DNA from: Oceanicola sp. 22II-s10i
GTDB taxonomy: Bacteria > Pseudomonadota > Alphaproteobacteria > Rhodobacterales > Rhodobacteraceae
Direction: 5' to 3'
Length of the DNA stretch: 64,000 nt
Assembly (NCBI RefSeq): GCF_002210105.1
Contig: NZ_AQQU01000004.1
Span: 1-64,000, forward strand
Each line of letters opens with the position of its first letter. The first letter of the stretch is position 1. Both the position numbers and the translations under genes were made by a program. The notes under the pieces were generated by a model. It worked only from the letters and a program-made list of their open reading frames with translations, did no database searches and was not told the DNA's origin. This document shows positions 1-64,000 of the stretch, piece after piece.

Positions 1-1
1 C

Positions 2-97
2 TGCGCGGAGCCTCAGAAGCTGATCCGCCGCGGCGACGGTCGGATCGTGCGCTGCCGCCGCCATGACGAACTCGATCTGAAGGGGGCGCTGTCGTGA
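2..97 (+). CDS. C-terminal end of an oligopeptide/dipeptide ABC transporter ATPase (partial)
   Basis: Only the last 31 codons before a TGA stop are inside the window. The tail has a Cys near its start, then P-x-K/L, a glycine turn and a second Cys (RCRRH). This resembles the short Cys-containing C-terminal extension of the Opp/Dpp ATP-binding subunits, in which a C...P.L...G..v.C pattern follows the ABC domain. No Walker motifs are visible because the body of the gene lies upstream. The assignment rests on this short pattern alone. Confidence 0.45.
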   Translation, partial: CAEPQKLIRRGDGRIVRCRRHDELDLKGALS

Positions 98-185
98 CCG
101 CGCCCCGGCCCCCGATGAACCATCAAGACCCACGCATGACGCCGCCGCCCGTTCGGGGCGCGCGAAAAGAAAGGACCTGACACAG

Positions 186-2600
186 ATGGCAGTATTCGAC
201 GGCATCCGCGTTCTCGAAATCGGCAGCAGCACCGCGCTGAGCTATTGCGGCAAGATCTTCGCCGACTTCGGGGCCGAGGTCATCAAGGCCGAACCGCAGG
301 GCGGCGATCCCCTGCGGCAGATGCACCCGGTGATCGACATCGGCGGCGGGCGGCAGGAAAGCGCGTGGTTCGCATGGGCCAGCACCAACAAGCGCTCGGT
401 CACCGCCGACTGGCGGACCGCGGCGGATGCTGCGCACCTCGCCGCGCTGGCCGCGTCCTGCGACGTCGTGCTGGACGCCCGCAAGCCCGCCGACACCAGG
501 TCGGGACCGCTGGCGCATGACGCCCTGACCGCCGCGCATCCGGGTCTGGTCCTGACCGCCGTCACCGCCTTCGGGACCGGCGGGCCCTACGAGAACTACG
601 AGGCGTCCGAGGCCGTGATCCGCGCCCTCGGCGGGCTGGTCGAGGGCATGGGCGCGGTGGAGGGCCCGCCGATGGTGACCGAGGATGGCCAGACCGGCAT
701 CAAGTGCGGCCTCGCCGCCTTCATCCCGACCGCCGCCTCGCTGTTCGACCGCACCTCGGGCGGACGCAGCGTGGAGCTGAGCTGTCAGGATGCCGTGGCC
801 CATGCGGTCGAACTGGACATGAGCTATGCCTCTCGCGGGACCCCGCGCAAACGCTCGGGCGTGAACCTGTTCGGGCGGCATTACCCGGCGTCGATCTACA
901 AGACGGCCGACGGCTGGCTGGGGGTCTCGACCGTCACCCATGCCCAGTGGCGCGGCATGTGCGAGGCGTTCGGGCTGGGCGATATCGCGGAGGATCCGCT
1001 CTACAAGACCCACGACGTGCGGCTTCAGAACGCCGCGCAGCTGGACGCCACGCTCGAGCCGGTGATCGCGACCAAGACCTCCGAGGAATGGTTCTGGATC
1101 TGCAACAAGCTGAAGCTGCCGGTCGTCATCGTGCCACGCATGGACCAGCTCTTGCAGCAGAAGGTCCACCGTGAACGCGCCGCCTTCGTGCCCGTCCGGA
1201 TCGGTGATGCGAGTTTCGAAGGGCCGATCCTGCCCGCCCGCCTCGGCGGCGACATGGAGCCGGCGCACGGCGGCACCGCGCCGCTGGCCGGCGGCGACGA
1301 CGCGGCCTATGCCACCGCGCCCGAGGCGCGCCCGGCGGGGCAGCGCGCACCCAAGGGACGGATGCCGCTGGAAGGGATCCGCATCGTCGACCTGTCGATG
1401 GGCTGGGCCGGGCCGTTCTGCACCCGCCACCTCGCCGACCTCGGCGCCGAGGTCATCAAGGTCGAGGGCTGTTCCTATCCCGACTGGTGGCGCGGCACGA
1501 ACTACAACCGGGAGTTCTACGAGGAGCGGACCTACGAAAAGAACTACGCCTACCTGATGATGAACCGGAACAAGAAAGGCGTGACCATCGACCTGACCGT
1601 GCCGGAAGGGCGTCAGATGCTGCTCGACATCGTGGCCGAGGCGGACGGGTTCATCGAGAACTATTCCTCCGAGGTGCTGCCCAAGCTGGGCCTGACACAC
1701 GACGTGCTGCGGCAGGCGAACCCAAACCTCGTGATCGTGCCGATGGCGGCCTTCGGGCTGGACAACGAATGGTCCGCGACCCGCGCCTATGGCGGGACGC
1801 TGGAACAGGCGACGGGACTGCCGACGCTCATGGGCAACCCCGAGGACCCGCCGACGATGGGGGCCTATGCCTATGGCGATCCGGTCGGCGGCTACAACGC
1901 GGCGACCACGATGATCCTCGGCCTGCTGGCGCGGCAGAAGACGGGGCAGGGGCTGACCGCGAAGTTCAGCCAGATCGAGGGGATGCTGACGCTCTGTGCG
2001 GGCGGCATCACCGAACAGTCCGCGACCGGCAAGGTCAGCGAGCGGATCGGCAACCGCCACCGCAGCTTCGCCCCGCAGGGGGCCTATGCCTGCAAGGGCG
2101 AGAACAGCTGGCTTGTGCTGACCGTCCGCTCCGACGCCGAATGGCAGGCGCTGGCCGGGCTTATTGGGCTGGACGACCCGGCGCTCGCCACCGTCGAGGG
2201 ACGGCGCGCGCAGCATGACCGGATCGACGCGGCCATCAACGGCTGGCTGGCCGGGATGACCTCGGACGAGGAGATGGAAAAGCTCCAGTCGCTGGGCATC
2301 GCGGCGGGCGTGGCCCGCGCGACCCCGGACATGCTGACCGACCCCAACATGACCGCCCGCAACACATGGGTCACAGTCAACCGCGCCTTCGTGGGCGACA
2401 TGATCCTGCAGAACACGGCCTACCGCCTGAACGGTGCGCCGTGCCCGATCAACAACCCCTCGCCGACGCTGGGCGAGTTCAACGAGGACGTCTTCACCCG
2501 TGTCCTCGGCCTGACGCAGGAGGATCTGCAGGGGCTCGAGGCGCGGGGCATCATCGGCACGACCGCCGTGCCCAAGGGCGGCGCCAAGGCCGCTGCCTGA
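186..2600 (+). CDS. Double-length CaiB/BaiF (class III) CoA-transferase family protein
   Basis: The 804-residue protein contains two full CaiB/BaiF units, about residues 1-375 and 393-795, joined by a Gly/Ala-rich linker. Each unit starts with the family's N-terminal pattern (GIRVLEIGSS; GIRIVDLSMG) followed by ADFGAEVIKAE or ADLGAEVIKVE. Class III enzymes move CoA between carboxylic acids through an active-site Asp in a GQxVDxS segment. Here the matching positions read VELS (Glu about 197) and LTAK (Thr about 591), so neither half clearly keeps the Asp. The ATG follows an AAAGGA ribosome binding site. A crotonase-family gene starts 24 bases downstream, so the pair probably acts in one acyl-CoA pathway. 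The substrate cannot be read from the sequence. Confidence 0.85.
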   Translation: MAVFDGIRVLEIGSSTALSYCGKIFADFGAEVIKAEPQGGDPLRQMHPVIDIGGGRQESAWFAWASTNKRSVTADWRTAADAAHLAALAASCDVVLDARKPADTRSGPLAHDALTAAHPGLVLTAVTAFGTGGPYENYEASEAVIRALGGLVEGMGAVEGPPMVTEDGQTGIKCGLAAFIPTAASLFDRTSGGRSVELSCQDAVAHAVELDMSYASRGTPRKRSGVNLFGRHYPASIYKTADGWLGVSTVTHAQWRGMCEAFGLGDIAEDPLYKTHDVRLQNAAQLDATLEPVIATKTSEEWFWICNKLKLPVVIVPRMDQLLQQKVHRERAAFVPVRIGDASFEGPILPARLGGDMEPAHGGTAPLAGGDDAAYATAPEARPAGQRAPKGRMPLEGIRIVDLSMGWAGPFCTRHLADLGAEVIKVEGCSYPDWWRGTNYNREFYEERTYEKNYAYLMMNRNKKGVTIDLTVPEGRQMLLDIVAEADGFIENYSSEVLPKLGLTHDVLRQANPNLVIVPMAAFGLDNEWSATRAYGGTLEQATGLPTLMGNPEDPPTMGAYAYGDPVGGYNAATTMILGLLARQKTGQGLTAKFSQIEGMLTLCAGGITEQSATGKVSERIGNRHRSFAPQGAYACKGENSWLVLTVRSDAEWQALAGLIGLDDPALATVEGRRAQHDRIDAAINGWLAGMTSDEEMEKLQSLGIAAGVARATPDMLTDPNMTARNTWVTVNRAFVGDMILQNTAYRLNGAPCPINNPSPTLGEFNEDVFTRVLGLTQEDLQGLEARGIIGTTAVPKGGAKAAA

Positions 2601-2624
2601 CACAAGGATCAACGAGGAACCGAC

Positions 2625-3425
2625 ATGACCAAATACACCGACCCCGCCCTGTGGACCAAGGACGCGCCCGTCCTCTACGAGGTGCGCAACCGCATCGCCT
2701 ACATCACCCTGAACCGACCCGAGGTCCGCAACGCGATGGACGGCCCGATGGCCGACATGCTGAAAGAGGCGTGGATCCGGCTGGAAGCGGACGAGGACGC
2801 GCTCGTCGGCGTGCTCTGCGCCAACGGCGACCACTTCAGCGTCGGCAAGGACCTGAAGGAAAAGGACGACAGCGGCATCCCGCACCGGCTGCACCAAGCC
2901 TATCCGCCGAACGGGACCAAGCTGTTCAAGCCGCTGATCGCCGCCGTTCAGGGCTATTGCATGGGCGGGGCCTATGGCTTTGCGATGCGCGGGTCGGACA
3001 TCACCATCGCGGCCGATGACATGATCCTCGGCTTTCCCGAGGCGAAGGCCGGGATCGCCATCGCACCGATTGGCTATCTGCCGCTGATGCCGTTCAAGCT
3101 GTCGCTGGAATACATGCTGCTGTCGTGGAAGGGCGGCCGTTTCATCGACGCCAAGAAGGCCGCGCATTTCGGCATCGTGAACGAGGTCGTCCCGCGCGAG
3201 AAGCTGATGGAGGAAGCGACCCGCTGGGCCGAGATGCTGCTCGAAATCCCGCCGATGTACACCAAGGCGATCAAGGTGGGGCACTACCGCGACATGCAGC
3301 TGCGGTATTTGCAGAACGAATACGACTACGTCGACTACATCCACCCGCAGCAGATCAGCGAGGACCGGCAGGAGGCGCTGAACGCCTTCTTCGAAAAGCG
3401 GACCCCGCACTTCAAGAACCGCTGA
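2625..3425 (+). CDS. Enoyl-CoA hydratase/isomerase (crotonase) family protein
   Basis: At 266 residues it has normal crotonase length. The oxyanion-hole segment (HFSVGKDL), the GYCMGGAYGFAM helix and a Glu in FPEAKAGI, the usual position of the second catalytic acid, are all present. A GAGGAA ribosome binding site lies 6 bases before the ATG. It is the second gene of a likely two-gene operon with the CoA-transferase-family gene. The family covers hydratases, isomerases, dehalogenases and hydrolases, so only the superfamily is firm. Confidence 0.88.
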   Translation: MTKYTDPALWTKDAPVLYEVRNRIAYITLNRPEVRNAMDGPMADMLKEAWIRLEADEDALVGVLCANGDHFSVGKDLKEKDDSGIPHRLHQAYPPNGTKLFKPLIAAVQGYCMGGAYGFAMRGSDITIAADDMILGFPEAKAGIAIAPIGYLPLMPFKLSLEYMLLSWKGGRFIDAKKAAHFGIVNEVVPREKLMEEATRWAEMLLEIPPMYTKAIKVGHYRDMQLRYLQNEYDYVDYIHPQQISEDRQEALNAFFEKRTPHFKNR

Positions 3426-3437
3426 TCCAGAGAGATT

Positions 3438-3464
3438 CCGTGGCGGCCCCCCGTACCGCCACGG
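3438..3464. terminator. Hairpin between convergent genes
   Basis: A perfect 9-bp stem (CCGTGGCGG / CCGCCACGG) with a 9-base loop lies between the crotonase gene and the oppositely oriented acyl-CoA dehydrogenase gene. It lacks a T-run on either strand, so it may slow rather than fully stop transcription from both sides. Confidence 0.5.
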
Positions 3465-3513
3465 ATCGCCGCGCCCCGTGGTCCTCCCGACCGGGTGGCG
3501 CGGCGTTTTAGTG

Positions 3514-5313
3514 TCAGGCGTTGACCAGCCGTTCCGCGTCGGCCAGCGACACCGGCGCGTCCGACAGCAGCAGGTCGGTCGCCTCGTTCTCCCACTTGCT
3601 GGCCTCGATCCGGCCCGGCGCGGCCTCGCGCAGGCGATGCTCCAGCACGAACCGCGCCAGCAGCATCCGCCGCGCGTCACCGCCCGCCGCGCCCAGCGTC
3701 CGGCCCTCTTCGGCCATCAGCGTCGCCGTGGTGACGTGGTAGAGGTCCGCCGACGCCTCGCGGCAGAAGCGTTCGTTCTCGGGCGATGAGGCCACCTCCT
3801 CGGCGAAGGCCACGGCACGATCCAGCGCACCGCTCAGGCGGGTGCGGAACTGGCCGGGCAGGGCGGCGCGGCCGATCCGTTCGGACAGGTCGTCATGCAG
3901 CGCCTCGTGCGCCCGCGCCTTGCCGACGGCACGCTGCACCGCGTCCAGCGCGTTGATCGAGCTGGTTCCCTCCCAGAGCAGCCCGAGGTGCGCGTCGCGC
4001 ACCAGCCGCGCGTTCGGCCAGTCCTCGATATAGCCATTGCCGCCCCGCGCCTCGAGCGCCCCAGTCGCCACCGGCACGTTGTCCCGGCAGGCGCGGTACT
4101 TGCAGATCGGCGTCAGGATGCGCAGCAGCTTTTCGTTCTCGGGCGTCGGGTTGGACGACGCGGCGGCGGTGTAGAGCAGCGCGGACAGCGACTGTTCGGT
4201 CGGCACCATCAGCTTCATCAGCTGACGCCGCATCAGCGGATGGTCGATCACCCGGCGACCGAAGGCGTTGCGGTGGCGCGCGACCATCATCGCCTCGTTC
4301 AGGCAGCGGCGCATCATCCCGGCGGCCCGCGTCAGGTGCGAGATGCGCGAGGAGTTCACCATCACCAGCATCTGCTTGAGCCCCTTGTCGAGGTCGCCCA
4401 GCTGGTAGGCCACGGCACCCTCGAACGAGATCTCGCCCGAGGCCATGGACTTGCTGCCCAGCTTGTCCTTCAGCCGCAGGATGCGATAGCTGTTGCGGCT
4501 GCCGTCCTCCAGCACCTTGGGCATCAGGAACAGGCCCAGCCCCCGGCTGCCGTCCGCGCCGCCCTCGGGCCGCGCCAGCAGCACCGCCGCGTCCGCGTCG
4601 ACGTTGGAGCAGAACCATTTCTCGCCCCAAAGCCGCCACTGGTCGCCGTCCTTCACTGCCGTCAGGTCCGACCGGCCGATGTCCGACCCGCCCGCCTTCT
4701 CGGTCATGAACTGCGCGCATTTCATCAGCTCGCCCATGTCCTGCGACCACATCCGGTCGAGGTAGCGCGCCTTGATCTCGTCCGAGCCGTAGCGGTGGAC
4801 GAGGTCCGAGGACGAGTCGGTCAGGTTCACCGGGCACAGCAGCCCGAATTCCGCCTGGCTGAACAGGTAGTGAAAGGCGTATTTCGCGATCGGCGGCATC
4901 TTCTCGGGCCAGCCGAGGACGCCCGCGCGGTTGGTCATGGCGTGCATGCCGAACCGGCCGAAGGCGATCGCCTCCATCTCGCGGTAGGCGGGGTGGAATT
5001 CCAGCCATTCCTCGTTCCGGCCATAGCGGTCGCGGAAATGCAGCTCGGGCTCGTGACGTTCCGACGTGTCGGCCAGTTCGCCCAGCCGGTTGCCCGCCAG
5101 TTCGCCCAGTTCGGACAGGTGCGGGGTCAGGTGATCCAGCAGTGCCCGGTCCATGTAGAGCGGCAGCAGGCTGCGGAAGGCCGGATCGAGGTCGTAGAAG
5201 TTCTCGCCCCGGCAATCCGGCGCGATGTCCTGCGAGCGTTCGGCAAAGGCGGCGCGGGTCACGCGCGCGGCGGGGGTGGCGAAGCCTGCGCCTTTGGGGT
5301 CCAGATCGTTCAT
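3514..5313 (-). CDS. AidB-like acyl-CoA dehydrogenase family protein
   Basis: A long (599-residue) flavoprotein of the acyl-CoA dehydrogenase superfamily. Typical ACADs have about 380 residues; the extra N-terminal part (about 1-150) and C-terminal helical extension resemble the AidB branch. Visible motifs are FMTEKAGGSDIGRS (flavin-binding segment), LKDKLGSKSMASGE, RRCLNEAMMVARHRNAFG and EARGGNGYIEDWPNARLVRDA. The start chosen is the ATG six bases after a GGAGGA site; an in-frame start 11 codons upstream lacks a comparable site. It is divergent from the LysR gene. AidB proteins are linked to alkylation damage, but relatives here probably oxidise a bulky acyl-CoA. Confidence 0.85.
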   Translation of the reverse strand: MNDLDPKGAGFATPAARVTRAAFAERSQDIAPDCRGENFYDLDPAFRSLLPLYMDRALLDHLTPHLSELGELAGNRLGELADTSERHEPELHFRDRYGRNEEWLEFHPAYREMEAIAFGRFGMHAMTNRAGVLGWPEKMPPIAKYAFHYLFSQAEFGLLCPVNLTDSSSDLVHRYGSDEIKARYLDRMWSQDMGELMKCAQFMTEKAGGSDIGRSDLTAVKDGDQWRLWGEKWFCSNVDADAAVLLARPEGGADGSRGLGLFLMPKVLEDGSRNSYRILRLKDKLGSKSMASGEISFEGAVAYQLGDLDKGLKQMLVMVNSSRISHLTRAAGMMRRCLNEAMMVARHRNAFGRRVIDHPLMRRQLMKLMVPTEQSLSALLYTAAASSNPTPENEKLLRILTPICKYRACRDNVPVATGALEARGGNGYIEDWPNARLVRDAHLGLLWEGTSSINALDAVQRAVGKARAHEALHDDLSERIGRAALPGQFRTRLSGALDRAVAFAEEVASSPENERFCREASADLYHVTTATLMAEEGRTLGAAGGDARRMLLARFVLEHRLREAAPGRIEASKWENEATDLLLSDAPVSLADAERLVNA

Positions 5314-5412
5314 GTGTCCTCCTCCGGGCGGGGCGGCCCGACTCATCGTGGGTGTCGCGCGCAGGATCGCCGATAGCCTGACGCAATCGCAAACGACTTG
5401 TTTGCCGGGGCT

Positions 5413-5429
5413 ATTGAGTCATACTCAAT
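5413..5429. promoter_or_regulatory. Palindromic LysR operator candidate
   Basis: A perfect inverted repeat, ATTGAGT-CAT-ACTCAAT, ends 2 bases before the LysR start codon. It contains the T-N11-A pattern of LysR-type binding sites and sits in the 118-bp divergent gap to the acyl-CoA dehydrogenase gene. Autoregulation and control of the divergent gene by the adjacent LysR protein is the natural inference. Confidence 0.6.
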
Positions 5430-5431
5430 GT

Positions 5432-6301
5432 ATGTCCGGTCGCCGCCTTCCCCCGCTGCACGCCCTCCGCGCCTTCGAGGCGGCGGCGCGCCATGGCTCC
5501 ATGACGCAGGCCTCGCACGAGCTGTCTGTGACGCCCGGCGCGGTCAGCCGCCATGTGCGGGGTCTGGAACTGGCGATGGACACGCAGCTGTTCATCCGCT
5601 CGGCGACCGGCCTGTCACTGACCGGGGCCGGGGCGGCGCTGGCGGATGAGCTGAGTATTTCCTTCGACCGTATCGCCGAGGCGGCCAAGGGCGTGAAGCT
5701 GCGCCAGCCCCGGCGTCTGACGCTGGGGGTCTACGGGTTCTTCGCCTCGGGCTTCCTGTTGCCGCGCTGGACGCGGCTGCGGCAGGACCTGCCCGGCCTG
5801 ATGCTCGACCTGCACACCAGCACGAGCCCGCTGGACCTGATCCCGTCCCGCTTCGACGCGGTGATCGCTGTCTCCGACGGGGCCGAGCGGAGCGGGCTGG
5901 TCACGCATCGCCTGATGCCGATCCGCACGATGCCTGTCTGTTCCCCCGCGCTGCTGGCGGACGGGCCGGTCGACCTGGCCACCGCGCACCTGTTGCATTC
6001 CCGCGCCCGGCCCGACGACTGGCGGCGCTGGCTGGACCATGCAGGTTTCCGGGCGGTGACCGCCGACCGGGGCAGCAGCTTCGAAGGCGGGGTGCTGGCG
6101 ATCGAGGCGGCCAAGCGGCAGCATGGCATCGCCATCGGGATCGAGGCGCTGGTGCAGAGCGAGTTCGAGGCGGGCACGCTGGTCGCACCCTTCGACAAGC
6201 TGCGCCCGACGCGCGGGTCTTTCGCGCTGATGGTTCAGCCGCAGATGGCGGATGACGCCGACATGCGGGCCTTTACCGGCTGGTTGCTGGATCAGGTCTG
6301 A
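5432..6301 (+). CDS. LysR-family transcriptional regulator (GcvA-like)
   Basis: 289 residues with an N-terminal winged helix-turn-helix (LHALRAFEAAARHGSMTQASHELSVTPGAVSRHVRGLE, split over residues 9-45) and a C-terminal effector domain. The PPLHALRAFEAAARHGS opening is typical of the GcvA branch. The ATG at this position was chosen because the helix-turn-helix then begins at the usual distance from the N terminus; the open frame continues far upstream through the operator. It is divergent from the AidB-like dehydrogenase, which is the likely target. Confidence 0.88.
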   Translation: MSGRRLPPLHALRAFEAAARHGSMTQASHELSVTPGAVSRHVRGLELAMDTQLFIRSATGLSLTGAGAALADELSISFDRIAEAAKGVKLRQPRRLTLGVYGFFASGFLLPRWTRLRQDLPGLMLDLHTSTSPLDLIPSRFDAVIAVSDGAERSGLVTHRLMPIRTMPVCSPALLADGPVDLATAHLLHSRARPDDWRRWLDHAGFRAVTADRGSSFEGGVLAIEAAKRQHGIAIGIEALVQSEFEAGTLVAPFDKLRPTRGSFALMVQPQMADDADMRAFTGWLLDQV

Positions 6302-6314
6302 TCCGGCGGGTACT

Positions 6315-6347
6315 AAAAACCCCGCGGCCCGTTTCCGGGTCGCGAGG
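6315..6347 (-). terminator. Rho-independent terminator of the tct operon
   Basis: Read on the minus strand, a GC-rich stem with a GAAA loop (CGACCCG-GAAA-CGGGCCG core, one mismatch inside the longer stem) is followed by GGGGTTTTT. It lies 30 bases beyond the tctA stop, between tctA and the convergent LysR gene. Confidence 0.7.
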
Positions 6348-6376
6348 CGCGCGCGGGTTCGCGTGAGTGATGGGTG

Positions 6377-7915
6377 TCAGTCGGCGGTCGAGCCGGGCTG
6401 GTCGCGTTTCTCGTGCATCGACGCCTTGACCTTGCGGCCCACGACCAGCGGCAGGATGAAGCCGATGATCGCGATGGCCCAGAGCGTCAGCGCCAGCGGG
6501 CTGTCGAACAGGGTCAGCCAGTTGCCGTTGTCGATGGTGATCGCGCGGCGCAGGTTGTTCTCCATCGAATTGCCCAGAAGCGTTCCGAGGATGATCGGCA
6601 CCAGCGGCACGTCGAACTTGCGCAGCAGCCAGCCCATCACGCCGAAGCCGATCATCACCAGCAGGTCGAAGGACGACCCCGAGATGCCGTAGATCCCGAC
6701 GAAGCTGACCATCGCCACGATGGGCATCAACACGCGCGACGGGATCATCAGAACGCGGGTGAAGATGCCGACCATCGGGATGTTCATCGCCAGCAGCATG
6801 AAGTTCGCGATGAACAGTGCCGCGATCAGGCCCCAGACCACGTCCGGGTTCTGCGTGAACAGCAGCGGACCGGGCGTGATATTCAGCGCCAGCAGCACCG
6901 CCAGCAGGACGGCGGTCGTGCCAGACCCCGGCACGCCGAGCGCCAGCATCGGCACCAGCGCGCCACCGGCGGCGGCGTTGTTGCCCGCCTCGGGGGCCGC
7001 GACGCCGCGCGGATCGCCCTTGCCGAAGGTGCCTTCCTTGTCGACCAGCCGCTTTTCCATCGAATAGGAGATGAACGAGCCGAGCGAGGCGCCCGCGCCG
7101 GGGAGGACACCCGCGAGGAAGCCGAGAACCGAGGTCCGCAGCATCGTCGGGGTGCACTGTTTCACCATCGACATCGGCGGATAGAGACGGCCGATCTCCA
7201 TCTTCTTGCCGTCCGCCTCTGCCCCGCCGTGACGGGTTTCGAGGAAGATGAAGACCTCGGACAGCGCGAACAGGCCGACGATGGCGACGAGGAAGTCGAG
7301 CCCGTCGTAGAGGTGCACCTCGCCGAAGGTGAAGCGTGGCACGCCGGTCTGGGTGTCGACGCCGATGGTCGCAAGCCCGAGGCCGAGCGCGGCGGCAAAG
7401 GCCGATTTCGCCTGGTTGGTGGAGGACACGCCGCCCAGCGTCATGAACGCCAGCGCGAAGAGGGCGAAGTATTCCGCCGGTCCGAATAGCAGGGCGATCT
7501 TGACCAGCTGCGGGGCCAGCAGGATCAGGCCCCAGGTCGCGAAGAAGGCGCCGACGAAGGACGCGATGCCCGACAGCGACAGCGCCTCGCCCGCCAGGCC
7601 CTTGCGGGCCATCGGGTAGCCGTCGAGACAGGTCATCATCGCCGGTTCGTCGCCGGGGATGTTCAGCAGGATCGAACTGATCCGCCCGCCGTACATCGCC
7701 CCGTAATAGACCGAGGTCAGCAGGATCAGCGAGGGCGTCGCGCCGAGGCCGAGGGTGAAGGCCAGCGGGATCAGGATCGCCACGCCGTTCGACGGCCCGA
7801 GGCCGGGCAGGGCGCCCATGATCGTGCCGAGAAAGCAGCCGAGGAGTGCGAGCCCGAGGTTCTGCCAGGTGAGGGCGATGGCGAAGCCGTCGCCGAGGGA
7901 TGCAAGTGTTTCCAT
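6377..7915 (-). CDS. tctA: Tripartite tricarboxylate transporter, large permease TctA
   Basis: 512 residues, the usual TctA length, with many hydrophobic segments and the two glycine/proline-rich family signatures: GCFLGTIMGALPGLGPSNG near residue 33 and GFLAGVLPGAGASLGSF near residue 265. TctA is the 12-segment inner-membrane subunit that uses the ion gradient to import the carboxylate delivered by the periplasmic TctC. It is the last gene of tctCBA, 10 bases after tctB. The substrate of this copy is unknown; citrate and other di- or tricarboxylates are known for the family. Confidence 0.93.
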   Translation of the reverse strand: METLASLGDGFAIALTWQNLGLALLGCFLGTIMGALPGLGPSNGVAILIPLAFTLGLGATPSLILLTSVYYGAMYGGRISSILLNIPGDEPAMMTCLDGYPMARKGLAGEALSLSGIASFVGAFFATWGLILLAPQLVKIALLFGPAEYFALFALAFMTLGGVSSTNQAKSAFAAALGLGLATIGVDTQTGVPRFTFGEVHLYDGLDFLVAIVGLFALSEVFIFLETRHGGAEADGKKMEIGRLYPPMSMVKQCTPTMLRTSVLGFLAGVLPGAGASLGSFISYSMEKRLVDKEGTFGKGDPRGVAAPEAGNNAAAGGALVPMLALGVPGSGTTAVLLAVLLALNITPGPLLFTQNPDVVWGLIAALFIANFMLLAMNIPMVGIFTRVLMIPSRVLMPIVAMVSFVGIYGISGSSFDLLVMIGFGVMGWLLRKFDVPLVPIILGTLLGNSMENNLRRAITIDNGNWLTLFDSPLALTLWAIAIIGFILPLVVGRKVKASMHEKRDQPGSTAD

Positions 7916-7925
7916 CTGTCTGTCC

Positions 7926-8357
7926 TCAGAAGCCCCAGGGCCCGCGGGCCAGCGACAGGCCGAGGACGAGGTGGAAGATCACGTAGATGCCGACCGAGGT
8001 GCCGATGCCGGTGGCCACCGCTTCCAGCGGCCGCGATCCGAGGCGCCAGGCGAGGTAGCCGGCGGCGAACGCGGTGGCGATGACGAAGCCCGCTTCGGGC
8101 AGGAATTCGGCGTAGAGGATCATGACGACGACAGCCGCGCCGATCTCGACCAGCCGCGCCAGCGGCGGCCATGCCGGTTCCGGATCGGGCCGCAGCGCGA
8201 TGACCGCTGACGAGATGCCGAGAATGACGGCGATGATGATTGGGAAGGCCTTGGGCCCGACCGCATCGGAGAGGAAGCTTTCCTCGATCGTCAGCGCCGA
8301 AAGCGCGAATCCGATGGCCAGAAGGACGCCGAACAGGCCGAAGATGCGGTCGCTCAT
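7926..8357 (-). CDS. tctB: Tripartite tricarboxylate transporter, small permease TctB
   Basis: A 143-residue hydrophobic protein with about four membrane segments, typical of the poorly conserved TctB subunit. The start is the ATG just after a GAGGAGG site (MSDRIFGLF); a longer frame would add 17 unlikely residues. It lies between tctC and tctA on the same strand. TctB forms the membrane complex with TctA. Confidence 0.88.
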   Translation of the reverse strand: MSDRIFGLFGVLLAIGFALSALTIEESFLSDAVGPKAFPIIIAVILGISSAVIALRPDPEPAWPPLARLVEIGAAVVVMILYAEFLPEAGFVIATAFAAGYLAWRLGSRPLEAVATGIGTSVGIYVIFHLVLGLSLARGPWGF

Positions 8358-8390
8358 GGCGGAACCTCCTCGGTCAGGGTTGGAGTAGGT

Positions 8391-8422
8391 GGACCGCCGC
8401 CTCCCCAACAGGGCGGCGGTCC
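8391..8422. promoter_or_regulatory. Strong stem-loop between tctC and tctB
   Basis: A perfect 11-bp stem (GGACCGCCGCC / GGCGGCGGTCC) with a 10-base loop follows the binding-protein gene and precedes the permease genes. There is no T-run. In operons where a binding protein precedes its permeases, such structures often protect the upstream mRNA from 3' decay and give more binding protein than permease; I infer that role here. Confidence 0.6.
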
Positions 8423-8471
8423 GGGCTGCGCCTTGCCGTGAGGTGGCCGGCGCAGGGAGGAGCTCAGGACA

Positions 8472-9458
8472 TCACTTGATGATGCCGATCTCGCGCGAGA
8501 TGTTCTGGATCTGCGCGACCGACTCCGACACGAAGGTCTGGAAGGCGTCGCCCTGCAGGTCCAGCGGCGCCATGCCGTTGGCAGCCATCACGGCTTTCCA
8601 CTCGTCGGATGCGTAGAGCTCGCCGATCTTGGACACCCATGCGTCATAGGCTTCGTCCGACATGCCGCCCGGTGCGTAGAACCCGCGCCAGTTCGCGCCG
8701 ATGGCGTCGACGCCCTGTTCCCGTGCGGTCGGGAAGTCGGCGAATTCACCGTCCAGACGCTCCGGCGCCAGCACCGCGATCACCTTGATGTCGCCCGAGT
8801 CGACGAAGCCCTTGGCTTCCGAGATGTCGCCGGTGAAGGCCTGCACCGAACCGGCCAGCAGCTGGGTCACGGCCTCGCCGCCGCCGTCGAAGGCGATGTA
8901 CTTGACCTTGCGCACGTCCTCGATGCCATAGGCGCTGGCCGCGATCAGGACCTTCAGGTGGTCCCAGCCACCGACGGCGGACCCGCCCGCGACGGAAACC
9001 GAGGTCGGATCGGCCTTGATCTGGTCGAGCAGCTGCGTGAGCGAGGTGATCTCGCTGTTGGCGGCCACGGCGATCACGCCGTAGTCGGCGCCGACGGAGG
9101 CGACCCAGCGGACCTGGTCCATGGTGTTACCCGGAAACGCACCCTGCGCGAGGCGGGTTGCGGTCGCGGACGACGCGGCGACGATCAGGTCGTTGCTGTC
9201 GTTGCGCTTGTTGACGACTTCGGCATAGGCCACGCCACCGCCGCCACCGGCGAGGTTGACGACCTGCATGGTCTTGTCGATCAGGCCGAGGTCCTGCAGC
9301 GTCTTGCCGACCTGGCGGCACGTGAAGTCCCAGCCACCGCCCGGGTTCGCCGGTGCGATGCACTCGGGGCTTTCGGGCATGAACTGCGCGTTGGCGGCCA
9401 GCGCCGAAACGCCCAGCACGGCAGCCGCAACGAAGGTGCGGGTTGCATTGAAGATCAT
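8472..9458 (-). CDS. tctC: Tripartite tricarboxylate transporter, periplasmic binding protein TctC
   Basis: 328 residues with a signal peptide (MIFNATRTFVAAAVLGVSALAANA, cut near residue 24) and the TctC pattern ECIAPANPGGGWDFTCRQ followed by VVNLAGGGGGVAYAEVV, the two beta-alpha loops that hold the carboxylate. An AGGAGG site precedes the ATG. It is the first gene of tctCBA and diverges from the two-component genes. Confidence 0.92.
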   Translation of the reverse strand: MIFNATRTFVAAAVLGVSALAANAQFMPESPECIAPANPGGGWDFTCRQVGKTLQDLGLIDKTMQVVNLAGGGGGVAYAEVVNKRNDSNDLIVAASSATATRLAQGAFPGNTMDQVRWVASVGADYGVIAVAANSEITSLTQLLDQIKADPTSVSVAGGSAVGGWDHLKVLIAASAYGIEDVRKVKYIAFDGGGEAVTQLLAGSVQAFTGDISEAKGFVDSGDIKVIAVLAPERLDGEFADFPTAREQGVDAIGANWRGFYAPGGMSDEAYDAWVSKIGELYASDEWKAVMAANGMAPLDLQGDAFQTFVSESVAQIQNISREIGIIK

Positions 9459-9582
9459 GGATGTCCTCCTCTTGATGGCAGACGCGCGTCTTTGTGCGCC
9501 ACACCGGAAATTCCCCGCTGGACCGTGCTGCGCTTGGCAGTCTCCCCCGTCGCGGGTTAGGAAGGGTCTCTAACGCAACAAC

Positions 9583-9600
9583 CTGTCACGAACCTGTCAT
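9583..9600. promoter_or_regulatory. Direct-repeat operator resembling a Pho box
   Basis: Two 7-base units, CTGTCAC and CTGTCAT, are separated by GAAC, giving an 11-bp period in the 184-bp divergent gap between tctC and tctD. OmpR/PhoB-family regulators bind head-to-tail repeats with this spacing, and the units match the PhoB consensus closely. Because the adjacent gene encodes a PhoB-type regulator, this may be its own site rather than a phosphate box. Confidence 0.6.
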
Positions 9601-9642
9601 TAACTCGGGTGAAAGGCAGGGACCGGAAGGAAGGGCGCTGCG

Positions 9643-10314
9643 ATGCGGGTGCTGATGGTCGAGGATGCCGTCGACCTTGCGGAGGGCGTGGTCGCACGCC
9701 TCGGCCGGTCGGGCATCGTCTGCGACCTTGCCACCTGCATCGAGGAGGCGCGGGATTTCCACGCGGTGCAGAGCTACGACGCCGTCATCCTCGACATCAA
9801 CCTGCCGGACGGGTCGGGCCTGTCGTTCCTCAGGGATATCCGCGCCGGGGGCGACCGGACCCCGGTGCTGATGCTGACGGCCCTCGTCTCCGTGGACGAC
9901 CGGGTCGGCGCGCTGGACATCGGGGCGGATGACTACCTGGGCAAGCCCTTCGATCAGCGCGAGCTCGAGGCGCGGCTGCGGGCCATCGTGCGGCGGCAGG
10001 GCGAACACAGGGGCGACCAGATCACCCTCGGGCCGCTGGTGTTCTTTCCGGCGAACCAGACCGCGACGCTGGACGGCGCCCGGCTGGACCTCACCCGGCG
10101 CGAGGCGGCGCTGCTCGACGTCATGATGCGGCATCAGGGGCAGGTGCTGACCAAGCAGCGGCTCTACGATTCCCTCTACGGCTTCGACGACGCCGATGTC
10201 GGCGTGAACGCGATCGAGCTCTACGTCGCCCGGCTGCGCAAGAAGCTGGCGGGTTCGGGCGTCTCGATCGCCACGCAGCGCGGTATCGGCTACCGCATCT
10301 GCCAGGATGACTGA
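9643..10314 (+). CDS. tctD: OmpR/PhoB-type response regulator, TctD-like
   Basis: 223 residues: receiver domain (phospho-acceptor Asp51 in VILDINLPD, conserved Thr in MLTAL, Lys in GKPFD) and a C-terminal winged helix (about 125-220, ending QRGIGYRIC). An AAGGAAGG site precedes the ATG. Its stop overlaps the kinase start by 8 bases. Position opposite tctC and next to a TctE-like kinase suggests that it induces tctCBA, as TctD does in Salmonella; the operator-like repeat just upstream supports this. Confidence 0.9.
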   Translation: MRVLMVEDAVDLAEGVVARLGRSGIVCDLATCIEEARDFHAVQSYDAVILDINLPDGSGLSFLRDIRAGGDRTPVLMLTALVSVDDRVGALDIGADDYLGKPFDQRELEARLRAIVRRQGEHRGDQITLGPLVFFPANQTATLDGARLDLTRREAALLDVMMRHQGQVLTKQRLYDSLYGFDDADVGVNAIELYVARLRKKLAGSGVSIATQRGIGYRICQDD

Positions 10315-11701
10315 GCCGCGCCCCCCGGTCAGCCTCGTCGCGCGGGTGCTGGCGGCGGTGATCGGGATTCTCGTGGCGGGCGGCCTGCTGGTGGCCGGCT
10401 CGACTTGGTTCAACGGGCGGCAGGCGGCGCGGCAGGCCTATGACCGGATCCTGCTGGGGGCGGCCAACGACATCGCGGAATCCGTGCGGGTGCAGGGCGG
10501 CGTGCCGGTGGCGGACCTGCCGGTCTCGGCCTTCGAGCTGCTGGCGCAGGCCCCGGACGACCGCATCCACTACGTCGTGAGGGGTCCGGCGGGCACTTAT
10601 CTGACCGGTCTGGACGACACCCCGGCGGGTCCGCGCGGGTCGGGGGCCGTGGGGCCCGTCTATTTCGACGCGCAGATGCAGGGTGAGCCGGCGCGTTATG
10701 TCCGGGTGACGCGGCTTTTTGCCGAACGCGACTTCTCGGGCGAGGTGTCGGTCACCGTCGGCCAGACGCTGCGGGCGCGGCAGGCGATGGCGCTGGACCT
10801 GATGCTGGACGCGCTGTGGCCGATGCTGCTGGCCGGGATCGCGATGCTGGTGATGGCATGGTTCGTCGTGCGCGGGGCGATGCGCCCGCTGGACGCGCTG
10901 TCCGAGGGCATGACCGCCCGCGACCCCTACGACCTGACCCCCATGTCGACCGAGGGCCTGCCGCGCGAGTTGCAGGTCATGCTGGGCGCCGTCAACCGCT
11001 TCATGGGGCGGCTCGACCGGCAGGTCGACGCGATGCGCAACCTGATCTCGGACACCGCGCACCAGCTGCGCACCCCGGTCGCCGCGATCCGGGTGCAGGC
11101 CGAGACGATCCTCGACATCCCGGAGCCCGAGCCGCGCGAGCGGGCGCTGGCGCGGCTGCTGGCGCGAACCCGGTCGCTGGGCACGCTGCTGGACCAGCTC
11201 CTGTCTCGCGCGCTGGTGATCCACCGCACCGACAGCGCCCCGCGCCTGCCACTCGACCTGCGCGAGGTGGCGCTGGACATCGTGGAACGGAGCGATCACG
11301 AACTGCTGTCGCCGGGGGCCGAGGTGCGGCTGGTGATCGGCGAGGAGCCGGTGATGGTGGCCGCCGACGCGTTCTCCGTGACCGAGGCGGGTCGGAACCT
11401 GCTGTCCAACGCGCTCAAGCATGGCCGCGCCCCGGTCCTGATCGGGGTGGAGGGGGGCGCCGCCGAGGCCGCGCTCTGGGTGCAGGATGCGGGCCCCGGA
11501 CCGGATGCCGAAACCACGGCCCGGCTGGGCGCCCGGTTCGAACGCAGCCAGTCCTCGCCCGAGGACAGCGCGGGTCTGGGCCTGTCCATCGTCAAGGCCG
11601 TGGCGGCGGCCTTCGGCGGGCGGATGGAGATGGCGCAAAGGGACGACGGGTTCCGCGTCTCGCTGATCCTGCCCGCGCTGCAGGCGGAGGATACGCCCTG
11701 A
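10307..11701 (+). CDS. tctE: Sensor histidine kinase, TctE-like
   Basis: 464 residues. A first membrane segment (about 14-34) and a second (about 164-186) flank a periplasmic domain of the TctE/2CSK_N type. A HAMP-like linker follows, then the dimerisation box with phospho-acceptor His252 (SDTAHQLRTPVAA), an N box (NLLSNALKHG) and G boxes (DAGPGPDAE; SAGLGLSIVKAV). Its ATG overlaps the tctD stop, and its TGA overlaps the probable CTG start of the binding-protein gene, so sensor, regulator and binding protein are translationally coupled. Confidence 0.92.
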   Translation: MTEPRPPVSLVARVLAAVIGILVAGGLLVAGSTWFNGRQAARQAYDRILLGAANDIAESVRVQGGVPVADLPVSAFELLAQAPDDRIHYVVRGPAGTYLTGLDDTPAGPRGSGAVGPVYFDAQMQGEPARYVRVTRLFAERDFSGEVSVTVGQTLRARQAMALDLMLDALWPMLLAGIAMLVMAWFVVRGAMRPLDALSEGMTARDPYDLTPMSTEGLPRELQVMLGAVNRFMGRLDRQVDAMRNLISDTAHQLRTPVAAIRVQAETILDIPEPEPRERALARLLARTRSLGTLLDQLLSRALVIHRTDSAPRLPLDLREVALDIVERSDHELLSPGAEVRLVIGEEPVMVAADAFSVTEAGRNLLSNALKHGRAPVLIGVEGGAAEAALWVQDAGPGPDAETTARLGARFERSQSSPEDSAGLGLSIVKAVAAAFGGRMEMAQRDDGFRVSLILPALQAEDTP

Positions 11702-12750
11702 AACACCTTGTCTCCCTCGCGATCGCTGTGTCCTGCGTCCTGGCGCTCAGCCTGTCCCTCCCCGCGATGGCGCAGGAGGACCGGGCACGCTTCGGCGCGG
11801 GGCCCGATGTGCTGCTGGTCCGCTCGACCACCGACATCGGCATCATCCGTCCGGTGATCGACGCCTTCATCGCCGCCAACCCGGATCTGTCCGTCGATTA
11901 CGAGCAGTGGGGGTCCAACGACCTATTCGCGATCACCCGCGAGGCCTGTCAGGGGCAGGGCGACCCTGCCGATGCCGTGATCTCCTCCGCCGTCCAGCAG
12001 ATGGTCTGGCTGGTCAACGCCGCCTGCGCCGCGCCCTACCGGTCGGCCCTGACGGCGGCGCTGCCCGCCGACCGTCGCTGGCGGGACGAGATCTGGGGCA
12101 TCACCGAGGAACCCGCCGTCACCGTCTACAACAAGCGCGCGATCGGCGGCGCGGACATCCCGCGCGACCGCTTTGCGCTGCTCGACATGATGCGCGCGCA
12201 GCCGGATTTCCTGCGTGGGCGGATCGCCACCTACGACATACAGGAATCCGGGCTGGGCTACCTCTTCGCCCATATCGACAGCCTCGAGGCGACGACCTTC
12301 GGCGCGATGCTCGAAGGCTTTGCCCGTGTCGGCGCCATCGCCACCTGCTGCTCGGCCGAGATCATCGACGGTGTCGCTGAGGGGCGCTACTACATCGCCT
12401 ACAACGTGCTCGGCTCCTACATCGCGGGCGCGCTCTCGCCCGAGGTGGGCGTCATCCTGCCCGAGGATTACACGCTGGTCCTGTCCCGCAGCCTGCTGAT
12501 CCCGCGCGCGGCGCGGAACCCGGACGGGGCCGCGCGGCTGCTCGACTTCGTCCTCTCGTCCGAAGGTCGGGCTTTGTTGGCCGCGGCGGGGCTGGCGATG
12601 CGGGCGGACCCGGACGAATCCGGCCTGCTGCCGAGCGCCAAGCGCGCGATCGCGCTGTCCCCCGCGCTGCTGATCGCGATGGACGCCAACCGGCGCAGCC
12701 GCCTGTTCACGCTGTGGGAGGACGCGTTCATCGAGGCGGCGACGCCATGA
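11698..12750 (+). CDS. Periplasmic solute-binding protein (ferric-type family), probable CTG start
   Basis: About 350 residues. A signal peptide (KHLVSLAIAVSCVLALSL, then LPAMAQ; cut near residue 26) is followed by a type-2 periplasmic binding fold of the iron/extracellular solute family. No ATG, GTG or TTG lies before the signal peptide at a useful distance from a ribosome binding site. The frame begins at CTG, 7 bases after GGAGGA, and overlaps the kinase stop as CTGA. A GTG 10 codons later would cut the signal peptide and lacks a site. No permease or ATPase is nearby, so I infer a role as ligand-presenting partner of the kinase rather than a transporter part. Confidence 0.78.
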   Translation: MKHLVSLAIAVSCVLALSLSLPAMAQEDRARFGAGPDVLLVRSTTDIGIIRPVIDAFIAANPDLSVDYEQWGSNDLFAITREACQGQGDPADAVISSAVQQMVWLVNAACAAPYRSALTAALPADRRWRDEIWGITEEPAVTVYNKRAIGGADIPRDRFALLDMMRAQPDFLRGRIATYDIQESGLGYLFAHIDSLEATTFGAMLEGFARVGAIATCCSAEIIDGVAEGRYYIAYNVLGSYIAGALSPEVGVILPEDYTLVLSRSLLIPRAARNPDGAARLLDFVLSSEGRALLAAAGLAMRADPDESGLLPSAKRAIALSPALLIAMDANRRSRLFTLWEDAFIEAATP

Positions 12751-13700
12751 CGGGTGGCAGGGGGATGATCCTGTGCTGCGGCGAGGCGCTGATCGACATG
12801 ATCCCGCATCCGACCACGGCCGGGCGTGACGGCTACGTCCCGCATCCCGGCGGCGGCTTGCTGAACACGGCGATCGCGCTCGGCCGGCTCGGTCTACCGG
12901 CGGGGGTATTTACCGGCCTGTCCACGGACCTCTTCGGCGAGTTTCTGGTCCGCGCGCTGGCGGACAGCCACGTCGACACCACGCTCTCGGTCCGGTCGGC
13001 GCGGCCCACGACGCTGGCCTTCACCCACATCGTGGGCGGCGATGCGCGCTACAGCTTCCACGACGAGAACACGGCCGGGCGGATGCTGACGCCGGACGAC
13101 CTGCCCGCGCTGCCGGACGTGGTATCGACTCTGTTGTTCGGTGGATTCAGCCTGGCGGTCGAACCCTGCGCCGATGCCTATGCCGCGCTGCTGGACCGTG
13201 CCGGGGCGGACCGGGTGGTGATGATCGACCCGAACGTCCGGCCAGGCTTCATCGACGACGAGGCGCGGTATCGTGCCCGGCTGGACCGGATGCTGCGGCG
13301 GGCCGATATCGTGAAGCTGTCGGATGCCGATCTGGACTGGCTGATGCCGGGTCCGGCGTCCGAGGCCGACAGCGCCCGCGCGATCAGCGCCCTCGGCCCG
13401 GCGGTGGTGATCGTCACGCGCGGTGCTTTGGGGGCGGCAGGCTATCTGTCCGGCGACAGGACGGTCGCGGTGCCCGCCGTTCCGGCCAGCGTCGTCGACA
13501 CCATCGGGGCGGGTGACACGTTCAACGCGGGCGTTCTGGCCGGGCTCCACCGCGCGGGCGTTCTGGACCGGGACGGGGTGCGGAACCTCGATCCCGCCAC
13601 GCTGACCGCCGCGCTGGAACTCGGCGCGCGGGCAGCGGCGGTGACGGTCGGGCACAGCGGCGCGAACCCGCCTTGGCTGGCTGAGCTGGGCGAGGACTAG
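12747..13700 (+). CDS. PfkB-family carbohydrate kinase (fructokinase-like)
   Basis: 317 residues with both PfkB signatures: GGGLLNTAIALGRLG near residue 40 and DTIGAGDTFNAGVLAG near residue 255, where the Asp of GAGD is the catalytic base. The ATG overlaps the stop of the binding-protein gene as ATGA; an internal ATG six codons later (MILCCGEALIDM) follows a G-run and is a possible alternative. A phosphorylated sugar or sugar acid is the expected product. Its link to a tricarboxylate-type sensor operon is unusual. Confidence 0.85.
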   Translation: MTGGRGMILCCGEALIDMIPHPTTAGRDGYVPHPGGGLLNTAIALGRLGLPAGVFTGLSTDLFGEFLVRALADSHVDTTLSVRSARPTTLAFTHIVGGDARYSFHDENTAGRMLTPDDLPALPDVVSTLLFGGFSLAVEPCADAYAALLDRAGADRVVMIDPNVRPGFIDDEARYRARLDRMLRRADIVKLSDADLDWLMPGPASEADSARAISALGPAVVIVTRGALGAAGYLSGDRTVAVPAVPASVVDTIGAGDTFNAGVLAGLHRAGVLDRDGVRNLDPATLTAALELGARAAAVTVGHSGANPPWLAELGED

Positions 13701-13760
13701 GGCGCCGCAAGCCGGAGATCAGCTGGCGTCAATACTCCGGGGAGGCCGGGATTTCGAAAT

Positions 13761-13781
13761 TCATCCCATAATATGGAATGA
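13761..13781. promoter_or_regulatory. Near-perfect palindrome, upstream operator of the acyl-CoA dehydrogenase set
   Basis: The core CCATA-A-TATGG is a perfect palindrome, and the flanks TCAT/ATGA extend the symmetry to 21 bp with one mismatched pair. The half-site TCCC-ATAATAT-GGAA recurs at 13896-13910 with the same geometry. A perfect ATTTCGAAAT palindrome lies just before it at 13751-13760. A nearby IclR gene could encode the factor that binds; this is inference. Confidence 0.55.
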
Positions 13782-13840
13782 TATCGGCCCCTCTTTGCCT
13801 GCGCCTGATGTGATTCATTTCGAAGCCTGTGTATCAGCAG

Positions 13841-13870
13841 TTGACACACGGCAATCCCCTCGACGAGACT
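13841..13870 (+). promoter_or_regulatory. Possible sigma-70 promoter
   Basis: A perfect TTGACA is followed after 18 bases by GAGACT, a poor -10 element. If real, transcription would start near 13877 and the second palindrome would lie just downstream of the start, in a blocking position. Confidence 0.35.
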
Positions 13871-13895
13871 TTCATTCGCTATGGAAGGACATTTG

Positions 13896-13910
13896 TCCCA
13901 TAATGTGGGA
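13896..13910. promoter_or_regulatory. Second operator-like inverted repeat
   Basis: TCCCA-TAATG-TGGGA is a perfect inverted repeat that ends 9 bases before the dehydrogenase start codon. It shares TCCC-ATAAT-N-T-GGRA with the site at 13761-13781; the two centres are 132 bp apart. Confidence 0.55.
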
Positions 13911-13919
13911 GATGTGGCG

Positions 13920-15071
13920 ATGGATTTCACCTGGACCGAGGAGGACGCGGCCTACCGCGCCCGCATCCGCGCGTTTCTCGAACGCGAACTGCCCGACACA
14001 TGGCCCGACATCGCCCGCCACGGCCCCGGATCGGCCGAGCAGACGGCGTTCAGCCTCGACTTCTGCCCCAAGCTGGCCGAGGCCGGCCTGCTGATCCCGC
14101 ACTGGCCCGAGGAATGGGGCGGTGCCGCCCGTCCCGCATGGGAGCATTTCATTCTGGGCGAGGAGCTCTGGCGCGCGGGCGAGCCGCGCGGGGCGCAGTA
14201 CATGAACGTCAACTGGATCGGGCCGGTGCTGATGAAATACGGCTCGCCCGAGCAGAAGGCGCGGTACCTGCCCGAGATGGCGCAGGGGCGGGCGATCTGG
14301 TGCCAGGGCTTCTCCGAACCGAACGCCGGGTCCGACCTTGCCTCGCTCAGGACCCGCGCGGTGCGGGACGGTGCGGATTACGTCATCAACGGACAGAAAA
14401 TCTGGACCTCCTACGCGGCGCTGGCGGGCACCTGTTTCCTGCTGGCCCAGACCGGGGATGCCGGGGGCGGCCGGTCGGGCATCGCGATCTTCCTCGTACC
14501 GATGGACACGCCGGGGATCGAGGTGCGGGCGATCCCCAGCCTCATCGGCCATGGCGACATCCACGAGGTCTTCTTCACCGACGTCCGTGTGCCCGCCTCG
14601 GCCCGTGTCGGCGAAGAAGGCGAGGGCTGGGCGATCATCTCCTACGGGCTGGCCAACGAACGGGTCGGGATCCCGCGCTATGAAATGGCCAGCCACGAGC
14701 TGGACAGGATGGTGGCCGAACTGAAGGCGCGCGGACAGTTCGGCGACAGCGTGGTGCGCAGCCGTGCGGCGGCGGCGGGGGCGGCCTGCGAGGCGGCGCG
14801 GCTGCAGGTCTATCGCGTCGTGGACGGCCGCGCGCGCAACCTCGCCCCCGGCAGCGACTCCAACCTCGCCCGCGTGGCGGTGGTGACGGCGGAACACGCG
14901 GTCACGGATTTCGGCATGGATTTCCTGCCCGACTGCTTCAGCGGCACGGACCACCCGTCTTTCCTGTCGCACCACGAACGCGCCATCGTCACCGGGATCG
15001 CGGCGGGGGCGGCGGAAATCCAGCTGAACCTCGTGGCGCGCCGCCACCTGAACCTGCCCAAGGGGGCCTGA
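13920..15071 (+). CDS. Acyl-CoA dehydrogenase, large subunit of a probable heteromeric pair
   Basis: 383 residues, normal ACAD length: N-terminal helical domain, the flavin segment WCQGFSEPNAGSDLASLRT (about 120-140), a middle beta domain and a C-terminal helical domain ending near [21 protein letters not shown]. The ATG preceded by GGGAG was chosen; an ATG 13 codons upstream has no site and would put the second palindrome inside the gene. A smaller, divergent ACAD-like gene follows after 3 bases, the arrangement of alpha2beta2 dehydrogenases for large acyl groups such as steroid side chains. The substrate is unknown. Confidence 0.88.
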   Translation: MDFTWTEEDAAYRARIRAFLERELPDTWPDIARHGPGSAEQTAFSLDFCPKLAEAGLLIPHWPEEWGGAARPAWEHFILGEELWRAGEPRGAQYMNVNWIGPVLMKYGSPEQKARYLPEMAQGRAIWCQGFSEPNAGSDLASLRTRAVRDGADYVINGQKIWTSYAALAGTCFLLAQTGDAGGGRSGIAIFLVPMDTPGIEVRAIPSLIGHGDIHEVFFTDVRVPASARVGEEGEGWAIISYGLANERVGIPRYEMASHELDRMVAELKARGQFGDSVVRSRAAAAGAACEAARLQVYRVVDGRARNLAPGSDSNLARVAVVTAEHAVTDFGMDFLPDCFSGTDHPSFLSHHERAIVTGIAAGAAEIQLNLVARRHLNLPKGA

Positions 15072-15074
15072 GCG

Positions 15075-15995
15075 ATGCGGTTCGAACCCAACGACAGCCA
15101 GGCGACCTTTGCCGGAGTACTGGGCCAGATGCTGGCAGCCCCGCAGGCCGGGTTTCAGGCCGTGCCGGACTGGGGCCGCTTCGACTACGGTGACCGGCTG
15201 GACCGGCAACTGGCCGAGAACGGCTTTTTCGACGCCGCGACCGAGGACGACCTCGGCCCGGTCGCGGCGGCGCTGATGGTGCATAACGTGGCGCGGGCGG
15301 CGGTCTGCGTGGAATGCGCGGCCTCGGCGCTGGTCCGCCCGTTTCTGGGGCGCGAGGTGCCGCGCCCGCTGGCGGTGGTGGTGGACGATGCGCCGGGGGC
15401 GATCCGCTACCTGCCGCAGGCGCGGGGCCTCGTGTCGATCACCGCCGATGCGGTGCACTACGCCGATCTGCCCGAAGGCGCGGTGACGCGGGTGGACAGC
15501 CTCTATGCCTACCCCATGGGCACTGTCGACCGCGCCGCGCTGGACTGGCAGCGGCTCGACGCCGATCCCGCCCGCCTGCGGGCGCTGTGGCAGGTGGCCG
15601 TCGCGGCGGAACTGGCCGGGCTGCTCGGCGCCGGGACAGAGGCCGTAATCGAACACGTCAGCCAGCGGCACCAGTTCGGCCAGCCGCTCGGTGCCTTTCA
15701 GGGCATTCAGCACCGGCTGGCTACCGCTGCAGTCGAGATTGATGGGGCAAGACTGCAGGCCCTTCGGGCAGCGCAGAGCGGCGGCATCGGGGATGCCGCC
15801 GCCGCGCTCGGCTATGCGCAGGGGATCGCGACACGGATCGGCTATGACCTGCACCAGTTCATGGGCGCCATGGGGATGACGCTGGAACATCCGCTGCACC
15901 GCTGGACCTACCGCGCGCGGCTGCTGCGGGCGGACATGGGCGGATCGGCGGCAAGCTACCTGGCCTATGCGGACGCAAGATGGGGCGCGGCATGA
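15075..15995 (+). CDS. Acyl-CoA dehydrogenase-like protein, small partner subunit
   Basis: 306 residues, shorter than a full ACAD. The C-terminal domain is recognisable (EHVSQRHQFGQPLGAFQGIQHRLA near 195-218 and LHQFMGAMGMTLEHPLHRW near 262), but the N-terminal half is divergent. In heteromeric ACADs the second subunit often supplies part of the flavin site without the catalytic Glu. It lies 3 bases after the large subunit and its stop overlaps the start of a 22-codon frame. Confidence 0.82.
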   Translation: MRFEPNDSQATFAGVLGQMLAAPQAGFQAVPDWGRFDYGDRLDRQLAENGFFDAATEDDLGPVAAALMVHNVARAAVCVECAASALVRPFLGREVPRPLAVVVDDAPGAIRYLPQARGLVSITADAVHYADLPEGAVTRVDSLYAYPMGTVDRAALDWQRLDADPARLRALWQVAVAAELAGLLGAGTEAVIEHVSQRHQFGQPLGAFQGIQHRLATAAVEIDGARLQALRAAQSGGIGDAAAALGYAQGIATRIGYDLHQFMGAMGMTLEHPLHRWTYRARLLRADMGGSAASYLAYADARWGAA

Positions 15996-16060
15996 CGGGC
16001 GGCGCAGGGTGGCGGGACGTCCGGCCCGCATTCCGTCGGATCATGGGGGCAGAGGCATGA
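15992..16060 (+). CDS. Possible 22-residue bridging reading frame
   Basis: An ATG overlaps the stop of the small ACAD subunit as ATGA. The frame (MTGGAGWRDV..., ending MGAEA) runs to a TGA that overlaps the start of the next gene, again as ATGA. It exactly fills the gap, as would a mini-cistron that carries ribosomes from one gene to the next. It could be chance; no family is recognisable. Confidence 0.3.
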   Translation: MTGGAGWRDVRPAFRRIMGAEA

Positions 16061-18186
16061 CGAACGACCGGCGCGATCCTTACCGGCGGGCGGATCTGGC
16101 CCCGCTCTATGATCCCAAGAGCATCGCCGTCGTCGGCGCCTCGCCCCGCGCCGGGTCCTTCGGCGGCCGCACGGTCGAGAACCTCGCCGGGTTCGACGGG
16201 GCGGTTTACCTGGTCAACGAGCGCTATGACGAGATCGGCGGCAGACGATGCTATTCCGCGCTGGCGGCGCTGCCCGAGGTGCCGGACCTCGCCGTCCTGA
16301 CCACGCCCGCCGCCACCATCGAGCCGTTGCTGGACGAATGCATCGCCGCCGGGGTCCCGGCCGTGATGCTCTATGCCTCGGGCTTTGCCGAACTCGCGAC
16401 CGCCGAGGGGCAGGCGGCGCAGGAGCGGATCGCCCGCCGCGCCCGCGCGGCCGGCATCCGTCTGCTGGGGCCGAATTGCGTCGGTCTGCTGAACTACACC
16501 AGCGGCGCGCGGATCACCTTTGCCGGCACGCCAGAGGGACGGCACGGGGGCGGCCCGGCGATCGGTCTGGTCTGTCAGTCCGGCGCGCTCGGCTTCGCGC
16601 TGGCACAGGCGATGGATCGCGGGGTCGGGTTCAGCCATGTCGTCAGCTGCGGCAACTCGGCGGATGTGGACGTGGCCGATTGGGTGGCGGCCCTGGCCGA
16701 CGATCCGACCTGCACCGCCATTGCCTGCGCCTTCGAGGGCGTTTCGGATCCGCTGCGGTTCCTGGAAGCCGCCCGCATCGCGTGGCAGGCGGACAAGCCG
16801 CTGATCGTCTACAAGATGGCCGTCGGCGACGAGGGTGCTGCGGCGGCGCTGTCGCACACCGCTTCGCTGGCCGGATCGGCGGCGCTGTGGCAGGCGCTGT
16901 TCGACCGGGGCGGGGCGGTGCAGGTGCACGATTTCGACGCGCTGATCGAAACGGCGTGGTTCTTTGCCAAGGCGCCCGCGCCGCTGGCCGATGGCGTGGC
17001 GATGCTCTCCGGCTCGGGCGGCGCGGCGATCATGTCCGCCGATTTCGCCGAGATCACCGGCGTGCCGATGCCGCAGCCGACCCCCGAGGTTGTCGGGCGG
17101 CTCAAGGCGCTGATCCCGCCCTTCGTGCCCGCCCGCAATCCCTGCGACGTGACCGCCGGGGTCATCAACGACATGGACACGCTGCTGGCCTGTGCCGACG
17201 CCCTGCTGGGCGATCCGAATTACGGCACGCTGATCTATGGCTATGCCTATGCCTACGAGACCGCGACCGTCCGCCAGCCGCACCTCAGCCGGTTGGCCGA
17301 ACGTCACGGCAAGCCGATCATCTACGCCTGGCTGACGCAGCTGCTGGAGGGTCCGGGCCGGATCGAGGCCGAACGCGATCCGAACGTCGCCGTCGTCAGT
17401 TCGATGCGCCGTGCGTTCGAGATCGTCCGGGCGTGGACCGAACGCGGGAAGCGCAGGGCGGTGGTCGCCACGAAGACATCGTCAGGCCCCGAGGGCCGCG
17501 AGGTGGCCACGGAGATCCTGTCCGCCGCACCGGGCGCGACACTGGGCGAGGCGGAGGCCAAGGCGCTCCTCGCCGCCTATGGTGTCGCGGTGCCGCGCGA
17601 ACACCGGGCAGCCAGTGCCGCCGCGGCGAATGACGCGGCGCAGTCCATCGGCGGTCCGGTCGTGGTCAAGGTCGACAGCCCCGACATCGCGCACAAGTCC
17701 GACGCGGGCGGTGTCCTGCTGGATGTGACCGATGCGGCGGCGGCCTTCGACCGGATCGTCACGGCCTGCCGTGCCGCCCACCCCGAGGCCCGCATCGACG
17801 GTGTTCTGGTGCAGGAGATGGTGCCGCAGGGGCTGGAGATCATCGCGGGGTTCCGAAATGTCGAAGGCTTCGGCCCGGTCCTGACCGTCGGCCTTGGCGG
17901 TGTGCTGACCGAGGTTCTGTCCGACAGCGTCTCGGCGCTCGCCCCGGTCACGTCTGACGAGGCGCGGGACATGCTGCTGCGGCTGCGCGGGGCGCGGCTG
18001 TTAGATGGCTTCCGTGGCGCTCCGCCCGTGGACCTCGACGGGGTTGCGGCGGCGGTGGCGGCGATCTCGCGGATTGCGGTGGATTTCCCGGACCGTCTGG
18101 CGGAATTCGACGTCAACCCGCTGATCTGCCTGCCCGACCGCTGTGTCGCGGTGGACGGGCTGGGCGTGCTGTCGGCGCGGGGCTGA
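16057..18186 (+). CDS. Acyl-CoA synthetase (NDP-forming), fused alpha-beta acetate-CoA ligase type
   Basis: 709 residues with three parts: a CoA-binding Rossmann domain (DPKSIAVVGASPRAGSFGG, residues 12-30), a succinyl-CoA-ligase-like middle part with the conserved His of SHTASLAGS (about 267), which carries the phosphoryl group in this family, and a C-terminal ATP-grasp domain (about 480-705; VVKVDSPDIAHKSDAGGV). It couples acyl-CoA formation or cleavage to ATP. The start is the ATG that overlaps the preceding short frame. Next to two ACAD subunits it probably activates the acid that they oxidise. Confidence 0.88.
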   Translation: MTNDRRDPYRRADLAPLYDPKSIAVVGASPRAGSFGGRTVENLAGFDGAVYLVNERYDEIGGRRCYSALAALPEVPDLAVLTTPAATIEPLLDECIAAGVPAVMLYASGFAELATAEGQAAQERIARRARAAGIRLLGPNCVGLLNYTSGARITFAGTPEGRHGGGPAIGLVCQSGALGFALAQAMDRGVGFSHVVSCGNSADVDVADWVAALADDPTCTAIACAFEGVSDPLRFLEAARIAWQADKPLIVYKMAVGDEGAAAALSHTASLAGSAALWQALFDRGGAVQVHDFDALIETAWFFAKAPAPLADGVAMLSGSGGAAIMSADFAEITGVPMPQPTPEVVGRLKALIPPFVPARNPCDVTAGVINDMDTLLACADALLGDPNYGTLIYGYAYAYETATVRQPHLSRLAERHGKPIIYAWLTQLLEGPGRIEAERDPNVAVVSSMRRAFEIVRAWTERGKRRAVVATKTSSGPEGREVATEILSAAPGATLGEAEAKALLAAYGVAVPREHRAASAAAANDAAQSIGGPVVVKVDSPDIAHKSDAGGVLLDVTDAAAAFDRIVTACRAAHPEARIDGVLVQEMVPQGLEIIAGFRNVEGFGPVLTVGLGGVLTEVLSDSVSALAPVTSDEARDMLLRLRGARLLDGFRGAPPVDLDGVAAAVAAISRIAVDFPDRLAEFDVNPLICLPDRCVAVDGLGVLSARG

Positions 18187-18205
18187 CCCCCTGTCTCTCA
18201 CGATA

Positions 18206-18220
18206 CGGGATGCATTCCCG
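18206..18220. promoter_or_regulatory. Inverted repeat upstream of the IclR gene
   Basis: CGGGA-TGCAT-TCCCG lies 46 bases before the IclR start codon. It may be an autoregulatory site. It does not match the palindromes at 13761 and 13896. Confidence 0.35.
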
Positions 18221-18265
18221 ACGCCCTCCCATTACCTTCGGCCAAAAGCGCAAGGGAGGCGTGGC

Positions 18266-19039
18266 GTGAGGCAGGACGGCACACAGGCGATACGGCGGGC
18301 GGCGGCGATCCTGAAGCGGATCGCCCACGAGGCGGATGGCGAGAACGCGACACTGGCCAGCATTTCGCAGGCGGTGGACCTGCCGCGTTCGACGGCGCAT
18401 CGCATTCTCAAATGCCTGACCGACACCGGGCTCGCCACCTACGACCCCAAGTCGCGCCGCTACGAGATCGGCATGCTGGCCTACGAGCTGGGACTGGCGG
18501 TCAGCGACAACGTGCTGCAACTGGCCCCATGGGCGGCGGCGGCGGACCGGGTCGCGCAGCGGGCCAACGTCACCACCTACCTCATGCGGCGGTCGGGGAT
18601 GGAAGCCGTCTGTGTCCACAAGGCCGAGGGCCGCACGCTGATCCGGGTGATCCCGGTCGAGGTCGGCCAGCGCCGCTATCTGGGCGTGGGCGCGGGAGCG
18701 ACGGCGCTGCTGGCGGCGCTGCCCGACGATACCGTGACCCGCGTGCTGGAGGCCATCGCGCCGGAACTCGGCACCTACGAGGCGCTGAACCCCGACACGA
18801 TCCGCTCGGCCGTGGCCAAGGCCCGCAGCACCGGCTTCGCAGAGAGCGAGGGCCGCGCCTATCGGTCGATCTACGGGCTTGGCGCCGGGATCCGGGCGCA
18901 TATGGGGGCGTCGGACCTCGCCATTTCCATCGCCGCACATGCGCCCGATGTCGACGCCACGCGGATCGCGGAGTGGAAACGTATCATCAGCGAAGAGATC
19001 GCCGCGACGGCGGCGCGCGCAGGTCCCGCAGGGGCGTGA
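18266..19039 (+). CDS. IclR-family transcriptional regulator
   Basis: 257 residues: N-terminal winged helix (IRRAAAILKRIAHE ... ASISQAVDLPRSTAHRILKCL) and the C-terminal IclR effector domain (IPVEVGQRRYLGVGAG-like segment, GRAYRSIYGLGAGIRAHMG). Translation probably starts at GTG, 6 bases after GGGAGG. It closes the acyl-CoA island on the same strand and is the best local candidate to control it. Confidence 0.88.
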   Translation: MRQDGTQAIRRAAAILKRIAHEADGENATLASISQAVDLPRSTAHRILKCLTDTGLATYDPKSRRYEIGMLAYELGLAVSDNVLQLAPWAAAADRVAQRANVTTYLMRRSGMEAVCVHKAEGRTLIRVIPVEVGQRRYLGVGAGATALLAALPDDTVTRVLEAIAPELGTYEALNPDTIRSAVAKARSTGFAESEGRAYRSIYGLGAGIRAHMGASDLAISIAAHAPDVDATRIAEWKRIISEEIAATAARAGPAGA

Positions 19040-19063
19040 GCCCGCGGACCCGAGGCCGAAGGA

Positions 19064-19531
19064 TCAGTCGCCGTCTGACGCTCCGTTTTCGGACAGCAGC
19101 CGTTCCAGCCCCGCCTCCAATTGCGCGAAGGTCTCGCCCAGCCGTCGCTCCAGCTCGACCTGGTGCGCCTTGGCCAGCGGCAACAGCTCGGCCATCATCG
19201 CACGGCCCTTCGGGGTCAGCGACAGCGACACCAGCCGCCGGTCGCGGTCGTTGCCGCGCTTGGCGATCAGGCCGGATTCCTCAAGCCGTTTGGCGGTCCG
19301 GCTGACCTCGTATTTCTCCAGCGCCACCCGCGCCTCGATATCGCGGACGGACACCTCGCCCGAATGGGCCAGATGCACCAGCACGCGCCATTCCGGAATC
19401 GTGATCCCGAACCGCGCCCGGTACATCCGGGCCAGTTCCTCGCTCGTCCGCTTGGCAGCGACCGCCAGCCGGTAGGGCGTGAACCCGTCGAGGTCGAAAT
19501 CGGGCAGGGGGATCTGGTCGTCGTCTCGCAT
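19064..19531 (-). CDS. MarR-family regulator beside hmgA (HmgR-like)
   Basis: 155 residues with the MarR winged helix: [49 protein letters not shown] (read over about 42-92), followed by the basic beta wing ([14 protein letters not shown]). It is divergent from hmgA with a 139-bp gap, the usual place for the regulator of homogentisate degradation in Rhodobacterales. The ligand is not shown by the sequence. Confidence 0.87.
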
Positions 19532-19670
19532 CCGGGCCTCGCATCGGCGGCGGTTTCATTGCGGATGCTATGAATCATTTGACATCATTGCAACTGCAAC
19601 GTTTTATCGGACCTGTCGAAAGGACCGATTCCCGGTGCGCCGGGGTCCGGCGACACGGGGAGGATCCGAG

Positions 19671-21032
19671 ATGACCAAGCATGAGCTGCCCAAGGGCATG
19701 ATCCGCGCGACCGACACGACCGGCACGCACGAGGGCTATATGCCCGGCTTCGGCAACGATTTCGAAACCGAGGCCCTGCCGGGCGCGCTGCCGCAGGGCA
19801 TGAACTCGCCCCAGAAATGCAATTACGGTCTCTACGGCGAACAGCTGTCGGGCACCGCCTTTACCGCCCCGAGCCATCAGAACGAACGGACGTGGTGCTA
19901 TCGCATCCGGCCCTCGGTCAAGCACTCCTCGCGCTATCGCAAGATCGCGCTGCCCTACTGGAAGACCGCGCCGCACGTGGACCCCGACGTGATCTCGCTG
20001 GGCCAGTATCGCTGGGACCCGGTGCCGCATTCCGAGGATCGCCTGACCTGGCTGACCGGCATGCGCACCATGACGACGGCGGGGGACGTGAACACGCAGG
20101 TCGGGATGGCCTCGCACATCTACCTCGTCACGGATTCGATGGTGGACGAATACTTCTACTCCGCCGACAGCGAACTGCTGGTCGTCCCGCAGGAGGGCCG
20201 GTTGCGGTTCTGCACCGAACTCGGCGTGATCGACCTGGAACCGCAGGAGATCGTGATCCTGCCGCGCGGGCTGGTGTATCGCGTGGAGGTGCTCGAGGGC
20301 CCCTGCCGCGGCTTTGTCTGCGAGAACTACGGCCAGAAGTTCGCCCTGCCGGGGCGCGGGCCCATCGGGGCCAACTGCATGGCGAACCGCCGCGACTTCA
20401 AGACGCCCGTCGCCGCCTACGAGGACCGCGAGACGCCGTCGCGGATGACGATCAAGTGGTGCGGCCAGTTCCACGAATGCGAGATCGGCCATTCGCCGCT
20501 GGACGTGGTCGCATGGCACGGCAACTACTGCCCGGTAAAATACGATCTCAAGACCTACTGCCCGGTCGGCGCGATCCTGTTCGACCATCCCGACCCGTCG
20601 ATCTTCACCGTCCTGACCGCGCCTTCGGGGGTCGAGGGGACGGCCAACATCGACTTCGTCCTGTTCCGCGAACGCTGGATGGTGGCCGAGGACACGTTCC
20701 GCCCGCCGTGGTACCACAAGAACGTCATGTCCGAACTGATGGGCAACATCTATGGCCAGTACGACGCCAAGCCGCAGGGCTTTGTTCCCGGCGGGATGAG
20801 CCTGCACAACATGATGCTGCCGCACGGGCCCGACCGCGAGGCCTTCGAGGGCGCGTCGAATGCGGAGCTGAAGCCACACAAGCTGGACAACACGATGTCC
20901 TTCATGTTCGAGACCCGCTTTCCGCAGCACCTGACGGCCTTTGCCGCCACCGAGGCGCCGCTGCAGGACAACTATATCGACTGCTGGGACAGCCTCGAGA
21001 AGAAGTTCGACGGCACGCCGGGCCGGAAATGA
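19671..21032 (+). CDS. hmgA: Homogentisate 1,2-dioxygenase
   Basis: 453 residues, full family length (about 430-450). Characteristic stretches are [19 protein letters not shown] near the start, [17 protein letters not shown], the cupin segment around [25 protein letters not shown], and [16 protein letters not shown], which carries iron-ligand residues. It opens the ring of homogentisate to maleylacetoacetate in tyrosine and phenylalanine breakdown. A GGGGAGGA site precedes the ATG. Genes for maleylacetoacetate isomerase and fumarylacetoacetase are not in the window. Confidence 0.96.
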
Positions 21033-21036
21033 GGGA

Positions 21037-21083
21037 CCGGGGGCCAGCCCCCGGACCCCCGGCATATTTATGGCAAGATGAAG
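21037..21083 (+). repeat. Intergenic hairpin repeat, copy A
   Basis: It starts 4 bases after the hmgA stop. A perfect 8-bp stem, CCGGGGGC / GCCCCCGG, is followed by a second CCCCCGG, then GGCATATTTATGGC and AAGATGAAG. The G-run arm can pair with either C-run arm. The next gene starts 38 bases further on. Confidence 0.8.
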
Positions 21084-21121
21084 CAGGGGACGCAGGGCCC
21101 CGGACACACATGGAGGCAAGG

Positions 21122-22072
21122 ATGGCCAAGGCATTCGCATCGCAGGGCGACCTGACCGAAAAGACGATCAGCTTTACCGAGGTGGGCGACGGCCTCTGGG
21201 CCTTCACCGCCGAGGGCGACCCGAACACCGGTGTCATCATCGGCGACGAGAGCGTGATGATCGTCGAGGCGCAGGCGACGCCCCGGCTGGCGCGCATGGT
21301 GATCGAGAAGGTCCGCAGCGTGACCGACAAGCCGATCAGCCACCTTGTCCTGACCCACTACCACGCGGTCCGCGTTTTGGGCGCAAGTGCCTACGGCGCG
21401 AGGGAAATCATCATGTCCGACACCGCGCGCGCGCAGGTGGCCGAGCGCGGGCAGGAGGACTGGGACAGCGAATTCGGACGCTTCCCCCGGCTGTTCCAGG
21501 GGCACGAGGAAATCCCCGGCCTGACATGGCCGACGACGACCTTTTCCGATGCGATGACCGTCTATCTCGGCAACCGCCGCGTCGACATCATGCATGTCGG
21601 CCGGGCACACACCGCGGGCGACGCGGTGATCTGGGTGCCGGATCAGGAGGTGCTGTTTACGGGCGACATCGTGGAATACCACTCCGCTTGCTATTGCGGC
21701 GACGGGCATTTCACCGACTGGCCGGACACCCTCGACAACGTCGCCAGCTTCGAGCCGCAGGCGATCGCGCCGGGGCGGGGGGATGCGCTGGTCGGGCAGG
21801 CGATGGTCGAGGCGGCCATCGAGAACACCAAGGATTTCGTGCGCTCCACCTATCGCCCGGTGGAGAAGGTCGTCGCGCGGGGCGGCACGCTGAAAGAGGC
21901 GTGGGACGCCGTGCGTGCCGAATGCGACCCCAAGTTCGCCGACTACGCGATCTATGAACACTGCCTGCCGTTCAACGTCGCCCGCGCCTATGACGAGGCG
22001 CGCGGGATCGACACGCCGCGCATCTGGACCGCCGAGCGGGACCAGCAGATGTGGGCGGCGCTGCAGGGCTGA
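21122..22072 (+). CDS. Metallo-beta-lactamase-fold hydrolase of the homogentisate cluster
   Basis: 316 residues with the MBL fold. The metal motif reads LTHYHAVRVLGA rather than the usual THxHxDH, so the second-metal Asp is replaced by Val/Arg. Downstream features are HVGRAHTAGDAVIWVP and VLFTGDIV, which keep the later His and Asp positions. The ATG was chosen because GGAGG lies 5 bases before it. It sits between hmgA and an FAD hydroxylase, a conserved order in Rhodobacterales, but its reaction is unknown. Confidence 0.82.
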   Translation: MAKAFASQGDLTEKTISFTEVGDGLWAFTAEGDPNTGVIIGDESVMIVEAQATPRLARMVIEKVRSVTDKPISHLVLTHYHAVRVLGASAYGAREIIMSDTARAQVAERGQEDWDSEFGRFPRLFQGHEEIPGLTWPTTTFSDAMTVYLGNRRVDIMHVGRAHTAGDAVIWVPDQEVLFTGDIVEYHSACYCGDGHFTDWPDTLDNVASFEPQAIAPGRGDALVGQAMVEAAIENTKDFVRSTYRPVEKVVARGGTLKEAWDAVRAECDPKFADYAIYEHCLPFNVARAYDEARGIDTPRIWTAERDQQMWAALQG

Positions 22073-22121
22073 GGAGGGCGGCGGGGCTGACCCCCGCCCC
22101 AAGCGGACGGGGGAGGAGACC

Positions 22122-23750
22122 ATGCCGCTAGACGACCGTTACCAGCTGGCCTTCCGGCTGTATCCTTATGAACGCTCGGCGGATCAGGACGCCGCCGCGC
22201 CGGTCCGTCATCCGGTCGTCGTCATGGGCGGCGGTCCTATCGGGGTGGCGACGGCACTCGATCTGGGGCTGCAGGGGATCCCCGTCGTGCTGCTGGACGA
22301 TCACGAGGGCATCGGGCAGGGGTCGCGGGCGATCTGTTTCTCCAAGCGGTCGCTGGAGATCGCGGACCGCTACGGCTGCGCCGGGCCGATGCTGGACAAG
22401 GGCGTGGTCTGGAACCTCGGCAAGGTGTTTCACGAAGACCGGAAGGTTTATGAATTCAATCTCCTGCTCGAGGAAGGCCACCGGTTCCCCGCCTTCATCA
22501 ACCTGCAGCAGCCCTATTTCGAGAAGTTCCTCGTCGAACGCGTCCGCGCCGCGCAGGCCGCCGGCGCGCCGATCCAGCTACGCGGCAAGAACCGGGTGCA
22601 GGGCGTCGACATCAAGGCCGATCACGTCGCGCTGACCGTCGACACGCCCGAGGGGACCTACACGATCGAGGCCGACTGGCTGATCGGCTGCGACGGCGCG
22701 GGCAGCCCGCTGCGCGGGATGATGGGGCTGGAATTCGAGGGGCGCGTGTTTCAGGACAGCTTCCTGATCGCCGACATCAGGATGCTGTCCGAAAGCTTCC
22801 CGACCGAGCGGTGGTTCTGGTTCGAACCCAGTCACAAGGCCGGGGCCTCGACCCTGTTGCACCGGCAGCCGGATGACGTGTGGCGGGTGGATTTCCAGAT
22901 CGGGTGGGACGTCGACCGCAAGGAGGAGCTGAAGGAAGAGAACGTCCGGCGCCGCCTAAACGCCTTTCTCGGCGGGCAGGTCGAATACGAGATCGTCTGG
23001 ACCTCGATCTACACCTTCCAGTGCCGCCGCATGAAGCGCTTCCGCCACGGGCGGGTGATCTTCGCGGGGGACAGCGCGCATCAGGTCAGCCCCTTCGGCG
23101 CGCGGGGCGCGAACTCGGGCATGCAGGATGTCGACAACCTCGGGTGGAAGCTGGGGATGGTGATCCGGGGCGAGGCGCCTGACGGGCTGCTGGACAGCTA
23201 TGACGAGGAGCGGCGGCACGGGGCGGACGAGAACATCCTGAACTCGACGCGGGCGACGGATTTCATCACGCCCAAGTCCAAGATCAGCCATATCTTCCGC
23301 AACGCCGTGCTGTCGCTGGCCGAGCATCACGCCTTTGCCCGGCCGCTGGTGAATTCGGGGCGCCTGTCGGTGCCCTGCACCTATGACGGGCTGTCGCTGA
23401 CCGGCGCGGATGACCTGCCGGACGGCCCGGCGCGGTCGCGGCCGGGCAGCCCCTGCCCGGATGCGCCGCTCGGGAACGGGTTCCTGCTGAACGCGCTCGG
23501 GGGCGGCTTCGTTCTGCTGACCGTGGATGCCGAGGCGCCGGAGCGCCTGGACGTGGAAGCCGTTGCCGTCCGGCGTGTTTCGGTTTCAGCCGCGGACGAT
23601 CCGACCGGGGCGCTGGCCGCGCGCTATCTGGGCGGGGCCGTGTCTGCCGTCTACCTGATCCGCCCCGACCAGCATGTCGTCGCGCGCTGGCCTGCCTATG
23701 ACGCGGATGCTGTCCGCGCTGCGGTCAACCTCACCTGCGGCAGGGGGTAG
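22122..23750 (+). CDS. FAD-dependent aromatic hydroxylase (MhpA/PheA-type)
   Basis: 542 residues. The dinucleotide-binding GGGPIGVATALDLGLQGIPVVLLDD, the DG-like segment WLIGCDGAGSPLR and the second FAD motif IFAGDSAHQVSPFGARGANSGMQDVDNLGWKL place it in the class A flavoprotein hydroxylases. These use NAD(P)H and O2 to hydroxylate phenolic rings. GGGAGGAG precedes the ATG. The cluster suggests an aromatic acid that feeds homogentisate or a related ring, but the true substrate is not visible. Confidence 0.88.
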   Translation: MPLDDRYQLAFRLYPYERSADQDAAAPVRHPVVVMGGGPIGVATALDLGLQGIPVVLLDDHEGIGQGSRAICFSKRSLEIADRYGCAGPMLDKGVVWNLGKVFHEDRKVYEFNLLLEEGHRFPAFINLQQPYFEKFLVERVRAAQAAGAPIQLRGKNRVQGVDIKADHVALTVDTPEGTYTIEADWLIGCDGAGSPLRGMMGLEFEGRVFQDSFLIADIRMLSESFPTERWFWFEPSHKAGASTLLHRQPDDVWRVDFQIGWDVDRKEELKEENVRRRLNAFLGGQVEYEIVWTSIYTFQCRRMKRFRHGRVIFAGDSAHQVSPFGARGANSGMQDVDNLGWKLGMVIRGEAPDGLLDSYDEERRHGADENILNSTRATDFITPKSKISHIFRNAVLSLAEHHAFARPLVNSGRLSVPCTYDGLSLTGADDLPDGPARSRPGSPCPDAPLGNGFLLNALGGGFVLLTVDAEAPERLDVEAVAVRRVSVSAADDPTGALAARYLGGAVSAVYLIRPDQHVVARWPAYDADAVRAAVNLTCGRG

Positions 23751-23754
23751 AGCC

Positions 23755-23946
23755 ATGGCGCAGCTTGTCACGACACCGAACATCGACGCCCCGGACGAAT
23801 TCTATGCCGACCTGATCCGGTCGCATGACGGTCTGAGCGATGACGAAAGCGCCGCGTTCAACGCGCGGCTGATCCTGCTGCTGGCAAACCATATCGGCGA
23901 CCGCGCGATACTGGCCGAAGCGCTGCGCGCCGCCGCAGACACGTAG
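23755..23946 (+). CDS. DUF2783 small protein
   Basis: 63 residues, acidic and helical (APDEFYADLIRSHDGLSDDESAAFNARLILLLANHIGD). The family has about 60 residues, unknown function, and regularly follows the FAD hydroxylase of such clusters. It starts 4 bases after the hydroxylase stop and ends 3 bases before the stop of the convergent cupin gene. Confidence 0.8.
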   Translation: MAQLVTTPNIDAPDEFYADLIRSHDGLSDDESAAFNARLILLLANHIGDRAILAEALRAAADT

Positions 23947-23949
23947 CGT

Positions 23950-24291
23950 TCAGGCAGATTCGAGGAAGACCACGGGTTCGGTCCACTGGATCAGGACGAC
24001 GCAGCCCTCGTCCGACCAGACCGAATGCTGGGTGCCCGGCGGGTTCAGCACGAAGCTGCCAGTCGGATAGTGCCCGTTCTCGTCGGTCTGGCTGCCTTCG
24101 AGGACCAGCACGGTCTCCAGCCCCGGATGCCGGTGCAGCGGCGCGCGGGCGCCGGCCGCGTAACGCAACAGGGCGACACGCGGCGCGCCGTCCTGCAGGA
24201 CGCAGATCTCGATGCCACCGTGAAAGGGCGCGAAGGGCTTGTCGGCCCATCCCCCCTGCAGCAGATCGCTGTGCACCGAGGGATCAGGCAT
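23950..24291 (-). CDS. Cupin-domain protein (ChrR-like)
   Basis: 113 residues forming a single cupin barrel. The first motif is [19 protein letters not shown] (His-x-His ... Glu) and the second is [14 protein letters not shown] with the matching His, so a metal site is probable. Its start overlaps the end of the isochorismatase-family gene by 8 bases, marking it as the last gene of the biuret operon. The role is unknown; small cupins of this type act as dioxygenase-like enzymes or sensors. Confidence 0.8.
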
Positions 24292-24955
24292 CGACGGGGG
24301 CGAGGGCTGACAGGATGGCGTCGACCGGCGCGGTCCACCCCACGATGGCCCCCTGCGCGCGGATCATGGCCAGCGCGGCGGCCTTGAACTCGGGGAAGTA
24401 GCTTTCGGTCGCATCCTCGGCCAGCAGGCACTCGAACCCGCGGTCATTCGCTTCGCGCATGGTGGTCTGGACGCAGACCTCCGTCGTGACGCCCGCGAAG
24501 ATCAGGGTTTTTGTCCCCAGCCCGGCCAGATGCGGGCCGAGGTCGGTGGCGTAGAACGCGCCCTTGCCGGGCTTGTCGATCACCTTTTCATCCGGCAGCG
24601 CGGCAAGGTCCGGCACGATCTCGGCCCCCGGTTCGCCCGCGATCAGGACCCGTCCCATCGGTCCGGGATCCCCGATGCGGAGGCTGGGCGCGCCGCGCAG
24701 TCGCTTGGCCGGGGGACAGTCGGACAGATCCGGCAGGTGACATTCGCGGGTGTGGATGACCGGGATCCCGGCCGCGCGGCACCCGGCGATCAGCCGCGCG
24801 GTGGCGGGCACGATGGCCTGCAACAGCGCCACGTTGTTGCCGAGCGAGGCGCCGAAGCCGCCCGGTTCGATGAAGTCGCGCTGCATGTCGATCACGATCA
24901 GCGCGGTCGTCGCAGGGTCGAGGTCCAGAGGAAAGGGCTGTGCGTCGATCTTCAT
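24284..24955 (-). CDS. Isochorismatase-family cysteine hydrolase
   Basis: 223 residues with the catalytic triad positions of the family: Asp23 (VIDMQRDF), Lys128 ([10 protein letters not shown]) and Cys161 ([19 protein letters not shown]). It shares many blocks with the biuret amidohydrolase gene of the same operon, so the two look like paralogues with different substrates, probably amides or ureides. The ATG overlaps the ABC ATPase stop (ATGA). A longer frame upstream lacks a site. Confidence 0.85.
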
Positions 24956-26511
24956 GCGTGGCCCCCCATGTGATGACCGATGGTCGGGATGTCGGCCTCG
25001 GCCGCCGTGCATTCATAGACCAGGCTGCCTTCGGACATCACCAGCACCCGGTCGGCCAGTTCGAGGATCTCGTCCAGATCCTCGCTCATCAGCAGCACCG
25101 CCGCGCCCTGGTTGCGGGCGGTCATAATGCGGCGGCGGATCTCGGCGACGGCGGTGAAGTCGAGGCCGAAGCAGGGGTTGGAGATCACCAGCAGATCGAC
25201 CTCGCCCTCAAGCTCGCGCGCCAGCACCGCGCGCTGGACGTTGCCGCCGGACAGCGACGCGATCGGGCTTTCGATCGACGCGGTCTTGACCTTGTACTCC
25301 GCCACCAGCCGCTCGGCCCGGCGCTTCATCTCGCCGGGCGCCAGCCAGAAGCGGGGCTTGTCGCGGCCGGTCTCGAAGCTGCGGAAGCCGATGTTCTCGG
25401 CAACCGTCATCCGCGGGGCGCAGGCGTTGTGCAGCGGTTCCTCGGGCAGGTAGCGGACCTTGAGCCCGCGTTCCTCGGCCCGCGTCGCGTGGTAGGGCGC
25501 GCCGTGGACGGTCATGCGCCCCGCCGCCAGCGGACGTTGGCCGGTGAGGATCTCCATCAGTTCCATCTGGCCGTTGCCCGAGATCCCGGCGATGCCCACG
25601 ATCTCGCCCGCCCGGACGGACAGCGCGTCGATGGCGATGTCCTTGAGGCCCGAGCGGTCGCGCGCGCGGACGTTTTCCAGCGCCAGAACCGCCGCGCCCT
25701 CGGTCGCTTCGCGCGGGGCGGGGTCCACGGGCTTGGCGTCGCCCATCATCATCGCGGCCATGTCCTGATGGCTGAGGTCGCGGACCAGTCCGCCGCCCAC
25801 GTATTTGCCGCGCCGGAGGACCGAGACCTCGTCGGCAAAGGCCGTCACTTCGCGGAACTTGTGGCTGATCATCAGCACCGACAGCTCGCCCGCCTCGCAG
25901 AGCTTGCGCACGTGGCCCAGCACCTCGTCCGCCTCGTCCGGTGTCAGGACCGAGGTCGGCTCGTCGAGGATCAGGAAGCGGCGGCCGAGGTAGAGCTGTT
26001 TCAGGATCTCCAGCTTCTGCTTTTCGCCCGCCGCCAGCCGGTGCACCGGTTCGGTCAGCGGCACGCGGAACGGCATGGCGTTCATGAAGGCCGTCAGGTC
26101 CTTCATCTCGGCATCCCAGTCGATTACGGCGGGCACGTCCGCGCGGCTGATGACGAGGTTCTCGGCCGCCGTCAGGGCCGGGACCAGCGTGAAATGCTGG
26201 TAGACCATGCCAAGCCCCTTGGCATGGGCGTCGCGCGGATCGGTCACGCCGCCGTCGAAGCCGTCGATCAGCAGGTTGCCCGAAGTCGCGTGGTAGAAGC
26301 CCATGATGCACTTCACCAGCGTCGACTTGCCCGCGCCGTTCTCGCCCAGAAGCGCGTGGAACGAGCCGGGCCTGACCTCGATCGACACGTTGTCCAGCGC
26401 GGTGAAGCTGCCGAACCGCATTGTCATGCCGACCGTCTCGATCCCGACGGCGGTCTTGGCGCCGTCAGGCTTGGCGTACACCGCCACGGGGATATCCGGT
26501 TCGGCCGACAT
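24952..26511 (-). CDS. ABC transporter ATPase with two nucleotide-binding domains (BMP/nucleoside type)
   Basis: 519 residues with two ABC domains. The first has Walker [10 protein letters not shown] and Walker [12 protein letters not shown]; the second has a degenerate P-loop ([11 protein letters not shown]) and the signature [14 protein letters not shown]. This matches the sugar/nucleoside importers whose single ATPase has two fused domains, one imperfect. It works with the two permeases and the BMP binding protein encoded upstream. The ATG chosen begins MSAEPDIPV; it lies 3 bases after the amidohydrolase stop. Confidence 0.9.
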
Positions 26512-26513
26512 CC

Positions 26514-27218
26514 TCACGGCAGCACCGCCAGCAGATCGGTCGATTTGGCCGTCGCGCCGAAGACGCCGCCCTGCATGTGGATCATCTGGATCGCCGCCTC
26601 GTGGTTGCGCGGGTCCGTCGCGGCGCAGCAGTCGGTCAGCATCACGCATTCGAAGCCGCGGTCGTTCGCCTCGCGCATGGTGGTGTGGACGCAGACGTCG
26701 GTGGTGATCCCGGTCAGGACGATGTTGTCGATCCCCTTCAGCCGCAGGATCATTTCCAGATCGGTCGCGCAGAAGGATCCCTTGCCGGGTTTGTCGATGA
26801 TGACCTCGCCCGGGAGCGGGGCGAGGTCATCAATGATCTCCCACCCTGGCTCTCCGCGGGTGAGGATCTTGCCGCAAGGGCCGGGGTCACCGATCCCGGC
26901 GCCGATCTGGCGTGACCGCCACCGCTTGTTGGCGGGCAGATCGGCGAGGTCCGGACGGTGTCCCTCGCGGGTATGGATGACCATGTAGCCCTTCTCGCGG
27001 AACGCCTTGAGCAGGGCCTTGATGGGTTCGATGGGCGCGCGGGTCAGGCTGATGTCGTAGCCCATGCTGTCGACATAGCCGCCGGGGCCGCAGAAATCGG
27101 TCTGCATGTCGATGATGATCAGCGCCGTGTTCTCGGGCCGCAGGTCGCCGTTCCACGGCCAGGCATAGGGGGCCGAGGCGATGGTGGTTCCGGTCGGGCT
27201 GTCGGTCATGACGTTCAT
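26514..27218 (-). CDS. biuH: Biuret amidohydrolase
   Basis: 234 residues. Long stretches match my recollection of the characterised Rhizobium leguminosarum enzyme, for example [33 protein letters not shown] and [15 protein letters not shown]. Catalytic residues are Asp37, Lys143 and Cys176, each one position later than the reported Asp36, Lys142 and Cys175. The enzyme hydrolyses biuret to allophanate and ammonia. It lies between transporter genes, so import and hydrolysis are probably coupled. Allophanate hydrolase is not encoded in the window. Confidence 0.85.
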
Positions 27219-27231
27219 GAAGGGGCTCCGG

Positions 27232-28155
27232 TCATTTCGTGATGGACAATTCGCGCGGCGCGCCAGTCAGGGCGCCGGACTTGGAGGAGGAGGCGATCAG
27301 CACCACCAGCGTCAGGACGAAGGGCGCGGCGTAGAACAGGTAATAGCCGCTGGTCACGCCGACCGATTGCAGCGCGGGTCCGAGCGCGCCCGCCGCGCCG
27401 AACAGCAGCGCCGCGAAGAAGCAGTTCACCGGCGACCAGCGGGCGAAGATCACCAGCGCCACGGCAATCAGGCCCTGACCCGAGGAAATGCCTTCGTTCC
27501 AAGAGCCGGGGTAGAACAGCGACAGGTAGGCCCCGCCGATGCCCGCCAGCGCCCCGCCGAATGCGGTGGCGAGGATGCGCACCCGAGCGGGCCGGATGCC
27601 GAGCGCGCGCGCCGCGTCCGAACTGTCGCCGACGACGCGCAGCGTCAGGCCGACGCGGGTCCGGCGCAGCATCCATGCCAGCGCCAGCGCCAAGGCCGCG
27701 CCGATCAGGAACAGCACGTTCACCCGCAGCGCCGCCTGCACCTGCGGCAGGTCCGACCACCAGCCGAGGTTGATCGACGGCAGGTCCGGTGCGACCGGCT
27801 GGATGAACGGCTTGCCGAAGAAGAAGGCGAGCCCGGTTCCGAGCAGCATCAGCGCGATGCCGATGGCGATGTCGTTGACCTTGGGCAGCGAACAGAGCAG
27901 CCCGTGGACAAGGCCGAAGACCGACCCGGCCACCGCCGCCGCCAGCACGCCGATCCATGCCGATCCGGTCATGAAGGCCAGCGCGTAGCCCGCCATCGCG
28001 CCGAAGACCAGCGTGCCTTCGAGTCCGAGGTTGATGCGGCCCGAGCGTTCGGTGATGACCTCGCCCAGCGACACGAAGAGGAAGGGAGTGGAGACGCGGA
28101 TCGCGCCGCCCAGCATGGCGATCGGCACCGCCCAGAGACCGATTTCGCCACTCAT
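27232..28155 (-). CDS. ABC transporter permease (BMP/nucleoside type), second subunit
   Basis: 307 residues with 8-10 membrane segments and the family segment [22 protein letters not shown] near residue 30. It pairs with the longer permease encoded just upstream, whose stop overlaps this ATG (ATGA). Importers of this type carry purines, nucleosides or related ring compounds, which fits a ureide or biuret substrate. Confidence 0.9.
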
Positions 28156-29261
28156 GCGCGGCCTCCTTTCGACAGCCAGCCGACAAGATCGATGCGACCG
28201 GTGAAGGTTTCGGATGCGAGGATCGCGACAAAGACGAAGCCCTGCAGCACCAGCATGGTCGCGTCGGGCAGGTCCATCCGTCGCTGGACGAGGCCCGAGG
28301 ATGCCTCGAACCCCGCCAGCAGCAAGGCGACGGGGATGATCGCCAAGGGATTGTGACGCGCAAGAAAGGCGACGAGGATGCCGGTGTAGCCGTAGCCCGA
28401 GGCCAGCGATGCGTTGGCCGATCCGTGCACCGCGCTGACCTCGAAATACCCGGCCAGCCCCGCGAAGGCGCCGCCGAGCGCGGTGAAGCCGATCACCAGT
28501 TTGCCGACCGGCAGCCCCTGCACCTGCGCGGCGCGGACGTTGCCGCCCGCGATCCGGGCCGAGAAGCCGAGCGTCGTGCGCTCGATCAGGACCCAGGCGA
28601 AGATGCAGCCGAGGATGCCCAGCACCAGACCCCAGTGCACGTTCCATCCGGGCAGGTCGCCGACCTTCAGCGTCTCGGCCAGCGGCGCGGTCGACGGCTT
28701 GTTGAGCGAGGCCGGGTCGCGCAGGGGGCCTTCGACAAGGTGGTTCATCAGGGCGATGGCGATGTAGGCCATCAGCAGCGAGGCGATGGTTTCGTTCACC
28801 CCGCGCCACTGCCGCAGCGCGCCGACCGCGCCGATCCACAGGCCGCCGACGACGGCGGCCATGATCGCCAGCAGCGGCATCGCGATGAGGGCGGGCCAGC
28901 CCGCCAGCGCGGCGGCGAGGCCGCCGGTCATCACGCCGCCCAGCACGATCGCGCCTTCGCCGCCGATCACCACGAGGCCGAGCCGCGCGGGGATGGCGAC
29001 GCAGAGCGCGGCGAACAGCAGCGGGGCGGCGCGGGACAGGGTGTTGGTCCAGGAAAAGGCGGTGCCGAAGCCCGCCTTGTAGACGAGGGCGTAGAAATCG
29101 ACCGGGCTCTTGCCGAGGAACAGCAGGAAGACCGCGAAGGCGAGGAAGCCGGTCAGCAGGGCCGCGACCGGCAGGACAAAGCCCTCGACACGGCCCGCCA
29201 GCGGCAGCAGCCACGCGCGGGCCGGTCGCCCCGGCCCGGTGATATCCGCCCCGATCGCCAT
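28152..29261 (-). CDS. ABC transporter permease (BMP/nucleoside type), first subunit
   Basis: 369 residues, membrane-spanning throughout, with GLVVIGGEGAIVLGGVMTGG and GVNETIASLLMAYIA, hallmarks of the longer permease of BMP-type importers. It starts one base after the binding-protein stop (TAAGATG), so translation is coupled. Confidence 0.9.
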   Translation of the reverse strand: MAIGADITGPGRPARAWLLPLAGRVEGFVLPVAALLTGFLAFAVFLLFLGKSPVDFYALVYKAGFGTAFSWTNTLSRAAPLLFAALCVAIPARLGLVVIGGEGAIVLGGVMTGGLAAALAGWPALIAMPLLAIMAAVVGGLWIGAVGALRQWRGVNETIASLLMAYIAIALMNHLVEGPLRDPASLNKPSTAPLAETLKVGDLPGWNVHWGLVLGILGCIFAWVLIERTTLGFSARIAGGNVRAAQVQGLPVGKLVIGFTALGGAFAGLAGYFEVSAVHGSANASLASGYGYTGILVAFLARHNPLAIIPVALLLAGFEASSGLVQRRMDLPDATMLVLQGFVFVAILASETFTGRIDLVGWLSKGGRA

Positions 29262-29262
29262 C

Positions 29263-30378
29263 TTACGAGGTCGACCCGATGACGCCTTCGACGAGGTAGT
29301 TCATCGATTCCAGCGCCACGTCGGTTTCCTCGAACGCCTCGCCTTCCTTGGCGATCACGTTGCCCGCGTTGTCCTTCATCGGACCCGAGATAACGGCATA
29401 GCCGCCCGCCATGATCTTGGCGTTGGTGTCCTCGAACTGCTTGCGCGCGGCGTCCGACACGGCGGGGCCGAGCGGGGACATCTTGATGAAGCCCTCGGCG
29501 AGGCCGCCGCGGACGAAGTTGTCGATCGGCTCGCCCGCCATCGTCTTCTTGACCATGTCGGTGTAGACGGTCGCCCAGTTCCACTCGGCGCCGGTCAGGT
29601 ATTTCTCGGGCGCGAGTTCCGACTGGTTGGCGTGGTAGCCGCAGATGAAGCAGTCGCGCGAGGCGGCGGTTTCCATCACCACCTTGGGGCCGTCGACGTG
29701 GCAGGTGATGACGTCCGCGCCCGCATCGGCCAGCGCGTTGGTGGCTTCGGCCTCCTTCACGGCCATCGACCATTCGCCGGTAAAGATCACCTGGCAGGTG
29801 ATGGTCGGATCGACCGACCGCGCGCCCAGCAGGAACGAGTTGATGTTCAGCAGCACCTGCGGGATCGGCTTGGCCGCGACGAAGCCGATCTTCTTGGTCT
29901 TGGTCGCGTGACCGGCGGCGATGCCGTTCAGGTACTGGCCCATCCCGATGTAGCCGAAATAGGACCCGGTGTTGGTCGGCATCCCTTCGGACCACAGCCC
30001 GCCGCAGTGCTCGAACCGCACGTCGGGATTGGCCGGGGCGACCTTGAGGATATGGGGGTCGAAATAACCGAACGAGGTCGGGAACAGCAGGGTGGCGCCG
30101 TCGAAGTTGATCATCGACTCCATCGTCTGCTGGACGTCCTGCGTCTCGGCGACGTTCTCTTCCTCGATGACCGTCACGCCTTCCATCGCCTTCACAACGG
30201 CGGCGGCCTCGGCATGGGCCTGGTTGTAACCGTAGTCGTCACGCGGGCCGACGTAGATGAAGCCGACGGTCAGGCTGCCGGACGCACGCGCGGGCATCGC
30301 GAGCCCGCCGAGCGCGGCGGCGCCCGCCATCCCGGCGGTGGTGGACAGGAAACGGCGGCGTGTCAGGAATTCGGCCAT
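29263..30378 (-). CDS. BMP-family periplasmic binding protein with a Tat signal
   Basis: 371 residues. The N terminus has a twin-arginine motif (TRRRFLSTTAG) and a hydrophobic stretch cut after ARA near residue 32. The mature part is a BMP/PnrA-like fold (VGFIYVGPRDDYGYNQAHAEA). Tat export implies folding before transport, unusual for ABC binding proteins but known in this family. It is the first gene of the operon, with AGGGGA before the ATG. Confidence 0.88.
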   Translation of the reverse strand: MAEFLTRRRFLSTTAGMAGAAALGGLAMPARASGSLTVGFIYVGPRDDYGYNQAHAEAAAVVKAMEGVTVIEEENVAETQDVQQTMESMINFDGATLLFPTSFGYFDPHILKVAPANPDVRFEHCGGLWSEGMPTNTGSYFGYIGMGQYLNGIAAGHATKTKKIGFVAAKPIPQVLLNINSFLLGARSVDPTITCQVIFTGEWSMAVKEAEATNALADAGADVITCHVDGPKVVMETAASRDCFICGYHANQSELAPEKYLTGAEWNWATVYTDMVKKTMAGEPIDNFVRGGLAEGFIKMSPLGPAVSDAARKQFEDTNAKIMAGGYAVISGPMKDNAGNVIAKEGEAFEETDVALESMNYLVEGVIGSTS

Positions 30379-30414
30379 GTCGGCTCCCCTATCTGTGGAT
30401 GCTTCCGGCGATTC

Positions 30415-30496
30415 TGCAGCCGGTTGCAGCCACGATATGCTGGGCAGCGCTGCTGTCTGCTGCTAAGTTCGGTGCGTAGTGGTGCAGATTTTGCAG
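30415..30496. promoter_or_regulatory. TGCAG repeats in the biuret operon control region
   Basis: The 126-bp divergent gap carries four TGCAG units in two pairs: 30415/30425 (10-bp step) and 30483/30492 (9-bp step). One pair is near each gene start, as expected if the LysR protein controls the operon and itself. Confidence 0.35.
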
Positions 30497-30504
30497 CGGT
30501 CGTC

Positions 30505-31437
30505 ATGAAGCATCTGGAAACGCTCGACTTCATCGAAGCCATCAACCGGGCCGGGTCGATCCGGGGGGCGGCGGATACCTTGTCGCTGACCTCGACGGCG
30601 CTGAACCGGCGGCTTCTGGCGCTGGAGGAGGAACTGGGCGCGCCGATCTTCGAACGGCTCCCGCGCGGTGTCCGGCTGTCGCCGGCGGGCGAACTGCTGA
30701 TCCAGCACATCCGCAGCCAGCGCGCGGATCTGGAGCGGGTGCGTTCCCAGATCGCGGACCTCAAGGGCGAACGGCGCGGCCATGTCAGCGTCGCCTGTTC
30801 GCAGGCCCTGCTGCCCTATTTCATGCCGCGCGAGATCAACGCCTACCGCGCCGAGCATCCGCGCGTGACGTTCGAGGTGAACCTGCGCGACCGCTACCGC
30901 GCCGAACGGGCGCTGGTGGCGCACCAGGCCGACATCGCGCTGGTGTTCGAACCGGTGCGGCTGGCGGATGTTCAGGTGCTGGCGACGGTGCCGCAGCAGG
31001 TCCATGCGGTGATGGCGCGCAACCATCCGCTGGCGGCGAAGCCGGTGCTGCGGCTGTCGGACGTGGCGGGCTATCCGATCGGCCTGCCGAGCGAGGAATT
31101 CGGCGTGCGCTACCTGCTGGATATCGCGATGCGGCGGTCGTCGATCCAGCTGACGCCGGACATCGTGTCGGACAGCTTCGAGTTCCTGCGCTGCTATCCG
31201 GGACCCGAGATGATGGTGACGCTGCAGATCCCGATCGGCCTGCCGCCCGACGACGGCCGTGACCCGATCGTGTCGCGGCCCATCGACCGGCGCGACGTGC
31301 CCGCCGGGCTGCTCTACCTCGCCCAGATGCGGGGCAGGACCTTGCCGGTCGCAGCCGCGAACTTCGCGCGTCAGCTGACCCGGTCGCTGGAACGGACGGC
31401 GGCAGGGGACGGGGCAGAGGGGCCTCGCGCCTCCTGA
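30505..31437 (+). CDS. LysR-family regulator of the biuret-type operon
   Basis: 310 residues: winged helix (LDFIEAINRAGSIRGAADTLSLTSTALNRRLLALEEELG, residues 6-44) and an effector domain (VSVACSQALLPYFMPREI...). It is divergent from the BMP operon. The ATG begins MKHLETLDF; the frame runs far upstream without a plausible start. The inducer is probably the imported compound. Confidence 0.87.
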   Translation: MKHLETLDFIEAINRAGSIRGAADTLSLTSTALNRRLLALEEELGAPIFERLPRGVRLSPAGELLIQHIRSQRADLERVRSQIADLKGERRGHVSVACSQALLPYFMPREINAYRAEHPRVTFEVNLRDRYRAERALVAHQADIALVFEPVRLADVQVLATVPQQVHAVMARNHPLAAKPVLRLSDVAGYPIGLPSEEFGVRYLLDIAMRRSSIQLTPDIVSDSFEFLRCYPGPEMMVTLQIPIGLPPDDGRDPIVSRPIDRRDVPAGLLYLAQMRGRTLPVAAANFARQLTRSLERTAAGDGAEGPRAS

Positions 31438-31515
31438 CGTTCAACTGTCCGACAGGCGCCGTTGCGGGACGCAGATCGACCGTGCACTCGGCCCCGGTTC
31501 TGGTATTCCCGGATC

Positions 31516-34029
31516 ATGGACATCATCCTGATCACCACGGTCATCGCGTCGCTCTTCGTCGTGATCGCCGCAGCCGAGCCGTTCGCGGCCCGCCTGCGGC
31601 TGCCCTACAGCGTGATCCTCGCCGTTCTCGGTGTCATGATCGCCGCCGGGGCGATCTTTTTCCTGCAGACCGACCTGACCGACGCCCTGAACCCGGTGGC
31701 GGAGGCCATTCTGGGCCTGCCGATCCGGTCGAACGTCTTCATCTACGTCTTCCTGCCGACGCTGCTCTTCCAGGCAACGCTGGGGATGAACCTGCGGCGG
31801 ATGCTGGACGACTGGGTGCCGATCCTGACGCTTGCCGTGGTGGCGGTGGTGGTGGCCACGGTCAGCGTCGGTTATGCGCTCTACTGGGCCAGTGCGCTGC
31901 CACTGGCGGCCTGTCTGCTGATCGGCTCCATCGTCTCGACCACGGACCCGTCGGCGGTGGTCTCGATCTTCCGCTCGATCTCGGCCCCGCGTCGCCTTGC
32001 TCGGATCATCGAGGGCGAAAGCCTGCTGAACGACGCCGCGGCCATCGCGCTCTTCGGCCTGTTCATGGCCTTCGTGATGCTGGGGATCCCCGACCCGGAA
32101 CTGTCCGATGCCATCGCCCGCTTCCCCCTGCTGATCGCGGGTGGGGCCGTAACCGGCTGGTTCGCCGCGCGGGTCGCCGTCTGGGTGATGTCGCTGTTCG
32201 CCCGGCACGAACTGGCGCAGATCTCCATCTCGGTCGCCTTGCCCTATCTCGCCTATATCGGCGCGGAGCAGAGCATCGGCGCCTCGGGCGTGATCGCGGT
32301 GGTCGCGGCCGGGCTGACCCTGAACCTGACCGCGCCGGGGCGGCTGCCGCCGCAGTCATGGGCCAACCTGCGCGAGTTGTGGGATGTGCTGGCCCACTGG
32401 GCCGGGGCGCTGATCTTTATCCTCGCCGCGCTGCTGATCCCGCGGATGCTGGAAGAAGTCCGGCTTGAGGATTTCATCCTCGTCGGCGTGGTGGTTCTGG
32501 CGGCGGTCGCGGCGCGGGCGGTGATCCTGTTCGGACTTATGCCGCTTCTGACGCTGCTCAAACTGTCGCCCGCCGTCGAAACGCCTTACCGGGTCGCGAT
32601 CCTGTGGGGCGGGCTGCGCGGGGCGGTCACGCTGGCGCTGGCGCTGGCGGTGACGGAGAGCTTCCGGGTGCCGGACGGCATCCAGCGCGTCGTCGGCATC
32701 CTCGCCACCGGTTTCACCCTGTTCACGCTACTGGTGCAGGGCACGACGCTGCGCTGGGTGATAGGGCGGCTCGGGCTGGACCGGCTGTCGCCCATCGACG
32801 AGGCGCTGTCGCGGCAGGTGGTTGCCGTCGCCCTGCAGACTGTGCGCGAGGACGTGTCGCGGATCACCGAGACCTACGACCTGAACCGCGACACTGTCCG
32901 GTCCGAGGCGAAGCGCTTCGGCGAGCGCCTGGACCGTGCCGTGAAGGCGGCTGAGGACAATGCCGAGATCCTCGACCGCGACCGCATCGCGCTCGGCCTG
33001 ATCGCGCTGGCCGGTCACGAACGCGACACGATCATCGCGCGGGTACGGGAACGGACGATCTCGGCCCGGATGGCCGAATTGCTGCTGTCCGAGGCCGACC
33101 GGCTGATCGAGGGCGCGCGGACGCAGGGCCGCAATGGCTATCAGCGCGCCGCCCGCCGCAGTGTCGCCTATGGCCGCGCCTTCCGCGCCGCCGCCGTGCT
33201 GCACGGGCGGCTCGGGGTGTCCGGCCCGCTGGCGCGGATGACCGCGGACCGGTTCGAGCTGCTGCTGTCACAGCGGGTGATCCTGCGCGATCTGGGGACC
33301 TTCATCGACGGGCGCATCCGGCGTATCCACGGGCGCCGCGTCGCCGACCTGCTGCACGAACTGCTGTCCCGCCGGATCGAGGCCGTGGAAACCGCGCTCG
33401 AGGCGCTGCGGTTGCAGTATCCCGGCTATGCCGAGGAACTGGAGCGCCGGTTCATCCGCCGCACCGCCCTCAGGATGGAAGAACGCGAATACACCACCAT
33501 GCGCGAGGACGGGCTGATCGGCACCGAGGTGCACACCGCGCTGATGCAGGGCCTGTCCAACCGCCGGGGTGCGGCCGAGGACCGGCCCAAGCTGGACGTC
33601 GCCCTGCAGAAGGCGGCCTTCGTGACGCAGTTCCCGCTCTTCGCGGATCTCGACGAAGCGGCCTTGAAGCGTCTCAGCAAGGCGCTGAGGACCCGCTACA
33701 TCGACGCGGGCGAGTTCATCGTGCGCAAGGACGCCGTGGCCCGGAGCGTTTTCTTCATCGCGACCGGGGCCGTCGAACTGGAAAGCGCGGGCCAGACCTG
33801 GCGGCTGGGGCGGGGCGAGATGTTTGGCCAGATGGCGATCCTGACCGGCCGGGCACGCAGGGTGAACGTCCGGGCCATCGCGCCGACAACGCTGCTGGTG
33901 CTGGACGAGGACCGTTTCCGCCTGCTGCTTGGCCGCAGCGCGGCGCTGCGCCGCGCGGTCACTGCAAGCGCCATTGCGCGTGGCATCGACCCGGCCGGGC
34001 TGTTGCCCTTCGATGGCGAGGAAGGCTGA
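31516..34029 (+). CDS. CPA1-type cation/proton antiporter with a C-terminal cyclic-nucleotide-binding-like domain
   Basis: 837 residues. The first 410 or so form a 12-segment NhaP/CPA1 exchanger, with the paired acidic motif DPSAVVSIF near residue 135 and ESLLNDAAAIALF near 172. A long charged cytoplasmic region follows (430-690), then a cNMP-type barrel (about 690-815; GEFIVRKDAVARSVFFIATGAVELES and GEMFGQMAILTGRARR). The barrel has an FGQMA-LTGRARR segment where cNMP sites have FGExAL..xxRxA, so the usual Glu is Gln and ligand binding is uncertain. It exchanges Na+ or K+ for H+. Confidence 0.87.
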   Translation: MDIILITTVIASLFVVIAAAEPFAARLRLPYSVILAVLGVMIAAGAIFFLQTDLTDALNPVAEAILGLPIRSNVFIYVFLPTLLFQATLGMNLRRMLDDWVPILTLAVVAVVVATVSVGYALYWASALPLAACLLIGSIVSTTDPSAVVSIFRSISAPRRLARIIEGESLLNDAAAIALFGLFMAFVMLGIPDPELSDAIARFPLLIAGGAVTGWFAARVAVWVMSLFARHELAQISISVALPYLAYIGAEQSIGASGVIAVVAAGLTLNLTAPGRLPPQSWANLRELWDVLAHWAGALIFILAALLIPRMLEEVRLEDFILVGVVVLAAVAARAVILFGLMPLLTLLKLSPAVETPYRVAILWGGLRGAVTLALALAVTESFRVPDGIQRVVGILATGFTLFTLLVQGTTLRWVIGRLGLDRLSPIDEALSRQVVAVALQTVREDVSRITETYDLNRDTVRSEAKRFGERLDRAVKAAEDNAEILDRDRIALGLIALAGHERDTIIARVRERTISARMAELLLSEADRLIEGARTQGRNGYQRAARRSVAYGRAFRAAAVLHGRLGVSGPLARMTADRFELLLSQRVILRDLGTFIDGRIRRIHGRRVADLLHELLSRRIEAVETALEALRLQYPGYAEELERRFIRRTALRMEEREYTTMREDGLIGTEVHTALMQGLSNRRGAAEDRPKLDVALQKAAFVTQFPLFADLDEAALKRLSKALRTRYIDAGEFIVRKDAVARSVFFIATGAVELESAGQTWRLGRGEMFGQMAILTGRARRVNVRAIAPTTLLVLDEDRFRLLLGRSAALRRAVTASAIARGIDPAGLLPFDGEEG

Positions 34030-34098
34030 CCCGGCAATTCGGGGCAATCGACAGACGACGGGTGTCGCGCGATCCGGGTCAAATGCGATTGGGGGGAG

Positions 34099-34182
34099 TG
34101 GTGGGCGACCCTGGAATCGAACCAGGCATGGGTCTCCCCGGCGGAGTTACAGTCCGCTGCCGCACCTTGCAGCTCGTCGCCC
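34099..34182 (-). tRNA. tRNA-Tyr (GTA anticodon)
   Basis: Read on the minus strand, the 7-bp acceptor stem is GGGCGAC / GTCGCCC, the anticodon arm is CGGA-CTGTAAC-TCCG with anticodon GTA, and the T arm contains GGTTCGATTCC. A long variable arm gives 84 bases in total including an encoded CCA. This is a complete type II tRNA. Confidence 0.96.
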
Positions 34183-34223
34183 TGACAGGCGCGGGGCGGG
34201 CCCCGTCGCGTGTCGTGAGCGGG

Positions 34224-34252
34224 TGAATACTTGCGGCCCCCGACAGGGTCAA
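34224..34252 (-). promoter_or_regulatory. Promoter of tRNA-Tyr
   Basis: On the minus strand TTGACC and TATTCA are 17 bases apart, about 40 bases before the mature tRNA 5' end. This is close to the alphaproteobacterial housekeeping consensus. Confidence 0.7.
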
Positions 34253-34334
34253 CAGGAAAATCGGGCGTCCGCATACCCCTTGCGCCAGCGCCCCGCGGGT
34301 GACACAGACAGGGGGTCCTGTGTGCGAGGCGGCG

Positions 34335-35117
34335 ATGAAGAAACCGAAGTGGGTGGTCGAGAAGGAGCGCTCGAAAAAGGCGGCCTCTGCCGAAACGGTC
34401 TGGCTGTTCGGCATCCATGCGGTGCGCGACGCGCTGGAGAACCCCGCGCGCGAAAAGCTGCGCCTGATCGTGACGCGCAACGCGCTGGACCGGCTGGGCG
34501 AGGCGGTGGCGACCGGCAGGATCGAACCCGAGATCGCCGACGCGCGCAGTTTCTCGGCCCCGCTCGACCCCGGATCGGTGCATCAGGGCGCGGCGCTCGA
34601 GGTGAAACCGCTGGACTGGGGCAGCGTGGCGGACCGGTGCCTCGGCGACGGCAAGACACCACCGCGCGTGGTGCTGCTGGACCGGGTGACCGATCCGCAT
34701 AACGTGGGCGCGATCCTGCGCTCGGCCGAGGTGTTCGGCGCACTGGCGGTGATCGGGATGCGCCATCACGCGGCGCCCGAGACAGGGGCGCTGGCCAAGA
34801 CCGCCAGCGGCGCGCTGGAACGGCAGCCCTACCTGCGGGTCCGAAATCTCGCCGACACGATGGAAGAGCTGAAGGCCATGGGCTACCTCGTCCTCGGCCT
34901 CGACGGCGAGGTCGAGACGGATATCGGCACGGCGCTGGAGGGCAAGCGGGATCGCGCGGTTGCGCTGGTGATGGGCGCCGAAGGGCCGGGCCTGCGCGAC
35001 AAGACGCGCGACACCTGCGATGCGCTGGTGCGCATTCCGGCGGCGGGGGGCTTCGGCTCGCTCAACGTGTCGAATGCGGCGGCGGTGGCGCTCTACGCCT
35101 CGCGCGCGGGGACGTGA
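34335..35117 (+). CDS. rlmB: 23S rRNA (guanosine-2'-O-)-methyltransferase RlmB (TrmH family)
   Basis: 260 residues with a small N-terminal substrate-binding domain (WLFGIHAVRDALENP) and a SPOUT domain with its three motifs: DPHNVGAILRSAEVFG, VALVMGAEGPGL and IPAAGGFGSLNVSNAAAVALY. It methylates G2251 of 23S rRNA in the known family. An ATG 12 codons upstream is possible; this one follows a GAGGCGG site. Divergent from tRNA-Tyr. Confidence 0.9.
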   Translation: MKKPKWVVEKERSKKAASAETVWLFGIHAVRDALENPAREKLRLIVTRNALDRLGEAVATGRIEPEIADARSFSAPLDPGSVHQGAALEVKPLDWGSVADRCLGDGKTPPRVVLLDRVTDPHNVGAILRSAEVFGALAVIGMRHHAAPETGALAKTASGALERQPYLRVRNLADTMEELKAMGYLVLGLDGEVETDIGTALEGKRDRAVALVMGAEGPGLRDKTRDTCDALVRIPAAGGFGSLNVSNAAAVALYASRAGT

Positions 35118-35179
35118 CGCGCGGAAACCTGCCGTTCACATTCTTATTACATGCCCTTCTTAGCATGGCTGCGGTACCT

Positions 35180-35275
35180 ATGTGTTTCAGGAAGCGTCGG
35201 GCCGGAACCCCGGTGCTTCATTTCACTGTCCCTCGTTCCGTGACTGCGCCCGGTTATGCCGGGCGCTCTTTTTTG
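35180..35275 (+). ncRNA. Candidate small RNA ending at a strong terminator
   Basis: The 229-bp gap after rlmB has no convincing protein gene. It contains a stem-loop closed by GAAGC (35191-35195) and GCTTC (35215-35219) with an inner CCGG/CCGG pairing, about 25 unpaired bases, and then a terminator. A weak promoter candidate (TTCACA at 35135) lies upstream. It could equally be the 3' end of the rlmB transcript. The 5' end given is a guess. Confidence 0.4.
35246..35275 (+). terminator. Rho-independent terminator
   Basis: A perfect 8-bp stem (GCGCCCGG / CCGGGCGC) with a TTATG loop is followed by TCTTTTTTG. It is the clearest intrinsic terminator in the window. Confidence 0.93.
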
Positions 35276-35346
35276 TGCTCCTCTCGTCCGGCTGCGACCG
35301 TTGCGAATCCGCTTGTCGCCGCCCGCGGCTGGCGTAGTCTGGCGGC

Positions 35347-35820
35347 ATGAGCGAGCATTACACAGACAGCTTCCTGAGCGGCGTGATGAAACGGACCCGC
35401 GTGATCGCGGTGATCGGCGTCTCGATGGAAGAAACCCGCCCCAGCTATTACGTCGCCCGGTACCTGAACCTGAAGGGCTACAAGGTCATCCCGGTCAATC
35501 CGGGTCACGCGGGTAAGACCCTGTTCGGCCAGACCGTCCGCGCGGGGCTGGACGATATCGACGAACCGGTCGACATGATCGACATCTTCCGCCGCTCCGA
35601 GCATGTCCTGCCGATCGTGGAAGAGGCGCTGGAAAAGCTGCCGGAGCTCAAGACGGTATGGATGCAGATCGGCGTCGTGAACCACGACGCGGCGCGCATG
35701 GCCGAGGCGCGGGGCATCGACGTCATCATGAACCGTTGTCCCAAGATCGAATATCAGCGCCTGTTCGGCGAGTTGAGAATGGGCGGGTTCAACACCGGCG
35801 TGGTGTCGTCGCGTCTGTAG
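35347..35820 (+). CDS. CoA-binding (YccU-like) protein
   Basis: 157 residues forming one CoA-binding Rossmann domain: VIAVIGVSMEETRPSYYVARYLNLKGYKVIPVNPG (about 19-53), then DMIDIFRRSEHVLPIVEEA and VWMQIGVVNHDAARMAEARGIDVIMNRCPKIEY. The fold is that of the succinyl-CoA synthetase alpha N-terminal domain without the ligase part. The physiological role of this stand-alone family is unclear. It follows the terminator and ends at repeat copy B. Confidence 0.85.
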   Translation: MSEHYTDSFLSGVMKRTRVIAVIGVSMEETRPSYYVARYLNLKGYKVIPVNPGHAGKTLFGQTVRAGLDDIDEPVDMIDIFRRSEHVLPIVEEALEKLPELKTVWMQIGVVNHDAARMAEARGIDVIMNRCPKIEYQRLFGELRMGGFNTGVVSSRL

Positions 35821-35825
35821 CGCCA

Positions 35826-35872
35826 CGGGGGCTCTGCCCCCGGACCCCCGGCATATTTTTGGCAAGATGAAG
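35826..35872 (+). repeat. Intergenic hairpin repeat, copy B
   Basis: Stem CGGGGGC-TCT-GCCCCCG, then a second CCCCCGG, then GGCATATTTTTGGC and AAGATGAAG. It fills the gap between two convergent genes, the CoA-binding protein gene and hisE. Confidence 0.8.
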
Positions 35873-35877
35873 CTGGA

Positions 35878-36192
35878 TCAGGGCGCGCGGGAGGCCTTTT
35901 CGGCGATGCCCGAGGTGCCTTCGCGGCGGGTGAGTTCCGCTTCGACATCGGCCAGCGTCACGCCGCGTGCGGTCAGCATCACCAGCAGGTGGTAGAGGAC
36001 ATCGGCCGCCTCGGCTGTCAGCTTTTCGCGGTCGCCCTTGACCGCCTCGATGATCGCCTCGACGGCCTCCTCACCGAATTTCTCGGCGCATTTCTCGGGG
36101 CCCTTGGCCAGCAGCTTGGCCGTCCAGGAACTTTCCGGATCGGCGGAGGCGCGGGCGGCGATGGTCGCGGCGAGGTCGTGCAGGGTGCTCAT
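35878..36192 (-). CDS. hisE: Phosphoribosyl-ATP pyrophosphatase
   Basis: 104 residues, all-alpha MazG-like fold with the metal-binding pattern [14 protein letters not shown] and [12 protein letters not shown]. It removes pyrophosphate from phosphoribosyl-ATP in histidine synthesis; it is a separate protein here rather than fused to HisI. Its ATG overlaps the hisF stop (ATGA). Confidence 0.93.
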
Positions 36193-36950
36193 GTCAGCCT
36201 CATCGGGATACCGGCGGCGGCCATGTGGGCCTTGGCCTCGGCGATTGTGTATTCGCCGAAATGGAAGATCGAGGCGGCGAGGACGGCGGAAGCATGGCCC
36301 TCGGTCACGCCCTCGACGAGGTGGTCCAGCGTGCCGACGCCGCCGGAAGCGATGACCGGGATGTCCACGGCATCGGCGATGGCGCGGGTCAGCGGGATGT
36401 TGAAACCGCTCTTCGTGCCGTCGCGATCCATCGAAGTCAGCAGGATCTCCCCGGCGCCCTTGGCTGCGACCAGTTTCGCGAACTCGACCGCGTCGACTCC
36501 GGTCGGCTTGCGCCCGCCATGGGTGAAGCATTCCCACTTGCCGGGGCTCACGGTCTTGGCGTCGATGGCCACCACGATGCACTGGCTGCCGAAGTGGTCG
36601 GCGGCCTCGGCCACCACGTCCGGATTGGCGAGCGCGGCGGAGTTGAAGCTGACCTTGTCGGCCCCGGCCAGCAGCAGCGCGCGCACGTCCTCGCGCGTCC
36701 TGACGCCGCCGCCGACCGTCAGCGGGACGTAGCAGCTTTCGGCGGTGCGGGTGACCACGTCGAACATGGTGCCCCGGTTCTCGTGCGTGGCGTGGATGTC
36801 GAGGAAGCAGATCTCGTCCGCCCCCGCCGCGTCATAGGCGCGGGCGGCGTCCACCGGATCGCCGGCATCGCGCAGGTCGACGAAATTGACGCCCTTGACC
36901 ACGCGGCCATCGGCCACGTCGAGGCAAGGGATGATGCGGGTCTTGAGCAT
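36189..36950 (-). CDS. hisF: Imidazole glycerol phosphate synthase, cyclase subunit
   Basis: 253 residues, a beta/alpha barrel with the two catalytic Asp positions: [11 protein letters not shown] near residue 11 and [11 protein letters not shown] near residue 130, plus the phosphate-binding [15 protein letters not shown]. With HisH it forms imidazole glycerol phosphate and AICAR. Separated from hisA by a small membrane-protein gene. Confidence 0.96.
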
Positions 36951-37012
36951 GTGGCTCCTCGGGCTGCGGTCGCCCGCGTTCTAGTCGCCCGCGCCCTGCG
37001 GGGCAATGCGGA

Positions 37013-37306
37013 TCAGCCCCTGCGGCGGCGACGCCGGCGCACGAGGTCGACGATGATCATGATCAGCAGGATCAGGCCGAGCAAAAGGGCGATCGGCAAG
37101 GTCATCAACATGAACCAGCCGGATACGAAGAAGGTATAGAGCTGTTCCCCGTGATCGACACCATCGACGATGCAGGGGTTGGGGAAGCCTTCGTGCAGCG
37201 TGCAGCCGTGCTTGTCCGCGAAGCTGGTCGAATAGATGACACCGGCGAGGGGCAGGAAGCAGATCGCTATGCCGAGGATCAGGATGGCATAGACGATGCG
37301 CTTCAT
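37013..37306 (-). CDS. Small membrane protein inside the his cluster
   Basis: 97 residues with two membrane segments (about 5-25 and 62-88), a periplasmic-size loop with two Cys residues (HGCTLHEGFPNPCIVDG) and a very basic tail of arginines. The ATG lies one base before the hisA stop end, so it is co-transcribed. No family is recognised and no histidine-related role is implied by the sequence. Confidence 0.75.
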   Translation of the reverse strand: MKRIVYAILILGIAICFLPLAGVIYSTSFADKHGCTLHEGFPNPCIVDGVDHGEQLYTFFVSGWFMLMTLPIALLLGLILLIMIIVDLVRRRRRRRG

Positions 37307-37307
37307 G

Positions 37308-38030
37308 TCATGCGGCCAGCGTTCGGAGCGCTTCGCCCAGATCGAGCGCCCCGTCATAGAGCGCTCGGCCCGAGATCGCGCCGTCCAGCGCGACGCCACA
37401 GTCACGCAGCGCGATGAGGTCGGCGAGCGAGGACACGCCACCGGAGGCGATCACCGGAATCGACACCGCGCGGGCGAGGTCCGCCGTCGCCTCGACGTTC
37501 GGGCCCTGCATCGCGCCGTCGCGGTTGATGTCGGTATAGATGATCGCCGCGACCCCGGCATCCTCGAAGCTGCGGGCGAGATCGGTGGCGTCCACGTTGG
37601 TTTCCTCGGCCCAGCCCTTGGTCGCGACCTTGCCGTTCCGGGCGTCGATGCCGACCGCCACCTTTCCGGGAAAGGCGCGCGCCGCCTCGCGCACCAGCGC
37701 CGGGTTCTCGACCGCCACGGTGCCGAGGATCACACGGGCGAGACCCTTGTCCAGCCAGGCCCCGATCGTCGCCATGTCCCGGATGCCGCCGCCGAGCTGC
37801 GCAGGCACCTGCGTCTGGGACAGGATCGCTTCGACCGCCGCCGCGTTCACCGGCTGGCCCGCGAAAGCGCCGTTGAGGTCCACGAGGTGCAGCCATTGGC
37901 AGCCCGCCGCCACGAAGTCCCGCGCCTGTGCGGCCGGGTCGTCGTTGAAGACCGTGGCCTTTTCCATCTCGCCCCGCAGCAGTCGCACGGCCTTGCCGTC
38001 TTTCAGGTCGATGGCGGGATAGAGGATCAT
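37308..38030 (-). CDS. hisA: ProFAR isomerase
   Basis: 240 residues, the sister barrel of His[18 protein letters not shown] with Asp8, [13 protein letters not shown] with Asp near 130, and [12 protein letters not shown]. It performs the Amadori rearrangement of ProFAR. The start MILYPAID was chosen by homology; an upstream frame adds 20 residues with no function. Confidence 0.95.
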
Positions 38031-38062
38031 GGACGCGCTCGCTTTGGCCGGATGCGCGCGGG

Positions 38063-38089
38063 TTTTGCATGACGTCAGGGGATTTTGCA
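38063..38089. promoter_or_regulatory. TTTTGCA direct repeat
   Basis: Two TTTTGCA units lie exactly 20 bp apart (38063 and 38083), each followed by AT and GAC-like bases, in the gap between hisA and the divergent DUF2147 gene. Two helical turns of spacing fits a factor bound to one face of the DNA. Confidence 0.3.
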
Positions 38090-38157
38090 ATGTGACTTGT
38101 TCCGCAACCCGCGCCGGGGCAGGGTCGGCACAGTCGAGTCAGGAGGAGGCAGGCGGC

Positions 38158-38553
38158 ATGTTCAGGACATTCGGTGCAACGGTGGCGATGACCTTTATGG
38201 CGGGGGCGGTCTGGGCGGCGGACCCCGTGGTCGGGACGTGGAAGACGATTCCCGACGACAACGGCAACTTTGGCCACGTGCAGATGGCGCCTTGCGGGGA
38301 TGCGTTCTGCGGCGTGCTGGCCAAGAGCTTCGATTCCGCGGGCAAGCCGCTGAATTCGCCGAACAACGGCAAGCGCATCGTCTGGGACATGAAGGCGAAG
38401 GGCAGCGGCGCCTATGACGGCGGCAAGGTCTGGTCGCCGGATCGCGACAAGACCTACAATTCCAAGATGCAGCTGAGCGGCGATCGCCTGACGGTGCAGG
38501 GCTGTGTCCTGATGATCTGCCGCGACGGCGGGACCTGGTCGCGGGTCAGGTAA
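38158..38553 (+). CDS. DUF2147 periplasmic protein
   Basis: 131 residues with a signal peptide (MFRTFGATVAMTFMAGAVWAA) and the DUF2147 pattern DPVVGTWKTIPDDNG ... GKVWSPDRDKTYNSKMQLSGDRLTVQGCVLMICRDGGTW. The fold is a small beta barrel of unknown function. It has a strong AGGAGGAGG site, is encoded opposite to the his genes and lies between hisA and hisH, with only 3 bases between its stop and the hisH stop. Confidence 0.87.
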   Translation: MFRTFGATVAMTFMAGAVWAADPVVGTWKTIPDDNGNFGHVQMAPCGDAFCGVLAKSFDSAGKPLNSPNNGKRIVWDMKAKGSGAYDGGKVWSPDRDKTYNSKMQLSGDRLTVQGCVLMICRDGGTWSRVR

Positions 38554-38556
38554 GGC

Positions 38557-39195
38557 TCAGGGCCGCCACGTCAGGAAGTTGGCGATCAGCCGCAGGCCGG
38601 TCGCCTGGCTCTTTTCCGGGTGGAACTGGGTGCCGACCATGGTGTCGCGGCCGACGATGGCCGTGACCGGTCCGGCATAGTCGGCATGGGCCAGAAGCTG
38701 GTCCTTTGCTGTCACGTGCATCTGGTAGGAATGCACGAAATAGGCGTGCTGGCCGGTTTCGATCCCCGCCAGAACCGGGTGCGGGCGGTCGATCACGAGG
38801 TCGTTCCAGCCCATGTGCGGGACCTTGAACGTGGGATCTGCCGGTTTGATCCTGTCGACCTCGCCGTCGATCCAGCCGAGGCCCTCGGTCTCTTCGTATT
38901 CGTGCCCGATGCGGGCCATCAGCTGCATTCCGACGCAGATGCCGAGAAACGGGCGGCCCTTCTGCTCGACCGCTTCGCGCAGCGCGCCGAACAGGTTCTC
39001 ACGGCCTTTCAAGGCGCGGGCGCAGGCCGGAAAGGCGCCGTCGCCGGGCAGGACGATGCGGTCGGCCCGCGCCACGTCCTCGGCCCGGTCCGACACGATG
39101 ACGTCGCCGCCGCCCGTCTCGCCGGCCATGCGCTGGAAGGCCTTGGCGGCGGAATGCAGGTTGCCGCTTTCGTAGTCGATAAGGACGGTGAGCAT
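38557..39195 (-). CDS. hisH: Imidazole glycerol phosphate synthase, glutaminase subunit
   Basis: 212 residues, a class I amidotransferase: nucleophile Cys in FLGICVGMQLM near residue 87 and the His/Glu pair in GTQFHPEKSQ near the end. It supplies ammonia to HisF. Follows hisB after a 90-bp gap with a large inverted repeat. Confidence 0.95.
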   Translation of the reverse strand: MLTVLIDYESGNLHSAAKAFQRMAGETGGGDVIVSDRAEDVARADRIVLPGDGAFPACARALKGRENLFGALREAVEQKGRPFLGICVGMQLMARIGHEYEETEGLGWIDGEVDRIKPADPTFKVPHMGWNDLVIDRPHPVLAGIETGQHAYFVHSYQMHVTAKDQLLAHADYAGPVTAIVGRDTMVGTQFHPEKSQATGLRLIANFLTWRP

Positions 39196-39230
39196 CGGTC
39201 CGGTCTCTCGCTGATCTCCGGGCAGGGGGT

Positions 39231-39284
39231 CGCGCGAAACGGTCGCGGGGTCAAGGGGCGTCCGGCGGGCGCGCGTTTCGCGCG
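39231..39284. promoter_or_regulatory. Large stem-loop between hisB and hisH
   Basis: Perfect 11-bp arms CGCGCGAAACG / CGTTTCGCGCG enclose 32 bases and end one base before the hisB stop codon region on the minus strand. There is no T-run. It could end or process the hisB message or set the hisB:hisH ratio. Confidence 0.5.
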
Positions 39285-39285
39285 G

Positions 39286-39873
39286 TCAGAGGGCGCCCTT
39301 GGTCGAGGGGATCGCGTCGGATTTGCGCGGGTCGGTTTCGACCGCCTCGCGTAGGGCGCGGGCGACGGATTTGAAGGCCGCTTCGGCGATGTGGTGCGAA
39401 TTGATCCCGTGCAGCATGTCGACATGCAGCGTGATGCCGCCGTGGGTGGACAGGGCCTGAAAGAACTCGCGCACCAGTTCCGTGTCGAAACTGCCGATCT
39501 TGGGGGTCGGCAAGTCGAGGTTCCAGACCAGGAACGGTCGGCCGGAGAGGTCGAGCGCGGTGCGCACCAGGGCATCGTCCATCGGCAGCAGGCAGGCACC
39601 GTAGCGGCGGATCCCGCGCTTGTCGCCAAGCGCCTTGGTCAGGGCCTGGCCGATGGCGATGCCGGTGTCCTCGACCGAGTGATGGTCGTCGATGTGCGTG
39701 TCGCCATCGCAGCGGACGGACATGTCGATCAGCGAGTGCCGGGCCAGCTGGTCCAGCATGTGGTCGAAAAAGCCGATGCCGGTGCGGTTGTCATACCGTC
39801 CGGTGCCGTCCAGATCGAGCGTGACCGTGATATCGGTCTCGGCCGTCTTGCGGGTGATTTCTGCTTTGCGCAT
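39286..39873 (-). CDS. hisB: Imidazoleglycerol-phosphate dehydratase
   Basis: 195 residues, monofunctional, with the manganese-site motifs [31 protein letters not shown] and [16 protein letters not shown]. It dehydrates imidazole glycerol phosphate. The start MRKAEITRK was chosen by family length. It is the first gene of this his group. Confidence 0.95.
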
Positions 39874-39979
39874 CTGCGCCTCCGGTGCTGACCGGCGCCT
39901 TATAGGGGCAGCGGCTGGATGCGCCAAGCGGGAAGCGGGAGAATGTCGCGCGGCTGATGCAGGCGGAACATCAGGCTGC

Positions 39980-40711
39980 TCAGGGCGGTGCGGCAGGCAT
40001 CGAGAAGGTCACGCACAGCCCGCGGGTCGCGGGCGGCGGCGCGCCGGACAGGCACAATGTGCCGCCGGAGCGCTCGACCACCTTGCAGGCCAGGGCGAGG
40101 CCGACGCCGCTGGAGTCGCATTCGCTGCGCGGTCGCAGGGTGGTCATCAGCTGCATGGCGCGGTCGCGCATGTCGGGGGCGATACCAGGCCCGTCGTCGG
40201 ACAGAGAAAAGGTCACGCCTCCCTGGTCCGACGCGCCCTCTATGCGGATCAGACCCGTGGTTTGATCATGATGACGCACGGCATTGTCCAGAAGTGCACG
40301 GAACATGCGATGGACATCGTCCGGCGGGGCCGTGATCGCGGGCAGGGGGCCATCGGCCTGCAGCGTGAAACCGGGCGGCGGACCGACGTCTGTCCAGGCC
40401 CGGCACAGCGCATCTTTGGTGTCGATGGTGCAGGCCGGGCCACCGACACGGCCGACGCGGCTGTATTCGGTCAGGTCGCGCATCATCCGGTCCGCACGCT
40501 GCACCTGCCCGCGCAGCAGCGAAAGGTGATCCATGATCACCTCCGGCGGCGATTGTGCGGCCAGATCCTCCTCGATCCAGTCGGGGATGACACGCAGAGC
40601 GCGCAGGCTGGCGCGGATGTCGTGTGTCATGTGGTAGAGCATCTGTTCGAACCGCCCCTCGGCATCATCGATGCAAGCGGCTGCCTCGCTGTCCTTCACA
40701 CCAATGCCCAT
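39980..40711 (-). CDS. Soluble sensor histidine kinase
   Basis: 243 residues with no membrane segment and almost no input domain: the dimerisation box appears at once ([16 protein letters not shown], His30), followed by the ATPase domain ([12 protein letters not shown] box; [28 protein letters not shown]). The HD-R-SLRAL box resembles kinases of the phytochrome/Rcp type. The input must come from a partner, perhaps the CheB-CheR-PAS protein 2.2 kb away. It is divergent from the first receiver gene. Confidence 0.85.
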
Positions 40712-40901
40712 GCGTCTGCCCCGATGCTGCTGCCGGATCAGCCTGTCTGAAACAGGTTAAGAGGCCGCAAACTGCGGCGATCCGGCTCGGTAAAATGCAG
40801 TGCAACTCGCAGCACCCGTTAAGCAGTGGGTTACGGTTGGAGGGATAGCGTCCGTCACGTGCCGTTCAGGTGACTGTCATCGACCAACAAGGGGTGCCGC
40901 C

Positions 40902-41594
40902 ATGCCATTGCCTTCCAATGCCTCCATGACCGGCAGGGGCCTGCCTGAGCGGGGCCACCTGTCCCTTCGCGACGGCGACGACATGCGCATCCTCGTATTC
41001 GACGATTCCGAGATTGACGCCGTCCTGATCGAGCAGAACTGTCTGCGCACGGGCCTGCCTGCGGCGGTCACGACGGTTTCGGATTTCGACCAGTATTCCG
41101 ACCATATCGGCGATCAGCGCTACGACCTGATATTTGTCGACTACTACCTGCCGCGTGGCGACGGTCTGGTCGCCTGCGACCTGCTGCGTCGCAGCGTTGC
41201 CAATGCCGATGCCCCGGTCGTCATGGTTTCGGGACACGCCGAGGTCGACGTGGCGGTGGCCGCCATGCAGGCCGGATGTCTCGATTTCATCGACAAGGAC
41301 AGGATCGACCGCGACCGTCTGCGATCGGTGATCATGCAGGCCGCAACTGCGCATCGCCCGTGGCCCGGTCGTGCGGCGCAACCTGACCTCTCGCCGACTG
41401 GCGGCATGATGGACGCCATTAGGTCCATTCTGCGGGAAGAATTGTCGCGTCACGGGGCCGTTCCCCGGCTGCAGGACCTGAAGGTCGCGTTGCAGTCCAT
41501 CGGCTTGCTGGACGGAGAAGGCGGCGAAACCGATTGGGGCCGTTACCTCCAGGGCGAGGATGTCGGCTTTGTCTTTCGCAGAACCCGCCATTGA
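40902..41594 (+). CDS. Stand-alone receiver protein with a C-terminal extension
   Basis: 230 residues. The receiver spans about 28-150, with acidic pair DD (VFDDSEIDA), phospho-acceptor Asp80 (IFVDYYLPRGDG), Ser in MVSGHAE and Lys in FIDKDRI, so it should be phosphorylatable. The last 65 residues (SILREELSRHGAVPRLQDLKVALQSIG...) form a helical segment with no known output domain. An in-frame ATG at 40983 (MRILVFDD) is an alternative start. A 190-bp gap separates it from the divergent kinase. Confidence 0.82.
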   Translation: MPLPSNASMTGRGLPERGHLSLRDGDDMRILVFDDSEIDAVLIEQNCLRTGLPAAVTTVSDFDQYSDHIGDQRYDLIFVDYYLPRGDGLVACDLLRRSVANADAPVVMVSGHAEVDVAVAAMQAGCLDFIDKDRIDRDRLRSVIMQAATAHRPWPGRAAQPDLSPTGGMMDAIRSILREELSRHGAVPRLQDLKVALQSIGLLDGEGGETDWGRYLQGEDVGFVFRRTRH

Positions 41595-41626
41595 CGCCTG
41601 CCGCGTCCATTCATCGGAGGATTGCC

Positions 41627-42235
41627 ATGCACGCCGCTTCGCTCGCCACCGTCTCGACCCGTCCGATTCCCGGACAGGGCTCCATGTCCGCGCTCGTCAT
41701 TGATGACAGCGTCATCGACCGCTACCTGATCTGTCATGCCCTCGCGGATGCCTGCCCAGACCTTAGGGTCGCGGAATGCGCGACCGCCGGCGATGCCCGG
41801 CGATGGCTGGACGGGCACGCGCCGGACATGATCTTTGCCGACCGCATCCTGCCGGACGGAGACGGCGCGGATGTCGCGCTTGGCGCAGCGGGAGACGTCG
41901 CCGTGGTCATCCTGTCCGGAGAGGACTGTCCGGATATCGGCCCGCGCATTGACGCGCGGGCGCGCAGCGTCTTCCTGCACAAGGACGACCTGTCACCGGT
42001 GACGCTGCGCCAGTCTCTGGCCCGTATCCTGCGCCCGGCGGCCCCGGTCATCCCGCTGCGTCCGGACGCCGGATCGGCGATTGCCGCCCTGTCGACCCCG
42101 TCCGGCGAACTGGCGCGTGGCTTGCGGCTTCTGCGCATGATGCGCCTGCAAGGCTCAAGCATTGGGCCAGAAGAACGGGCCGAACTGCTGCAGGAGGTCG
42201 AGGCAATGATCATGCAGCCGCGTCTGCCCGATTGA
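41627..42235 (+). CDS. Stand-alone receiver protein
   Basis: 202 residues; receiver about 21-140 with IDDSVIDRYL, phospho-acceptor Asp72 (IFADRILPDGDG), Ser in ILSGED and Lys in FLHKDD. A 55-residue helical tail follows (GELARGLRLLRMMRLQGSSIGPEERAELL). CGGAGG precedes the ATG. It lies 32 bases after the previous receiver gene, so the two are co-transcribed. Confidence 0.82.
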   Translation: MHAASLATVSTRPIPGQGSMSALVIDDSVIDRYLICHALADACPDLRVAECATAGDARRWLDGHAPDMIFADRILPDGDGADVALGAAGDVAVVILSGEDCPDIGPRIDARARSVFLHKDDLSPVTLRQSLARILRPAAPVIPLRPDAGSAIAALSTPSGELARGLRLLRMMRLQGSSIGPEERAELLQEVEAMIMQPRLPD

Positions 42236-42376
42236 CGGGCCGGTCCGGGCCGGGCTGGACCGAGGATGGCGCGGCATGGTGCGCTTGCGGCAAAGGCAAC
42301 ATGGTCGGGACTTGCCGCACGACAGAGACCCGGAGTTTGCAGATCCGGACCCGGCGCGGCGATGCGTGGCCCTGAC

Positions 42377-42817
42377 CTAGGCGCCGGTGCCACTGTCCCT
42401 GCGGGATGCGGCAGGGGGCAGGCGGTCGATCAGACGTGCCGCATCGGCGGGGCTCATGGGTTTCGACAGGCAGTCCCAGACCATCCCCGAAGCCGAGATC
42501 CGGCGCTGCATGTCGGCGGTCGGCGCCTGCGACAGCATCAGGCAGACGGGCGGCGCGTCCCACGATTCCGAGGCCAGGCTGTCGAGCAGTTGCAGTCCTT
42601 CGCCGTCCGGCAGGTTGAGATCGAGAAGGACGAGGTCGACTGCCGCCGCCGCCGGCGAGGTCAGGATAAAGCGCGCTTCGGCGCATTGCGTGACCTCGAT
42701 ACAGGCGCGAATGCGGCCTGACCGGGTCAGGGCCCGGCGGCACTGGCGCTGGTCGATCTCGTCGTCTTCGACCAGAAGGACTGTGATCGCACGGGCTGTG
42801 GAATCGTCGGGCGTCAT
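42377..42817 (-). CDS. Single-domain response regulator
   Basis: 146 residues, only a receiver: VEDDEIDQRQ acidic pocket, phospho-acceptor Asp66 (LVLLDLNLPDGEG), Ser in LMLSQAP and Lys in CLSKPMS. The start is uncertain: this ATG or an upstream in-frame GTG at 42829; neither has a good ribosome site. It lies 94 bases after the CheB-CheR-PAS gene on the same strand and convergent to the other receivers. Confidence 0.82.
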   Translation of the reverse strand: MTPDDSTARAITVLLVEDDEIDQRQCRRALTRSGRIRACIEVTQCAEARFILTSPAAAAVDLVLLDLNLPDGEGLQLLDSLASESWDAPPVCLMLSQAPTADMQRRISASGMVWDCLSKPMSPADAARLIDRLPPAASRRDSGTGA

Positions 42818-42911
42818 GCGGCAGCACACTCTTTCGCGACGGTCGGCGGGCCGACAGGAGACCGGGCCGGGGTCCTCCCGGCGGCGGCGGGTCGCGGGGC
42901 GTGCGCAGCGC

Positions 42912-45900
42912 TCATGACACCAGACATTCTGCCTGCCGGATCATCAGCAATCCAAAGACATGCGTGATCCGGGAGTTCATGTCCCGGCGGACCTGCCCCG
43001 TCAGGATGCAGGGATGCCTTCGGTCCGTTCCGTCCAGCATCACCGTGGGTTCCTCGAACGGCAGTCCTTCGGAGGTGGCCGCCCCGATCGCCTGTCCGAT
43101 CCTGTCCCTGTCGAGCGGATCGAACTGGCCGAGCAGGGTCTGCAGCGTCCGTCCCTCATCAGGTGACAGCAGATCGCAGAGGTTGCGGCTGAAAAACGTC
43201 TCGCAGTTCACGGCGTCATGCGAATAGAACCCGACGCCGAGCGCCTTCTGCGCCCGGTCGAACTGGTCCAGAAGCATCTCGGTCCGTGTCAGGCTGTTGA
43301 TGTCGCGGCAGACCCCGACGATGCAGCGCGGGCGCCCTTCCTGTTCGCTCAGACGCGCGCCCCGCGCCTCTACCGTGGCATGGGTGCCGTCTTCGCGCTG
43401 CAGGTAAAGACGTAGGTTGAACGGGGCGCCGGTGGCCATCGTGCGTTCGATCGCCGTCTGGAACTCGCGCGAGTTCTGCGGCGAGAAACAGCCCAGCCAG
43501 GTGTCGAAATCCGGCGCACCCTTCTGGCGGGACCGCCCGTGCACGTCATACATGCTGTCCGACCATGAAAGCTGGTTCGACTGGATGTCGAGCCGCCAGT
43601 GCGCGATCTCGGCCATCTCCTCGACCATGTCCATCTTGATCATGAGTTCGTCGGATTCGGTCTCGGTCGCGATCAGCGTGACGCCGCGGATGTCCCGCGT
43701 TTCGCTGAAATAGGGTTCGGCCCTGATCTGGACCAGCTTGCTGCCCGAGACGAAGGTCTCCTCCTGCGGTTCGCGGGTCTGCATGGAATTCGACGCGATG
43801 CGCAGCAGGGAGGGATAGCCCGGCGGCACACTGCATTGCGAGATGTGCATGTTGTCCAGACCGTCGGCGATGTCGAACCGGCGCCGGGCCTGGGCCGAGC
43901 TGTGCAGGATCTGCAACGCGCTGTCGACAACCAGGATCGCGATCGGGGCGGAATGCAGGATCGATTCCAGATCGCGCCGCACGCCTTCCAGTTCCGTCGT
44001 GTTGATCTGCAATTCCTCGTTCACTGTCAGCAGCTCTTCGTTGGAGCTCTGCAGTTCCTCGTTCGAGGTCTCGAGTTCCTCGTTGGTGGCCTGCAGATCC
44101 TCGTTGGAGCTCTGCAGTTCCTCGTTCAGCGACTGCTGTTCCTCGTTCGCCGTCTGCAACTCCTCGATGGTCTGCTGCAACGCCTCGCGGGTCGAGGCCA
44201 CATCGGCCTCGAGCTGGCGCAACTGGTGAACCTCGTAGTCCTTGGCTTCGCCCTCCAGTTCGCGCGGGTCGAAACTGAGCTGCTGGATGGCCAGCAGGGT
44301 GTAGGTTTCCTTGTCGCTCGGCAGCCGCAGCGGATAGGCTTCGAGCTGAACATGGGTGCGGTCCGGGCCGGGCATCTCGTGCCGCGCGCCCCGGCGTCTC
44401 TCGCCGCGTTTCGTGGCGACGGTGCACAGGCTCGGCGCCTCTTCGCGCAGCGGCGATTTCAGCAGCGACAGGGACAGGTCCAGCCGCGTTTCCTCGCCAA
44501 GTTCGATGAAGTCGGACAGGTTGCCGAAGACGCGGATGATGTTGTTCGCCCCGGTCACCAGAACCGAGTTGGGCCCCAGCGAGCGTGCGAGGCCTTCGAA
44601 CATCTCCATATGGATGTCCGGCGGCGCTTCACGTTTCGGACGGGTGCCGCGCGCGGAACCCAGCCAGCGGGGTGCGGGCGTCTGGAAATCCCGCACGCGC
44701 GAAGCCATGTCGCGGCGGGCGATGGTGCGCTTGCGGAACAGGCGGTTGCTGTCCGACAGGATTTCGAAATCGGCGTGCAGTTGGCCGATGGTTTCGGAAC
44801 TGCCGAGGAACAGCACCCCGCGCGGTCGCAGGGCATAGTGCAGACGGTTCAGCACCTTTTCCTGCAGGCTCGGATTGAAATAGATCAGCAGGTTGCGCAT
44901 CGACACGAGGTCGATGTTGATGAAGGGCGGATCCTGAAAGATGTTGTGCTGCGAGAACAGGATCAGCTGCTTCAGCACCGCCTTGACCGCGACCTTGTGG
45001 TCGTCCCTTTCGAAATAGCGGTCGATCAGTTCCGCCGGAATGTCGTTCGCCGCCGCCAGTGGATAGACCCCGCGCCGCCCGATCCGCAGGGCGTTTTCGT
45101 CGATGTCCGTGGCAAAGATCTGGATCATCCGGGCGTCGATCTGGCCGGGGCCGCCGCAGGCTTCGACGATCAGCATGGCGATGGTATAGACCTCTTCGCC
45201 CGTGGCGCAGCCGGCGACCCAGATGCGCAGCGGCTCGCCTTCGTCGCGGGCCTCGATGATCTGGCGGATCTCCATGCCGAGCCGTTCGAACTGGCCGGGG
45301 TCGCGAAAGAACCGGGTGACCGAGATCAGCAGGTCCCGGAACAGGGCATCCACCTCTTTGCTGTTGGTGCGGCAATGGGCGATATACTGGTCGAACGCGG
45401 TGATCCGCAGCGCGGTCATCCGCCGCTTGATGCGGCGCTGGATGGTGGTGTCCTTGTATTCGCGGAAATCGACCTGTGTGCGGGCCAGCAGGATCTGCAT
45501 CAGTTCGCGGGATTCCGCGTCTTTCTCCTCCGCCCGCTTGAACAGGGTCAGGTCGCGCGGACTGGCCATGATCTCGGTGATGTGTTCCGAGATCTGTTCT
45601 GGCGTCAGTACGAGGTCGATGCAGCCGGTTTCCACCGCCGAGGCGGGCATGCCGTCGTATTTCGCGGTGGCCTGATCCTGCGCGATGGTGATCCCGCCGG
45701 CCTCGCGCACCGCCTGCACGCCGTAACTGCCATCCGATCCCGTGCCGGACAGCACGATGGCGATGCATTTTTCCCCGCCCTCGTCGGCAAGGCTGTAGAA
45801 CAACCGGTCGACCGAGGGTTTCGGCGTGCCGGGCCCGCCCGCAGGGTCGACCAGTCGCAGGGCGCCGTCGGACAGGATGACATCCCGGCTGGGCGGCGTG

Positions 45901-46184
45901 ATGTAGATAGTGTCGGGCTCGGGCGCGTCTCCATCCTGCAGTTCCCGGACGGGCAGTTCGGTCTCCCGCGCGACCAGCGTGGACATCAGGCTCTTGTGCG
46001 AGGGCGACAGGTGCTGCGCGATGACGTAACAGGCGCCGGTGCGTGGCGGCAGGTCGCGCACGAAGGCGCTGATGGCCTCAAGACCGCCCGCCGAGGCGGC
46101 TATGCCCACGATCCAGGGCAGCTCGGAATCGTCGGCCAAGTCCCGGCCTCCCGCTGTCGTTCGCAGGTCGGTTGGCAAGGGCAC
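42912..46184 (-). CDS. CheB-CheR-PAS fusion protein without a kinase domain
   Basis: 1090 residues. CheB methylesterase (about 24-205; Ser31 in GIAASAGG, His58 in AQHLSP, Asp151 in GTGSDG), CheR methyltransferase (about 215-490; [14 protein letters not shown]), a coiled coil of NEELQ/SNEEL heptads (about 655-735), then two PAS regions (about 740-870 and 880-1000) and a last PAS-like part. Relatives usually end in a HisKA or HWE kinase; none is present. The GTG start given has a weak site; a TTG at 46139, 7 bases after GGGAGG, would give a protein 15 residues shorter and may be the real start. Confidence 0.87.
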
Positions 46185-46227
46185 TTGCCCCGGCTGAACC
46201 GGCCCGCATCAGTCGGCGTGAGGATAG

Positions 46228-46253
46228 GTTAATACGTCTTAACGAAGTCTTAA
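46228..46253 (-). promoter_or_regulatory. AT-rich repeats before the CheB-CheR-PAS gene
   Basis: GTCTTAA occurs twice with an 11-bp step (46236, 46247), and GTTAA-N6-TTAAC forms an inverted repeat at 46228-46243. In this GC-rich genome the AT-rich patch probably marks a promoter or operator. Confidence 0.4.
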
Positions 46254-46280
46254 TGGAGCAGGAAAATCGCGCGCTGGTTG

Positions 46281-47120
46281 TCAGCGCACCATGAACGGGC
46301 GCGGTCTCAGCCGGCCCCCTGCGGTGCCGGGCAGGTGCCGGTTCAGCCGCCGGTAGGCGAGGCCGAACAGACCGATGATCCCCAGCGACAGCAGCACGAA
46401 GTAGAAGGCGAGGATCGGGTAGGGGATGAAGGGGTTGAACGTCTTGTCGGCAAGGTAGCTCGCGTAATAGAGCGCGTCGCCCTTCTGCTGCCATGCCGGG
46501 AAGGACGAGAAGAAGACCAGCGTCGTGGCATGGGTCAGGAATATCGCTTCGTTCGTATAGGCGGGCCACGCGAGGCGCAGCATGGTGGGCCATATGATCT
46601 TTCGGAACTTCATCCAGCCGGTGAAGCCGTAGGCATCCGCCGCCTCCAGATCGCCCTTGGGGACGGACCGCAGGGCGCCATAGAAGATTTCCGCCGAATA
46701 GGCCGAGGTGTTCAGGAACAGCACGATCAGCGCGCCCGCCCATGCCCGTGTCAGCCAGCGGGTTTCGGCCGTGAACTGGGCGAACCACAGGTCGATCTCC
46801 AGCCCGTTCCGGGGCAGCAGGGTCAGCGCCTCGTAGGCGATGAAGAACTGGATGAAGAGCGGCGAGCCGCGGAAGACGAAGATGAACCACTGCGCGGGCT
46901 TGCGCAGGATCGCAAGGCGGGAATTGCGGGCCAGCGCGACGGCGGTTGCGAAGAAAAAGCCCGAGCACAGGGCCAGAACTGCGAAGTAGACGTTCCAGAT
47001 CAGGCCCGACCCGATCAGCACGAAATGGTCGCAGAGGGTGAAGTCCGCCTTGGGCAGCAGCCGCTCACCGATGCCGATCGAGCGGAAGGCATAGTTCTGG
47101 ATGGTCTCGACGCAACTCAT
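46281..47120 (-). CDS. Polar amino-acid ABC transporter permease (HisM/ArtM type)
   Basis: 279 residues with about five membrane segments and the inner-membrane ATPase-contact loop SAEIFYGALRSVPKGDLEAADAYGF. The family imports basic or other polar amino acids. The ATG overlaps the stop of the sister permease gene. MSCVETIQ was chosen as start over a longer frame without a site. Confidence 0.88.
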   Translation of the reverse strand: MSCVETIQNYAFRSIGIGERLLPKADFTLCDHFVLIGSGLIWNVYFAVLALCSGFFFATAVALARNSRLAILRKPAQWFIFVFRGSPLFIQFFIAYEALTLLPRNGLEIDLWFAQFTAETRWLTRAWAGALIVLFLNTSAYSAEIFYGALRSVPKGDLEAADAYGFTGWMKFRKIIWPTMLRLAWPAYTNEAIFLTHATTLVFFSSFPAWQQKGDALYYASYLADKTFNPFIPYPILAFYFVLLSLGIIGLFGLAYRRLNRHLPGTAGGRLRPRPFMVR

Positions 47121-47995
47121 GCCGCGCGCCTCATCTCTTCGCCTGCCATGGTGGCCTGCCCGTGGGACAGGCGGCGGGACAGGCGGGCGAGGAAAACTTC
47201 GGAGACCTTGGTCAGGCTCAGGTAGAAGACCAGCAGCCCGAGGAAATACCACAGCCGCCAGTCGCCATGCGGATAGTCATAGGCCTGCGTCTTGGTGCCC
47301 CCCATCTCGCGCGCCCAATAGACGATGTCCTCGACCCCGAGGATGAACAGCAGCGGCGTGGCCTTGATGAGGATCATCCACAGGTTCGACAGGCCGGGCA
47401 GGGCATAGACCCACATCTGCGGGATCAGGATTCGCCATGTGATCTGGCGGCGTGTCATGCCGTAGGCCTCGCCGGTTTCCAGCTGCGCTTTAGGCACAGC
47501 GTTCATCGCGCCGGACAACACGAAAGCCGCGAAGGCGCCGAAGACGAAGGCAAAGGCGATGACGGCGAGGGACACGCCGTAAAGCTCATGCTGCCATTGC
47601 GGAGCCGAGGACAGCGGCAGCTTGGCCTGCGCGCAGACGACGAAGTCGTTGCCCTGCCGGACCGGCAGGTCCCAGTCGGGGCATTTCGTCTTGTGTCGCA
47701 GCCACTCCAGCCCCTGATCGAGGGCGAGCGGCACGAAGAGGAAGAAGGCGATGTCGGGCACGCCGCGTGCCAGCGCGCTGTAACCCTTGCCGATCCAGCG
47801 CAGCGGCGCGACATGCGACCGGGCCGCCAGCGCGCCCGCAAACCCCATGGCCAGCGCACAGGGCACCGTGACCAGCATCAGGGCGATGACGACGAGGAAG
47901 CTCTGGTAGAACAGCAGGTGTTTGCCCGTCGTGAAGTAACAGGCGAACCAGCGCAGACCTTCGAGCGATTTGGGATCGGAGCAGAATTCGAACAT
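47117..47995 (-). CDS. Polar amino-acid ABC transporter permease (HisQ type)
   Basis: 292 residues; membrane segments flank an unusual Cys/Lys-rich periplasmic insertion (about 85-130; RHKTKCPDWDLPVRQGNDFVVCAQAKL). The EAA-like loop is FVLSGAMNAVPKAQLETGEAYGM. It pairs with the HisM-type subunit. The insertion with two Cys is longer than in typical HisQ. Confidence 0.88.
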   Translation of the reverse strand: MFEFCSDPKSLEGLRWFACYFTTGKHLLFYQSFLVVIALMLVTVPCALAMGFAGALAARSHVAPLRWIGKGYSALARGVPDIAFFLFVPLALDQGLEWLRHKTKCPDWDLPVRQGNDFVVCAQAKLPLSSAPQWQHELYGVSLAVIAFAFVFGAFAAFVLSGAMNAVPKAQLETGEAYGMTRRQITWRILIPQMWVYALPGLSNLWMILIKATPLLFILGVEDIVYWAREMGGTKTQAYDYPHGDWRLWYFLGLLVFYLSLTKVSEVFLARLSRRLSHGQATMAGEEMRRAA

Positions 47996-48039
47996 CGGAA
48001 ACGGGAACCGGGGCCGCGCGGGCCCCGGTCCGTGTCATG

Positions 48040-48771
48040 TCAGTAGGTCGCGGTGTCCTCGCCGAACCACTTCTTGAGCAGTTCGTTGAGCGAGCCGTCT
48101 TCCTTCATCGAGGTGATCGCGGCATCCAGCTTTTCCTTCAGCTCGGTGTCGCTCTCGCGCAGGCCGAGGCCGACGCCGCCGCCAAGCTGAACGTCCTCGC
48201 CGACGAACATCAGCTCGCCGTTGGATTCCTCGACGAACGGCTTGAGGTAGTCCTTGTCGGCGAAAACCGCGTCGGCCTCGCCGTTGCGGACTGCGGCGAT
48301 GGTTTCCTCGGGCGTCGCGAATTCGACCAGCGTCGCGCCGGTTTCGGCCACGTGGCCGGCCTGGATCGTGGCGGTCTGTGCGGCGACGACGCCGCCTTCA
48401 AGGTCGACGTCCGGGGCCATCGCGACATAGGCCGACGAGGCGGGCGGGAAGTAGTTCTGGGTGAAGTCGATGACCTGGTCGCGTTCGTCGGTGATCGACA
48501 TGCCCGCGATGATGACATCGTAGTTGCCGCTGACGAGGTTCGGGATGATCGAATCCCAGTCGTTGGTGACCCATTCGCAGGTCAGTTCGGCCCGCGCGCA
48601 GAGCTCGTCGCCCACTTCGCGCTCGAAGCCCGAGACCTGGCCGTTGTCGTCGATGAAGTTGAACGGAGGATAGGCGCCCTCGGTCCCCAGACGGACGGTC
48701 TGCGAATGGCTCGCGGCCAGCGCGGCACCGGCGGCCACGGCAAATACGGTGGAAAGGATGATGGATTTCAT
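48040..48771 (-). CDS. Periplasmic amino-acid binding protein
   Basis: 243 residues with a signal peptide (MKSIILSTVFAVAAGAALAA) and the type-2 fold signature LGTEGAYPPFNFIDDNGQVSGFEREVGDELC, followed by DWDSIIPNLVSGNYDVIIAGMSIT. The arrangement is that of lysine/arginine/ornithine or histidine binding proteins. It follows the ATPase gene and precedes the permeases, 44 bases before HisQ. Confidence 0.9.
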   Translation of the reverse strand: MKSIILSTVFAVAAGAALAASHSQTVRLGTEGAYPPFNFIDDNGQVSGFEREVGDELCARAELTCEWVTNDWDSIIPNLVSGNYDVIIAGMSITDERDQVIDFTQNYFPPASSAYVAMAPDVDLEGGVVAAQTATIQAGHVAETGATLVEFATPEETIAAVRNGEADAVFADKDYLKPFVEESNGELMFVGEDVQLGGGVGLGLRESDTELKEKLDAAITSMKEDGSLNELLKKWFGEDTATY

Positions 48772-48919
48772 CGGTAGTCTCCCGGTTGGTCGGCGGCCTG
48801 ACCGGCCGCTCATGATGGGACAGCCTTGGCATGGAATCGCGCTGAGACAAGGGGATTGTGCCCAAATCTTCGGCGGGACAGCGCCTGACGGCGCGTCATG
48901 AGGCAGTTCCGGGCGACGG

Positions 48920-49696
48920 TCAGGCGGACTGCGTCGCCGACAGGAAGCCGCGCAGCCGTTCCGTCTGGGGATTGCCGAACAGCTGCTGCGGCGGGCCTTC
49001 CTCGATGATCCTGCCCTGATGCAGGAACACCACCTGATCGGACACGTCCGCCGCCAGCCGCATGTCGTGGGTCACCAGCAGCATCGTGCGCCCTTCGGCG
49101 GCGAGGTCCTTAATGACCTTGACCACTTCCTGTTCCAGCTCCGGGTCGAGCGCGGATGTCGGTTCGTCGAACAGCAGCGCCTCGGGCTCCATGCAGAGCG
49201 CGCGGGCGATCGCCGCGCGCTGCTGCTGGCCGCCGGATAGTTGCGCGGGCCATGCGTCGGCCTTGTCCGCGATGCCGACCTTGGCCAGGTAGGCGCGCGC
49301 GCGCTCCTCGACCTCGGCCCGGTCGCGGCCCAGAACGGTGAGGGGCGCTTCCATCACGTTCTGCAGGATCGTCATGTGAGACCACAGGTTGAACTGCTGG
49401 AACACCATCGACAGGTTCGTCCGGATGCGCAGCACCTGCTTGGGATCGCCGGGATGCCGTGCCATGTGCTCGCCGCGCCATTTCACCGCTTCGCCCTTGA
49501 ACAGGATCTCGCCCGCCTGGCTGTCCTCGAGCAGGTTGGCGCAGCGCAGGAGGGTGGACTTGCCCGAACCGGACGATCCGATCAGCGACACGACCTCGCC
49601 CTGCCGGGCCAGCAGGTCGACGCCTTTCAGCACCTCGAGCGCGCCGTAGGATTTGTGGAGATCGCGGATTTCGATGACGGGGGCGGGTGAGGTCAC
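48920..49696 (-). CDS. Polar amino-acid ABC transporter ATPase (HisP type)
   Basis: 258 residues with Walker A GSSGSGKST, Q loop FQQFNLWSHM, signature LSGGQQQRAAIARAL and Walker B ALLFDEPTSALD. The start is given as GTG (VTSPAPVIEIRDL), where family homology begins; no good ribosome site is visible, so it may differ. First of four transporter genes, separated from the binding-protein gene by 148 bp. Confidence 0.9.
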   Translation of the reverse strand: MTSPAPVIEIRDLHKSYGALEVLKGVDLLARQGEVVSLIGSSGSGKSTLLRCANLLEDSQAGEILFKGEAVKWRGEHMARHPGDPKQVLRIRTNLSMVFQQFNLWSHMTILQNVMEAPLTVLGRDRAEVEERARAYLAKVGIADKADAWPAQLSGGQQQRAAIARALCMEPEALLFDEPTSALDPELEQEVVKVIKDLAAEGRTMLLVTHDMRLAADVSDQVVFLHQGRIIEEGPPQQLFGNPQTERLRGFLSATQSA

Positions 49697-49806
49697 GTGC
49701 AGGCGGGTCCGTTGGTCAGGCTTCGCGCCAGTAGGGCGCGGATCGCGACGGATTGCAACGGTGGCGGCACCCGCGCGGCCGCGTGACGCCACGCGATGCC
49801 GCGCTG

Positions 49807-50574
49807 TCAGGCGGCGTCGCCGGTTCTGGGCGTCGGTACGGCGAGGAAATCGGCGGCGGGTATCCGGGCGAGCCCGTTGATGCAGAGCGCGGCCCGGTCG
49901 GTTTCGGGCAGGTCGGCAAGCGCCGCCTCGACCGCGGCGAGGATCGCATCACCATCCTGGCCGAGCGCGGTGATCAGCGGCATGCCGGGGGTTGGCGCGG
50001 TCCGTCCGATTTCGCGCAGCATGACGGCATGGGCATCGTAGCGCTGGATCAGCCGCCAGGTGTTGGCGTCGACACAGGCGATATCCGCCGTGCCCTCGGC
50101 CACCATGCGGGCCGAGATGACGTGCCCGCCGGTCGCCTCCATCTGACCGAACCGCGCGCCGATGCGTGCGGCGTGGTTCAGCGGCGCGGCCCAGCCGGAT
50201 TGCGACAACGTGTCGTTGAACACCAGCCGCAGGGCCGCCCAGTCCTGCGGATCGGTGCGGGTTTCGTCCTGCCGCACCACGAAGACCGAGTTGTAGTAGC
50301 CCGGCGGGCAACCCGGCAGGTCCATGTCCGGGCAGGCCAGCAATTGAACCTTGCCATGCAGGCGTGCGCGGTAGGGCAGGCCGCAGGTCTGCGACAGCAC
50401 CAGATCGGGCGACAGCCAGTGATCGAGCAGCGGCGCCTCGTCCCGGCGCAGCGCGTCCGGCGCGGCGATGCCCGCATCGCGCAGGGTGTCGCGGATCAGG
50501 GACCAGAACCGGTCGGTGGAGGCGCGATGCTCGGCCCGGTCATACATCGGCAGGGACGCGAAGGGTGCGCTCAT
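49807..50574 (-). CDS. PhnD-like binding protein without a signal peptide
   Basis: 255 residues with the phosphonate-binding-protein fold (SLPMYDRAEHRASTDRFW start, LSQTCGLPYRARLHGKVQLLACPDM, VVRQDE, FNDTLSQSGWAAPLNH). The N terminus has no hydrophobic segment, so the protein should stay in the cytoplasm and act as a sensor or enzyme rather than in uptake. Its ATG overlaps the stop of the TerB-like gene. Confidence 0.78.
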   Translation of the reverse strand: MSAPFASLPMYDRAEHRASTDRFWSLIRDTLRDAGIAAPDALRRDEAPLLDHWLSPDLVLSQTCGLPYRARLHGKVQLLACPDMDLPGCPPGYYNSVFVVRQDETRTDPQDWAALRLVFNDTLSQSGWAAPLNHAARIGARFGQMEATGGHVISARMVAEGTADIACVDANTWRLIQRYDAHAVMLREIGRTAPTPGMPLITALGQDGDAILAAVEAALADLPETDRAALCINGLARIPAADFLAVPTPRTGDAA

Positions 50575-51008
50575 CCGCGGCTGACCCGCAGGCGCGCGGC
50601 GTTGCTCTCCGCATCGCCGATGCCCAGCAGGTTGGCGACCAGCCGCATCAGCGCGTCTTCGTCCTGATGCCGCGACCCGTCGTCCATGACCACGGACCAC
50701 AGCGCCTCGATCACGCCGATCCGCTCCTCGAGCGGGACCGCATCCTTGATCGCGCGGGTGAAGCGCACGGTATCCGGCGCTTCGGCCTCCAGCGTCTCGG
50801 CCTGCGCGCGCAGGGCCAGCGCGTCCTCTCCGGTCAGGCCGTAGCGTTGTTCGATCAGCTTGAGGATCCGGGCCTTCTCGGAGCCGTCATAGGTGCCGTC
50901 GCTGCGTGCCACACGGACGAGCAGCGCGGTCAGGGCCAGACGGGCGTCGATCTCCGTCACGGCGGACGGGTTCGGCGCGGTCAGGCGGGCGAGGAAATCT
51001 GCAAACAT
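50571..51008 (-). CDS. TerB-like protein
   Basis: 145 residues, all helical: ALTALLVRVARSDGTYDGSEKARILKLIEQRYGL and SVVMDDGSRHQDEDALMRLVANLLGI show the two Asp-rich helix pairs of the TerB fold, which binds metal. TerB proteins belong to membrane-linked stress systems, but stand-alone copies have unknown roles. It is translationally coupled to the PhnD-like gene. No clear ribosome site was found. Confidence 0.8.
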   Translation of the reverse strand: MFADFLARLTAPNPSAVTEIDARLALTALLVRVARSDGTYDGSEKARILKLIEQRYGLTGEDALALRAQAETLEAEAPDTVRFTRAIKDAVPLEERIGVIEALWSVVMDDGSRHQDEDALMRLVANLLGIGDAESNAARLRVSRG

Positions 51009-51067
51009 GCGGTCTACATAGGCATTGTCGCGGGGCAGGCCAATCACGAAAGTGTTCCGCCCGATGG

Positions 51068-51481
51068 TCAGTCTTTGTGCGGAAACGGCCCCAGCACCCG
51101 CTCGCACAGCGCGCTGTCCTGATATTCCCGCGCCTCGACGATCATGCCGTCGCGAAGGCGATACATCAGGCAGTAGTTGTTCTCGTAAGGCATGCCGTCG
51201 GCGGCGGTCATCCGGCCCTCGGCTTCGACCACGACCCAGTCCTCGTCCGCCAGAAAGCGCGAGGGCACCGTCCTGTTCGTGCCGGAGGTCACCGAGCGCA
51301 CGTGGCCATAGAGGTCGCGCAGGATGGACGCCTTGCCGTGAAAGGTGCGCGACCACGAATAACGGCCGGTGACGGTCATGGTCGCATCCTCGGCCAGGTG
51401 CTGCACGAACAGCGTGCCGTCCCCTTCGGCCAGTCCGGCGAATATCCGGCGCATCAGGGCCTTGTTCTCGGTCGGTGTCAT
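51068..51481 (-). CDS. NTF2/SnoaL-like protein
   Basis: 137 residues with the cone-shaped fold of the SnoaL family: N-terminal helices (NKALMRRIFAGLAEGDGTLFVQHLAEDATMTVTG) and a strand-rich end (RFLADEDWVVVEAEGRMTAADGMPYENNYCLMYRLRDGMIVEAREYQD). Such proteins may be enzymes or ligand binders; the function is unknown. It lies 59 bases upstream of the TerB-like gene on the same strand. Confidence 0.82.
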   Translation of the reverse strand: MTPTENKALMRRIFAGLAEGDGTLFVQHLAEDATMTVTGRYSWSRTFHGKASILRDLYGHVRSVTSGTNRTVPSRFLADEDWVVVEAEGRMTAADGMPYENNYCLMYRLRDGMIVEAREYQDSALCERVLGPFPHKD

Positions 51482-51572
51482 GTCCGGCTCCCTGTGAAAT
51501 GATGACGAAGTGACGGGTGTCCCGTGCGGATCGCGCTATGATGAGCCCGACATTGCCACGAAGGAGACCGTC

Positions 51573-51899
51573 ATGCGCACCCTTTCATTCGCCGCCGCCC
51601 TGACCCTGCTTGCGGCGCCGGTTTCGGCCCAGGCCTGTTTCGATCCCGCGCAATGCGCGCGCGACGCGCTGATGCGGGCGAGTGCGCTTGAGCGGCAGAT
51701 CTCGATCCTTGCCACCGAGATGCGGGCCATGCGCGCCGATCGCGGCGAACTGGCTGCCGAGATCAGGGGATTGCGCCGGGCCGTGAACGAGCTCGGCGAC
51801 AGGGTCGAGGTGCTGGAAGACGAAAACGAGGCCCTGCGCGAGGCGCTCGGCGACCGGCTCCCGCAGGATCGCGGGGACAACCAGGCCAACCACCCCTGA
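51573..51899 (+). CDS. Small periplasmic coiled-coil protein
   Basis: 108 residues. A signal peptide (MRTLSFAAALTLLAAPVSAQA) is followed by a Cys pair (ACFDPAQCARDAL) and a heptad-rich helix (about 40-92; EIRGLRRAVNELGDRVEVLEDENEAL). AAGGAG precedes the ATG. No family is recognised. It converges on pyrG with 6 bases between stops. Confidence 0.75.
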   Translation: MRTLSFAAALTLLAAPVSAQACFDPAQCARDALMRASALERQISILATEMRAMRADRGELAAEIRGLRRAVNELGDRVEVLEDENEALREALGDRLPQDRGDNQANHP

Positions 51900-51905
51900 C
51901 GGGCG

Positions 51906-53549
<1,644 letters not shown>

Positions 53550-53742
53550 GGCCCGAAAGCTCCCGTGTAGTCAGCGCGATTTCTGCTGTCCGGCCCCGGA
53601 ACGGTCGGGGAAATCCGGTAAGGAATGCGGGTCGGATAGACCGCATGTCACGGGATTTAAGAGCTAACAGATTCGCCCCGGCCGCGCAAGACGACCGCAA
53701 CATGATGTTGGGGCGGAAAACCCGCCCTCAAATAGTGGTGTA

Positions 53743-54105
53743 TCAGTCCGCGCTCGGCGTCAGGCCGCCTTCGCCGCCGGACGGCGGGGGGGTCAGGCTG
53801 CCGCCATCACCGGGGATCGACGGCGTGGTGTCGTCCGCAGGCGCGGATGCGCCGGGCGTCAGCCGGTCGAGCACCGAGGACCCGGCGCTTTTCTCCGCCG
53901 CGATGACCGTCAGCAGGATCGAGGTGCAGATGAACGCTCCCGCAAGGACCCAGGTGACCTTGCCAAGCGCGGTCGCTGCTGCGCGGCCCGAGGTCGCACC
54001 GCCGCCGCCCATGCCCAGACCGCCGCCTTCGGACCGCTGGATAAGGACCACGCCGATCAGCCCGAGGGCGAGGATCAGGTGGATGATGAGGACAACGTTT
54101 TCCAT
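53743..54105 (-). CDS. secG: Preprotein translocase subunit SecG
   Basis: 120 residues: first membrane segment about 2-20 (VVLIIHLILALGLIGVVLIQ), the conserved RSEGGGLGMGGG loop, a second segment about 50-70, and a Pro/Ser-rich hydrophilic tail that varies among species. SecG assists the SecYE channel in protein export. Three phased repeats precede its start codon. Confidence 0.93.
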   Translation of the reverse strand: MENVVLIIHLILALGLIGVVLIQRSEGGGLGMGGGGATSGRAAATALGKVTWVLAGAFICTSILLTVIAAEKSAGSSVLDRLTPGASAPADDTTPSIPGDGGSLTPPPSGGEGGLTPSAD

Positions 54106-54116
54106 TCAAGCGGCCT

Positions 54117-54144
54117 GTCGGTGTCACGTCGGTTTCGCGTCGGT
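54117..54144 (-). promoter_or_regulatory. Three phased direct repeats upstream of secG
   Basis: GTCGGT occurs at 54117, 54128 and 54139, exactly 11 bp apart (ACCGAC in the secG sense). The repeats lie 12-39 bases before the start codon, the nearest touching the weak AGG ribosome site. Confidence 0.5.
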
Positions 54145-54244
54145 ATTACAGCGGTGCAAATGACCGATGCCCCGGCGCGGCGGTATCGGCGCTATCTATG
54201 GCAGAGTGTCCCCGCCTGCAACCCCGGATCCGGGGCGCGGGGCG

Positions 54245-54445
54245 TCAGTCGGCGAGGGGCGGCAGGCCGGCCTCGGTCAGCGCATCTTCCAGCGCCTTCA
54301 GCGCGCGGGGGCCCATGCCGTGCATGGCTGCGAGCGAGGCCCGGCTCCGGCCGGACAGATCGGACAGCCCGGTGATCCCCGCCGCAGAGAGCGCCCGCTG
54401 CGCCGGGCGGGCGACGCCGGGCGGCCAGGGTGTGGGATCATTCAT
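54245..54445 (-). CDS. Small helix-hairpin-helix protein
   Basis: 66 residues containing one helix-hairpin-helix unit (AQRALSAAGITGLSDLSGRSRASLAAMHGMGPRALKALEDALTEAGL), like the C-terminal domain of RNA polymerase alpha or TfoX. It probably binds DNA or a protein. The start MNDPTPWPP overlaps the preceding gene by 8 bases. Confidence 0.75.
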   Translation of the reverse strand: MNDPTPWPPGVARPAQRALSAAGITGLSDLSGRSRASLAAMHGMGPRALKALEDALTEAGLPPLAD

Positions 54446-54836
54446 CGTCAATGTCGTCCACATCCGCCTGCCCGGACAGGCGCCGGCGCACCAGCGACCA
54501 CGACAGTCCGATCCCCAGCACCAGCGAGAGCGCCAACAGCGCGAGCCACGTGTTCAGCGTGGGGTTTTCCAGCGACAGCAGGCCGTTGTCCACGAGCACC
54601 CAGCCCAGCGACCCGGCCAATGCGAGGATAAGGGCCATCCCGAAGATCCCGATGGACCGCAGCGTGGCGCGCAGGAAGATGATGTAGCCGGTCAGCAGCA
54701 GCAGGCCGAGGAACAGGATCAGGGGCATCTGTTCCGGCCATGTTTCGCGCGTCCAGCCGATGTAATTGTACCTGCCGGGGTTGAACGTCGCGGCCAGCAA
54801 GAGAAAGGCGGCGAGCCAGCGAAGAAAGAAACCCAT
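54438..54836 (-). CDS. Four-segment membrane protein (DUF6524-like)
   Basis: 132 residues with about four hydrophobic segments (residues 2-17, 36-53, 62-80, 91-110), a conserved-looking ATFNPGRYNYIGW loop and an acidic tail. The start MGFFLRW was chosen. The match to the DUF6524 family is from memory and not certain. Translationally linked to the helix-hairpin-helix gene downstream. Confidence 0.7.
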   Translation of the reverse strand: MGFFLRWLAAFLLLAATFNPGRYNYIGWTRETWPEQMPLILFLGLLLLTGYIIFLRATLRSIGIFGMALILALAGSLGWVLVDNGLLSLENPTLNTWLALLALSLVLGIGLSWSLVRRRLSGQADVDDIDDE

Positions 54837-55010
54837 GTGACCACTCGAAATTATCCTGCCCGCCGACTGTGACCCGACCGGCGCCGCGGTGTCCAGCCTC
54901 AAGGCGGTGGCAGGGGCGGATCAATCCGGTGGGGAGGGCGAGATTCCGGTTTCGCCCGCAGGGGGGCTTATGTATGAGGGGGCGGGTTTTCCTGAAGGTA
55001 GGAGCTTACC

Positions 55011-56303
<1,293 letters not shown>

Positions 56304-56311
56304 ACGAGGTT

Positions 56312-56385
56312 GCGCGGGCGGGGCCCGCGCCGCAGGCGGGGGGCCAGCCCCCCGCACCCCCCGGCATATTTCTGGCAAGATGAAG
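56312..56385 (+). repeat. Intergenic hairpin repeat, copy C
   Basis: Two hairpins occur here: GCGCGGGC-GGG-GCCCGCGC, then GCGGGGGGC-CA-GCCCCCCGC, followed by CCCCCCGG, GGCATATTTCTGGC and AAGATGAAG. The repeat fills almost the whole purA-DUF2842 gap, and the ribosome site of the next gene (GAAGAGG) begins inside its last bases. Confidence 0.8.
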
Positions 56386-56393
56386 AGGACACC

Positions 56394-56612
56394 ATGGCGC
56401 TATCTCACAAGGCGAGGCGGAGGTGGGCGCTGGTGATCCTGCTGGTCGGCCTGCCGCTTTACATCGTGGTGGCCGTGTCGGTGGTGAACTGGCTGGACCG
56501 GCCTTCGATCCTGGTGGAGCTGCTGGTCTATGTCCTGCTGGGGATCGTCTGGGCGCTGCCGTTCAAGGCGGTGTTCAAGGGCGTCGGACGCGAGGCGCCC
56601 GAGGACGAATAA
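56394..56612 (+). CDS. DUF2842 membrane protein
   Basis: 72 residues with two membrane segments (about 10-32 and 42-58), WALPFKAVFKGV near the end and an acidic C terminus. The family is small and of unknown function and commonly follows purA in Rhodobacterales. Its ribosome site overlaps repeat copy C. Confidence 0.82.
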   Translation: MALSHKARRRWALVILLVGLPLYIVVAVSVVNWLDRPSILVELLVYVLLGIVWALPFKAVFKGVGREAPEDE

Positions 56613-56619
56613 TGGCAGG

Positions 56620-56659
56620 CATGCGCGATACGCATGGCTGAATTGCCGGCTGACCGGCA
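56620..56659 (+). terminator. Tandem hairpins after DUF2842
   Basis: CATGCG-CGATA-CGCATG (56620-56636) is a perfect 6-bp stem; TGCCGG-CTGA-CCGGCA (56644-56659) is a second, followed only by GGTAAAAGG. No T-run, so the terminator call is tentative. Confidence 0.4.
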
Positions 56660-56666
56660 GGTAAAA

Positions 56667-56696
56667 GGATGACGTCGTCATCCATTGCGCTATACT
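56667..56696 (+). promoter_or_regulatory. Promoter of the MFS gene overlapped by a palindrome
   Basis: -10 TATACT (56691-56696) and -35 ATGACG (56669-56674) are 16 bases apart. The -35 lies inside a perfect palindrome GGATGACG-T-CGTCATCC (56667-56683), so a bound repressor would block RNA polymerase. Confidence 0.6.
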
Positions 56697-56718
56697 GCTG
56701 CGAAAGCCCATTCGATTC

Positions 56719-57978
56719 ATGGTTCCCATGGCCTTTCGCGCCGCCCAAACTCCCCCGCATATCACGACGCTTGTCTTCCTGACCGCCACGTCGGTCCTGA
56801 CGATGAATATGTTCCTCCCCTCGCTCGGTCACATGGCCGAGTATTTCGAGGTGGATTACAGCGTCATGTCGCTGGCGATCGGCGGTTACCTTGCGATGAC
56901 GGCACTGACGCAGATCGTGGTGGGGCCGATTTCGGACCGTTACGGGCGGCGCCCCGTCGTGCTGGTCGGGATGTTCGTCTTTTTCGTCGCCTCGATGATC
57001 TGCGCGACGACGACCTCGTTCACATGGTTCATCGTAGGGCGGATGATGCAGTCGGCCACGGCGACCGGCATGGCGCTGAGCCGCGCCGCGATCCGGGACC
57101 AGTTCGACGAGCGCGAAAGCGCGTCCAAGCTCGCGCTGATCTCGACCCTGATGGCGGTCGCCCCGATGATGGGGCCGATGATCGGCGGCTTCCTCGACAG
57201 CGTCTTCGGCTGGCGGGCCAACTTCTTTGCCTATGCGGCGGGCGGGGCGTTCCTGTTCCTGCTGTGCTATTTCGACGCGGGCGAGACGCATCACAAGCGC
57301 TCGGCCAGTTTCGGGGCACAGTTCCGGGAGTATCCGGAGCTGCTGAAGTCGCGCCGGTTCTGGGGCTATGCCTTCTGCGCGGCCTTCTCGGTCTCGACCT
57401 TCCATATCTTCGTGACCGCCGCCCCGCTGATCGCGCCCGCCGCCTTCGGCATGGGGACGGCTGAACTGGGGATGTGGATGGGATCGATCACGCTGGGCTT
57501 CATGATCGGTTCGGGCATCTCGAGCCGGGTGTCGCGGCGCTACCCGCTGACGACGATGATGATCACCGGGCGGACATTCGCGATCGTGGGGATCGGCATT
57601 CCGACGCTGTTCATCGCGGCGGGCTATGTCTCGGTTCCGCTGTTCTTCGGCGCGATGATCCTGTCCGGCCTCGGCAACGGGCTGACCTCGCCCAATGCGA
57701 ATGCCGGGTCGGTCTCGGTCCGGCCGCATCTGGCCGGCAGCGCCTCGGGTCTGTCGTCGGCGCTGATCGTGGGAATGGGGGCCGTGACCACGACGATCAC
57801 CGGCGCTCTGGTGACCGAGGCGAACGGTCTCGTGATGACGCCGGTCCTGATGGTGATCGCCTGCGTGCTGGGCCTGATCGCGGCGCTCTACGTGCGCCAC
57901 GTCAACATCCGCGAGGCGCTGGCCGCGCGCGCCGCTGCTGCGGCCGCCGGCGACGGGGTGCCCGCCGCGGCCGAGTGA
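56719..57978 (+). CDS. MFS drug-efflux transporter (Bcr/CflA type)
   Basis: 419 residues, 12 membrane segments. Motif A is GPISDRYGRRPVVLVG (about 74-90), and the motif C-like ALISTLMAVAPMMGPMIGGFLD falls in segment 5, marking a drug:H+ antiporter of the Bcr/CflA branch. An ATG 3 codons downstream (MAFRAAQ) is an equal start candidate. Transcribed alone, under a palindrome-controlled promoter. Confidence 0.88.
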   Translation: MVPMAFRAAQTPPHITTLVFLTATSVLTMNMFLPSLGHMAEYFEVDYSVMSLAIGGYLAMTALTQIVVGPISDRYGRRPVVLVGMFVFFVASMICATTTSFTWFIVGRMMQSATATGMALSRAAIRDQFDERESASKLALISTLMAVAPMMGPMIGGFLDSVFGWRANFFAYAAGGAFLFLLCYFDAGETHHKRSASFGAQFREYPELLKSRRFWGYAFCAAFSVSTFHIFVTAAPLIAPAAFGMGTAELGMWMGSITLGFMIGSGISSRVSRRYPLTTMMITGRTFAIVGIGIPTLFIAAGYVSVPLFFGAMILSGLGNGLTSPNANAGSVSVRPHLAGSASGLSSALIVGMGAVTTTITGALVTEANGLVMTPVLMVIACVLGLIAALYVRHVNIREALAARAAAAAAGDGVPAAAE

Positions 57979-58134
57979 TCCGAGCGGCAGACCTGCGGCC
58001 TGTCGCCGCGACGGCGGCGTGACCGTCCGGCACAGTGGTCGAAAACCCGCCGCCCGATGTCGCGAAGCTGTCAGCCGCGGGCGTCCTGCATGGACATTCT
58101 GGCCGCGACTTGCTTCACTCCAGTGAGGTGATGT

Positions 58135-58153
58135 TGATTCCTGTATGGAATCA
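58135..58153. promoter_or_regulatory. Operator-like inverted repeat upstream of soxB
   Basis: TGATTCC-TGTAT-GGAATCA is a perfect 7-bp inverted repeat with a 5-base spacer, 28 bases before the soxB start. A second palindrome, TCACT-CC-AGTGA, lies at 58115-58126. Both fit the promoter region of the sox operon. Confidence 0.55.
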
Positions 58154-58181
58154 TAATTTCCCCAAGGGAATGAGGATCGAG

Positions 58182-59435
58182 ATGCGTTTTTCCGGCCTGC
58201 GGGTGCTGCACGAAGGTCTGACCGGGAACCGGGGCTGGACCGCCCACTGGCGGGATCCCGAGCCAAAGTCCGAATATGACATCGTGGTCATCGGCGGCGG
58301 CGGTCACGGGCTGTCGACGGCCTATTACCTTGCCAAGGAACACGGGCTGACCAATGTCGCGGTGCTGGAAAAGGGCTATCTGGGCGGCGGGAACGTGGGG
58401 CGGAACACGACCATCGTGCGGGCGAACTACTTCCTGCCCGGCAACTCGGAGTTCTATTCCCATTCGCTGAAGCTCTGGGAGGGGCTGGAAGAAGACCTCA
58501 ACTACAACGTGATGCATTCGCAGCGGGGTCTCATCAACCTGTTCCACTCGGACGGCCAGCGCGACGCCTTTGCCCGGCGCGGCAACGCGATGATCAACCA
58601 GGGCGACGACGCGGTGCTGCTGGACCGGAACGGGGTGCGCGAGCATCTGCCCTATCTCGATTTCGACAACATCCGCTTCCCGGTCTTCGGCGGTCTGCTG
58701 CATCCGCGCGGCGGCACGGCGCGGCACGATGCTGTCGCCTGGGGCTATGCGCGGGGCGCGTCGGATCGCGGTGTGGACCTGATTCAGAACTGCGAGGTCA
58801 CGGGGATCGACATCGAGAACGGCAAGGTCCGGGGCGTGCAGACGACGCGCGGGGCGATCCGGGCCAAGAAGGTGGCGATCGTGGTCGCGGGCCGGTCCGG
58901 GCAGGTGGCGGCGATGGCGGGCATGCGGCTGCCGATCGAGAGCCACATCCTGCAGGCCTTCGTCACCGAGGGGCTGAAGCCGGTGATCGACCATGTCGTC
59001 AGCTTCGGCATGGGGCACTTCTATATCAGCCAGTCCGACAAGGGCGGGCTGGTCTTCGGCGGCGATCTGGATTTCTACCCGAGCTATGCGCAGCGCGGCA
59101 ACCTGCCGATGGCCGAGCACGTGATGGAGGCGGCAATGACGCTCATGCCGATGATCGGCAAGGCCAAGGTGCTGCGGTCCTGGGGCGGGATCATGGACAT
59201 GACGCCCGACGGCTCGCCCATCATCGACAGGACGGACACCGAGGGGCTCTTCATCGACTGCGGCTGGTGCTACGGCGGGTTCAAGGCGGTGCCGGGATCG
59301 GGGTTCAGCTTCGCGCATCTGATCGCGACCGGCAACCACCACGCGCCGGCGGCGAAATACCGGCTGGACCGGTTCCGCACCGGCGTCGGGCTGATGGACG
59401 AGGAAGGCACCGGGGCGCAGCACAACCTGCACTGA
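58182..59435 (+). CDS. soxB: Sarcosine oxidase subunit beta
   Basis: 417 residues, the usual length. FAD-binding YDIVVIGGGGHGLSTAYYLAKEHG (about 32-55) and the segment GLLHPRGGTARHDAVAWGYA (about 171-190), in the region where FMN is covalently bound to a His in the Corynebacterium enzyme; I cannot tell which of the two His residues is used. The heterotetramer oxidises sarcosine to glycine and passes the methyl group to tetrahydrofolate. The ATG 12 bases after another in-frame ATG was chosen because GAGGA precedes it. Confidence 0.95.
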   Translation: MRFSGLRVLHEGLTGNRGWTAHWRDPEPKSEYDIVVIGGGGHGLSTAYYLAKEHGLTNVAVLEKGYLGGGNVGRNTTIVRANYFLPGNSEFYSHSLKLWEGLEEDLNYNVMHSQRGLINLFHSDGQRDAFARRGNAMINQGDDAVLLDRNGVREHLPYLDFDNIRFPVFGGLLHPRGGTARHDAVAWGYARGASDRGVDLIQNCEVTGIDIENGKVRGVQTTRGAIRAKKVAIVVAGRSGQVAAMAGMRLPIESHILQAFVTEGLKPVIDHVVSFGMGHFYISQSDKGGLVFGGDLDFYPSYAQRGNLPMAEHVMEAAMTLMPMIGKAKVLRSWGGIMDMTPDGSPIIDRTDTEGLFIDCGWCYGGFKAVPGSGFSFAHLIATGNHHAPAAKYRLDRFRTGVGLMDEEGTGAQHNLH

Positions 59436-59440
59436 GTGTC

Positions 59441-59486
59441 GGGTGGAGAGCGGCCCTGCGGGGCGCATATTTTTGGCAAGATGAAG
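59441..59486 (+). repeat. Intergenic hairpin repeat, copy D
   Basis: GGGTGGAGAGC, a short GCCC-TGCG-GGGC hairpin, then CGCATATTTTTGGC and AAGATGAAG. It begins 5 bases after the soxB stop. It is degenerate in the hairpin but intact in the 3' block. Confidence 0.75.
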
Positions 59487-59520
59487 CAGGGGCCTTTGAG
59501 ATGAGACCTGACCGAGGCAT

Positions 59521-59566
59521 GGGCGGAGAGCGGCCCTCCGGGGGGAGTTTTGCGGGCCAGATGAAG
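59521..59566 (+). repeat. Intergenic hairpin repeat, copy E
   Basis: GGGCGGAGAGCGGCCCTCCGGGG then GGAGTTTTGCGGGCC and AGATGAAG. It begins exactly 80 bp after copy D and has the same length, so the soxB-soxD gap holds a diverged tandem pair. Its end runs into the G-rich ribosome region of soxD. Confidence 0.7.
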
Positions 59567-59580
59567 CGGGGGATCGCGGC

Positions 59581-59838
59581 GTGAGGATCAACTGTCCGAT
59601 GTGCGGAGAGCGGGACCGGCGGGAGTTCTACTATGGCGGGACAGCGCTGTCGCGACCGGTCGGGACCGACTGGTCGGCGGAGTGGGACGATTACCTGCAC
59701 CTGCGCGAGAACCCGGCGGGGCGGTCGCGGGAGCTGTGGTATCATGAGACCGGCTGCACGGCGTGGCTGGTGGTCGAGCGGGATACGGTGACACACGAGA
59801 TCCATGGTGTGCGGCTGGCCGCCGGGGGGCGGTCATGA
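59581..59838 (+). CDS. soxD: Sarcosine oxidase subunit delta
   Basis: 85 residues with a zinc-binding pattern near the start (CPMCGERDRREFYYGG), the expected His-Cys pair near HETGCTAWL, and a Gly/Arg tail. It is the small structural subunit. Translation starts at GTG. Its TGA overlaps the soxA ATG. Confidence 0.94.
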   Translation: MRINCPMCGERDRREFYYGGTALSRPVGTDWSAEWDDYLHLRENPAGRSRELWYHETGCTAWLVVERDTVTHEIHGVRLAAGGRS

Positions 59839-62768
59839 GGCTGGGGCAGGGCGGTCTGATCGACCGGGACGCGCCGGTTTCGTTCCGGTTCGACGGACAT
59901 GTGTATTCGGGGTTCCGGGGCGACACGCTCGCCTCGGCGCTGATGGCCAACGGCATCCGCGTGGTCGGGCGGTCGTTCAAGTATCACCGTCCGCGCGGCA
60001 TCTTCAGCGCAGGCAGCGAGGAGCCGAACGCGCTGGTGACGCTCGGGCGCGGCGCGGGGCAGGAGCCGAACGCGCGGGCGACGATGGTCGAGATTCACGA
60101 GGGGCTGGAGGCGCGGGCGCAGAACTGCTGGCCCTCGGCGCAGTGGGACGTGATGGAGGTGAACGACCTCTTCGCGCCGTTCCTGGGCGCGGGGTTCTAC
60201 TACAAGACCTTCATGTGGCCCAAGAAATTCTGGGAAAAGGTCTATGAGCCCGCGATCCGGCGGGCGGCGGGGATGGGATCGCTGTCCGGGGAACACAACG
60301 GCGATCTCTACGAGAAGGCTTATGCCCATTGCGACCTGCTGGTGATCGGCGCGGGGCCTGCGGGCCTGATGGCGGCGCTGGTGGCGGCGGAGGCCGGGGC
60401 GGACGTGATCCTCGCCGACGAGGATGCGCTGCCGGGCGGGCGGCTGAACGGTGAGCGGATGGAGGTCGGCGGGCAGTCCGCACAGGGCTGGGCGGCGGAG
60501 ACCGTCGCGCGGCTGGAGGCGATGCCGAACGTGCGGGTCATGCGGCGGACGACGGTGACCGGGGTCTACGACCAGGGCTCCTTCGGCGCGGTCGAGCGGG
60601 TCGGCGGGCATCTGGACCGGCGGCCCGAGGGGCTGCCGCTGGAGTGCTTCTGGCGGATCGCGGCCAAGCGCGCCGTGCTGGCGGCAGGCGCGATCGAGCG
60701 GCCGGTGGCCTTCGGGCGGAACGATCGCCCCGGCGTGATGCTGGCGAGCGCGGTCCGGACCTATGTGAACCGTTACGGCGTGGCGCCGGGGCGGCGGGTC
60801 GCGGTGTTCGGCAACAACGACGACGCGCACCGGACGGCGGCGGACCTGCTGGCGGCGGGTGTGCATGTGGCCGCGCTGATCGACGCGCGGCCCGAGGCGC
60901 GCTGCGACCTGTCGGTGCCGTTCTATCCGGGCGCGGTGGTGTCGAGCGTATCCGGGCGCATGGGGGTCGAGGCGGTGCGGGTCGAGACCGGCGCCGGGAC
61001 ACAGCGGATCGGGGCGGATTGCCTGGCGGTGTCGGGCGGCTGGAACCCGAACGTGCACCTGACCTGCCATCTTAACGGACGGCCCGTGTGGGACGACGGG
61101 ATCGCGTCCTTCGTGCCCGCAGCGGGCGCTGTGCCGGGGCTGATCCCGGCGGGCGCGGCCAAGGGGATATTCGCGACCTCCGGGTGCCTTGCCGACGGGG
61201 CGCGGGCGGCGGGCGAGGCGTTGCAGGCGCTCGGGATTGCGACCGGCACGGTCGAGATGCCCGAGGCGGAGGATGCGGCCTACAGCCTGCGTCCCGTCTG
61301 GCATGTGCCGGGCAAGGGGCGGGCATGGCTCGACCTGCAGAACGATGTGACGGTGAAGGACGTGAAGGCCGCCGCGCAGGAGAACTTCCGTTCGGTCGAG
61401 CACATGAAGCGGTTCACCACGCAGGGCATGGCGCCGGACCAGGGCAAGACTTCGAACATCGCCGCGCTGGCGGTGCTGGCGGATGCGACCGGGCGCGGGA
61501 TCCCGCAGACCGGGACGACGACCTACCGTCCGCCCTACAGCCCGGTCGCGATCGCGGCCATGGGGGCAGGGGCGCAGGGCGCGGGGTTCGCGCCGCAGCG
61601 GAAGACGACGAGCCATGCCGCCAGCGTCGCCATGGGGGCGCCGATGATCGAGGCGGGGCTGTGGTATCGACCCTCCTACTTCCCGGCACCGGGCGAGGAG
61701 ACGTGGCGCCAGTCCTGCGACCGCGAGGTCGGCTGGGTGAGGAACGCGGTCGGTGTCTCCGACGTCTCGACGCTGGGCAAGATCGACATCCAGGGGCCGG
61801 ATGCGGGGGCGTTCCTCGATTTCGTCTACACCGGCACCTTCTCGACGCTGAAGCCGGGGCGCGTGCGCTACGGCATGATGCTGCGCGAGGACGGGCATGT
61901 GATGGACGACGGCACGACCGCGTGCCTCGCGCCCGATCACTACCTGATGACGACGACCACCGCCGCGGCGGGGCTGGTGATGCGGCATCTGGAGTTCGTG
62001 GCGCAGGTGCTGAAGCCGGAATACGATGTGCAGATGGTGTCGGTCACCGAGCAATGGGCGCAGTTCGCGGTCGCCGGTCCGAAGTCGCGCGAGTTGCTGG
62101 ACGGGCTGCTGGATGCGCCGCTTGAGCCTGCGGCCTGGCCCTTCATGGCCTGCGGCGATGTCTCGGTCATGGGGGTCGCGGCGCGGCTGTTCCGGATCTC
62201 CTTCTCGGGCGAACATGCCTACGAGATCGCGGTGCCCGCCCGCTATGGCGAGAGCCTGTTCCGCGAGCTGGTCGCGCGGGCCGAGGGTCTCGGCGGCGGG
62301 GCCTACGGGATGGAGGCGCTGAACGTGATGCGGCTCGAGAAGGGCCTGCTGACCCATGCCGAGCTGCACGGGCGGACAACCGGTTTCGACCTTGGCATGA
62401 CCGGGATGATGTCGTCCAAGAAGGACTACATCGGCCGGGCTGCGGCGACCCGCGAGGGGCTGCTGGACAGCGAACGCGAGCGGCTGGTCGGGCTGAAGCC
62501 CGTCGGCGCGGTCAAGCAGCTGACGGCGGGGGCCCACCTGTTCGCCGAGGATGCGGAGCCGGTGCGCGAGAACGACGAGGGCTATGTCACCTCGGTCGGC
62601 TATTCCCCGACGCTGGGGCATTTCATCGCGCTCGGCTTCCTCAAGGGTGGCCCGGACCGCTACGGTGAGCGCGTGCGCTTCGTCGACCATCTGCGCGGGA
62701 TCGACACGATCTGCGAGGTCTGCCCGCCCTGTTTCTTCGACCCGGAAGGAGAGCGTGTCCGTGGCTGA
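59835..62768 (+). CDS. soxA: Sarcosine oxidase subunit alpha
   Basis: 977 residues: an N-terminal ferredoxin-like part (about 15-105; GRSFKYHRPRGIFSAGSEEPNA), an NAD-binding two-domain flavoprotein part (CDLLVIGAGPAGLMAALVAAEAG near 170), and a C-terminal GcvT-type folate-binding half (about 580-970; SDVSTLGKIDIQGPDA). It binds NAD+ and tetrahydrofolate in the known enzyme. The ATG overlaps the soxD stop (ATGA). Confidence 0.95.
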   Translation: MRLGQGGLIDRDAPVSFRFDGHVYSGFRGDTLASALMANGIRVVGRSFKYHRPRGIFSAGSEEPNALVTLGRGAGQEPNARATMVEIHEGLEARAQNCWPSAQWDVMEVNDLFAPFLGAGFYYKTFMWPKKFWEKVYEPAIRRAAGMGSLSGEHNGDLYEKAYAHCDLLVIGAGPAGLMAALVAAEAGADVILADEDALPGGRLNGERMEVGGQSAQGWAAETVARLEAMPNVRVMRRTTVTGVYDQGSFGAVERVGGHLDRRPEGLPLECFWRIAAKRAVLAAGAIERPVAFGRNDRPGVMLASAVRTYVNRYGVAPGRRVAVFGNNDDAHRTAADLLAAGVHVAALIDARPEARCDLSVPFYPGAVVSSVSGRMGVEAVRVETGAGTQRIGADCLAVSGGWNPNVHLTCHLNGRPVWDDGIASFVPAAGAVPGLIPAGAAKGIFATSGCLADGARAAGEALQALGIATGTVEMPEAEDAAYSLRPVWHVPGKGRAWLDLQNDVTVKDVKAAAQENFRSVEHMKRFTTQGMAPDQGKTSNIAALAVLADATGRGIPQTGTTTYRPPYSPVAIAAMGAGAQGAGFAPQRKTTSHAASVAMGAPMIEAGLWYRPSYFPAPGEETWRQSCDREVGWVRNAVGVSDVSTLGKIDIQGPDAGAFLDFVYTGTFSTLKPGRVRYGMMLREDGHVMDDGTTACLAPDHYLMTTTTAAAGLVMRHLEFVAQVLKPEYDVQMVSVTEQWAQFAVAGPKSRELLDGLLDAPLEPAAWPFMACGDVSVMGVAARLFRISFSGEHAYEIAVPARYGESLFRELVARAEGLGGGAYGMEALNVMRLEKGLLTHAELHGRTTGFDLGMTGMMSSKKDYIGRAAATREGLLDSERERLVGLKPVGAVKQLTAGAHLFAEDAEPVRENDEGYVTSVGYSPTLGHFIALGFLKGGPDRYGERVRFVDHLRGIDTICEVCPPCFFDPEGERVRG

Positions 62769-63312
62769 GCTTGTCGCAACCTCCCCCGCCAAGGGCCTGC
62801 TGCCGGTGACCATCGGCGGACTGACCCTGTCCGAACCGGCCCACGCCATGATGACCGGGATCAGCCCCCACACCGGCGAGGTCGCACAGGCCTCGGCGCT
62901 GCTGAAGCAGGCGACCGGCTGCGACCTGCCCGCGCCGAACCGCCTGACACGCAGCGGCGATGCCATGGCGCTCTGGACCGGCCGCAACCGCTGGATGCTG
63001 ATCGGCGCCCCCGCGCCCGAAGGGCTGGCCGAGACGGCGGCGCTGACCGACCAGTCCGACGCATGGGTCGCGGTCACGATCGAGGGTCCCGGCGCGGCGC
63101 TTGTGCTGGCCCGGCTCTGCCCGCTCGACCTGCGGGATACGGCCTTCCCAGAAGGCACCGCGACGCGGAGCGAGATCTTCCACATGCAGGCCATCATCGC
63201 CCGCACCGGCCCCGCAAGTTTCCTCGTCCTCACCTTCCGCTCGATGGCGGGGACGCTGGTCCATGACCTGACCACCGCCGCCCGCGCCGTGGCCGCCCGC
63301 GCCGAGGTCTGA
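62761..63312 (+). CDS. soxG: Sarcosine oxidase subunit gamma
   Basis: 183 residues, divergent GcvT-like fold as in other gamma subunits. The GTG start is 9 bases after AGGAG; a second GTG two codons earlier is too close to the site. It overlaps the soxA end by 8 bases and closes soxBDAG. Poor conservation is normal for this subunit. Confidence 0.9.
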   Translation: MAELVATSPAKGLLPVTIGGLTLSEPAHAMMTGISPHTGEVAQASALLKQATGCDLPAPNRLTRSGDAMALWTGRNRWMLIGAPAPEGLAETAALTDQSDAWVAVTIEGPGAALVLARLCPLDLRDTAFPEGTATRSEIFHMQAIIARTGPASFLVLTFRSMAGTLVHDLTTAARAVAARAEV

Positions 63313-63332
63313 CGCAGACGCAGGGTCCCCTG

Positions 63333-63383
63333 CTTCATCTGGCCGAATAAACTCCGGGGAGTGCGAGGGGCAGGGCCCCTCGC
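63333..63383 (-). repeat. Intergenic hairpin repeat, copy F (reverse orientation)
   Basis: On the minus strand: GCGAGGGGC-CCT-GCCCCTCGC (perfect 9-bp stem), a second CTCCCCGG, then GGAGTTTATTCGGCC and AGATGAAG. It lies between soxG and dnaG, pointing away from dnaG. Confidence 0.75.
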
Positions 63384-63448
63384 TGCCGTTCACCGACACC
63401 CCTCGCGCCATCTGGCACAGGCACACCGAATCCCGGTAATCTCCCGCA

Positions 63449-64000
63449 ATGGCCCTGCCCCCCGGATTCCTCGACGAACTGCGCAGCCGCACCTCGCTCA
63501 GCCAGGTGGTGGGGCGCAAGGTCATGTGGGACCAGCGCAAGTCGAACCAGGCCAAGGGCGACATGTGGGCGCCGTGCCCGTTCCACCAGGAAAAGTCGGC
63601 CAGCTTCCACGTCGATGACCGCAAGGGCTTCTACTACTGCTTCGGCTGCCACGCGAAGGGCGATATCATCTCCTTCGTGCGCGAGACCGAGAACGTCGAG
63701 TTCATGGAGGCGATCGAGATCCTCGCCCGCGAGGCCGGTATGACGATGCCCGCCCGCGATCCGCGCGCCAGGGAAAAGGCAGACCGCCGGACCCAGCTCG
63801 TGGATGTCATGGAGGCCGCGGTCCGCCATTACCGGATGATGCTGGGCACGCAGGCGGCGGGTGCGGCGCGGGATTACCTGACCCGGCGCGGGCTGGACGC
63901 GGCGGCGATCGAGCGGTTCGAGATCGGCTTCGCCCCCGACACCCGGCAGGGCGCGTTCCAGGCGCTGACCGGCAAGGGGATCGAGGCGGGCCAGGTGGTC
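63449..64000 (+). CDS. dnaG: DNA primase, N-terminal part
   Basis: The first 184 codons are inside the window. The CHC2 zinc finger reads CPFHQEKSASFHVDDRKGFYYCFGCHAKGD (residues 43-72), followed by the start of the TOPRIM-linked domain. DnaG primes DNA replication. The ATG (MALPPGFLDELRS) has no clear ribosome site. Cut by the window end. Confidence 0.95.
   Translation, partial: MALPPGFLDELRSRTSLSQVVGRKVMWDQRKSNQAKGDMWAPCPFHQEKSASFHVDDRKGFYYCFGCHAKGDIISFVRETENVEFMEAIEILAREAGMTMPARDPRAREKADRRTQLVDVMEAAVRHYRMMLGTQAAGAARDYLTRRGLDAAAIERFEIGFAPDTRQGAFQALTGKGIEAGQVV

What the first reader, a model, noticed from the sequence alone, without database searches (positions are those of the whole stretch)
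39980..46184. Compact signalling island: orphan kinase, three receivers and a CheB-CheR-PAS protein
Five adjacent genes encode a kinase with almost no input domain, three receivers (two with unfamiliar helical tails, one bare) and a CheB-CheR-PAS protein that has sensors but no kinase. All catalytic and phospho-acceptor residues look intact. Together they could form one pathway in which the PAS protein senses, the kinase phosphorylates and the receivers compete or relay. No chemotaxis genes or DNA-binding outputs are nearby.
Basis: partly seen in the sequence, partly recalled or inferred. Interest (0 to 1): 0.52.

Follow-up and report, generated by a model that had tools for sequence, protein, structure and literature searches.

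The report
Sensorless kinase relay beside CheB-CheR-PAS
Five neighbouring genes in a marine bacterium look like a cut-down version of a recurring signalling gene set built around a kinase without a sensor, next to an unusual chemotaxis-type enzyme that carries the only CheB-type domain found in this genome.

Summary
The five genes are real and intact, but form three transcription units and two modules with different histories. Module 1 is a sensorless kinase (HK1) divergent from receiver RR1: neighbours in 13 of 13 same-genus genomes with HK1. A receiver-kinase pair usually stands beside them: smREC-HK2 in 13 of 15 genus loci, another kind (like HK296 and its receiver in P. pacificus) in 4 of 9 loci elsewhere. 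This suggests a relay, sensor kinase > small receiver > HK1 > RR1, wired like Pak-SdrG-PhyT-PhyR. The HK1 clade lacks the H-box proline (0 of 22; 22 of 22 other kinases compared have it). The window and P. nanhaiensis lack HK2-smREC. RR2 looks like an RR1 paralogue. Module 2, the CheB-CheR-PAS protein, sits beside ectoine genes in 7 of 10 genomes. In P. pacificus all five gene types plus two kinases and smREC stand together; the window looks like that locus after deletions. The window's genome lacks canonical cheB in its chemotaxis cluster, so this protein holds its only detected CheB domain. New variant of a known kind; every phosphotransfer step is inferred.

The parts
39980..40711 (-). HK1: sensorless HisKA/HATPase_c kinase, 243 aa, His30; Ser35 in place of the H-box proline
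40712..40901 (.). 190-bp divergent intergenic region between HK1 and RR1
   Evidence: sequence; divergent arrangement in 13 of 13 genus genomes with HK1
40902..41594 (+). RR1: receiver (Asp80 in the 230-aa form) with helical C-terminal tail and a nearly invariant FR near the end; likely partner of HK1
41627..42235 (+). RR2: receiver with two-helix tail; probable RR1 paralogue, seen in a 5-genome clade
42377..42817 (-). RR3: bare receiver, 146 aa; stands where G020 has the receiver of its CheBR-kinase-receiver run
42912..46184 (-). CheBR: CheB methylesterase - CheR methyltransferase - helical stretch - PAS domains, 1090 aa; no REC, no kinase; only CheB domain found in this genome
38557..39873 (-). 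hisH and hisB, the flank of HK1 in the genus loci fetched
   Evidence: (hisB)

Best explanation
The core is a recurring phosphosignalling module. HK1, a kinase with no input domain, is not a sensor: it is a transmitter or phosphotransfer hub that loads RR1, whose helical tail is the output surface. In most relatives its signal comes in trans from a second kinase through a small receiver (in the genus: HK2 > smREC > HK1 > RR1). In the window's lineage HK2 and smREC are gone. RR2, probably an RR1 paralogue, would compete for phosphoryl groups or act as a sink. RR3 and CheBR look like the remains of a second input unit (CheBR-kinase-receiver, complete in G020) that lost its kinase, so RR3 is the best candidate for the small receiver that still feeds or drains HK1. 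Shown: gene order, orthology, absences, intact residues, lack of the H-box proline. Inferred: every phosphotransfer step, its direction, RR3's origin, and RR1's output.
For: HK1-RR1 divergent in 13 of 13 HK1-bearing genus genomes and in 9 of the 11 loci that lie outside the searched G genomes. smREC-HK2 beside the pair in 13 of 15 genus loci; a receiver-kinase pair of the HK296 kind, on HK1's other side, in 4 of 9 others. No close HK2 match in G000 or G007 (best 30% and 29%). his tree: RR2-bearing clade 96/100, CheBR-adjacent clade 81/76, window+G007 90/89; the HK1 tree agrees on the first (84/93) and last (88/81) and leaves G020 open. HK1 clade 0 of 22 with Pro at H+5, against 22 of 22 other kinases, while N143, D172, D173, G176, G202 and G204 are invariant in the 11 HK1 aligned. 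[quoted passage not shown] PMC5964349, abstract and section 12).
Against: The ATP site is intact, which equally fits an ordinary kinase. 5 of 9 loci outside the genus have no small-receiver-kinase pair (Sagittula x2, Yoonia; Roseovarius x2 instead have a Cache-type kinase and a sigma-54 regulator). The partner kinases in the other 4 are of a different branch and lie on the other side of the pair, so the 'four-gene module' is not one inherited unit. The receiver tree does not join RR3 with the G020 receiver or smREC; it puts RR3 on the RR1/RR2 side of a 97/90 branch, with a long-branch warning, and RR3 shares only about 36% with the G020 receiver. No output of RR1 is known; its tail is modelled with low confidence.
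Confidence: 0.4

Rival explanations
1. HK1 is an ordinary, constitutively active or trans-regulated kinase with RR1 as its cognate regulator (RR2 a spare paralogue); CheBR and RR3 are unrelated neighbours that came with the ectoine region.
For: HK1-RR1 without a small-receiver-kinase pair in Sagittula, Roseovarius and Yoonia; CheBR beside ectABC-ask in 7 of 10 genomes, in 5 of them away from HK1; intact ATP site.
Against: H-box proline missing in the whole HK1 clade; a receiver-kinase pair beside HK1-RR1 in 17 of 24 loci.
Confidence: 0.35
2. CheBR is the methylesterase of the cell's chemoreceptors: canonical cheB was deleted and the REC-less CheB domain took over adaptation.
For: One CheB domain in G000, CheBR itself; cheA, cheW, cheR, cheD and an MCP gene are kept in the order of G007, with 323 bp where G007 has cheB; 3 MCPs with methylation-type sites, one ending GWEEF; in G011 CheBR is the only CheB and only CheR domain found.
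Against: CheBR orthologues coexist with a further CheB in G001, G007, G016, G020 and G023, so this is not their usual job; CheBR is not in a che cluster; adaptation might do without CheB, for example through CheD.
Confidence: 0.2
3. One reading: the CheBR PAS domains sense, HK1 phosphorylates, three receivers compete.
For: Adjacency in the window and in G020; no other kinase among the five genes.
Against: CheBR and HK1 share a locus in only 3 of 15 genus loci; CheBR has its own kinase next door in G020 and a fused one in the G025 relative.
Confidence: 0.1
4. A decaying locus with no function left.
For: Both neighbouring kinases are absent; in G007 the CheBR match contains 2 TAG stops; in G008 RR1 lies in two frames.
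Against: All five window frames are open with their expected residues present.
Confidence: 0.06

Closest known systems
Pak-SdrG-PhyT-PhyR phosphorelay (Sphingomonas general stress response), PMC5898713
   Same: Sensor kinase, single-domain receiver, kinase-derived intermediate and output regulator in that order; the intermediate's gene at the output gene's locus
   Different: PhyT is membrane-anchored with a degenerate ATPase domain; HK1 has no input domain and an intact ATP site, and is HisKA-type; RR1 has no sigma-like domain; here the candidate genes cluster in relatives and the sensor arm is missing in the window
MrrA-PhyK-PhyR and LovK-LovR (Caulobacter), PMC5964349
   Same: Single-domain receiver hub; a kinase homologue with conserved CA domain acting as phosphotransferase; a kinase-receiver pair acting as phosphate sink
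   Different: PhyK has a putative periplasmic sensing domain; different kinase and regulator families
CheB/CheR fusion proteins with PAS and kinase domains (KEGG cheBR, recalled)
   Same: CheB-CheR-PAS architecture; the G025 relative continues into HisKA-HATPase
   Different: Ends after the PAS domains; the separate kinase beside it in G020 is missing
Canonical CheB (REC-CheB)
   Same: CheB catalytic domain matched over its full length
   Different: No REC domain, so no evident direct control by CheA phosphorylation

Membership tests
PhyT/PhyK-type phosphotransferases | HWE/HisKA_2-type DHp domain (recalled) | tested here: not met
   Pfam lists HisKA and HATPase models only for HK1, up to E 1
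PhyT/PhyK-type phosphotransferases | Takes phosphate from a single-domain receiver and passes it to an output regulator | not testable with these tools
   needs phosphotransfer assays
PhyR | Sigma-factor-like domain joined to a C-terminal receiver (recalled) | tested here: not met
   RR1 has an N-terminal receiver and a helical tail; Pfam lists Response_reg only
SdrG/MrrA single-domain receivers | FATG-type motif (recalled) | tested here: not met
   Not seen by eye in RR3 or in the G020 smREC
HisKA histidine kinase | H-box plus N, G1 and G2 boxes | tested here: met
   His30, N143, DDGPGI, GxG; HATPase_c E 1e-16; HisKA below its cut-off
HisKA histidine kinase | H-box proline at H+5 | tested here: not met
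   Ser35 in the window; 0 of 22 in the HK1 clade
CheB/CheR fusion protein | CheB and CheR catalytic domains in one chain | tested here: met
   CheB 1-174 of 174 and CheR 2-190 of 195 matched; CheR aligned to 1af7 and 5ftw
Chemotaxis adaptation enzyme | Demethylates chemoreceptors | not testable with these tools
   only CheB domain found in the genome
Conserved five-gene signalling island | Five genes together across genomes | tested here: not met
   1 of 15 genus loci, 2 if the G020 receiver counts as RR3

The most novel reading that the evidence does not exclude
In this species chemotaxis adaptation has been handed over: canonical, CheA-controlled cheB was deleted, and a REC-less CheB-CheR-PAS protein, whose activity would be set by PAS sensing and perhaps by the neighbouring kinase-receiver relay, demethylates the receptors. 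Adaptation would then be tuned by cytoplasmic state (redox, energy or osmotic) instead of by feedback from CheA.
Probability: 0.15. Interest if true: 0.72.

Novelty: new variant of a known kind. Interest (0 to 1): 0.47.

Why it matters
The kinase homologues PhyT and PhyK were shown to be phosphotransferases by biochemistry. A clade of small, sensorless kinases that kept the ATP site, lacks the H-box proline and travels with one regulator offers a compact test of how a kinase becomes a relay, with natural versions that have or lack the second kinase. Separately, a genome whose only CheB domain sits in a CheB-CheR-PAS fusion allows a direct knockout test of what such fusion proteins do.

Tried and rejected
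Five-gene operon: rejected, three units in two orientations and no co-conservation. Horizontal replacement as the reason for low HK1 identity (46% to G007 while hisB is 90%): the HK1 tree repeats window+G007 and the five-genome clade of the his tree, so fast vertical divergence is preferred; not tested formally. RR3 as orthologue of smREC or of the G020 receiver: not supported by the receiver tree, which warns of long branches; kept only as a reading from position and weak similarity. Single gain of RR2 and single loss of HK2-smREC were read off the tree by eye, not computed. A structure search of the RR1 tail was not run, because the tail model is too weak. Literature on CheB-CheR-PAS proteins: searches returned no paper; one search listed 15 of 22 papers, seen as a listing only, none with such a protein in its title; no claim that nothing is in print. 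My first two gene-calling models chose mirror frames and were dropped; later gene lists use the retrained model, which missed HK1 in G010 and smREC in G012 (both found by tblastn). Counts: '15 genus loci' = 13 G genomes with HK1 (window included; match E 4e-42 or better), plus G003 (HK1 fragment and RR1 on separate contigs, L129 and L132) and P. sediminis L115. '9 others' = Mameliella, Sagittula x2, Maliponia, Antarctobacter (cut by the contig end), Roseovarius x2, Yoonia and G023. Left out of the 24: G015, G039, G046 and G053 (more distant matches), L130 (cut HK, no RR1) and L133 (distant kinase only). Sensorless relatives outside the core clade, Yoonia, G039a and G053b, do have the proline, and G053a has not. 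Two of the 22 'other kinases' (HK296 of G020; the cut kinase of Antarctobacter) have no sensor domain in the part seen.
Full report
What is there. The five genes stand as described. HK1 (39980-40711, -) is a HisKA/HATPase_c kinase with about 20 residues before its DHp domain. RR1 (40902-41594, +) and RR2 (41627-42235, +) follow each other 32 bp apart and are divergent from HK1. RR3 (42377-42817, -) and the 1090-residue CheB-CheR-PAS protein (42912-46184, -) face them. The residues expected for catalysis and phosphorylation are present (CheB motifs by eye). HisKA of HK1 and the receiver of RR2 score below Pfam's cut-offs. They form three transcription units.

Where it comes from. The window is G000:C34.

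The recurring core. Of 22 same-genus genomes (the window's included) HK1 occurs in 13, and in 13 of these 13 RR1 is its divergent neighbour; in G008 that RR1 lies in two frames. hisB follows HK1 in the genus loci fetched. A scan of named genomes gave 25 loci, 21 of them with the pair on one contig (several are the same genomes again), including Mameliella, Sagittula, Maliponia, Antarctobacter, Roseovarius and Yoonia.

The neighbours that come with it. On RR1's side, 13 of 15 genus loci carry a small receiver (smREC) and a kinase HK2 of 495-604 residues; the G020 HK2, the only genus HK2 scanned against Pfam, has PAS. Mameliella, Maliponia, Antarctobacter and G023 have a receiver-kinase pair on HK1's side instead; three of the four kinases were in the tree and group with HK296 of G020 (95/90), not with HK2 of the genus, and Antarctobacter's best match is also HK296. 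The Mameliella kinase carries a periplasmic-binding-protein domain. Sagittula and Yoonia have no such partner; Roseovarius has a Cache-type kinase with a sigma-54 regulator. Among the genus loci only the window and G007 lack smREC-HK2, and neither genome has a close HK2 match elsewhere.

History. A tree of four his proteins groups the five RR2-bearing genomes (96/100), the three with CheBR at the locus (81/76), and window with G007 (90/89). The HK1 tree agrees on the five (84/93) and on window with G007 (88/81) but leaves G020 open. RR1 and RR2 receivers group together with one receiver of G046, 98/94, which fits RR2 as an RR1 paralogue. In G020 the run on one strand is CheBR, a 296-residue kinase (HK296), a receiver, HK2, smREC, facing RR2, RR1 and HK1, with ectR and ectAB beyond. 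The window is this arrangement without the two kinases and smREC. tblastn with HK2, HK296 and the receivers hit only HK1 and RR3 at the locus. The distant G025 protein is one CheB-CheR-PAS-HisKA-HATPase chain followed by a receiver, which supports reading CheBR-HK296-receiver as one split unit. Against taking RR3 as that receiver: the tree does not join them.

A changed kinase. In a supported clade of 22 HK1 proteins (97/92) none has proline five residues after the phospho-accepting histidine; Ser, Cys, Thr, Gly, Ala, Phe or Tyr stands there. All 22 other kinases compared have it. Deeper sensorless relatives (Yoonia, G039a) still have proline, which suggests that the sensor went before the proline. 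In CpxA this highly conserved proline causes the kink near the histidine and is one of two points at which the helix bends (PMC3904827, passages). The ATP-site residues are invariant in the 11 HK1 aligned.

How it may work. The set sensor kinase, single receiver, sensorless kinase, tailed receiver resembles Pak-SdrG-PhyT-PhyR (PMC5898713, abstract and passages) and MrrA-PhyK-PhyR, where PhyK keeps a conserved CA domain yet acts as a phosphotransferase and LovK-LovR is a phosphate sink (PMC5964349, abstract and section 12). By analogy HK1 would be the relay step, RR1 the output, RR2 a sink. The families differ: HK1 is HisKA-type, RR1 has no sigma-like domain, and the receivers lack the motif I recall for SdrG and MrrA. 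No transfer has been shown.

CheBR. Its ten best-matching genomes (over 700 bits in 100 relatives, window included) have it beside ectoine genes in seven: G001, G003, G010, G016, G017 (convergent with ask) and G007, G020 (16 and 30 bp behind the MarR-type gene here called ectR, by gene call). The ect identities rest on NCBIfam for G007 (ectA, ectB, ectC and an aspartate kinase over their cut-offs; ectR only a weak MarR-type match and a recalled name) and on BLAST to G007 for the rest. The window's own ect genes are on contig C4 without CheBR. G011 and G023 are unlinked too. The link may be hitch-hiking, and the two configurations may come from one event. G005 and G008 have the ect genes at the HK1 locus without CheBR.

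An unexpected gap. A whole-genome search for the CheB domain gave one match in G000, this protein. Six of the eight genomes tested have a further stand-alone CheB; G000 and G011 do not. G000 keeps cheA, cheW, cheR, cheD, receiver genes and an MCP gene in the order of G007, but has 323 bp where G007 has cheB, with no match to the CheB catalytic domain in that interval; G001, G005, G016 and G020 have cheB next to an MCP domain. G000 has three MCPs with methylation-type sites (pattern recalled), one ending in GWEEF. So CheBR is the only CheB candidate found. Whether it acts on receptors is unknown, and five of the eight genomes hold both a CheBR of this family and a further CheB.

Verdict. Observation confirmed; interpretation partly supported. 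The pair HK1-RR1 is the conserved unit; the five-gene island looks like a recent, reduced mosaic. It is a new variant of known two-component and phosphorelay logic, with two direct experimental tests.

Noticed in passing
L137:9226-9548 (G000:C23) against L140:7271-8393 (G007:C11): Canonical cheB is missing from the window genome's chemotaxis cluster, while cheA, cheW, cheR, cheD and the MCP gene are kept in order.
   Followed up: yes
L088, L090-L093 and L058, L061: CheBR orthologues sit beside ectABC-ask or ectR in 7 of 10 genomes, in two different configurations: a possible link to osmoprotection.
   Followed up: partly
G011: G011 has CheA/CheW-type matches and an MCP, but CheBR is its only CheB and its only CheR domain found.
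   Followed up: partly
L058:4753-7941: In G007 the CheBR frame is interrupted near the last PAS domain (gene calls of 949 and 83 aa; 2 TAG in the match).
   Followed up: no
L060:10258-10939: In G008 the receiver and tail of RR1 lie in two frames (frameshift or assembly error).
   Followed up: partly
L073:9776-12954 (G053): A genome of another genus has two HK1-like kinases and two RR1-like receivers in a row, also beside hisB and hisH.
   Followed up: no
   Followed up: no
window 39980-42235: HK1, RR1 and RR2 diverge far faster than the flanking his genes (37-49% against 85-92% identity to G007).
   Followed up: partly
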